A program made the translations under genes and the position numbers. From Cyclobacteriaceae bacterium (GTDB lineage: Bacteria > Bacteroidota > Bacteroidia > Cytophagales > Cyclobacteriaceae), in contig JANQKF010000023.1 in assembly GCA_028281285.1 (NCBI GenBank), positions 1-35,127 of the forward strand: a DNA stretch of 35,127 bases. Reading direction: 5' to 3'. Below the pieces are notes generated by a model. It was not told the DNA's origin and did not search any database. It saw only the letters and a list, made by a program, of their open reading frames with translations. Below are positions 1-35,127 of this stretch, piece by piece; the first letter of the stretch is position 1; each line of letters opens with the position of its first letter.

Positions 1-504
1 GCTAAGGACGATTCACTTTTCGCAGAGTTTGAGGTACAAAAATTTTATCTTCAACATTATCATTACGATGTCTTTGCCGCCTACCAGGTTCTGGACGGTG
101 AAATTGACACCTCCACTCCATCACAATTGCGCTTCAATTTTTCAACAAATCCAACTGGAGATATTTCCGGGCTAGAAGCTCAATTCGAACCTACTTTGGA
201 TGCTTTGGAGTTTAAGAGGAAGCCAGCCGAAGTTGAAGTGGGTGCGGATGTACTGGCCAAATATGTTGGAGAATATGAGCTTGCAGGACAAACTGTGAAG
301 ATTTATGTGAAGAACGAAAATACGCTATACGCTTTTGTACCCGGTCAACCTGAGTATGAATTGATTGCGACAGGAAATCATAAATTTTCATTTAAAGTCC
401 TGGATGGGTTCAAGATGGAATTTCATGAAAGTGAAGATGGAGCCATCGATTCCGTTTCATTCATGCAACCGAACGGAACATTTAAGGCAACGAGGAAAAA
501 GTAA
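1..504 (+). CDS. Serine hydrolase C-terminal fragment with DUF3471-like domain (5' truncated)
   Basis: The reading frame is open from base 1 and ends at TAA 502-504, so this is the last 167 codons of a gene that begins outside the window. The last ~90 residues (from about LAKYVGEYEL to KATRKK) look like the lipocalin-like beta-barrel domain DUF3471 that follows the catalytic domain in many beta-lactamase/penicillin-binding-type serine hydrolases of Bacteroidota. The SxxK, YxN and HxG catalytic motifs would lie upstream and are not visible. A strong intrinsic terminator follows at once, and a second, complete serine hydrolase starts 115 nt downstream, suggesting tandem paralogues. The domain call rests on the sequence pattern G-x-Y and the alternating hydrophobic strands; the link to a serine hydrolase is inference because the catalytic part is missing. 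Confidence 0.7.
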   Translation, partial: AKDDSLFAEFEVQKFYLQHYHYDVFAAYQVLDGEIDTSTPSQLRFNFSTNPTGDISGLEAQFEPTLDALEFKRKPAEVEVGADVLAKYVGEYELAGQTVKIYVKNENTLYAFVPGQPEYELIATGNHKFSFKVLDGFKMEFHESEDGAIDSVSFMQPNGTFKATRKK

Positions 505-512
505 TAGTTGCT

Positions 513-539
513 AAAGGTCGCTCTGAGGCGACCTTTTTT
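513..539 (+). terminator. Intrinsic terminator of the truncated serine hydrolase
   Basis: Perfect 6-bp stem GGTCGC (516-521) / GCGACC (528-533) with loop TCTGAG, followed by six T (534-539). AAA at 513-515 can pair with the first Ts. It lies 9 nt after the TAA stop. Confidence 0.9.
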
Positions 540-619
540 GATTATTTGCGACTAATCCCACCACAAATCCATAACTTTAAGCACGCTCCGATTGGTCGTT
601 GGAAAGTGAATTTTACATT

Positions 620-2056
620 ATGCGAGATCTGAGTTTTAAGCGCACAATCAGTTCTTGGCTGCTAATCATGGCCATTACTTTTCCGGGTTTTGCTCAGGAA
701 ATGGATGAGGAACGACTGCATAAAAAAGTCGATAAACTCTTCTCTGAATGGGACAATCCAAATACCCCCGGTGCAGCGATAGCCATAGTTAGAGATGGTC
801 ACATTATTTACAGAAAAGGATACGGAATGGCCAACCTGGAATACGCCATCCCAATTACTCCTTCCACCGTTTTTCATATTGCTTCCGTATCTAAACAGTT
901 TACGACCTTTTCTATTTTATTGCTCGCTAGAGACGGCCGTGTATCGCTTGATGACGATATCCGAAAGTATATCCCAGAAGTACCTGATTTTGGAAAGAAG
1001 ATTACCCTAAGGCATTTGGCGACTCATACCAGTGGGCTGAGAGACCAATGGAACCTGCTGGCACTGGCAGGATGGCGCCTTGATGACGTAATCACCAAGG
1101 ACCATGTAATGAAGTTGGTCAAAAACCAGAAAGAGCTCAATTTCGAACCTGGTGAGGAATATCTCTATTGCAACACGGGCTTTACTCTTATGGCAGAGGT
1201 AGTGGAAAGAGTGACCAGCAAAACGTTCGCGGAATTCACTCGGGAAAATATTTTCAAACCTCTCGGCATGACTCGTTCGCTTTTCTACGATGATCATGAA
1301 AAAATTGTAAAAAACAGGGCTTATTCTTATCACAAAGATGGTGATGGCTATAAGAAAAGTGTCCTGAGCTATGCTAATGTAGGAGCAACTAGCCTATTTA
1401 CCACCGTTGAGGATCTGAGCATTTGGGCCAGGAATTTCGAGAATCCTGTTGTGGGCAATTTGAGAATGATGAAGCAAATGAATGACAGGGGCGTATTAAA
1501 TAATGGGGACACCATTTCATACGCGCTTGGGCAAGCGGTGGGCCATTATAAAGGACTGAAACGCATCAGTCATGGTGGAGCTGATGCAGGTTATCGAACC
1601 TACCTTGCTAGATTTCCTGATCAGAATTTCTCAGTTATGGTATTCAGCAATCTGGCAGATTTTGATCCTGTCACAATTGGAATGAAAGTAGCCGATTTCT
1701 ATTTGAAAGAGGATTTTCCCGAAAAATTCAAAAACCACTCCACTTCTAATCGCGGCCCTAAAAAGAACAAATATCCCTCCAGGAAAAAGGATGTGACACT
1801 TGAGGACTATATCGGTGATTTCTATAGTGAAGAACTACACACTACCTATACATTCAAGATCAAAAGGGACATGCTAGTTGCGGAACATCCAAGGCATAAT
1901 GACATCAAATTAACCCACAGGAACCAGGATATATTTGGTAGCAAGACCTGGTTCTTTGGAGAAATTGAATTCACACGTGATACCAACAATCAAGTTAACG
2001 GTTGCAAAATCTCCAGCGGACGTGTGAGAAATCTCAGATTTACCAAAACCCACTAA
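620..2056 (+). CDS. Secreted penicillin-binding-type serine hydrolase (beta-lactamase family)
   Basis: A 478-residue protein of the class C beta-lactamase/D-alanyl-carboxypeptidase fold (PF00144 type). I chose ATG 620 over the in-frame TTG 599 because it gives a clean signal peptide: basic start, hydrophobic core at about residues 10-23, cleavage probably after GFA before QEMD. Catalytic motifs are visible in order: SVSK at 89-92 (nucleophile S89, general base K92), YCN at 182-184, and HGG at 317-319. HLATHTSGL near 131-139 is the usual conserved block after the first motif. After about residue 370 a basic linker leads to a small beta-rich C-terminal domain of the kind found in such hydrolases. 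Likely an exported peptidase or esterase acting in the periplasm; the substrate cannot be told. It ends 4 nt from the stop codon of the convergent cassette gene at 2061. Confidence 0.88.
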   Translation: MRDLSFKRTISSWLLIMAITFPGFAQEMDEERLHKKVDKLFSEWDNPNTPGAAIAIVRDGHIIYRKGYGMANLEYAIPITPSTVFHIASVSKQFTTFSILLLARDGRVSLDDDIRKYIPEVPDFGKKITLRHLATHTSGLRDQWNLLALAGWRLDDVITKDHVMKLVKNQKELNFEPGEEYLYCNTGFTLMAEVVERVTSKTFAEFTRENIFKPLGMTRSLFYDDHEKIVKNRAYSYHKDGDGYKKSVLSYANVGATSLFTTVEDLSIWARNFENPVVGNLRMMKQMNDRGVLNNGDTISYALGQAVGHYKGLKRISHGGADAGYRTYLARFPDQNFSVMVFSNLADFDPVTIGMKVADFYLKEDFPEKFKNHSTSNRGPKKNKYPSRKKDVTLEDYIGDFYSEELHTTYTFKIKRDMLVAEHPRHNDIKLTHRNQDIFGSKTWFFGEIEFTRDTNNQVNGCKISSGRVRNLRFTKTH

Positions 2057-2060
2057 TGCA

Positions 2061-3209
2061 CTACCCTGCGACCGAGGCCCAAGCCGCGAGTGCTCCGTTG
2101 AAGCTCGTGTACAGTCCATACTCACCATACACCAAACCTCCCCAATTTGCCTGTACCCCTTCATTGATTCCGGCATTCTGCACTGGGTCCGAAATATTCC
2201 GGCAAACACCCCAACTAACCTTATTTTCATTGGAAATCATGCCAATCACTGCATCGTCCATTTCCATAACGGCAAAGTAATCGTAGTTGCCACTCGTGTT
2301 TCCTACCACATAGCCATTCGTGGTTAACACAGGGACTCCGGGAAGGTGATTTATTTTTGGCGGCACCTGCCCTGGCGCTATCTCGGCATTAGCCAGTTCC
2401 TTCAGAGAATAAGCTTCTCCCGTATCCGGATTTTTCAACTCTTTGAGGTTATCAGATCTCAATTTTTCCAATTCACTTTCAGTCACCGGAGTTTCCATTA
2501 ACAAATCACTATTCCTGAGTTTATCCAGCAAGTCGCCTGTTGGTTCCCAATCATTCTCGAAAGTCTTGTGATTAAATGGATAGTGTTTTGGCTCAAATTC
2601 TCCGCTCAAGTCAAACCTGGCTGCATTTGTGATGTTCACCGTCCCAATACAATCGTGTACCCTGGAACCTCCGGAAGTACCAATAGTAAAGACAAATTTT
2701 GGCTTGAAGTCATCAATCAACTGCTGAACCATGTTTCTCAAAGGTAAGTCCGGACCATCTGTGCTTATATGCATATCCGATTTGAATAACAAAGCCTTCT
2801 TTCCATTGCTCGGAAACTCTACAATCCTGGCACTGCCCCAAGCCTTGTGTGTCTTTGAAGGTGACTTGCTGGTCAACTCTCCCTCTATTTTATCCCAGCC
2901 GTTATGATAATACTGCCAGCCATCATGCCAATACTCGTTTTCATAATAGGCATAAGGCATTTCCTGATCGCTATTGCAGAAAACATGATCAAATGCTGCC
3001 CATTCCGCTGAAGTCCATGTCATGATGACCATATCCACTTGAATAGTGTTGGTGTCTGGATTCCAATCGGTTCCGGTGACTAGTTTTGGTTTATTCGCAC
3101 CTATGCTCCCCCAATCAACCACTGGCAAAGGTGGCATGGTTGGTGATGTGGTACTTCGTTTGTATTCACCGTCTCCAAGGCGGTTTGGATACTTAGTCGT
3201 ATGTGTCAT
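2061..3209 (-). CDS. Nucleoside phosphorylase/nucleosidase-fold protein (PNP-like), second gene of cassette
   Basis: A 382-residue soluble protein without signal peptide. Motifs of the PNP/MTAN superfamily are visible: a strand and helix at 59-77 (DMVIMTWTSAEWAAFD), KSDMH at 143-147, the glycine-rich phosphate/ribose loop IGTSGG at 176-181 followed by IGTVNITNAARF, the ribose-contacting block VMEMDDA around 314-320 (classical members have MEMEA or DMEGA), and RNISD at 337-341 carrying the base-contacting aspartate D341. Known relatives cleave the N-glycosidic bond of nucleosides; several lineages act as effectors in bacterial conflict systems. The long region 200-300 between the phosphate loop and the EM motif is larger than in housekeeping MTAN. 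It follows the UDG-like gene by 20 nt in the same direction, so the pair is probably one transcript. The substrate is unknown; the family call is fairly sure, a defence role is inference. Confidence 0.75.
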   Translation of the reverse strand: MTHTTKYPNRLGDGEYKRSTTSPTMPPLPVVDWGSIGANKPKLVTGTDWNPDTNTIQVDMVIMTWTSAEWAAFDHVFCNSDQEMPYAYYENEYWHDGWQYYHNGWDKIEGELTSKSPSKTHKAWGSARIVEFPSNGKKALLFKSDMHISTDGPDLPLRNMVQQLIDDFKPKFVFTIGTSGGSRVHDCIGTVNITNAARFDLSGEFEPKHYPFNHKTFENDWEPTGDLLDKLRNSDLLMETPVTESELEKLRSDNLKELKNPDTGEAYSLKELANAEIAPGQVPPKINHLPGVPVLTTNGYVVGNTSGNYDYFAVMEMDDAVIGMISNENKVSWGVCRNISDPVQNAGINEGVQANWGGLVYGEYGLYTSFNGALAAWASVAG

Positions 3210-3229
3210 AATTCTATTTTATCAATCTT

Positions 3230-4906
3230 CTAGTTTTGAATTTTTCCTTGGTCAGCCAATGTTTGGGCAATTGCCTCAAGATAGGAAGCGTCTGGTGCGG
3301 GTTCGTCAGGTTTACCATAAGGACAACCAAGGGGGAATTGCCAATGATCATTCACACAGAAATTACAACCTCCAATACCACGAGTCAGATATCCTTTACC
3401 ATCAGCTCTATCTGTATAGGCCAACTTTCCTTCTGTATACTGATCTTCGAGGACGTTGCCCATAGCTGAATGAGCATCTACATACCCCTCCATAAGCACT
3501 TTGAACGCAGCCGGAAAGTCAGATTTAAGCTTTGCAAATACATGCTCTGCATCGCTATTAATTTGAATTGCAGCATACTCATAACTCTTCTCAGCAGCGA
3601 CAATTTTGACGTTTCTGTTTTCTTTGAGGTATTCATAACAGTCTGAATATTCCTGGGAAAATGACTCAAAATCACTCTCTGGCATCCTGAATTGAGGAAC
3701 AAAATTTGAATCATAAGAAAAGTGTGGTGAGACTACAAGTCGCGTTTTTATACTTGATTGTTTGCCCTGCACTTCACCCGCAAACTCAAAATAGCACTCA
3801 TTTTCAGTTGTATGTTTCAATAGAGTAAATGCATTATCCGGCAACTCCTTAGGAATAGGTGGATTGCATTGAATAAAGTTTCCGAAAGCATCATTGAACA
3901 TGTGGTAGGTAGACTCTCCTACCAAAAAGAGTACCGCTGGGTTGGTTTGAACAAATTGCTTGATGGCCCAAATATGATCACTGACACAATTGTTTATTAC
4001 GGAGTTTTCGCTCTCCTCTCCACCCATGAAATCCGGATTCCAATGAGGAGAAGCGCAGGCCACCATATCCAACTGACAAACATCTTCCCCAACTTTCAAA
4101 GAAGCATCCTTGTGCCCCTTTGAAGCCAGGAATTTATCAAACTTGGAAAGAACCGGCACGATTTGCTCATAGTAGCCTATTTGTTGCTCGTTAACCTGGA
4201 CAGGCAGACCTTCAGGCACGTCAAGTCGGCCTGCAATAACGTCCCCTTTCTTAAATGTGTTATTATGATCAAACGAATTAAAAAGCACCACATATCTGGG
4301 TGTACCTAGCGCTCTCTTAAGGTGAATAGTTGTTTCCTCCTGCTGTCCATCATACTGGATTACAAGGTCGTAGTCAGGTGAGTCAGTAGGCCTTTCGGTA
4401 GATATCACCTTACCGTCTGCCTCAGCAATGATCCTACCCTCCTTCATTATATATTTTTCAACAAAGTCGAGGTCGAAACACTCCTGGTAAACCGTTCTAT
4501 AGCGATAATAAAAAGCATATTTGGCCCATTCATCAGTGCCATTATCACTTGTAAATTCTGGATATGCCCAACTAGTCCCTTGCTGACCGGGAGCAAACGC
4601 AGTCAGGTTAGGGTTAATCCCAATGGTCATAATTGGGGCTTTCCGGCACCCATCCATGACCTCTGGTTTTGGAAAAGATTGTTGGCGCGTAGTCCCAATT
4701 ACCCAAGGCCATGGTTGAGGATATTTTTCTCCGGTTTGGTCAGGAGGTTCGTTTGTATCAGGATAGGTCTTATCAAAATCGAACGTTGGAAACGGACCAT
4801 AGGGCTGAGGGTTATTATCTGGCCAAAAGAACTTGCAGGTTCTGCAAGCCCTAACTTCGAAAACGAGCTTGACTTCGAGGGAATCCATTGAATTGGGATT
4901 TATCAT
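3230..4906 (-). CDS. Large cysteine-rich uracil-DNA-glycosylase-superfamily-like protein, first gene of cassette
   Basis: 558 residues, no signal peptide. I do not recognise an exact family, but the motif order fits the UDG superfamily. There is an N-terminal CRTC (C21, C24), then a hydrophobic strand into GINPN at 96-100, like the catalytic motif 1 of TDG/MUG-type enzymes (GINPG), followed by a GQQG...Y-P stretch. A ~175-residue insertion comes next, then DMVACASPHWNP (C284) and NNCVSDHI (C307) before a buried strand and glycine, AVLFLVG (324-330), and VVSPHFSY (391-398) in the place of the HPS-type motif 2. C21, C24, C284 and C307 match the order of the four [4Fe-4S] ligands of family 4 glycosylases. 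A second cluster, C514-x2-C517-x3-H521-x6-C528, near the C-terminus may bind another metal. ATG 4906 is used; ATG 4888 is an alternative. Function as a glycosylase is inference; it could be a catalytically altered sensor. Confidence 0.55.
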   Translation of the reverse strand: MINPNSMDSLEVKLVFEVRACRTCKFFWPDNNPQPYGPFPTFDFDKTYPDTNEPPDQTGEKYPQPWPWVIGTTRQQSFPKPEVMDGCRKAPIMTIGINPNLTAFAPGQQGTSWAYPEFTSDNGTDEWAKYAFYYRYRTVYQECFDLDFVEKYIMKEGRIIAEADGKVISTERPTDSPDYDLVIQYDGQQEETTIHLKRALGTPRYVVLFNSFDHNNTFKKGDVIAGRLDVPEGLPVQVNEQQIGYYEQIVPVLSKFDKFLASKGHKDASLKVGEDVCQLDMVACASPHWNPDFMGGEESENSVINNCVSDHIWAIKQFVQTNPAVLFLVGESTYHMFNDAFGNFIQCNPPIPKELPDNAFTLLKHTTENECYFEFAGEVQGKQSSIKTRLVVSPHFSYDSNFVPQFRMPESDFESFSQEYSDCYEYLKENRNVKIVAAEKSYEYAAIQINSDAEHVFAKLKSDFPAAFKVLMEGYVDAHSAMGNVLEDQYTEGKLAYTDRADGKGYLTRGIGGCNFCVNDHWQFPLGCPYGKPDEPAPDASYLEAIAQTLADQGKIQN

Positions 4907-5027
4907 CTGATAAAGAAAAGGTTAGGGTTGATTAATTTTAGAAATTAGAATAATTCAGATAAAAATTAAAGAAATTAGATATTAAATCATACTTATATTA
5001 AAAAGAACAAATCGTGATTACCTCCAT

Positions 5028-5047
5028 GTCAACTTCATAAAGTTGAC
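5028..5047. promoter_or_regulatory. Perfect inverted repeat upstream of the fatty acid transporter gene
   Basis: GTCAACTT (5028-5035), loop CATA, AAGTTGAC (5040-5047), in the 171-nt gap between the divergent cassette and the transporter, 31 nt before ATG 5078. The rest of the gap (about 4920-5010) is very AT-rich. An operator or leader hairpin are both possible; a T run only starts 8 nt later, so it is a poor terminator. Confidence 0.5.
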
Positions 5048-5077
5048 TCGGCTCATTTTTTCCGCCATTTTTAGGCA

Positions 5078-6433
5078 ATGCAAGAAGATAGTCTCTATTT
5101 GAAGTTCATTAGGAATGCCCTACCCTCTCCCTTCTCCATAGCGATAATATTGACGTTGATCACTTATATTCTTGCTTTGGTCTTCACCAATCGTCCTGAA
5201 AATGCAGTATCAGCCTACCCCATAAGAATTCTTGAATATTGGGAAACAGGGTTTTGGGAGCTACTCGAATTTACCATGCAGATGGCCTTAATTCTCATTT
5301 TGGGTCATGCATTGGCGCTTACTCCATTTTTCAATCGAATAATTATAAGGTTCACCAAATATTGCACGAATACAGCAAGTGCTGCCATGTGGATTAGCCT
5401 ATTGACCATTGCCGTTAGTTTTATCAATTGGGGGTTATGTCTGATTTTCGGGGCCATTTTTGCCAGAAAGGTAGCCGAGCAAGCCAAAATGAAAGGCTTG
5501 AAGTTAAACTACCCTCTTATTGGAGCTGCCGGGTACAGTGGGATGATGTGTTGGCATGGAGGGTTCTCAGGATCTGCCCCACTCACCGTAGCCACTAAAG
5601 ATCACTTTCTCACAGATCAAATCGGGCAAGTTGGGATTCAAGAAACACTTTTTTCCACTATGAACATTAGCACATCAGTGCTGTTGCTCATTGTCATCCC
5701 TACTGTATTCTACTTGCTGGGAAAAGGATCTAAAGGCAAGGAAATCAATCTCATGATTGACACAGATAAAACACATACAGCCAGCACCTTTGCTCCGAAA
5801 GGAGCCGAGAAGATTGACCATTCCCGAACTGCAGCTAGCATTCTGGGGATTATTATCTGTTTTATTGCACTACGGAAAATCTGGATTTCGCCTCAGGGAA
5901 CAGGCCTTAGTTTTATCAACCTCAACTATATCAACTTTCTATTATTTGGACTTGGAGTAGTGATGCACGGATCATTTGCCAGTTTTCTGGACGCCCTTCA
6001 CAGAGCTGTTGGAGGATCTGTCGGCATAATTATCCAATTCCCATTATATGCAGGCATTATGGGGATAATGAAGTACTCCGGATTAGCAGCAGAAGTATCT
6101 CAAGGATTTGTAGCTATATCAAATGCTACCACACTACCAATATTCACCTTTTTCAGTGCCGGTCTTGTAAATATTTTCGTTCCCAGTGGTGGAGGTCAGT
6201 GGGCTGTTCAAGGGCCAATTATAACAGAAGCCGCACAGACTCTAGGTGTATCAATTCCAAAAACCGTGATGGCCTTATCTTACGGAGACCAGCTGACCAA
6301 CATGCTACAACCCTTCTGGGCACTTCCGTTACTCGGAATCACACGATTGAAGGCAAAAGACATACTTCCGTTTTCTACAATTATCATGCTTGTCGGAATG
6401 GTTATATTTATCCTTGCATTGTTGATTTTTTAG
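5078..6433 (+). CDS. atoE: AtoE-family short-chain fatty acid transporter
   Basis: A 451-residue polytopic inner membrane protein with about a dozen hydrophobic segments, matching the length of AtoE/TIGR00366 transporters (PF02667). Highly characteristic blocks are present: INWGLCLIFGAIFAR at about 115-129, GAAGYSGMMCWHGGFSGSAPL at about 148-168, VPSGGGQWAVQGP at about 368-380, and YGDQLTNMLQPFWALPLLGIT near 405-425. Known members import short-chain fatty acids such as acetoacetate or butyrate for catabolism. No ato-type CoA transferase or thiolase lies nearby, so the exact substrate is open. A small membrane protein gene starts 4 nt after its stop and is probably co-transcribed. An inverted repeat at 5028-5047 may control it. 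Confidence 0.92.
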   Translation: MQEDSLYLKFIRNALPSPFSIAIILTLITYILALVFTNRPENAVSAYPIRILEYWETGFWELLEFTMQMALILILGHALALTPFFNRIIIRFTKYCTNTASAAMWISLLTIAVSFINWGLCLIFGAIFARKVAEQAKMKGLKLNYPLIGAAGYSGMMCWHGGFSGSAPLTVATKDHFLTDQIGQVGIQETLFSTMNISTSVLLLIVIPTVFYLLGKGSKGKEINLMIDTDKTHTASTFAPKGAEKIDHSRTAASILGIIICFIALRKIWISPQGTGLSFINLNYINFLLFGLGVVMHGSFASFLDALHRAVGGSVGIIIQFPLYAGIMGIMKYSGLAAEVSQGFVAISNATTLPIFTFFSAGLVNIFVPSGGGQWAVQGPIITEAAQTLGVSIPKTVMALSYGDQLTNMLQPFWALPLLGITRLKAKDILPFSTIIMLVGMVIFILALLIF

Positions 6434-6436
6434 ACC

Positions 6437-7186
6437 ATGGCAAATCGGTACGGCTTTTCAAATGAACGAAAAAGATCACCTTTCTCAGTGATCATGAAAG
6501 TAATCATCGAGTTCATTGTGATTGTAATTGGTATTTATTTGGCTTTCCGACTGGAAAACACCAGAGAAGAAAACCAACTTGTAAAACTGGAGGAAAAGTA
6601 TATCGAGCAACTGCTGGCAGAAGCCAAACTTAACCAAGTAGAACTACAGGCAGATCAAGATGCTCGAAGAGTTCAGGTGTCCTACATGAGAAAACTCCTG
6701 GACGCCCAAAACCGAACCGTTTCAGCCGACACCCTTCGGACAGCAATCAATCGACTTTTAATGCTTAGAATCTATTCACCAACCGATGCAGTGTTTCAGG
6801 ATTTGGTATCATCAGGAAATCTTGGAATCATTAAGTCTGATTCTGTGAAACAGATACTAATGGGTTATCGGCAACTACTTTCAAGAGTCCCGGTTACAGA
6901 GGGGCAAGACATTCGACTGGTGGAAGAAAAGATTGAGCCTTACCTTATCAGAAAACAGGTACTTTCTCTGCTGAATCCATTCAGAGGTCTTGACGAAATT
7001 CAGACCACGAATCAACAAAGAGATAGAATTATCCGGGTTTTACTTGACGATCGAGAATTCATCGACCTGATTTATCTAAGAATTGAGAAAATAGGAAACG
7101 TCATCTATTTCGAAAATCCCCTACAATGGTCTCTTAATTCTTTGATCCAGGAATTAGAAAAAGAACTGGCCAGATTCCAGGATTGA
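6437..7186 (+). CDS. Single-pass membrane protein, DUF6090-like
   Basis: 249 residues. A basic N-terminus is followed by one membrane helix at about residues 20-38 (core IVIVIGIYLAF) and then a short N-x-R-E-E stretch, the layout of the DUF6090-type proteins that are common in Bacteroidota. The remainder is a largely helical, charged soluble domain with coiled-coil character at about 50-75 and 225-249. It starts 4 nt after the atoE-like stop codon, so it is almost certainly translated from the same mRNA. Its biochemical role is unknown. Context suggests an accessory to the transporter, but these proteins also occur alone, so that is weak inference. The family name is given with moderate confidence; the TM topology is clear. 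Confidence 0.65.
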   Translation: MANRYGFSNERKRSPFSVIMKVIIEFIVIVIGIYLAFRLENTREENQLVKLEEKYIEQLLAEAKLNQVELQADQDARRVQVSYMRKLLDAQNRTVSADTLRTAINRLLMLRIYSPTDAVFQDLVSSGNLGIIKSDSVKQILMGYRQLLSRVPVTEGQDIRLVEEKIEPYLIRKQVLSLLNPFRGLDEIQTTNQQRDRIIRVLLDDREFIDLIYLRIEKIGNVIYFENPLQWSLNSLIQELEKELARFQD

Positions 7187-7238
7187 CGCCCGGATTTCAC
7201 TTTGATTAATCAGCTATTTTATTCTCTTTCAAAATTGA

Positions 7239-7246
7239 TAACTTTG
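7239..7246 (+). promoter_or_regulatory. Bacteroidota-type -7 promoter element of the aconitase gene
   Basis: TAACTTTG is an exact match to TANNTTTG, the -7 element of the primary sigma factor of Bacteroidota. TTTT at 7217-7220, 18 nt upstream, is a 3-of-4 match to the TTTG -33 element. Transcription would start near 7253, giving a leader of about 48 nt. Confidence 0.6.
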
Positions 7247-7255
7247 CGGCCCCAA

Positions 7256-7276
7256 GATGGTTGTAATAGTACCATC
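7256..7276 (+). promoter_or_regulatory. Leader hairpin of the aconitase mRNA
   Basis: GATGGT (7256-7261) pairs perfectly with ACCATC (7271-7276) around a 9-nt loop, right at the predicted 5' end of the transcript and 24 nt before ATG 7301. No T run follows, so it is not a terminator. A stabilising 5' hairpin or protein-binding site is possible; no function can be shown from sequence. Confidence 0.4.
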
Positions 7277-7300
7277 AATGTATTCTAAAAACCCACCTAT

Positions 7301-9562
7301 ATGGCATTTGATATTGATATGATTAAGGCAGCCTACGAGAAGATACCCTCTCGTATTGAGGCAGCCAGAAAAGTGGTCGGAAGACCTCTCACACTATCCG
7401 AAAAAATACTGTACTCCCACCTTTGGGATGGTGAAGCAACGGAAGTCTTCGAACGCGGTAAGTCCTATGTGGACTTCGCCCCCGACAGAGTTGCCATGCA
7501 AGATGCCACTGCCCAAATGGCTCTATTACAGTTCATGCAAGCGGGAAAAAGCAAAGCGGCTGTTCCATCCACAGTGCATTGCGACCACCTGATTTTGGCC
7601 AAGCAAGGTGCAGAAGAAGATCTTAGAAACTCACTTACTGCCTCAGGAGAAGTCTTCAACTTCCTGGAGTCTGTTTCCAATAAGTACGGAATTGGTTTCT
7701 GGAAGCCTGGAGCAGGCATCATCCATCAGGTGATACTGGAAAACTATGCCTACCCTGGTGGTATGATGATCGGTACGGATTCGCACACTGTGAATGCAGG
7801 TGGCCTTGGAATGGTGGCCATTGGTGTTGGCGGAGCTGATGCCGTAGACGTCATGGCTGGAATGGCCTGGGAACTGAAGTTTCCGAAACTCATCGGTGTT
7901 AAACTGACTGGTAAAATGAATGGCTGGACAGCACCGAAGGATGTGATTCTTAAAGTTGCTGGAATTCTAACTGTAAAGGGTGGAACCGGTTCGATTGTGG
8001 AATACTTTGGTCCGGGTGCTAAATCAATGTCAGCCACCGGAAAAGGAACCATCTGCAACATGGGTGCTGAAATTGGTGCAACCACCTCTACATTCGGATA
8101 TGATGATTCCATGGAACGTTATCTGAGAGCTACTGACAGAGCCGATGTGGCCGACCTTGCCAATGGTATTCGAGAGCACCTTACCGGGGATGATGAAGTA
8201 TATGCTAATCCGGAACAATATTTCGATCAGGTAATTGAAATTGATCTGGATACGCTGGAACCACATATCAATGGCCCTTTTACTCCAGACAGAGCCACTC
8301 CTGTTTCTAAAATGAGAGCCGAGGCTGAAGCGAACGGGTGGCCTACAAAAGTCGAATGGGGACTAATCGGCTCTTGTACTAATTCATCATACGAAGATCT
8401 TTCCAGGGCCTCATCAATAGCCAAACAAGCCGTTGACAAAGGCTTGAAGACTAAGGCAGAATTTGGAATCAACCCAGGTTCTGAGCAAGTAAGGTATACA
8501 GCTGAGAGAGACGGTTTGCTTCAAATTTTCGAAGACCTGGACGCCACTATATTCACCAATGCCTGTGGCCCTTGTATTGGACAATGGGAAAGGACAGGTG
8601 ACAATAATCGAGTAAACACCATTATCCACTCGTTTAACCGAAACTTCTCCAAAAGGGCTGATGGTAATCCGAACACGCACGCATTTGTAACTTCTCCCGA
8701 AATTGTGGCTGCTGTGGCTATTTCTGGAGACCTCGGGTTTAACCCCATGACGGACACACTCATCAACGAGAACGGTGAAGAAGTGAGATTAGAACCTCCG
8801 GTTGGTGATGAACTTCCTGAAAGAGGATTTGATGTTGAAGACAATGGTTATCAGGCTCCAGCCGAGGACGGTTCAAATGTAGAAGTCGTAGTTAGACCTG
8901 ATTCCAAACGACTTCAACTGCTCACTCCTTTCGAGCCTTGGGATGGTAAGAATATTACAGGAGCCAAGCTATTAATCAAGGCTTACGGCAAGTGTACTAC
9001 AGATCATATTTCAATGGCAGGGCCTTGGTTGAGATTCAGAGGACATTTGGACAATATCTCTGACAATTGCCTTATTGGAGCTGTAAATGCATTCAACCAG
9101 TCTACAAATAAGGTCAAGAACCAAATTACTGGCGAATATGGACCAGTTCCCTCGACCCAACGACAATATAAAGCGGAAGGAATACCAACAATTGTTGTAG
9201 GAGATCATAACTATGGAGAAGGGTCTTCACGGGAGCATGCAGCTATGGAGCCAAGACATCTCGGAGTAAAGGCAGTTCTTGTCAAATCCTTTGCTCGAAT
9301 CCATGAAACAAATCTGAAGAAGCAAGGAATGCTTGGTTTGACATTTGCCGATGAAAGTGACTATGACAAAGTGCAGGAAGATGACACCATCAACTTCCTT
9401 GATTTGACAGAGTTTGCTCCAGGCAAACCATTGACCCTTGAGTTTGTACACAGTGATGGAACCAAGGACATCATCATGGCGAACCACACCTATAATGAAG
9501 CACAAATTGGTTGGTTTAAAGCAGGTTCTGCTCTGAACTTGATCAAGGCGCAACAAGCTTAA
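7301..9562 (+). CDS. acn: Aconitate hydratase, mitochondrial type
   Basis: A 753-residue TCA-cycle enzyme that isomerises citrate to isocitrate in the cytoplasm. The length and motif spacing match the mitochondrial-type aconitases rather than the ~890-residue AcnA or the AcnB form. The three [4Fe-4S] ligands are visible: C359 in GSCTNSS, and C422 and C425 in ACGPCIG. Substrate-site blocks include GTDSHT at 158-163 and GEGSSREH at 639-646, with the catalytic serine at about 642-643. ATG 7301 follows a TANNTTTG promoter and a short leader hairpin. It is a monocistronic unit closed by the strong terminator at 9591-9619; no citrate synthase or isocitrate dehydrogenase is next to it. All key residues seem intact. 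Confidence 0.97.
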
Positions 9563-9590
9563 ATCAGAATTGAATAATATCAGACCTGAG

Positions 9591-9619
9591 AAACCTCATC
9601 AATCTTGATGAGGTTTTTT
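9591..9619 (+). terminator. Intrinsic terminator of the aconitase gene
   Basis: AAACCTCATCAA (9591-9602) pairs with TTGATGAGGTTT (9605-9616), with the T run continuing to 9619. It lies 28 nt after the aconitase stop. Its right arm contains the ATG (9608) that opens the next reading frame. Confidence 0.92.
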
Positions 9620-9973
9620 AATTTAGTCACGTTGGCTTATCAGATATACGTCATAGAGCTTTCTAAAAAGGTATATTCTCAAAACAGGCGTTTTCGAGAA
9701 GCTAATCCTCAGTTCAATGGTGTACTCGAATGTCTATATGTGGGCATGACCAGCAAAACACCCCAGGAGAGATTCAGACAACACAAAGAAGGGACCCTTA
9801 GCAAAAAAGGGTACAACCTCTCCTCTTCGATCGTACGCAAATATGGAATGTATCTGCGCCCAAGTCTTTATAATCAAATCGATCCTTTACCCACACGGGC
9901 TGAGGCTATTCAAATGGAGGAAAAACTGGCGTTGGAACTGAGGCGCAAAAGATACGCTGTTTGGTTCAATTGA
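9608..9973 (+). CDS. GIY-YIG-like nuclease family protein
   Basis: About 121 residues. The sequence has a GIY-YIG-like core: YVIEL near residue 14 (strand carrying the first motif), CLYVGMTSKTPQERFRQHKEG in the middle (second motif Y-V-G with the downstream R and H), and a glutamate in the MEEKLALELRRK helix near the C-terminus that may be the metal ligand. Known members hydrolyse DNA, but this short stand-alone group is poorly characterised. The start is uncertain: ATG 9608 lies inside the stem of the aconitase terminator, and TTG 9632, just before the YVIEL strand, would give a protein 8 residues shorter and keep the whole domain. There is no obvious ribosome binding site for either. Confidence 0.65.
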   Translation: MRFFNLVTLAYQIYVIELSKKVYSQNRRFREANPQFNGVLECLYVGMTSKTPQERFRQHKEGTLSKKGYNLSSSIVRKYGMYLRPSLYNQIDPLPTRAEAIQMEEKLALELRRKRYAVWFN

Positions 9974-10091
9974 ATTCTGAATACCATCGCACCAACCAAA
10001 AATTCTTCAAAAATGTTTAATGAAAGCATAACGGGCTAGCATTCAAAAATTTATTGTTTTACATTAACATAAACCTTGAACTACGCCCACT

Positions 10092-11864
10092 ATGTCTGGA
10101 AGTAAGCGCATCGTCCTTAAAGGCTATAGAAATCTTAAACACAAAGTCTCCGGAGCTTCCTCCAAATCCCTTCGGGACGCACTTTTTAAAAGGTATGGTG
10201 ACAACGTCCTCTTTGTCTATAAATATTGCCCCGATCTGGATGAAAATCCGCTTGCCATTAATGCGGCTAAGGCCATAGTAGCCGCTGAAAAGCAGAAACG
10301 TTCGGAAGATTTGTATCAAAGACTATCGGGCTACGAGAATAATTATGAAAAAGAGGCTGTTTTCAAAGTGGTCGAAGAGCTTGGTCTGGATATGGAATCC
10401 TTTGAATGGGACTTCAATAGTGATGAGACTTTAAAACGAGTACTTAAAGACATTGAAGATTCCAAAACTTGTGGTTTGACAGTCTTCCCCGGTTTAACCA
10501 TTGACGATGTGCCTTATAATGGAGCATGGGACAACGAATCCGTGTTCGCAACTATTGAAAAGCGAGGTGGAAAGCAAGTATCACTTGCTATCGAAAGCTT
10601 CTTTCATTGGGGTGCCTCAGCCGCTGCGGTTCTGATCATTGCTACTGTTGCAGCATTGATCATGGTGAATTCGGGTTTTCAGGAAACTTACGAACACTGG
10701 AAACATACCAAACTCGGGCTTACCTTTAGTGAATGGGGTTTAATTCTCCCCTTGGAAGTTTGGATCAATGATTTTCTCATGGCCATCTTCTTTTTACTGA
10801 TCGGTCTTGAGATCAAAAAAGAAGTTCTGGACGGTGAATTATCCGATATGAAGCGGGCAGCCATGCCTGTGGTCGGAGCGATCGGTGGCATGCTAATTCC
10901 CGCAGCTATATATGTTGCAGTTAATATGGGCACTGAAACTGCCAATGGCTGGGGAATCCCTATGGCAACCGATATTGCCTTTACGTTGGGGCTGATGGCT
11001 CTGCTTGGCTCCAGAGTACCCCTTTCCCTTAAAATATTTATCTCAGCACTTGCTGTGGCCGATGACCTTGGTGCGATAATAGTGATCGCATTGTTTTATG
11101 GTCACGGTTTCCATCTCATTCCATTTCTAATTGCGATCGGTGTGGTTGGTATCATGCTGTTCCTCAATAGAAGAAGAGTGTACAACGTGGCACTCTATGT
11201 CACCCTCGGGCTGATACTTTGGTTCCTTATTTATCAAAGCGGGCTTCATGCTACATTAGCGGGAGTAATAACCGCAATGTTGATTCCGGCAAGACGTCAG
11301 GCAGATCTGCCACTTATAGCAAGACAAACGTCCATTATCTTTGATCGGGAAATCGAAAAAATTGAGGGCAACGGAAACGGTCAAAAGTCCATGAGCCATG
11401 GATCTTTAGTCCTTCTCAGGAATGCAGTTGAGCGTTTGAGAGAGCCAAGTGACAATCTTATGCACTCTCTTGAAAAGGTGGTCAATTTTGTCATACTGCC
11501 TCTATTCGCATTTTTTAATACAGGGATACTCCTTTCAGGAACGGATCTAAACCTAGCCGCTCCGGTGAGTTTGGGGGTCATACTAGGGTTGGCTGTTGGC
11601 AAGCCACTGGGAATTGTTGGGGCATGTTGGATCGCCTCAAAAGCGAAGATTGCTCAGCTGTCATCAGAAATAAGTTGGCAGAAACTCATTGGTGCTTCGG
11701 CCTTGGCAGGAGTTGGTTTCACGATGTCAATTGTGGTGGCCTCAAGTGCCTTCCATGATGAAGTCCTGACTTCTTCAAAAGTCAGCATTCTAATTGCCTC
11801 CACTTTGTCAGCAGTAATCGGAATAATGATCCTACGGGCTGTATCAAATAAGAAGGTCGCTTAA
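10092..11864 (+). CDS. nhaA: Na+/H+ antiporter NhaA with N-terminal thioredoxin/DsbA-like domain
   Basis: 590 residues; ordinary NhaA is about 390-440. Residues ~165-590 are NhaA: MATDIAFTLG at 291-300 and the sodium/proton-binding pair D324-D325 in VADDLGAI, plus about 12 membrane helices. It would exchange external protons for internal sodium at the inner membrane. Residues ~1-160 are soluble: a strand VLFVYKYCPDL around 39-49, a helical stretch, then GLTVFPGLTIDDVPYNGAW (128-146), which resembles a thioredoxin-fold layout with the cis-proline region (FPGL) near the end. Only one cysteine (C46) stands where a CxxC would be, so it is not a normal disulfide oxidoreductase. Fusions of NhaA with such domains are known in other bacteria, usually at the C-terminus. 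The N-terminal domain call is moderately sure; the NhaA part is certain. Confidence 0.92.
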   Translation: MSGSKRIVLKGYRNLKHKVSGASSKSLRDALFKRYGDNVLFVYKYCPDLDENPLAINAAKAIVAAEKQKRSEDLYQRLSGYENNYEKEAVFKVVEELGLDMESFEWDFNSDETLKRVLKDIEDSKTCGLTVFPGLTIDDVPYNGAWDNESVFATIEKRGGKQVSLAIESFFHWGASAAAVLIIATVAALIMVNSGFQETYEHWKHTKLGLTFSEWGLILPLEVWINDFLMAIFFLLIGLEIKKEVLDGELSDMKRAAMPVVGAIGGMLIPAAIYVAVNMGTETANGWGIPMATDIAFTLGLMALLGSRVPLSLKIFISALAVADDLGAIIVIALFYGHGFHLIPFLIAIGVVGIMLFLNRRRVYNVALYVTLGLILWFLIYQSGLHATLAGVITAMLIPARRQADLPLIARQTSIIFDREIEKIEGNGNGQKSMSHGSLVLLRNAVERLREPSDNLMHSLEKVVNFVILPLFAFFNTGILLSGTDLNLAAPVSLGVILGLAVGKPLGIVGACWIASKAKIAQLSSEISWQKLIGASALAGVGFTMSIVVASSAFHDEVLTSSKVSILIASTLSAVIGIMILRAVSNKKVA

Positions 11865-11868
11865 AACA

Positions 11869-12204
11869 CTAAAACAAATCCATAGTAAGGTATAATGTTC
11901 CGGTATGGATGAACTGGTCCAGACCGATTATCGGGTAGAATTTTCTTGGATTCTTTCTATGAATATAGGCCCATTTGCTGGTAAAATAGTCTGTAATCCA
12001 GTGTAGAACCGTATTCAATCCAATATAGGGCCAAAACTCTTCCAATGGCATAATAAAAAAACATATTGCTATGATAGGTGCCATATAGGCGGCTACATGA
12101 ATTGATAGCCATTTCAAGCTGCGACTTTTGTTTAGTGCCATTGGAGTGGTTTGCAAAGCAAAATCACCCACCCAATGCCCAAAAAGTAGCAAAGTATAAG
12201 TCAT
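11869..12204 (-). CDS. DUF3307 family membrane protein
   Basis: 111 residues, with three or four hydrophobic segments. The motif set fits DUF3307: GHWVGDFALQT at about 9-19, an asparagine/lysine pair followed by a histidine-bearing helix (LSIHVAAY), a central H-W-I-T-D-Y block (about 68-73) and a C-terminal LDQFIHTGTLY. The family has no assigned function; the conserved histidine and aspartate residues at the membrane face suggest metal binding, which is inference. The stop codon is 4 nt from that of the convergent nhaA. A TANNTTTG promoter element lies upstream at 12249-12256 on the minus strand. Confidence 0.8.
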   Translation of the reverse strand: MTYTLLLFGHWVGDFALQTTPMALNKSRSLKWLSIHVAAYMAPIIAICFFIMPLEEFWPYIGLNTVLHWITDYFTSKWAYIHRKNPRKFYPIIGLDQFIHTGTLYLTMDLF

Positions 12205-12248
12205 TGTAAAAAGATATGGATTAAGTCAGAGTCAGCAAAATATTTACG

Positions 12249-12256
12249 CAAACATA
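12249..12256 (-). promoter_or_regulatory. Bacteroidota-type -7 promoter element for the DUF3307 gene
   Basis: On the minus strand the bases read TATGTTTG, an exact TANNTTTG match, 44 nt before the DUF3307 start codon. A T-rich TTTA lies about 20 nt upstream as a weak -33 element. It sits in the divergent gap with the cyclase gene. Confidence 0.5.
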
Positions 12257-12303
12257 AAGAAACCATTTTCGCAGAATAAAAATAAAATCCTGATATTAAG
12301 TCG

Positions 12304-14274
12304 ATGTTTCGCACTTTTCGCCATCGACTGCTTTTCTGGTTCCTGGTTTTTATAAGCTCGGGGTTGGTAATTATTGCATTGTCTTTGACCTATATCAACA
12401 AACGCGAGCAGATTTTCCATACCACAGAAGCGATTGAAGAGGCTTACCTCACCTTGATGAAAAGTGTTCAGTCGCAGCAAGATTATTTCAGCTACGACAC
12501 TAGAAACCCTGACTATTTCGAAACAGGTGAAAGTGACGAATTGGAACTCTACCGATACTGGCTGGACAGTACAATGACGACACTTTCAAAAGTCGATTTT
12601 TCAGAAGAATTCGAAATCTATAGGACCTTTATTACCCAAATGAGATCCATACGCTGGATTGACTCCACCTTTATGGCGCTTACTCAAAAGGTACTTGACC
12701 GTGGATTTAAAGATTTTAGTCTTGAGGGCGCTATGCGCGATGATGCTCATTGGCTGGAACAGGCCAGAGAAATACCAACAGAGCGAATTCTCACGCTGAG
12801 AAGACATGAGAAAGACTTCATTATTCGCAACGACATTGATTATGTCAACACGTTTAAGCGTGAAATTGCTGAACTGGAAACCCTGATTTCGAGAAACTAT
12901 AACATCCCTCGTGCACGTAGAGATGCTCTCGTATCTCGCATTCAGTCCTACCGGGATAAGTTTATCGAATTGGTCGTGTTGGAGCAAGAATTAGGAATTA
13001 AAGACCATACAGGATATAAAAGAGAACTCGATTTCAGGATTGACCTTCTTGAAGCCGGGTTTGCCCAGTTGGTGAACCTAACCCGGGAATGGGGACAAAC
13101 GGAATTCGACAACCTTACCCTCTATTTCGGTTTGACCACAATTCTATTTGTTGTGATTAGTGTGTTGTTAAGTACTTTCATAGCCGGTAAACTTACCCAA
13201 CCACTTACTGACCTTTCCTCTCACATTACCCGTTTTGTAGATAGTGATTTCACACTCGAAAAAGAACACCCCGTAGTGAAATCAAAAGATGAAGTAGGAA
13301 GCCTTACCAAAAATTTCTCGATTCTGAAAAACGAGGTGATTTCACAAATGAAGTTTTTTAAACAGCGTGTTGCCGAGAGAACTAAAGAGCTTGCTACAGC
13401 CAACTCGAAACTAGCCAAACTCATCAAAGCGAATAGTCGATTTGTTCCCCAAGAGTTCTTGCAAAACCTGGGAAAAGATGGCATAGAAGAAATCGAATTA
13501 GGTGATCAGGTTGAGCGCGAGATGACGGTTGTTTTTACCGACATCAGGGGGTTCACACCGATATCTGAGGCCTTAAGTCCTCCTGAAATTTTCAATTTCC
13601 TGAATGAATATCTCAGTGTGATTGTACCGATTATTGAGAAATATGGCGGGTTCATTGATAAATTCATTGGTGATTCTGTAATGGCACTTTTCCCCAATTC
13701 TCCCGATGATGCAATCAAGGCCGTAATGGAATTTGAAAGGCCAATTGAGTTGTTCAACAAGAAACTTCAAAATCGTGGCATGAACAAGATTCATGTGGGC
13801 ACCGGGATTCATACGGGCTCTATGATTCTTGGAACAATCGGTCACGACAATCGCCTTGAAACGACAGTGATTTCGGATGCTGTAAATACTGCCGCCCGAG
13901 TTGAAGGGTTAACCAAATATTACGATACTCCTGTGATCGTTACCGAAGAAACACTGCAAAGGCTCGAAAATCATGAAGATTTTGATTATCGGTTTTTGGA
14001 TAAGGTCAAGGTAAAAGGTAAAAAGAACTCACTTTCGGTATATCAATTTTTATCACCCAAAGAAGAACTCAAGATTGCTTCAATTCCTCGTTATAACGAG
14101 GCGCTCAGCTTATTTCAAGAGGGTAAGATTATAGAAGCAGAGGAAATTTTTAGGTCACTGGCGGCAAAGAACCCGGATGACAAAGCATCAAAAAGATTTA
14201 TTGATCGTTGTGCCGACTCGCTCGAAGGCACTTCTGAAGGTTGGGGACATATCACATATATGACCAAGAAATAG
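12304..14274 (+). CDS. Membrane class III adenylate cyclase with periplasmic helical sensor and HAMP domain
   Basis: 656 residues. Layout: membrane helix ~9-31; a ~240-residue helical extracytoplasmic domain (32-272) with LRRHEKDFIIRND near 165-177, as seen in helical bimodular-type sensors; second membrane helix ~273-296; HAMP ~297-350; a short coiled coil; the class III cyclase catalytic domain ~400-580; and a TPR-like C-terminal tail (~594-640). Catalytic residues look complete: metal ligands D413 (FTDIRGF) and D457 (IGDSVMALF), adenine-selecting K453 and D525, and N528 and R532 for the transition state (DAVNTAAR). It should therefore make cAMP from ATP in response to an external cue. The sthA gene starts 4 nt after its stop, so they form an operon. 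Confidence 0.92.
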   Translation: MFRTFRHRLLFWFLVFISSGLVIIALSLTYINKREQIFHTTEAIEEAYLTLMKSVQSQQDYFSYDTRNPDYFETGESDELELYRYWLDSTMTTLSKVDFSEEFEIYRTFITQMRSIRWIDSTFMALTQKVLDRGFKDFSLEGAMRDDAHWLEQAREIPTERILTLRRHEKDFIIRNDIDYVNTFKREIAELETLISRNYNIPRARRDALVSRIQSYRDKFIELVVLEQELGIKDHTGYKRELDFRIDLLEAGFAQLVNLTREWGQTEFDNLTLYFGLTTILFVVISVLLSTFIAGKLTQPLTDLSSHITRFVDSDFTLEKEHPVVKSKDEVGSLTKNFSILKNEVISQMKFFKQRVAERTKELATANSKLAKLIKANSRFVPQEFLQNLGKDGIEEIELGDQVEREMTVVFTDIRGFTPISEALSPPEIFNFLNEYLSVIVPIIEKYGGFIDKFIGDSVMALFPNSPDDAIKAVMEFERPIELFNKKLQNRGMNKIHVGTGIHTGSMILGTIGHDNRLETTVISDAVNTAARVEGLTKYYDTPVIVTEETLQRLENHEDFDYRFLDKVKVKGKKNSLSVYQFLSPKEELKIASIPRYNEALSLFQEGKIIEAEEIFRSLAAKNPDDKASKRFIDRCADSLEGTSEGWGHITYMTKK

Positions 14275-14278
14275 GCTC

Positions 14279-15700
14279 ATGCAAAAATTTGATCTCATCG
14301 TCATTGGCTCGGGCCCGGCAGGGGAAAAAGCAGCGGTGAAAGCAGCTTATTTTGGCAAGAAAGTAGCCCTAATCGAAAAGGAAACTAAATTTGGTGGGGC
14401 GGGAGTCCAGACAGGAACTCTGCCCTCAAAGACCTTGAAGGAAACTGCCCTTTATCTATCAGGCGTATATCAAAAGGGAATCTTCGGTGTTGATAAAGAA
14501 GTAGGTCGTAGTACTGGTGTACATGACTTTCTCTATCGTAAGAATGTCGTGACTAGTCACATGCATAAAATCATAAGGTACAACCTTGATAAGCATGGTG
14601 TTGAAATTTTTGAGGGAGCAGCAGAGCTGATTGACAAAAACCATGTTAAAATTAACGGAGATCTTGAGCAGACCATCGAGGGTGATTTCATTCTGATCGC
14701 CACCGGGTCCTACCCCTATCACCCTCCGAGCATCCCTTTTGATCATCACAGAGTTCATGATTCCGATACGATATTGAATATTAAGCGCTTTCCAAGATCA
14801 ATATGCGTGGTGGGTGCAGGTGTTATCGGTTGTGAATACGCCACCATTTTTGGTGCAATGGGTGTCAAAACTTACATTGTCAACGACCGTGATAAAATTT
14901 TAGGGTTTCTGGATGAGGATGTCACCTCTGCCTTAGTCGAACAGATGAAAAGCCATGACATTAAGATTCTCTTTAACAATTCTATTAAGAATATCGAAGT
15001 GCCTGAAGATGATTCTCCCATACGACTAAGCTTAAAAACCGGTGAAATTCTGAATGTAGACATGTTTCTCTTCGCAGCTGGCAGAAGTGGATATCTTAAG
15101 GGGTTGAATTGTGAGGGAATTGGACTTGAGATAGGCAAGAGAGAGACTCTTGTGGTAAATGAAAAATTTCAAACCAACATCTCCAATATTTTTGCTGTTG
15201 GTGATGTAATTGGCTTTCCAGCACTTGCAAGCACGAGCATGGAACAAGGTCGTATAGCTGTTTCACATATGTTCGACACTGCAGATCTCGAATCCTTGGC
15301 AGATACTTTCCCTTATGGCATATATACTGTTCCTGAGGTATCCATGGTCGGAATCACGGAAATTCAAGCTAAGGCCGATAACCTCGACTACGGGGTCGGA
15401 ATCAGCTACTATCGAGACATTTCCAGAGGTATGATCATGGGCGACAAAGACAACGGCTTTTTAAAGATAATTTTTGATAATAAGACAAAAATAATTTTGG
15501 GAATTCATATCATCGGGTCCTTTGCTACGGAATTGATACACTATGGAATGCAACTGGTCAAAGAAAAGGAAACACTGGATCACGTGATCAACACTGTCTT
15601 CAACTACCCCACTCTGCATGATCTTTATAAATATGCAAGCTATGATGGGTTGGGTAGTATCTCAGGAAAAAAGGTCAAAAAAGCCGGTGAGGTAATCTGA
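14279..15700 (+). CDS. sthA: Soluble pyridine nucleotide transhydrogenase (SthA type)
   Basis: A 473-residue flavoprotein of the two-dinucleotide-binding-domain disulfide reductase superfamily. It would transfer hydride between NADPH and NAD+ in the cytoplasm. Visible motifs: FAD-binding GSGPAG at 10-15; GGAGVQTGTLPSK at 39-51; NAD(P)-binding GAGVIGCEYA near 180; FAVGDV near 308 (second FAD contact); and a C-terminal dimer block FNYPTLHDLYKYAS. In lipoamide dehydrogenase the segment at 39-51 holds the redox CxxxxC pair; E. coli SthA keeps one cysteine, while here both positions are non-cysteine (G42, T47), which rules out disulfide chemistry. It starts 4 nt after the cyclase gene, so the two are co-transcribed. 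SthA is preferred over a dehydrogenase because of the missing cysteines and the overall match. Confidence 0.88.
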   Translation: MQKFDLIVIGSGPAGEKAAVKAAYFGKKVALIEKETKFGGAGVQTGTLPSKTLKETALYLSGVYQKGIFGVDKEVGRSTGVHDFLYRKNVVTSHMHKIIRYNLDKHGVEIFEGAAELIDKNHVKINGDLEQTIEGDFILIATGSYPYHPPSIPFDHHRVHDSDTILNIKRFPRSICVVGAGVIGCEYATIFGAMGVKTYIVNDRDKILGFLDEDVTSALVEQMKSHDIKILFNNSIKNIEVPEDDSPIRLSLKTGEILNVDMFLFAAGRSGYLKGLNCEGIGLEIGKRETLVVNEKFQTNISNIFAVGDVIGFPALASTSMEQGRIAVSHMFDTADLESLADTFPYGIYTVPEVSMVGITEIQAKADNLDYGVGISYYRDISRGMIMGDKDNGFLKIIFDNKTKIILGIHIIGSFATELIHYGMQLVKEKETLDHVINTVFNYPTLHDLYKYASYDGLGSISGKKVKKAGEVI

Positions 15701-15802
15701 TTTTGTCCTAACCAATCAACTCTTTTCAGTTTATCATAAATTCTGAATTTGTTTGACCAGAAAACTATAAATTCGTCAACTACTAATCTAATTTCGATAG
15801 TC

Positions 15803-16522
15803 ATGTTAAAAATGCTTAGTAAAGCAACTTTTTTCATCCTCTTAGTTGCTTTGATCTCTTGCTCAGGTACCAAAAAAGAGGAACAAACCGTTCAACTTGA
15901 TCGAAACGGAGATTGGCTCTACCTATTTAACGGAAATACCGATGGATGGAGGAGTTTCAATGGAGAGACTCTACCGGAAGGCTGGGTAGTTGAAGATAAT
16001 ATCCTGAAAGCCTTGGGTACCGGAGGTGATATAGGTGGCGATATCGTATTTGCCGGTAGAGAATTTGAAAATTTTGATTTACAATGGGAATGGAAAATTG
16101 TCGAGGGAGGAAATAGCGGTCTGTTCTATCATGTCGTAGAAGGAGATCAATACGATGCTCCTTATCAAAATGCTCCGGAATATCAGCTTATCGATGATAT
16201 AGGCTACCCTGCTAAACTCGAACCTTGGCAATCGGTAGGTGCCGATTATGCCATGTATGACCCCAACCCAGACAAATTTGTCAAAGCTTCCGGCAAATGG
16301 AATTTATCGCGAATTCGATTCACCCCTGAAAAAGTCGAATATTGGTTGAATGCTGTCAAGACCCTTGAATTTGTTCCTTGGTCCGATGACTGGAATCAAC
16401 GGAAAATGGCCGGAAAATGGAAGGATTATCCTGATTATGGAAAAGCTAAATCGGGCTTCATTGGTCTTCAGGACCATGGCGGAATGACATGGTTCCGCAA
16501 TATCAAAATCAAGCCCCTGTAA
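15803..16522 (+). CDS. DUF1080 (3-keto-disaccharide hydrolase-like) lipoprotein
   Basis: 239 residues from ATG 15803; the frame stays open upstream to TTG 15749, but only ATG 15803 gives a proper signal. The N-terminus is a lipoprotein signal with lipobox LISC (lipidated C20), so the protein is probably anchored in the envelope. The mature part is a DUF1080 concanavalin-like jelly roll: LFNGNTDGWRSF near 36-47, the conserved WKIVEGGNSGLFYHV block, a PEYQLIDD segment, and the C-terminal GFIGLQDHGGMTWFRNIKI. Members bind or cleave carbohydrates (3-keto-disaccharides in characterised cases). No sugar-use genes are next to it. Its terminator lies inside the convergent gene. Confidence 0.88.
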   Translation: MLKMLSKATFFILLVALISCSGTKKEEQTVQLDRNGDWLYLFNGNTDGWRSFNGETLPEGWVVEDNILKALGTGGDIGGDIVFAGREFENFDLQWEWKIVEGGNSGLFYHVVEGDQYDAPYQNAPEYQLIDDIGYPAKLEPWQSVGADYAMYDPNPDKFVKASGKWNLSRIRFTPEKVEYWLNAVKTLEFVPWSDDWNQRKMAGKWKDYPDYGKAKSGFIGLQDHGGMTWFRNIKIKPL

Positions 16523-16957
16523 TCAATTATTGGATGTTAGGGTAATGGTATAGCCTCCTTTTTTTGGAGGCTCTTTTTTTTGAGGCTGGGATTTGGTCAG
16601 AGTATAAGTAATCTTTTGAGTACCTTCATTTTTCAGCTTAGGTAGCTTGAAATCTACTTTTAATTTCTTTCTGGTTAATGTCCTTTTTCCCTTGTTAACA
16701 GCCTTTTGAAAAACCAGCATATTCACCAGTCTAATAACCTCTTCATCGCACCCAAAACCAAGGCCAGAGATTATCTTAACATTTCTGATTTTCCCTAGCC
16801 CATCCACCTCATAAGCCACTTCAACGGATCCTTCAACTCTGTTTTCCAGCGCTTCTTTAGGGTAGATCAGATTTTTGGTGATGAATTCCTTCAAGGCCCG
16901 CATCCCTCCTTTGTATCGAGGAGTTTTTAATAGCTCGTCCTTTCTGGGTTTTGACAT
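16523..16957 (-). CDS. TonB C-terminal-domain protein without membrane anchor
   Basis: 144 residues. Residues ~20-100 match the TonB C-terminal fold: ITKNLIYPKEALENRVEGSV, then V-x-Y-x-V-D-G-x-G-K-I, NVKIISGLGFGCDEEVIRLV. Known TonB proteins carry an N-terminal membrane helix and a proline-rich linker; here the domain begins almost at the start and neither helix nor signal peptide is present. The C-terminal tail is lysine/proline/glycine-rich and is written in codons that also form the opposite-strand terminator. It lies 40 nt downstream of the secreted propeller gene in the same direction. Whether it acts as a TonB is doubtful; a cytoplasmic or partner-dependent role is possible. Confidence 0.75.
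   Translation of the reverse strand: MSKPRKDELLKTPRYKGGMRALKEFITKNLIYPKEALENRVEGSVEVAYEVDGLGKIRNVKIISGLGFGCDEEVIRLVNMLVFQKAVNKGKRTLTRKKLKVDFKLPKLKNEGTQKITYTLTKSQPQKKEPPKKGGYTITLTSNN
16552..16581 (+). terminator. Intrinsic terminator of the DUF1080 gene, inside the convergent coding sequence
   Basis: AGCCTCC (16552-16558) pairs with GGAGGCT (16566-16572) around a seven-T loop; after one C, eight T follow (16574-16581). It begins 29 nt after the DUF1080 stop and lies wholly within the last codons of the minus-strand TonB_C gene. Confidence 0.85.
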
Positions 16958-16997
16958 TCTGACAATATCGACAAAAACCGATTGCCATGAAAATGGG

Positions 16998-18269
16998 TCA
17001 GTTTAACTTAATGCGTCTGATTGCAAGCGGTGGAACAAGGTCAGGCTGAAACATTTTATTCTCGTCATAAGCTCCCCACGGACTATTTGCGATATAGTAG
17101 AAATAACCATCCTTAATCTGGCCCAAGGTAGGTTCACCTAATGAAGAACCGGCACGATTGATCGTTCTCTTCCCAATGATATTCAACCCCTCTTCATCTA
17201 ATAAATACTGCACTACCTTGAAGGGCTTAACCCCATTGTGTATAGCAATCAACGTATTGTTGTAGAAATAAAGCCCATCAATTCCGACTGGCATAAAGTC
17301 ACTATTGGTCATTACCGGATCCACTTTGTCTTCAGCAATATTGAGACGATGAATACCTGTTCGATAGTCGGCAAAGTACAAATAGGTTTCATCATCGTTC
17401 AGCGTGAGTCCCTGTAGGTTATAGTGACTATATTTCAGATCGTACTGCTTTCTCATAAATGCACCTTGATGGAATGACGTATCGGTATTATCTCTGCTGA
17501 TAAAAGGCAAATTGCTGTTTGATAACCAAATTCTGGAATGTGAATCTAACTCCACATCACCCAAGAGCTCTCCATCATCGAACCCGATACCTTGAACAAT
17601 TTCACCGGATTGTAGATCAATTTCGAAAATCACTGAATTCCCCTGGTCGGCTTGTACAAAATCTCGCATTTCAGGCATCGCAGCTGACGCAGCCCATAAA
17701 TGCCCCGTTCGTGGGTCAACCTTCATTCCTAAAACAGAATAAGGGGTCTCTATCCAATCCCAAATTCGGCCAGAGCTATCTACTTTGACTATCTTTTTCT
17801 GGCGTACACTTCCCAGTAATAGTTGACCATTATCAAGAATAACAAAACTCTCCGGGTGCAAGCTATCAGTATCAATTACTCTGTATAACTCATCATTCTC
17901 TTCCGGGCTCAGCATCAGATTCCTGAGGTTTACCACTCCCCTGTATCCTTTGTACCCAACTATTGATTGAAGATCAGAATCAGTTGTGAAGTCAACCGTA
18001 GCATCCAACATGGCTAATCGTTTGAGTTGTTGTATGCTCCTTGCTTTCCTGCCATTCAATGCATATGCCTTAGCAAGTCCTTGTGCTAACAAGGGATGAT
18101 TTGGCATGAGTTCATCTGCCTTACGCAGACGATCCAGGTATTTTTTGAAATCTTTGGACTGATAAGCCTCATTGGCTTCTACAAAATACTCCTGTGCAGA
18201 TTTGTCTTGGGCTAAAACCGGAAACGATAAAAAAAGAGAGATAACAATTGGCAGCCATTTCATAGTCAT
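16998..18269 (-). CDS. Secreted TPR and beta-propeller protein (SMP-30/NHL-like)
   Basis: 423 residues. The N-terminus is a signal peptide (hydrophobic to about residue 19, cleavage after VLA before QDKS); ATG 18269 and ATG 18263 are both possible. Residues ~25-80 form a pair of TPR-like helices (YFVEANEAYQSKDFKKYLDRL, then MPNHPLLAQGLAKAYALNG). Residues ~110-420 are a propeller of the SMP-30/gluconolactonase type: repeated strands such as ILDNGQLLLGSV, VDPRTGHLWAAS, LDSHSRIWLSN and LNDDETYLYFAD. Known propellers of this type hydrolyse lactones or bind ligands; no metal site could be assigned with confidence. It is followed by the TonB_C gene 40 nt on. A terminator-like hairpin stands just before its start codon. 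Confidence 0.75.
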   Translation of the reverse strand: MTMKWLPIVISLFLSFPVLAQDKSAQEYFVEANEAYQSKDFKKYLDRLRKADELMPNHPLLAQGLAKAYALNGRKARSIQQLKRLAMLDATVDFTTDSDLQSIVGYKGYRGVVNLRNLMLSPEENDELYRVIDTDSLHPESFVILDNGQLLLGSVRQKKIVKVDSSGRIWDWIETPYSVLGMKVDPRTGHLWAASAAMPEMRDFVQADQGNSVIFEIDLQSGEIVQGIGFDDGELLGDVELDSHSRIWLSNSNLPFISRDNTDTSFHQGAFMRKQYDLKYSHYNLQGLTLNDDETYLYFADYRTGIHRLNIAEDKVDPVMTNSDFMPVGIDGLYFYNNTLIAIHNGVKPFKVVQYLLDEEGLNIIGKRTINRAGSSLGEPTLGQIKDGYFYYIANSPWGAYDENKMFQPDLVPPLAIRRIKLN

Positions 18270-18278
18270 AGGTCAATT

Positions 18279-18309
18279 AAAAAAGAATTCCGACATACGG
18301 TCGGAATTC
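18279..18309 (-). terminator. Terminator-like hairpin directly upstream of the propeller gene (possible attenuator)
   Basis: A perfect 10-bp inverted repeat, GAATTCCGAC (18285-18294) and GTCGGAATTC (18300-18309), with a 5-nt loop. On the minus strand six T follow (18284-18279), so it has the form of an intrinsic terminator. Only 9 nt separate the T run from ATG 18269, and no minus-strand gene lies upstream to be terminated. Confidence 0.7.
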
Positions 18310-18472
18310 AAGGTAGTTTAGATGGATGTTATCGGTAAATCTCTTGGACTATTAACACCTCAAACCTTGAATACCCTTAAGCCGAGTTTAAAACTTCCTG
18401 ATATCTTCACAATACGAGTAATAGCCTCATTTTGGTTACAATTAACCGCTCATGTAATCAGTCGAATGCACA

Positions 18473-18502
18473 TTTGAACACTGCCTAAATTGATTTAATT
18501 TG
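18473..18502 (+). promoter_or_regulatory. Probable promoter of the Asp-box propeller gene
   Basis: TTTG at 18473-18476, an 18-nt spacer, and TTAATTTG at 18495-18502 (7 of 8 to TANNTTTG). Transcription would start near 18509, giving a leader of about 19 nt before ATG 18528. Confidence 0.45.
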
Positions 18503-18527
18503 ACCGATCTTTAAACCGAAAAGTAAC

Positions 18528-21260
18528 ATGAAGAGCAATTTCAAAAAGTATCTCGGAATATTTTGCTTGACTGTACTAACTCTAACCGTTTCTAAACAAG
18601 GAGTTAAGGCGCAAAAGCTTCCAGACAACATAGTCGACAAAATTCACTTTCGCTCGATAGGGCCTACCCGTCAAGGTGGTCGATATGTAGAGTTCAGCGT
18701 AGTGGAAAAGTCCACCAAAGTAATTTACGCAGCTACAGCTTCAGGTGGACTGTGGAAATCGGTGAACAATGGAATATCCTGGAAACCCATTTTTGACAAT
18801 GAGGCCGTAATTTCAATTGGTGCGGTTGAAGTGGATCAAAGAGATACAAGCATTGTGTGGGTAGGTACCGGTGAAGCGAATAACTCCCGTAGCTCTTATT
18901 GGGGTGATGGTGTTTACAAATCTACGAATGGTGGAAAAACCTGGACCAATATGGGGCTCCCGGAGTCTGGGCATATTGGTCGTATTTTGGTTGATCCAAA
19001 AAACTCAAATGTAGTATACGTGGCCGCCTTGGGCCACCTCTACAAGGACAACCCTGAAAGGGGGCTATACAAAACCACTAATGGCGGTAAGACCTGGCGG
19101 AAAGTTCTTGAGGTCAAAAGAGATGATGGCAAAGATATTGGTGTGGTGGATGTGGCCATGCACCCTACTGACAATAACACACTTATTGCAGCGGCCTATG
19201 ATAAAATCAGAACACCCTGGACCTTCAATGAAGGTGGACATGGAAGCGGTATTTATAAATCCACAAATGGAGGAAGAAGCTGGACGAAGTTGGAAGGCGG
19301 TCTTCCCGGAGGCTTCTTAGGCAGAATAGGAATTGACTATGCCAAAAGCAATCCTAACGTAATCTACGCCAACATCGAAAATGTAAATGTCGATGGCATT
19401 GATTTCGAGGAAAGAAAGAGAATGCTAACTGTAGGTATTCCATTGAAAAGAGGACAACGTGTGAAAGGAACAGAAATGTATCGATCGGATGACAATGGCG
19501 CTACATGGCGGAAAATCAGTCCTGATGGTGAAGACGTTGGAGGATTCCCTTCTTATTACTACCAACAAGTTCGTGTAGACCCAAATGATGAGGACCATGT
19601 TTATGTCTTAGGTATCCGTGTCTGGGAGACTAAAGATGGAGGAAAGAACTGGGGAAGTCCATTTAATTTCGGTGGTGACAATCATGCCATGTGGATTGAC
19701 CCAAGTGATTCGAAGCATATAATGCTCGGCTATGACCACGGAATGGGGATCTCCTATGATGCCGGTAAAACCTGGTATCACCCTGACGAATTACCACTTG
19801 CTCAGTTTTACGCAGTAGATGTGGACATGGCCTATCCATATAATGTTTATGGAGGTCTTCAGGATAATGGTTCGGTTAAAGGCCCAAGCGCAAAAAGAAG
19901 CGGTCCAATTAGAATGGAAGATTGGTCTCGTGTTGGCGGTGGTGATGGTATGTATAATGTTGTTGACCGTAGCAATAACCGCTACCTATATAACGAATCC
20001 CAGTTTGCTCCCATTCGAAGATTAGACATGGTGACCGGTGAAGGTAAGTCCATTACAAGTGAGTTCAGAAATAAAATGAGATGGAATTGGAATGCGCCTA
20101 TCATAGTATCAGCACATGACAGTGATGTCATTTATCATGCCGGTAATAAAGTTCTTAAATCCTCATATAGGGGTGAAAACTGGGAACAGATCAGTGAAGA
20201 TCTTAGTAATGCAGATTCAGTGAAGATAATGGGTACAGGAAATATTCAATATGGTACCATCACATCGCTGGAAGAGTCTCCAATCGACCCCAGAGAACTT
20301 TGGGCAGGTACGGATGACGGAAATGTTCATGTCACCACCAATGGCGGTCGAACCTGGACCAATCTGAACGAAAACATTCCTAACAATCCAAAATATTGGG
20401 TGAGCAGAATCGAAGCTTCTGCACACAACCTTGGCACGGCCTATCTCACCTATACCGGTTATAGAAGAGATGACTTCCGTCCGTTTGTATACAAGACAAC
20501 TGACCATGGTGAAACGTGGACCTCAATCTCTAACGGACTGCCGAATGAGCCTGTTAATGTGATTCGGGAAGATCATAAAAATCCGAATCTCCTGTTTCTG
20601 GGTACTGAACTCGGTTCATATGTTAGTATTGATGGTGGAGCAAACTGGGCAGAATTCAATAATGGTTTGCCAACTATCCCTGCCTATGATATGGTGATTC
20701 ACCCAAGAGAAAACGACCTGGTGATGGCCTCACATGGTAGAGGAATTTTCATAGCAGATATTTCTCCCCTGCAAGGAATGACACCCGAAGTAATGGCTAA
20801 ATCAGCTTATTTGTTTGACATTCAGCCGGCCGTGAAATGGGTGGCCGGAGTTCCAAAGAACTCACCTTATACTAATTTCAATGGTGAAAATGCGCCTGCG
20901 GGGATTAATCTTTTTTTCCATGCGAAGGAAGCTGGAAAGGCCAGTATAAAAGTCTACAAAGGCGGACGTATGATTAATGAGATGGAAATAGATGCTGAAG
21001 TGGGACTTAATCATGGGGTTTGGAGAATGGATCAAATTGTTAGAGAGCGAAGCGAGCGCGAAATCACAAGAATCGAAAGACAGATGGAGCAATGGAGAAG
21101 CTTTGGAGCAAGTGAAGAAATGATCAGGTCAAGATTTGGCAATATCAAGTACGTGACTTCAGCAGCTCCTGAAGGAGATTATGAGGTGGTATTTGAAATG
21201 AACGGCATATCAATGACCAAAACAGCCTCAGTTCTTAAAGATCATTGGTACGATAAGTAG
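18528..21260 (+). CDS. Large secreted Asp-box (BNR/VPS10-like) beta-propeller protein
   Basis: 910 residues. A signal peptide ends at about residue 28 (VKA before QKL). Residues ~38-760 are made of Asp-box repeats of the form S/T-x-x-G-G-x-x-W: SVNNGISW near 78-85, STNGGKTW near 132-139, TTNGGKTW near 183-190, and further STNGGRSW, SDDNGATW, TKDGGKNW, TTNGGRTW, TTDHGETW and SIDGGANW, about eleven copies including degenerate ones. This is the two-propeller architecture seen in sortilin/VPS10-like and xyloglucanase-like proteins. The last ~150 residues form a separate beta-rich domain with a helical arm (ERSEREITRIERQMEQW). No catalytic residues of a glycosidase could be pinned down, so binding or chaperone-like roles remain open. 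It is a single transcription unit with its own promoter and terminator. Confidence 0.85.
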   Translation: MKSNFKKYLGIFCLTVLTLTVSKQGVKAQKLPDNIVDKIHFRSIGPTRQGGRYVEFSVVEKSTKVIYAATASGGLWKSVNNGISWKPIFDNEAVISIGAVEVDQRDTSIVWVGTGEANNSRSSYWGDGVYKSTNGGKTWTNMGLPESGHIGRILVDPKNSNVVYVAALGHLYKDNPERGLYKTTNGGKTWRKVLEVKRDDGKDIGVVDVAMHPTDNNTLIAAAYDKIRTPWTFNEGGHGSGIYKSTNGGRSWTKLEGGLPGGFLGRIGIDYAKSNPNVIYANIENVNVDGIDFEERKRMLTVGIPLKRGQRVKGTEMYRSDDNGATWRKISPDGEDVGGFPSYYYQQVRVDPNDEDHVYVLGIRVWETKDGGKNWGSPFNFGGDNHAMWIDPSDSKHIMLGYDHGMGISYDAGKTWYHPDELPLAQFYAVDVDMAYPYNVYGGLQDNGSVKGPSAKRSGPIRMEDWSRVGGGDGMYNVVDRSNNRYLYNESQFAPIRRLDMVTGEGKSITSEFRNKMRWNWNAPIIVSAHDSDVIYHAGNKVLKSSYRGENWEQISEDLSNADSVKIMGTGNIQYGTITSLEESPIDPRELWAGTDDGNVHVTTNGGRTWTNLNENIPNNPKYWVSRIEASAHNLGTAYLTYTGYRRDDFRPFVYKTTDHGETWTSISNGLPNEPVNVIREDHKNPNLLFLGTELGSYVSIDGGANWAEFNNGLPTIPAYDMVIHPRENDLVMASHGRGIFIADISPLQGMTPEVMAKSAYLFDIQPAVKWVAGVPKNSPYTNFNGENAPAGINLFFHAKEAGKASIKVYKGGRMINEMEIDAEVGLNHGVWRMDQIVRERSEREITRIERQMEQWRSFGASEEMIRSRFGNIKYVTSAAPEGDYEVVFEMNGISMTKTASVLKDHWYDK

Positions 21261-21284
21261 GAAATTATTAACTAACCTTAATTT

Positions 21285-21324
21285 AGAGTCGTCAGTCTTC
21301 TTGATTGACGACTCTTTATTTTTT
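21285..21324 (+). terminator. Intrinsic terminator of the Asp-box propeller gene
   Basis: AGAGTCGTCA (21285-21294) pairs with TGACGACTCT (21306-21315) around an 11-nt loop, followed by a T-rich run (21315-21324) with one A. The next gene's ATG is at 21327, only 2 nt beyond the T run. Confidence 0.88.
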
Positions 21325-21326
21325 GC

Positions 21327-21740
21327 ATGATGGCCAAAAAAACCTGGATCGAAAAACTTAATTCCGACAAAGCCCCCCAACTAAAGGTTATCGACAAGGC
21401 GTTTGCTGATATTCCAGCGGGAGGAAGTATGCTTATTGCCACCCCAAAACTCATTGAAGAACATCTCAGAGAGATCCCCGAGGGGCATCAGACCACTATT
21501 AAGGCCCTCAGAAACGACTTGGCCATTAAAAACAATGCCGAGTATACCTGCCCTGTGACTACTGGAATTTTCTTGAGAACCGTGGCTGAGGCGGCCAATG
21601 AGTTAAGAGAAAAGGGAACTCCGGTAGATCAGCTCCCCCCTTTTTGGAGGGCAATCAACGAAAATTCAAACCTTGTCCATAAACTTAGCTTTGGAACGGA
21701 TTTTCTTATTCAAATGAGGAAAAAAGAAGGCCTCATCTAA
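21327..21740 (+). CDS. MGMT/Atl-like family protein (no alkyl-acceptor cysteine motif)
   Basis: 137 residues, soluble. The pattern KTWIEKL, MLIATPKLIEEHLREIPEG, LRNDLAIKNNAEYTCPVTTGIFLRTVAEAA, PPFWRAI and a final EGLI fits a conserved small family that resembles the winged-helix domain of O6-alkylguanine-DNA alkyltransferases. In true alkyltransferases the acceptor lies in a PCHR motif followed by V-I; here the matching place reads PFWRAI, with no cysteine, as in the alkyltransferase-like proteins that bind damage without repairing it. The only cysteine, in TCPVT near residue 75, is elsewhere. Start is ATG 21327 or 21330. It begins 2 nt after the T run of the previous gene's terminator. The fold assignment is from motif similarity by eye and only moderately sure. 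Confidence 0.55.
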   Translation: MMAKKTWIEKLNSDKAPQLKVIDKAFADIPAGGSMLIATPKLIEEHLREIPEGHQTTIKALRNDLAIKNNAEYTCPVTTGIFLRTVAEAANELREKGTPVDQLPPFWRAINENSNLVHKLSFGTDFLIQMRKKEGLI

Positions 21741-21825
21741 TCTTTCGGGGTTAAAAGTTGTTAAGGCCAATACACATCCTGAACTTTTTTTATTTACTTC
21801 GTGGCCGAATGAGGAGAGAATCGTA

Positions 21826-22368
21826 ATGAGAGCAAAATTAATTTGGGTAGTTATAGTTGTTTGTGTTGGAATTTCTTCCTGCACCAAAAAAGCAAATAAC
21901 CAAACCGATCAGATAATCAACTATACGGTTAAAATCTCAAATAAAGTCACCGAACCAACAATTATAGGAGGGTTCTACGGAAAGGTGATGCTATATGAGG
22001 GTGACTTCATGCCAAAGGTATCAGAGGCCGGCTCTACCGAGACTAAACAACCCGAACCCAGTCAAGCGCCAATTCTGTTATTCCCGGTCGAGTTGAAGGA
22101 AAAGATCGAATCAGTGAAGTACGAAGAAGACGGAAAAAGCTTCTACAATCTCAGAGCTCTGAAAAACCAGAAAGTCCTTCCCAAGTATCGATATGTCCCT
22201 AACAAATCAGGATTCTACCAAATGGACTTGGGAAACAAATCGTATTGTGTCCTTCTTGAACTAAAAGGAAGCCGCGGATATTACAATGGAGGAATCGGAA
22301 CACTTCAATCCCAGCACAATGTATTAGTGGAACTGGAAATGCGGGTTGACTATGATGCAACCTTCTAA
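21826..22368 (+). CDS. Lipoprotein of unknown function
   Basis: 180 residues. The N-terminus has a short basic start, a hydrophobic stretch and ISSC (C19) followed by TKK, a plausible lipobox, so the protein is probably a lipoprotein. The mature part has no motif that I recognise: it has beta-rich segments (YTVKISNKV; GGFYGKVMLYEGDF), a proline-rich stretch around 65-80, and a C-terminal region with KYRYVPNKSGFYQMDLGNKSYCVLLELKG and LVELEMRVDYD. It sits between the MGMT-like gene (85 nt upstream) and the helicase (55 nt downstream), all on the plus strand, but spacing does not prove an operon. Confidence 0.7.
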   Translation: MRAKLIWVVIVVCVGISSCTKKANNQTDQIINYTVKISNKVTEPTIIGGFYGKVMLYEGDFMPKVSEAGSTETKQPEPSQAPILLFPVELKEKIESVKYEEDGKSFYNLRALKNQKVLPKYRYVPNKSGFYQMDLGNKSYCVLLELKGSRGYYNGGIGTLQSQHNVLVELEMRVDYDATF

Positions 22369-22423
22369 ATAAGCCCTTCCCATTCATTTCAAGATGTGAG
22401 GTCAATTTCCTACCTTCTGCTCC

Positions 22424-24856
22424 TTGAGCTCAGACATCACCATAGCAGAAGATTGGTTTCATTCCAAGGGTTGGTATTCCTTTCCCTTTCAAAGAGAATG
22501 CTGGCGGGCATATTTGTCTGAAAAAAGTGGTTTACTCAATGCCCCAACAGGGAGTGGCAAGACCTATGCCATCTGGATGGGTTGTGTTTTGGAAGCCCTC
22601 AAGAATCCGTTAAAAGCAAAAGGACTTCAGGTAATTTGGGTAACCCCACTTAGGGCACTGGCAAAAGACATCCATGTTGCGCTTCAACAGGTCTGTGACG
22701 ATGTTAATCTGGATTGGGATATAGCACTTCGAACAGGAGACACATCTCAAGCCGAGAGAAAACGTCAGAAGGCCAACATGCCTCAAACCATAGTCACAAC
22801 ACCTGAAAGTATCCACATTTTGCTCAGTCAGAAGGATGCCAAAAAAACGTTCGGAAATATCAAAGCAGTTGTCGTTGACGAATGGCATGAATTGATTGGG
22901 GGTAAGCGTGGAGTCCAAATGGAACTTGCAATGGCCTACATGCGACAACTAAGGAAAGAACCGATTAAAACATGGGCGGTTTCCGCAACCATCGGCAATT
23001 TGGAAGAGGCCGCCAAAGTGCTATTGGGTGACCAGTTCGAGCAAGCGGCAATCGTTAGAGCTAATGTGGATAAGAAAATTGAGGTAGAATCCATCCTGCC
23101 AAAATCGGTAAAATCACTACCATGGGCCGGTCATCTCGGTATTAATATGTTGCTCAGGATTAAGCCCATTCTGGAAAGTAATACCTCCACACTCATGTTT
23201 ACCAATGTCCGCTCCCAAACCGAGACCTGGTACCAAAAGATGATGGATAAAATGCCGGAATACGCAGGCCTGGTAGCTATGCATCACGGTTCGTTAGACA
23301 TTGGAGTCCGACTATGGGTGGAAGAAGCTCTCCATGCCGGAAAACTAAAGTGTGTGGTATGTACGTCAAGCCTTGATCTTGGAGTGGATTTCAGACCGGT
23401 GGACATGGTCATTCAAGTTGGCGGCCCCAAGGGCATAGCACGTTTTTTTCAAAGAGCAGGACGAAGTGGTCACCAACCAGGTGCGACAAGCAAAATCTAC
23501 TTTCTACCTACTCACTCATTAGAATTGATCGAAGCAGCTGTATTAAAGGAAACTATAGACAAAAAACAGTTTGAAAGCAGAATTCCTCTGACCAAATCAT
23601 ATGATGTTTTGGTACAATACCTGGTCACACTAGCTGTAGGCCCGGGATTCTATCCTGAAAACGTATTTGGACATGTCAAAACCACACATGCGTACAAGGA
23701 TCTGACCGCAGAAGAATGGTCATGGTGTCTCGAGTTCATAACTACAGGCGGAACCACACTAAGTGCCTATGATGAATATGCAAAGGTCGAAATTGAAGAG
23801 GATGGCCGATACGTGGTGAAGAACAGAAGGACAGCCATGCGTCATAGACTATCAATGGGAACCATCGTTTCTGATCCTATGATGAAGGTGAAATATCAAA
23901 GTGGAGGTCATATTGGAACAGTTGAAGAGATATTCATTGCTGGTCTTAAACTGGGGGATACCTTTTGGTTTGCAGGCAGAAACCTTGAGTTGGTTCAGGT
24001 CAAGGATATGACCGCCCTTGTGCGAAAATCCAGAAAGAAAACAGGCCCTATTCCCCGTTGGGGTGGTGGAAAAGCTTCGTTCACCTCCCTTCTCTCCGAT
24101 GGTATTCGAAAGAAAATAGATGATGCCTCAGAGCACATTTATGAAGGGCCTGAAATGAGGACTCTCAAACCTCTACTCGAAAAACACCGGGAACTATCAA
24201 TGTTGCCTAAGTCCAATCAACTGTTAATTGAGCAACTAAGCTCTGATGAAGGCACCCATATTTTTATCTATCCATTCGAAGGTAAATACATTCATGAAGT
24301 ACTGGCTGCGCTTACCTCTTACAGAATTGGTGTAAGTCAACCCATCTCATTTTCGATTGCTTCAAATGACTACGGTTTTGAATTGCTTACAGATCAGGAA
24401 ATTCAGATCGAGGACTTTCTCGAGCTTGATCTGCTCTCAGAAGAAAACCTCCTTGAGGACATTTATGCAAGTATTAATGATACTGAAATGGCCAAGAGGA
24501 AATTCAGAGATATTGCTTCCATAGCCGGGCTCATTTTCCAAGGATATCCTGGTAAAGGAATCACCAACCGCCACCTTCAAGCATCATCCAGCATGATTTT
24601 TAAGGTTTTTCAGGAATACGATCCTGAAAACTTGCTGATGAAACAGGCCAACGAAGAAGTCCTATCTCTTCAATTTGAAAAAACAAGATTACTCACCTCT
24701 CTGGAACGAATTAACCAACAGGAAATCGTAGTCAAAAAGCTCCTCAAACCCTCCCCTCTTTGTTTTCCGATCATGGTTGATCGACTGAGAGAAAAGTACA
24801 CCAACGAAAAATTGTCACAACGCATCGATAAAATGCAGGTCGACTTTCAGGCATGA
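22424..24856 (+). CDS. Ligase-associated DEXH-box DNA helicase (Lhr-like)
   Basis: 810 residues, cytoplasmic SF2 helicase. Motifs: FQRECW (Q-motif-like) near 22-27, Walker A PTGSGKT at 41-47, DEWH (motif II) at 152-155, SATIG (motif III) near 187-191, and SSLDLGVDFRPVD and QRAGRSGH (motifs V and VI) near 320-350, followed by the Lhr-type winged-helix and C-terminal domains. It matches the bacterial Lhr-core group that is usually found beside an ATP-dependent ligase and an MBL-fold exonuclease (TIGR04121 type); those partners are not next to it here. The start must be TTG 22424: an in-frame TGA lies at 22397-22399 and the next in-frame ATG comes after Walker A. It likely acts in DNA repair. 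Confidence 0.88.
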   Translation: MSSDITIAEDWFHSKGWYSFPFQRECWRAYLSEKSGLLNAPTGSGKTYAIWMGCVLEALKNPLKAKGLQVIWVTPLRALAKDIHVALQQVCDDVNLDWDIALRTGDTSQAERKRQKANMPQTIVTTPESIHILLSQKDAKKTFGNIKAVVVDEWHELIGGKRGVQMELAMAYMRQLRKEPIKTWAVSATIGNLEEAAKVLLGDQFEQAAIVRANVDKKIEVESILPKSVKSLPWAGHLGINMLLRIKPILESNTSTLMFTNVRSQTETWYQKMMDKMPEYAGLVAMHHGSLDIGVRLWVEEALHAGKLKCVVCTSSLDLGVDFRPVDMVIQVGGPKGIARFFQRAGRSGHQPGATSKIYFLPTHSLELIEAAVLKETIDKKQFESRIPLTKSYDVLVQYLVTLAVGPGFYPENVFGHVKTTHAYKDLTAEEWSWCLEFITTGGTTLSAYDEYAKVEIEEDGRYVVKNRRTAMRHRLSMGTIVSDPMMKVKYQSGGHIGTVEEIFIAGLKLGDTFWFAGRNLELVQVKDMTALVRKSRKKTGPIPRWGGGKASFTSLLSDGIRKKIDDASEHIYEGPEMRTLKPLLEKHRELSMLPKSNQLLIEQLSSDEGTHIFIYPFEGKYIHEVLAALTSYRIGVSQPISFSIASNDYGFELLTDQEIQIEDFLELDLLSEENLLEDIYASINDTEMAKRKFRDIASIAGLIFQGYPGKGITNRHLQASSSMIFKVFQEYDPENLLMKQANEEVLSLQFEKTRLLTSLERINQQEIVVKKLLKPSPLCFPIMVDRLREKYTNEKLSQRIDKMQVDFQA

Positions 24857-24913
24857 ATCCCCTGGTTGCAACCTTGGTAACCACTTACATGTCTAATGCC
24901 CAAATCATAATTT

Positions 24914-26053
24914 ATGACCAGGGTCATTCAATTTCTCTTAATACTCTTTATCCTACTCTCTCTGGCAAATTGCAAAAACCAATCAAGTCATCGTTCAATT
25001 TCGGGTAACGATCAATTCGCAGAAAGTATAGACAGTCTTGTCAGAACTTATTACAACTCCGAACGTTTCAGCGGATCGGTCCTTATTGCCGATCAAGGAG
25101 ACATAGTTTTCCAAAAGGAATATGGTTATGTCAAGCTGGATTCCTCAAAACTAATTGACACTAATTCAGTTTTCGAGATCGCATCAATTTCCAAACAGTT
25201 CACCGCTATGCTTATTATGATAATGAAAGAACAAGGGCTTCTGAATTATGATGATAATCTGCAACGATACTTTCCGCAACTACCATATCAAAACATCACC
25301 ATTCGCCACTTACTAACGCATACCAGCGGGCTTTCAGAAAGAGCTTTTTTCGTATGGGGTGCTCAAAACATGCCATCTACTTCCATTTACGACAACCGCT
25401 TCATATTAGAAGAATATCTGACAAAGGTTCAGCCCGAGCTTGCCTTCGAACCAGGAACAAAATGGGAGTATTCTAATCTTGGCTATTTCTTGTTGCCGCT
25501 CATCTTGGAGGAAGTATCTGGAAAGAGTTACATAAACCTGTTACAAGAAAAGATTTTTGATCCGTTGAGAATGAGACACAGCGGTATCTACTCTCAATCC
25601 CATAAAGGGACTGAAATGCCTGAGTACGTTTTTGGCAAAATATTTAATCCTCAAGATTCAGCGTTCGGATCAGCTTTTGGTCTGGCTTGGTCTGATTCAA
25701 TCTATGGAGGAGTTGGTATTGTTTCGAACGCTGAAGACTTACTAGCTTGGGATAGGGCGTTAACTAGTAATGCACTCATTGATAAACAAACTCTTGAGGA
25801 GGCACTGACTCCATATACCCTGTCAGATAATTCCTCATCAGCCTATGGCTTTGGGTGGTATGTGCAGAATAACTACTCACTAAATGGCAAGAGAGTTGGA
25901 AAGCGTACCGATCATAACGGGCTTTGGCCAGGTTATGAGTCTTCTATTGTTAGATACATTGATGAAGGAAAAACAATCATTGTCCTTGCCAGTCAACAAC
26001 CTTCGGCAAAAGATGAAATCGTCCACGGTATCTCGGAGATTTTATTCAAATAA
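24914..26053 (+). CDS. Serine hydrolase lipoprotein (beta-lactamase/PBP type)
   Basis: 379 residues. A hydrophobic N-terminus ends in lipobox LANC (C20), so it is likely envelope-anchored. The catalytic domain has all three motifs of the class C beta-lactamase/DD-peptidase fold: SISK at 91-94 (S91, K94), YSN at 186-188, and HNG in the TDHNGLWPGYE segment near the C-terminus. RHLLTHTSGL at 131-140 is the usual conserved block. Unlike the hydrolase at 620-2056 there is no extra C-terminal domain. It follows the helicase by 57 nt on the same strand, but function gives no reason for coupling. Its TAA directly abuts the stop of the convergent PorT-like gene. Confidence 0.88.
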   Translation: MTRVIQFLLILFILLSLANCKNQSSHRSISGNDQFAESIDSLVRTYYNSERFSGSVLIADQGDIVFQKEYGYVKLDSSKLIDTNSVFEIASISKQFTAMLIMIMKEQGLLNYDDNLQRYFPQLPYQNITIRHLLTHTSGLSERAFFVWGAQNMPSTSIYDNRFILEEYLTKVQPELAFEPGTKWEYSNLGYFLLPLILEEVSGKSYINLLQEKIFDPLRMRHSGIYSQSHKGTEMPEYVFGKIFNPQDSAFGSAFGLAWSDSIYGGVGIVSNAEDLLAWDRALTSNALIDKQTLEEALTPYTLSDNSSSAYGFGWYVQNNYSLNGKRVGKRTDHNGLWPGYESSIVRYIDEGKTIIVLASQQPSAKDEIVHGISEILFK

Positions 26054-26653
26054 TCAATTAGCCAATTTGATAACAAGGTAAACCTGAAAGTAACTATTAT
26101 ACTGTTCCCTTCTATTCAGAACAGCATCCAGATTAGGGTACTTTGTAAAACCTCGCGAATACCGTGCACCAATGTCAATATAGAAGTCCAGCGCATAACT
26201 CGCCCCAATAGTACCCGAAAGCTCCCACCTTTTGTCGAAGGTGTTCTTCAGTGTGACTGAGGTGCTATCTGTGGTCCGACTTCTGGCATCGGCTAGAAAG
26301 GAAATCTCGGGCCCGACACTCAGTCGCAGCCCATCGGTTGGATAAATATCCAGTAACAACGGGAAATTGAGATAATGAAGTCTATAATCATTTCCAGCAT
26401 CATTAATACGAACACCTTTCAGTACATAACCCGTCTCAATGGAAAACCCCAAGGGAGATCTATCAAAAGTCACATTATGCGTAAACGCGAAAGTGAACGC
26501 TTGGCGATCATTGAGACTAATTAGCGGATCCGTATCAGCCTCCAAAGTCGATTGACTATAGCCAAACCTCAGACCCAGGTGATAGTTCTGTCCTGAAACA
26601 AAGCTTAAGGAAATGATAAGACAAACTGCTGTAAAAAGATATTTGAGTTTCAT
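26054..26653 (-). CDS. PorT-like outer membrane beta-barrel protein
   Basis: 199 residues from ATG 26653, chosen over the upstream ATG 26701 because it gives a normal signal peptide (MKLKYLFTAVCL..., cleavage after VSG or GQ). The mature part has alternating strands typical of the small barrel family PF13568: YHLGLRFGYSQS, FSIETGYVLKGVRIN, YLNFPLLLDIYP, LRLSVGPEISFLAD, IGASYALDFYIDIGARYSRG, and a final SYFQVYLVIKLAN that ends close to the C-terminus as expected for the last barrel strand. The known family members are outer membrane proteins of Bacteroidota, some linked to type IX secretion; no specific role is visible here. The stop codon abuts that of the serine hydrolase with no gap. Confidence 0.82.
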   Translation of the reverse strand: MKLKYLFTAVCLIISLSFVSGQNYHLGLRFGYSQSTLEADTDPLISLNDRQAFTFAFTHNVTFDRSPLGFSIETGYVLKGVRINDAGNDYRLHYLNFPLLLDIYPTDGLRLSVGPEISFLADARSRTTDSTSVTLKNTFDKRWELSGTIGASYALDFYIDIGARYSRGFTKYPNLDAVLNRREQYNSYFQVYLVIKLAN

Positions 26654-27066
26654 ATAAAAAGGATGAAAGTAGGACCCGAATATGAAACTAATAAATTCCA
26701 ATCATTCATAGGACTCTGTTGTTATAATTTTGAATTCTGTTGGAAAAGGTTTCACCTATGTAGAGTGAGTACCACATTTAATACACCGCGGCTGGTCAAA
26801 ATCAACATCTCTACAACCCTCAGTACATTATACAATGCACAGGTTCTTGACCCTAACGCTTACCCACTACTTTTTAGTTTATCTGCGGTCCAAAGTAAAG
26901 AGTAACAGATGACATCTTTCAAGGTCAAAGTGGAAAAACCTTTCCTATCTTCTGGTATTGGCAGTAACCTATTCAAAAAGGACATAATCAGGACATCAAT
27001 TCTCTACCCAAATCGCTGACATTTCGATTCTTTAGAACGGGCTAACATCGGCTCGGTCTAAATCAA
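26654..27066. other. 413-nt divergent intergenic region without a convincing gene
   Basis: It separates the PorT-like gene and the S41-like protease gene and must hold both promoters, but no clear TTTG/TANNTTTG pair was found by eye. An 80-codon open frame at 26663-26905 lacks any recognisable domain and a signal and is probably chance. A 7-bp direct repeat, AGGACAT at 26979-26985 and 26990-26996 (period 11), lies about 70-90 nt before ATG 27067. Confidence 0.6.
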
Positions 27067-28731
27067 ATGTCAAAAATGAAATATCTACTTATTTTGATGC
27101 TCTGTGCGGGATTCACTCTTTCGCAGGCACAATCCAATCTTTCTTCTGAAGAATGGCGACAGGATTTGGAATATCTCCAAAATCTCGTTCACACTAAATA
27201 CGAACCTCTGTTCTATCGTATAACTAAAGAAGAGTTCGATGAGGAAGTTAAGGCGCTTCACGCCAAAATTCCAAACCTGGAAAGGCACGAAATCATAGTT
27301 GGTTTCGCCAAAATTGCTGCACTATTTAAATATGGCCATATGGGAATGCCCTTGGCCTATGCGATGCACGGTGAAGAGCTGAAAACAGGGTTTAGCTTAA
27401 TACCCGTAAATTTCTATCATTTCTCTGATGGGGTATTTATTCAGGCAGCTCACAAAGATTTTCAGCAGGCAGCCGGAGCAAAAGTGCTCAGAATTGGAAA
27501 TAAATCCGTTGAAGAGGCTTTGGAAGCTATTCGACCCACAGTCAGTATAGAAAATGAGCAATTCTTTAAAGCTTATGGTATCGGAAACCTGGCGATTCCG
27601 GAAGTGCTTCATGCCGTAGGTATCACCAAGTCCAAGGACAATGTTTCTATTCTCCTTGAAAAAGATGGGCAACAATTTACAATTGACTTCGAAGGCCAAA
27701 AAGGCCTTCATATCCCCGGCCACTATGGATTTGTATTTGGTGACGAAAACTGGGTCACGATGTCTTCATCAAAGGAAGTTCCGATCTATCTTAAGAATCT
27801 CCGTGAGAACTATCGAATGGAATTCCTACAGGATTCAAAGACACTCTATATCCGTCAAAGTCAAATTAACGACCATCATGGGGAGAGCATCACTCAATTC
27901 TACAATCGTGTTTCGGCATTTGTTGAACACAATTCAGTCGAGAAGCTAGTATTGGATTTGAGAATCAACGGTGGCGGGAATAACTACAAAAACAAGCCCA
28001 TCATACTTAGCATGATTAAATCCAGTCTCAATCAAAAAGGTAAACTATTCACCATCATTGGTAGACGAACATTTTCGGCAGCCCAAAACCTGGTTAATGA
28101 GCTTGAAAAGTACACCAACACCACATTCATTGGTGAACCTACAGCCGAAAGCATCAATTTCTTTGGTGATGTAAATGTTGAGACACTGCCCAACAGTCAA
28201 CTGACGGTTCGTCTTTCCTTCATGTGGTGGCAGGACAACGATCCAAGAGATACACGGGAATGGACCACACCTGAGATATTTGTCGATCTTTCATCAACTG
28301 ACTATATCAATGGTAAGGATCCGGTACTTGACGCAGTCATAGACTATCGATCTTATGCATATGAATTAATGGCTTCATTAAGGTCACACTATCAAAAGAA
28401 AGAATATGCATTGGCCGTAAAACTTACTGAGGATTTTTTCAATGATCCAAAGACTCAGTACACTACAATTCGAAACCAGATGAACGCACTTGGCTATGAA
28501 TACATTAACTCCGACATTAAAACGGCCTTGGAAATATTCAAGTTGAATGTAAAGCTCTATCCGAAATGCGCGAATTGCTGGGACAGCCTTGGAGAGGCTT
28601 ATTTTACTGCTGGAGATTTCAAAAAGTCGATCGAGAATTACCAAAAGGCCGTAGACCTGGAACCAACCAGCCCTACCGGCATTCGCGCCAAGGAGGTAAT
28701 CCAACGAATCAAGGCACACTCTGGGAACTGA
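27067..28731 (+). CDS. Secreted S41-family-like peptidase with C-terminal TPRs
   Basis: 554 residues. A signal peptide ends near residue 21 (SQA before QSN). Residues ~25-95 form a helical N-terminal domain, ~105-160 a PDZ-like segment (GAKVLRIGNKSVEEALEAI), and ~255-410 the S41/C-terminal-processing-protease core: LDLRINGGGN at 296-305 and RRTFSAAQN with the likely nucleophile S337, then GEPTAESINFFGD. Residues ~425-550 hold TPR-like repeats, the clearest being CWDSLGEAYFTAGDFKKSIENYQKAVDLEP. Known S41 enzymes cleave periplasmic proteins at C-termini or degrade peptides. A lysine partner cannot be assigned with certainty. The gene ends before an inverted repeat shared with the convergent hydrolase gene. 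Confidence 0.82.
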   Translation: MSKMKYLLILMLCAGFTLSQAQSNLSSEEWRQDLEYLQNLVHTKYEPLFYRITKEEFDEEVKALHAKIPNLERHEIIVGFAKIAALFKYGHMGMPLAYAMHGEELKTGFSLIPVNFYHFSDGVFIQAAHKDFQQAAGAKVLRIGNKSVEEALEAIRPTVSIENEQFFKAYGIGNLAIPEVLHAVGITKSKDNVSILLEKDGQQFTIDFEGQKGLHIPGHYGFVFGDENWVTMSSSKEVPIYLKNLRENYRMEFLQDSKTLYIRQSQINDHHGESITQFYNRVSAFVEHNSVEKLVLDLRINGGGNNYKNKPIILSMIKSSLNQKGKLFTIIGRRTFSAAQNLVNELEKYTNTTFIGEPTAESINFFGDVNVETLPNSQLTVRLSFMWWQDNDPRDTREWTTPEIFVDLSSTDYINGKDPVLDAVIDYRSYAYELMASLRSHYQKKEYALAVKLTEDFFNDPKTQYTTIRNQMNALGYEYINSDIKTALEIFKLNVKLYPKCANCWDSLGEAYFTAGDFKKSIENYQKAVDLEPTSPTGIRAKEVIQRIKAHSGN

Positions 28732-28776
28732 GGATCTTGATTATTCCCAACACGAGAGCAATGGGTTAAACACAAC

Positions 28777-28808
28777 GAACAACCGATAGACTAAGTCATC
28801 GGTTGTTC
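28777..28808. terminator. Inverted repeat between convergent genes, possible shared terminator
   Basis: GAACAACCGAT (28777-28787) pairs perfectly with ATCGGTTGTTC (28798-28808); the loop can extend the stem with GAC/GTC. Neither strand has a good T run after it, so it is a less typical terminator, but its position between two convergent stops (28731 and 28833) suits a bidirectional one. Confidence 0.55.
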
Positions 28809-28832
28809 CTTCCGGATTGAAAATACCCTGCT

Positions 28833-30326
28833 CTATTTGATTTTCGACTTTATTCGTTCAATTGATTTCGAATACCATTCCAGGTCTTGTTTGGCAGCTT
28901 TAGAGAAACCCGATTCGATTCCTGTTACCATTCCATATGCCATACTGAAGTAAGTCAGCGCATCTTCTAATTGATTAGCCCTTCTCAGGATATTACCTAA
29001 ATGACCATAAGTTTTATAATAACCCGGATACAATTTAAGGCTCATTTTTAAGAGTTCTACGGCTTTTTCATTCTGGCTTAAATCACTATGTAAGGTATAG
29101 GCTAACTCTATGGCTTCGTCAGGCATGAAGAGAAGAAATGTCGAGTCATTACTATATACGCGATCAAAGACCTCCTTAGACTTTTCTAAACCCTGATTTT
29201 TAAAGATCTCAAAAAACTCTTCCGTTTTTGGAGGACGTGGAAGTGGCTCCAGCCTGCGATACACAACCAAATTACTATCAATTTCTCGGTCTAATATACC
29301 CTCAACACTATCTTTCAACGCCCTATCAAAAAATCGAATTGTAGTCGTGATTAGTTTTTCATAGCTCCTTCTCTTTTTTTCGTCTTCAGGACCAATATTA
29401 TTCCCACTATACAACCTGCCCAGGTAGTCAAGAGAGCTAAATTCGTGATGCTGAAGATACTTGTATTGCAGGTAGTAGCCGTCAGAATATTTGATTTTCG
29501 ACAAAAACGATGTAAGCTCATCATGTGTCCGATTCACTCCGACAAAAAGATATGGAACAGTGACATTTTGGGGGTTGAAAAATGCTGTAGTGCTGGCTTT
29601 GTCAGAGTGAAGTGCCATTGACCCATCCAGGCTGACTACTCCATCGACATTCTGATTTCTCATCTGGACCAGCATACTTGCCAACCCTCCCCAACTCCAA
29701 CCTATCAAACCCAAATTAGCAATATCAGCAGTCACAATCGATTCCTGGACTACGTTGATCGTAAATTCAATATCCCTTGCCTGGGACTCGAGCCCCTGTG
29801 CACTGATTTTGGTCCACTCCGAATCAGGGCCTAGTGAATAATGTGCAGCTACTACATAACCGTGACTGGCCAGATATTCGCAAAGCAAAAGGTTCTCGAA
29901 TTCGTCTCCATAAGCTCCGGGAGAATATACTGCTAAAGGAAATTTTCGCTCTAGTCTTGGCCGACTCTCTCGGTAACTCAAGGATTCCCAATCTAAAATT
30001 CGTGTAGTATCTACATCAGCCCCCAAGTCATTAAAAAGGTTTTTCCAGGTGGACATATCTGTTCTGCTCCGAGACAAATAATCAGACAGTGTTATTCTTT
30101 CTATACCAACTTCAGATGGATACCAAATTAAAATTCTCATTGGGCGCCCTTGGTTTTTACCAAAGCTCCTGGAGAAATCCGTTTTCTCGACCATTCTCAC
30201 ACCTACCTCATAAGGTCCTCGGTCTAAGTTTACTTCTGATTCTTGTGAGATCAACTGCGAATAGTTCCAGGCAATCAAGACCACCAAACCAACCATGATC
30301 CGCACTATTTTTATTAATGACTTCAT
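28833..30326 (-). CDS. Secreted alpha/beta hydrolase with C-terminal TPRs
   Basis: 497 residues. A hydrophobic N-terminal segment (~9-26) acts as a signal or anchor. The alpha/beta-hydrolase fold resembles the dienelactone hydrolase/PAF-acetylhydrolase-like group: IWYPSE at about 67-72, FPLAVYSPGAYG (~129-140), the nucleophile elbow GWSWGG with S211, the likely acid D234 in VSLDGSMA, and H294 in HHEFSSLD, which completes the triad. Residues ~395-490 are TPR-like (AVELLKMSLKLYPGYYKTYGHLGNILRRANQLEDALTYF). Substrate unknown; an ester, lipid or peptide are all possible. The start codon overlaps the stop of the Lrp/AsnC gene in an ATGA, so both are translated from one mRNA. Confidence 0.85.
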   Translation of the reverse strand: MKSLIKIVRIMVGLVVLIAWNYSQLISQESEVNLDRGPYEVGVRMVEKTDFSRSFGKNQGRPMRILIWYPSEVGIERITLSDYLSRSRTDMSTWKNLFNDLGADVDTTRILDWESLSYRESRPRLERKFPLAVYSPGAYGDEFENLLLCEYLASHGYVVAAHYSLGPDSEWTKISAQGLESQARDIEFTINVVQESIVTADIANLGLIGWSWGGLASMLVQMRNQNVDGVVSLDGSMALHSDKASTTAFFNPQNVTVPYLFVGVNRTHDELTSFLSKIKYSDGYYLQYKYLQHHEFSSLDYLGRLYSGNNIGPEDEKKRRSYEKLITTTIRFFDRALKDSVEGILDREIDSNLVVYRRLEPLPRPPKTEEFFEIFKNQGLEKSKEVFDRVYSNDSTFLLFMPDEAIELAYTLHSDLSQNEKAVELLKMSLKLYPGYYKTYGHLGNILRRANQLEDALTYFSMAYGMVTGIESGFSKAAKQDLEWYSKSIERIKSKIK

Positions 30327-30775
30327 ATCTCAATTCTGCCTTTTTGCTTTGGGGACGACAAGGCAACAACTGTATTTGCGCGAATAACTCCAGCCAGACT
30401 GTTCAACTTATTCTTTAGGAAATCTTCTAAATCAGCTGAATTTCTTGTTCTGATTTTCAGCAAATAAGAATAATCTCCGGTAATGAAATGACATTCCTCT
30501 ACCTCATGAAAATCATTCAGCGCACTCACGAAAGAATCTTCATTCTTAGGATCATTAATGAGAACCTGCACAAAGGCACAAAGATCATACCCCAACTTCC
30601 GGTAATCTAGAGATAAGGAAAAACCATTGATTACGCCTTTTTCCTGAAGTTTTTTAATTCTTTCTATAGTGGTAGAATTGGCTATACCAACATGTTTACT
30701 CAGTTCAGAATAGGGCTGCCTGGCATCTTTCAATAACTCCCTTATAAGGCTCTTGTCAATTTCATCTAGAATCAA
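30323..30775 (-). CDS. Lrp/AsnC-family transcriptional regulator
   Basis: 150 residues, the normal size. The N-terminal winged helix-turn-helix runs from LDEIDKSLIRELLKDARQPYSELSKHVGIANSTTIERIKKLQEKGVINGF (residues ~3-52), and the AsnC/RAM ligand-binding domain from ~65 to 140, with the conserved V-x-E-C-H-F-I-T-G-D-Y-S-Y-L-L-K motif at about 92-107. Members sense amino acids or related molecules and act as octamers. It is the first gene of a two-gene operon, with the secreted hydrolase coupled by ATGA. A palindrome at 30809-30821, 33 nt upstream, could be its autoregulatory site. Confidence 0.93.
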   Translation of the reverse strand: MILDEIDKSLIRELLKDARQPYSELSKHVGIANSTTIERIKKLQEKGVINGFSLSLDYRKLGYDLCAFVQVLINDPKNEDSFVSALNDFHEVEECHFITGDYSYLLKIRTRNSADLEDFLKNKLNSLAGVIRANTVVALSSPKQKGRIEI

Positions 30776-30808
30776 ATCGAAAATATTTAATTAATAATGA
30801 TCTAATTA

Positions 30809-30821
30809 CGTATATAATACG
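30809..30821. promoter_or_regulatory. Palindrome upstream of the Lrp/AsnC gene, candidate operator
   Basis: CGTAT-ATA-ATACG, perfectly symmetric, flanked by TAAT on the left and ATTA on the right at slightly unequal distance. It lies in the AT-rich 195-nt gap between the divergent Lrp gene and the ECF sigma factor gene, the usual place for an Lrp operator. Confidence 0.45.
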
Positions 30822-30970
30822 GATTATGTTTTACTATTTCGAATTTTTTATTGTTTTATTAAAAAATATAAAATATCACATCCCCAACCTTTCAGAGAAT
30901 GCTTTAAGAAATTTCACTCCTGCTGTGATTTTTTCCGACCTTCTACGACTAATGTTGTAAAGCAAGTTGA

Positions 30971-31453
30971 ATGAGTCGAGACGAGTTTACTCAACTGATT
31001 AAAGAGAACGAAGGAATTCTTTTCAAAGTCAGTTCCATTTATGCAGATGATACGGAATCCCGAAAGGACCTCTATCAGGAAATGGTCCTGCAACTTTGGA
31101 GGTCTTACCCATCATTCAAAGGTGATTCAAAATGGAGCACCTGGATGTATAGAATTGCTCTGAACACTGCCATCACCCATATGCGTACATCCACTAAGCA
31201 CAAAGTACTGGACCCACTTGACCATTCAATTTTCGACTTGACAGAACAGGACAATTCCGATTTGGAAGAAAGGTTGATAATGCTCTATGAGCAAATCAAA
31301 ACACTCAACCGGCTGGAAAAGGCAATCATTCTTCTCTTTCTGGAGGACAAGTCTCATGCAGAGATTAGTCAGATTACTGGTTTGACGACCTCCAATGTTG
31401 GAACTAGAATTTCCAGAATTAAATCGAAACTCAAACAAAAAATGCAACACTAA
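30971..31453 (+). CDS. ECF-type RNA polymerase sigma factor
   Basis: 160 residues, the usual ECF length. Region 2 (about residues 10-75) is clear from the DLYQEMVLQLWRSYPSFKG and the WSTWMYRIALNTAI blocks; region 4 (about 105-158) from LNRLEKAIILLFLEDKSHAEISQITGLTTSNVGTRISRIKSKLKQ, a helix-turn-helix that reads the -35 element. The following membrane protein gene starts 1 nt after its stop and is the natural candidate for a regulatory partner. A TAATGTTG at 30950-30957 resembles a promoter -7 element but lies so near the ATG that the transcript would be almost leaderless. Confidence 0.93.
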   Translation: MSRDEFTQLIKENEGILFKVSSIYADDTESRKDLYQEMVLQLWRSYPSFKGDSKWSTWMYRIALNTAITHMRTSTKHKVLDPLDHSIFDLTEQDNSDLEERLIMLYEQIKTLNRLEKAIILLFLEDKSHAEISQITGLTTSNVGTRISRIKSKLKQKMQH

Positions 31454-31454
31454 T

Positions 31455-32057
31455 ATGGACCTGGATGAAATGAAATTAGCGTGGTCAAAAATGAGTGACC
31501 AATTGGACAAACAGAAAAAATTGACTAGTGATATCATCTTAAGGATGACTCAGGAAAAATCTACATCTCGCTTAAGAAGAATAATTCTTATGGAGAGCTT
31601 TGGAGTCATTATGACCACCATAGTACTGCTGATCGTTGTTGCCAATTTTAATCGCCTTGAAAACTGGGCAGAGGTGACTGGTGGAATTGGCACTCTGCTG
31701 ATCCTGACGTTTGCCATCATTTTCGGAATTCGACTGATTAGACAAGCTCAGGGTATAAACCTTTTTAAGCATAGTTTTAAGGAGACTTTAAACCGGTTCA
31801 ATGCCTTTACAAAGCTACTTGGCTTCTATAAGCGAATCAGCATAATTATTAATGCGGCCAGCCCAATTTTCATGTTCCCGTTGGCATTTGGGATGTTCAC
31901 AGATATTGATTTGTTGGAAGATCCCACAGCAGGGCTGTATGGATTGATAGGTGCTGCCGTGTTTGTCCCTTTGGTGCTCTACCTGATCATAAGGTTCTAT
32001 AAGAGCAATATTTCTGCAGTACGTAGTAGTTTCAATGATTACAAAGATCAATTTTAA
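31455..32057 (+). CDS. Four-helix membrane protein, possible anti-sigma partner
   Basis: 200 residues from ATG 31455; an upstream extension to 31395 overlaps the sigma gene and is rejected. A ~40-residue charged N-terminal segment (MDLDEMKLAWSKMSDQLDKQKK...) would lie in the cytoplasm, followed by four membrane helices at about 47-64, 75-95, 126-146 and 160-183. It begins 1 nt after the sigma factor stop, so the two are translationally linked. In Bacteroidota, ECF sigma genes are often followed by an anti-sigma factor; here no zinc-binding HxxxCxxC motif is seen, so the role as anti-sigma is inference from position and topology. Confidence 0.75.
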   Translation: MDLDEMKLAWSKMSDQLDKQKKLTSDIILRMTQEKSTSRLRRIILMESFGVIMTTIVLLIVVANFNRLENWAEVTGGIGTLLILTFAIIFGIRLIRQAQGINLFKHSFKETLNRFNAFTKLLGFYKRISIIINAASPIFMFPLAFGMFTDIDLLEDPTAGLYGLIGAAVFVPLVLYLIIRFYKSNISAVRSSFNDYKDQF

Positions 32058-32067
32058 TTCAACAGGC

Positions 32068-32562
32068 ATGAACAATTCAAAACAACTTAAATGGAAAAAA
32101 AGGCTTTTGAGCTGTACCTTCCAGCTATTCGTAAATGATCATGAGGTAGGGCACTTAAAGGATAGTGAGTTGTCGCGCTCCGCAATCGGAGAATTGAATA
32201 ATAAACGATATCGTTTTTCGACCCATGGCCATCTCAACCCGAAGACTGAAATCTACGATCTTCAGGAAAATCGAAAGGTTGGCCAAATCCAATATAACAG
32301 CTGGTACCCCAAGGCTAGAATTGAATACAAAGGCCAAATATCTCAATGGAAATTCAGCAATCTCTGGGAAACACGATGGCGAATATTTGACGAATCTGGT
32401 ACGGCAGTTCAATTCGCAGGTTGGGAGAATAAAGGCAGTATTAAAATCCATTTGTTGGACGAGGCCTTGGTACTCGCTGGGCTACATATTAGCAACCGTT
32501 ATTGGAGAATGGCTGGAATCCTGGTTGGAGCTCTATTCCCTTTAATTTTTATTGGGCTCTGA
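32068..32562 (+). CDS. Unknown protein with C-terminal membrane helix, third gene of the sigma factor unit
   Basis: 164 residues from ATG 32068, which follows AGGC; the longer frame from 32035 would overlap the previous gene by 23 nt and has no better support. Most of it looks beta-rich: LSCTFQLFVNDHEVGHLKDS, KRYRFSTHGHLNPKTEIYDLQENRKVGQIQYNSW, KARIEYKGQISQWKFSNLWETRWRIFDESG, an arrangement that recalls LURP-one/tubby-like barrels, though I cannot confirm this. The last ~18 residues (GILVGALFPLIFIGL) form a membrane helix. It begins 10 nt after the putative anti-sigma gene, so the three are probably co-transcribed. No function is assigned. Confidence 0.7.
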   Translation: MNNSKQLKWKKRLLSCTFQLFVNDHEVGHLKDSELSRSAIGELNNKRYRFSTHGHLNPKTEIYDLQENRKVGQIQYNSWYPKARIEYKGQISQWKFSNLWETRWRIFDESGTAVQFAGWENKGSIKIHLLDEALVLAGLHISNRYWRMAGILVGALFPLIFIGL

Positions 32563-32644
32563 TAATGAGCGCGTTGTGTTAAATTAATCCTTCTTCGATC
32601 AAAACTGGCACAGTACTTGGAATGTGAGGGGAAACAACACAACA

Positions 32645-33355
32645 ATGAAAAGACTAATAACCATTTTTTCGCTCTTGGCTTTCATGGTCATAGAAAGCAG
32701 GGCTCAGGAGTTTTTGGCTCCCTATGAAACATTTTTCTCAGGTCAACTTGCCTATGTCGTTACCACTGATGGTGATGTCATCTATGGACAGCTCCGGTCA
32801 GCCGTATCCGGCCCCGATAGAATTAAACGATTGTCAATAATCGATGATTATGGTAAAAAGCATAAGCTTAAAGCTTCTAAGATTGAGCGATTTGCAATCC
32901 AACCTTCCTTCTTTGGGACAGCAGAAGCAGTTGCTGTAAACTCATCAAGTATTAAGGAAATTATGAACGTAGATTTCGATGAGTTGGTGAATCGTGAATG
33001 GTTGATCTATGAGCAGGTACTATTGCCAAGAAGAAAGAAAGAAAAGTACGCACTCATGCAATTGTTGAATCCCGGATTCAGTGGACGGGTCAAGGTGTTT
33101 CACAATGCCAATTCAAGTGAAACAATGCCAGTTAGCATCGGGGGACTCAGAGTCGTTGGTGGAGAAGATAGATCCTATATAGTCGTCAAAGACAACAAAC
33201 AAGCTGTATTTGTCCGAAAAGCAGGTTTTGTCAAAGACTTCGCTCGACTCTTCGGTGATCGTCCCGAATTCATCAAGAAGGCGTCTAAACGTCCCAAATT
33301 CAGGAATTTTGCAAGTCATGTTCAGGAATACAATAGCCTTTTTGGCGGCATCTAA
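32645..33355 (+). CDS. Secreted protein of unknown function
   Basis: 236 residues from ATG 32645; the upstream TTG 32624 is not needed and would spoil the signal peptide. The signal sequence runs to about residue 20 (ESRA before QEF). The mature part starts with a beta-rich segment in which a YVVTTDGDVIYGQLRS strand pair and KKHKLKASKIERFAI recall proteins that sense or report at the cell surface, but no named family is recognised. It lies 82 nt after the previous gene, so it may or may not belong to the sigma factor transcript. A terminator follows at 33382-33413. Confidence 0.75.
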   Translation: MKRLITIFSLLAFMVIESRAQEFLAPYETFFSGQLAYVVTTDGDVIYGQLRSAVSGPDRIKRLSIIDDYGKKHKLKASKIERFAIQPSFFGTAEAVAVNSSSIKEIMNVDFDELVNREWLIYEQVLLPRRKKEKYALMQLLNPGFSGRVKVFHNANSSETMPVSIGGLRVVGGEDRSYIVVKDNKQAVFVRKAGFVKDFARLFGDRPEFIKKASKRPKFRNFASHVQEYNSLFGGI

Positions 33356-33381
33356 GGAAACTTTCATCTGTACTACCTATA

Positions 33382-33413
33382 AGGGTCGATTTCACTGAGA
33401 TCGGCCTTTTTTT
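33382..33413 (+). terminator. Intrinsic terminator of the secreted protein gene
   Basis: AGGGTCGAT (33382-33390) pairs with ATCGGCCTT (33400-33408), nine pairs with two G-T wobbles, and a seven-T run at 33407-33413. It lies 27 nt after the stop codon. Confidence 0.82.
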
Positions 33414-33469
33414 CATTCGTTTGAATAAGAAATGTTCTCTTTTTGATTTGGGAAATCTATATTCGGTCA

Positions 33470-33916
33470 ATGGGTACAGTCAAAGAATTCTATCAGGCAG
33501 CTTACGAAGAAGCTGTTAAAGGCTACGAGGAAGGAGGAATTCCAATAGGGTCGGTATTGGTTCACAATGATGAAATTATTGGTCGTGGACGTAATCGTAG
33601 GGTTCAGAATGGAAGTGCCATACTGCATGGAGAAATGGATGCCCTTGAAAATGCTGGGCGTCTTCCGGCCTCTGTCTATAGTCAATGTACATTATATACC
33701 ACCCTCTCCCCTTGTCCAATGTGCTCAGGCACGATTCTGCTCTTTGGTATTCCCAGGGTAATAATAGGCGAAAACAGAAGCTTTATGGGAGAGGAAGAAC
33801 TTTTGAAATCAAAAGGTGTTGAGGTGGCAATTCTGGATGATGAACCGAGCTATCAGCTGATGCAGAAGTTCATCAATGAAAAACCAACACTGTGGAATGA
33901 GGATATTGGAGTATAA
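33470..33916 (+). CDS. Cytosine deaminase, yeast FCY1-like zinc enzyme
   Basis: 148 residues from ATG 33470; the in-frame TTG 33443 is less likely. The sequence follows the fungal cytosine deaminase pattern closely: GGIPIGSVLV near 22-31, RGRNRRVQNGS near 39-49, the zinc/catalytic HGE at 53-55, YTTLSPCPMCSG (C82, C85) at 75-87, RVIIGENRSFMG, and the C-terminal lid ending in LWNEDIG. It should convert cytosine to uracil and ammonia in a pyrimidine salvage step, in the cytoplasm. It is a separate family from the bacterial CodA enzyme. A guanine- or tRNA-adenosine deaminase is less likely because of the FCY1-type lid and the NxRVQxGS segment. It converges on the bactofilin gene with a 1-nt gap. 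Confidence 0.88.
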   Translation: MGTVKEFYQAAYEEAVKGYEEGGIPIGSVLVHNDEIIGRGRNRRVQNGSAILHGEMDALENAGRLPASVYSQCTLYTTLSPCPMCSGTILLFGIPRVIIGENRSFMGEEELLKSKGVEVAILDDEPSYQLMQKFINEKPTLWNEDIGV

Positions 33917-33917
33917 C

Positions 33918-34310
33918 TCAAGCCTGTTGAAGTACCAATTCTTTTTTATCCGGCTTTACCTCTCCGGAAACCATTGAACAGCTGCCATCAAAAGTGGCTC
34001 CACTTTCAATAATCAGTTCCTCAGTGGTCAGATCACCTTTTAGTACACCGCTGGTCTGAATGGTAGTAGACCATACTCCGGTGATATCGCCCTCAATTTT
34101 TCCGCCAATGATAATGTCAATAGCAGAAACATTCCCTCTTATATAAGAACCTTCACCAGTAACGAGTTTTCCGGTAATCTCTAGGTTCCCAATAAATTCA
34201 CCGTCAATCCGAACGTTGTCTGAGGTTTTAATGTTGCCCTCGGTCCGACTGCCTTTGGTGATATGGGTAGTCAATTTCGGCTCTCTGTCCGTTGTTCTCT
34301 GCTTTGACAT
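33918..34310 (-). CDS. Bactofilin
   Basis: 130 residues. A short, charged N-terminal tail is followed by the bactofilin beta-helix repeats (about residues 16-110): ITKGSRTEGNIKTSDNVRIDGEFIGNL, VTGEGSYIRGNVSAIDIIIGGKIEGDI, TSGVLKGDLTTEELIIESGATFDGSC. Glycine and small residues repeat at turns, as in the family. Bactofilins polymerise without nucleotide and serve as scaffolds for cell shape and envelope enzymes. No M23 peptidase partner lies next to it; the gene ends 1 nt from the stop of the deaminase. Confidence 0.93.
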   Translation of the reverse strand: MSKQRTTDREPKLTTHITKGSRTEGNIKTSDNVRIDGEFIGNLEITGKLVTGEGSYIRGNVSAIDIIIGGKIEGDITGVWSTTIQTSGVLKGDLTTEELIIESGATFDGSCSMVSGEVKPDKKELVLQQA

Positions 34311-34604
34311 TAGGTTGAGGTAGAGGTTTGGTTAAGCTTGAAACGGTAACTAAAATTGTCAAAAAAAAGCTTCTCTACCTAGGAATTTCTGAGACAAGGT
34401 CTAAACAGCTAATTAACTGATATCATACGCAAATATCTGATTATGAACGACTGAAAAGCGTCCTTGTCAATTCCTGAGATGAAAACTCACTCTGTCAATC
34501 ATGCACATTTACATACCAATCACGCTCGTCCAATCGCATCTTTTAAAATAGTCCAGAAAGCACTTTAATCGGGTGTTGACTATTTTGCACTAAAAGGAAT
34601 TTAC

Positions 34605-35127
34605 ATGGCGAAATTTTATCCCTCTCTCCCGGAAAACCTTCAGGAATTTATTAAGAATCAAAAAATATTTTTCGTTTCTACAGCTGCTCCTGAGGGCAGA
34701 ATCAACCTCTCACCAAAAGGAATGGACTCTTTCAGGGTGCTTGATCCTACTCGAGTAATTTGGATGAATCTCACGGGTAGTGGTAACGAGACTGCCGCTC
34801 ACCTGATCGAGTCAAACCGGATGACTATCATGTTTTGTGCCTTTGAAAGTAAGCCGCTAATCCTCCGGCTATATGGTTCTGCGAAGACCATTCACCCCAG
34901 TGATCGAGAATGGAGTGAATTGTATGCACATTTCCCTGATAACGCTGGGGCGCGCCAAATCTTCGATATGACCATGGACACCTGTCAGACCTCGTGTGGG
35001 TTTGCAGTGCCATTGATGGAATACAAAGAAGATCGAGATATTCTTGACAAGTGGGTTGCTCAAAAGGGAGAAGAAGGTGTGAAACAGTACTGGATCGATA
35101 AAAATCAGGAAAGTATTGATGGCAAGC
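34605..35127 (+). CDS. Pyridoxamine 5'-phosphate oxidase-like (FMN-binding split barrel) protein, 3' truncated
   Basis: Open from ATG 34605 to the window end (174 codons; no stop). The start fits MAKFYPSLPENLQEFIKNQKIFFVSTAAPEGRINLSPKG, the usual first strands of the PNPOx-like split barrel, and goes on with RVIWMNLTGSGNETAAHL, MTIMFCAFESKPLILRLYGSA and a DTCQTSCGFAVPLMEY segment. Known members bind FMN or F420 or haem and reduce various substrates; this branch (about 180-200 residues, with the cysteine-containing DTCQTSCG block) is widespread and poorly characterised. No ribosome binding site is clear. The 294-nt gap before it, to the bactofilin start, holds no gene that I can see. Confidence 0.85.
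   Translation, partial: MAKFYPSLPENLQEFIKNQKIFFVSTAAPEGRINLSPKGMDSFRVLDPTRVIWMNLTGSGNETAAHLIESNRMTIMFCAFESKPLILRLYGSAKTIHPSDREWSELYAHFPDNAGARQIFDMTMDTCQTSCGFAVPLMEYKEDRDILDKWVAQKGEEGVKQYWIDKNQESIDGK

Follow-up and report, generated by a model that had tools for sequence, protein, structure and literature searches.

Among described systems, the closest to the locus reported here are two glycosylase systems, the nucleoside-phosphorylase conflict systems and, as single enzymes, the family 4 UDGs, the TDG/SMUG1 class of UDGs and the MTA/SAH nucleosidases (MTAN). Brig1 has a UDG-related fold and carries an acidic residue where most of its relatives have the Asn that reads the base; its likeness to our protein is drawn from that description, and the accessible text describes no PNP-fold partner (PMC11078745). 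N82 of the Sulfolobus tokodaii enzyme (St UDG) corresponds to the Watson-Crick-face residue of Brig1, Glu147, whose changes to Ala (E147A) and Gln (E147Q) impair immunity, whereas N145A does not (PMC11078745). In Brig3-BapA, a DNA glycosylase is likewise encoded in an operon with a second hydrolase and its active site needs an Asp and an Asn (D127 and N50, for the excision of 5hmC); however, in the accessible text the Brig3 fold is likened to AAG and other glycosylases, and the BapA partner is a glucosyl hydrolase (PMC13160076). The nucleoside-phosphorylase conflict systems have a PNP-superfamily domain and, rarely, DNA-glycosylase effectors; the partners of our pair (the families C1 to C4 and a DNase II-like family, see below) include no regulator recognised from those systems as the accessible text presents them (PMC7159879).

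The DNA analysed here is a 35,127-nt stretch of a Cyclobacteriaceae genome (the window). Two ORFs, gene2 (2061..3209, minus strand, 382 aa) and gene1 (3230..4906, minus strand, 558 aa), run in the same direction separated by 20 nt (3210-3229), as the first-pass annotation had described them; since both lie on the minus strand, which the annotation did not state, gene1 is upstream of gene2. The motifs listed in that annotation (CxxC, GINPN, C284, C307 and SPHFS in gene1; IGTSGG, EMDD and RNISD in gene2) were all found, and the conservation of GINP, H395 and eight Cys residues of gene1 exceeds chance. Its description of an isolated cassette holds for the window, where the pair is flanked by unrelated genes for a beta-lactamase-family protein (599-2056, plus strand) and a short-chain fatty acid transporter (5078-6433, plus strand), the latter followed by a 249-aa protein and aconitase, but it fails in many other genomes, where the pair sits within a larger set of genes. 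Elsewhere in the window, positions 1-99 have a 100% identical copy on another contig of the genome (C3:180917-181015), so the repeat may break the assembly there, and a 497-aa frame at 28833-30326 (minus strand) had no Pfam match at E<=1e-5.

The predicted structure of the gene1 protein adopts the UDG alpha/beta fold, which upholds the earlier proposal of a UDG, and its top fold matches are family 4 UDGs (Sulfolobus tokodaii 4zbx/4zby, Thermus 1ui0/1ui1 and Thermotoga 1vk2/1l9g); the TDG/SMUG1 class gave lower Z. Profile comparison of 3230-4906 with UDG families, the check recommended at that time, was weak, with at most 52 columns aligned and a probability of at most 5.2%. For this comparison, hhalign was given 30 Fe-S UDGs and the two UDGs that the window genome itself encodes; the best score of the trimmed gene1 profile was 25.1, and the maximum of 100 column shuffles was 23.0. 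One control pair (udg4-u66) scored 95%, and another, the true UDG pair udg4-u67, failed at 0.1%; therefore hhalign misses distant UDGs. A PF03167 match was present in 57 of the 90 members of alignment A11 at E<=0.1, the next Pfam family being found in 2, and the relative P0282 scored 27.0 bits for a curated cut-off of 24.3, while the window protein itself had no PF03167 match above the curated cut-off. Searching by sequence and by profile for solved structures related to gene1 yielded nothing but chance-level matches. Gene1 best fits the description of a new family in the UDG superfamily. As in family 4, Cys residues appear to occupy the four Fe-S ligand positions, which sets gene1 apart from the TDG/SMUG1 class. 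Family 4 differs in its size (about 190-220 aa), in its motif A, which is GE(A/G)PG there and GINPN in gene1, and in the base-reading Asn, which is Asp in gene1; in gene1, moreover, the stretch from motif A to the third Cys is longer by about 140 residues, and there are four additional invariant Cys. TDG and SMUG1 have Asn at the third place of motif A, as in GINPN.

Conservation was checked in 119 near relatives (the best listed of 656) and 119 distant ones (the best listed of 545). GINP, D280, H395 and the eight Cys were invariant in these 238 sequences, with the exception of one C284T. Motif A (residues 96-100; 4607..4621, minus strand) has its GINP, including N98, in 238/238 and N100 in 237/238, the whole GINPN being kept in 118/119 of one set and 119/119 of the other; H395 lies in motif B (PHFSY), the SPHFS stretch spanning residues 393-397. 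By hhalign, with the numbering counted, C21, C24, C284 and C307 stand in register with C14, C17, C86 and C102 of St UDG; the C21-x2-C24 pair (4835..4846, minus strand; 238/238) is aligned with the Fe-S-position Cys 14/17, and C284 is at the third Fe-S position. Motif A and the third Cys are 184 residues apart in gene1 (N100-C284) versus 41 in St UDG (G45-C86). Most of the extra sequence lies at about residues 141-240 (approximately 4187..4486, minus strand); it is beta-rich in the predicted structure and partly absent in an Azospirillum relative, and its 'KGDVIAGRLDVP' may resemble lipoyl-like barrel domains. Four further Cys that the first-pass annotation did not list, C87 together with C514, C517 and C528 (the latter three at 3323..3367, minus strand), are as conserved as those at the Fe-S positions (238/238), and by reading of the alignment they are also present in the Azospirillum outlier. 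The fold comparison hardly covered residues after 494; from their conservation, C87, C514, C517 and C528 may form a second metal site. In a Chitinophagales MAG, gene1 is split into two overlapping frames (L021:2409-4072), presumably by a frameshift or an assembly error.

The residue at the base-reading position is D280 (D280-C284: 4055..4069, minus strand), Asp in 238/238 relatives. It stands four residues ahead of C284, and N82 of St UDG is likewise ahead of C86, in the hhalign register. UNG of E. coli with the substitution N123D excises cytosine and is toxic to the cell, but the double mutant N123D:L191A leaves C opposite G uncut and keeps weak uracil activity (PMC3989344, accessible text), so that the Asp alone does not settle the substrate. 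In an Azospirillum protein (L070:15047-17863), a gene1-like domain with a much shorter insert is fused to an amidohydrolase and has Asn at this position; therefore specificity may vary within the family. With its Asp, gene1 most likely recognises cytosine or a modified cytosine, and not uracil, by the Watson-Crick face. To our knowledge, Brig1 and the engineered UNG mutants are the only UDG-fold enzymes in which the residue that reads the base is acidic.

For gene2, a profile of 40 sequences (A2) matched the MTA/SAH nucleosidase 4qez best (E 4.5e-8), and its matches at E<=1 comprised 32 distinct sequences named MTA/SAH, adenosylhomocysteine or aminodeoxyfutalosine nucleosidases. The window protein itself reached E 0.0062 and 16.4 bits with PF01048, under the curated 25.1, and PF01048 is precomputed for many of the gene2 relatives listed. 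The profile match supports a place in the PNP/UDP-phosphorylase superfamily, in agreement with the PNP fold first proposed for it. MTANs use a catalytic Asp and a water-activating Glu. In the profile alignment, EMDDA of gene2 faces EMEA, and RNISD faces RALSD or RAISD, of MTA/SAH nucleosidases; we take D341 in RNISD to be the catalytic Asp from this alignment, and E69 in TWTSAEW to be the water-activating Glu from its position after the first strand. Among 119 relatives checked (the best listed of 445), 117 keep D341, and 117 keep E69, the other 2 having a gap there. Gene2 thus has the PNP-fold signature and the EM(E/D) and R-x-x-S-D motifs of MTAN, but at 382 aa it has extra sequence and it scored 13-14 bits with the curated NCBIfam MTAN models, far under their cut-offs of 161-260. 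By hhalign, gene2 aligned weakly with the three PF01048 proteins of the window genome, reaching 16% at best.

The pairing of the two genes is real and conserved. In 84,980 species genomes we obtained 30 gene1 loci, namely one fragment (L031), 23 of a close subfamily (L002-L023 and L025) and 6 of a distant one (L024 and L026-L030). Of the 23 close loci, 20 hold gene2 as well: fused in 7 (L008, L009, L012, L014 in part, L015, L018 and L025), adjacent in 11 and further apart in 2 (L005 and L007, separated by one gene or by about 4.4 kb). The remaining loci, L002, L006 and L020, end at contig edges, and each of the three genomes has gene2; in L002 (Roseivirga sp.), gene1 ends at base 498 of contig C96 and a gene2 frame starts at 502. 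In the distant subfamily, gene2 was found in 0/6 genomes searched (five loci and G169), nor was it in locus L027, which counts against a two-enzyme module. Fusions occur in the order gene1-gene2 (P0006 and P0010) and in the order gene2-gene1 (P0106 and the seven fused loci), which makes two or more fusion events likely and, because the fusions exist in both orders, gene1 and gene2 would act in one pathway. The annotation would have been refuted had homologues of the two genes not been neighbours in other genomes; in distant genomes they are adjacent or fused. A common uracil repair enzyme that has gene2 beside it by chance would account for the UDG fold of gene1; however, the linkage, D280 and the two PF03167 proteins already present in the window genome speak against it, and since gene1/gene2 fusions exist, in both orders, we consider this reading very improbable.

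In the fuller loci, the pair is accompanied by four recurrent families. C1 (about 250 aa, no function assigned) is present in 17/23 close loci, C2 (about 308 aa, no function assigned) in 15/23, and C3 (about 530 aa) and C4 (about 380 aa) in 12/23 each; C3 has a Metallophos match (PF00149) in L018 and a profile near purple acid phosphatase (E 2e-4), and C4 is ferritin-like (PF12902) in L018 and L017. A DNase II-like family occurs in 7/30 loci including L027, Pfam having been tested in L018 alone. C1 was also found in 4 of the 6 distant loci; in L024 it shares a protein with an amidohydrolase, and in L030 with a GDPD domain. Searches of the window genome gave no match to C1 or to DNase II, both without a positive control, nor to PF12902, for which one control genome was positive; with no C1 or PF12902 match, the fuller pathway is unseen there.

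These partners bear on two readings of the purpose of the locus. The first is catabolism or salvage of nucleic acids and nucleosides, in which the DNase II-like protein, phosphatase, nucleosidase and glycosylase would feed bases into metabolism. It is favoured by the activities predicted for the fuller operons, by the fusion of the Azospirillum gene1 to an amidohydrolase, and by a gene2 relative without gene1 that lies, by eye, on the same strand beside a 1538-aa xanthine dehydrogenase-like protein in the genome of L002 (L101:4463-10195). Such a pathway would have no need of a DNA glycosylase, the locus is patchy for housekeeping, and the DNase II-like sequences that were read have, by eye, no obvious signal peptide; we regard salvage as possible, and tentatively so. 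The second reading, in which gene1 would have been recruited to a small molecule and not to DNA for the biosynthesis or tailoring of a nucleobase-containing metabolite, would suit the PF12902 protein, the tyrosinase-family and GMC oxidoreductase genes near the pair in plasmid loci, an aldehyde ferredoxin oxidoreductase adjoining the archaeal locus and, by eye, a DyP-like protein, but no scaffold-forming enzyme was recognised in the loci, the partners differ from locus to locus and the pair alone was seen in the window genome. We find it doubtful. The DyP-peroxidase-like protein lies within the cluster of L007 (7430-8824).

Gene1 was found in 2 of 72,556 plasmid records, and gene2 in the same 2. 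On the Burkholderia plasmid the set is complete, preceded by a tyrosinase-family gene and followed by RebB genes; the Azospirillum plasmid, typed as conjugative, carries GDPD, gene2, gene1-amidohydrolase and S8 peptidase genes. Shortly past the operon of the Burkholderia plasmid (L069:22712-26247) are RebB R-body genes, a sigma-70 factor and a Crp/Fnr regulator; a general link to R-bodies was rejected, as a RebB match was present in just 4/18 genomes or records.

The distribution of gene1 is patchy. It occurs in 3 of 395 genomes drawn from the phylum, which are the window's own, that of a distant relative (G169) and one with a fragment (G307). The Roseivirga genome of L002 retains the window's transporter, 249-aa protein and aconitase block beside gene1, and G320, a genome of the same genus, also has this block (L083) but with neither gene1 nor gene2 there and no gene1 in the genome search. 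In a tree of 30 gene1 rows, one of them archaeal (L005), there were 11 phylum changes versus a minimum of 6 and a shuffled mean of 16.7, and more than one change does not by itself prove transfer; the starred branches demand 3 changes each in Bacteroidota and Acidobacteriota and 4 in Pseudomonadota. Taking together the interleaved phyla and the patchy presence, transfer of gene1 is likely.

These features also count in favour of anti-phage defence, in which gene1 would remove modified cytosines from incoming DNA in the manner of the Brig enzymes and gene2 would destroy nucleotides or make a signal. Besides the interleaved phyla, the patchiness and the plasmids, the acidic base-reading residue is held in common with Brig1, and the Brig3 pocket also needs an Asp (D127), a likeness of residue type and not of aligned position. 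A caspase-domain gene adjoins gene1 in L030 and an AbiEi-like gene lies ahead of it in L028, both distant relatives. Among 135 neighbours (drawn from 155 listed, the 20 omitted including the longest and near-duplicates), PADLOC matches were to LmuA (4), mad3 (4), methyltransferases (2), GajB (1) and Avs1a (1), but this tally has no background control and counts broad ATPase, MBL and methylase models. Neither protein of the pair matches PADLOC 2.0 (0 families at E<=10), gene1 is unmatched in 50,697 phage records, and phosphatase-like and ferritin-like partners are atypical of defence. The defence role that the first-pass annotation held plausible stays a conjecture, somewhat doubtful: the window flanks are ordinary metabolic and transport genes, and the wider operon fits nucleic-acid or nucleoside chemistry equally.

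The best explanation overall, to which we give a probability of about 0.5, is a two-enzyme module cleaving N-glycosidic bonds. Gene1 would be a catalytically intact Fe-S-type glycosylase of the UDG superfamily, with N98 positioning the water and H395 in motif B, and, having Asp280 where Asn is usual, it would read cytosine or a modified cytosine, in DNA or in a nucleotide; gene2 would be an MTAN-like enzyme cutting nucleosides or nucleotides in the same pathway. The DNase II-like and phosphatase-like proteins of the fuller loci would supply DNA fragments and nucleosides, and the module would strip bases off DNA and its breakdown products. The fold of gene1, the superfamily of gene2, the conservation, the linkage, the fusions and the patchy, phylum-interleaved distribution are supported directly. 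We infer the activity, the base specificity, the metal sites and the order of the pathway. Between defence or competition on one side and catabolism or biosynthesis on the other, we lean slightly to a role in conflict. A bolder version, which we think unlikely, is that of an undescribed UDG-fold family with two metal sites that naturally reads cytosine or modified cytosine and is tied to a nucleosidase, the whole acting as a mobile module for immunity or competition by which one class of base is removed both from DNA and from the nucleotide pool. A limited literature search found no paper on the gene1-gene2 pair, which does not prove its absence from print. An Asp fixed in every near and distant relative checked of a widespread family, together with a second set of Cys and a fused nucleosidase, means that gene1 and gene2 lend themselves to testing directly which base is read in nature and how a new pair of enzymes works.

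A phage origin was considered and rejected, as gene1 matched 0/50,697 phage records and had no confirmed relatives among viral contigs. Gene2 has one relative among viral contigs; at L068:9884-11179, on a contig of a viral collection, a gene2 relative of 33% identity lies in a stretch from which gene1 is absent and has, by eye, tail-like and transposase-like frames near it. In the databases, most named rows of the gene1 family read 'hypothetical protein', and some members (P0047; L069:12795-15737) are named GTPase, a name that fits neither of the folds found here.
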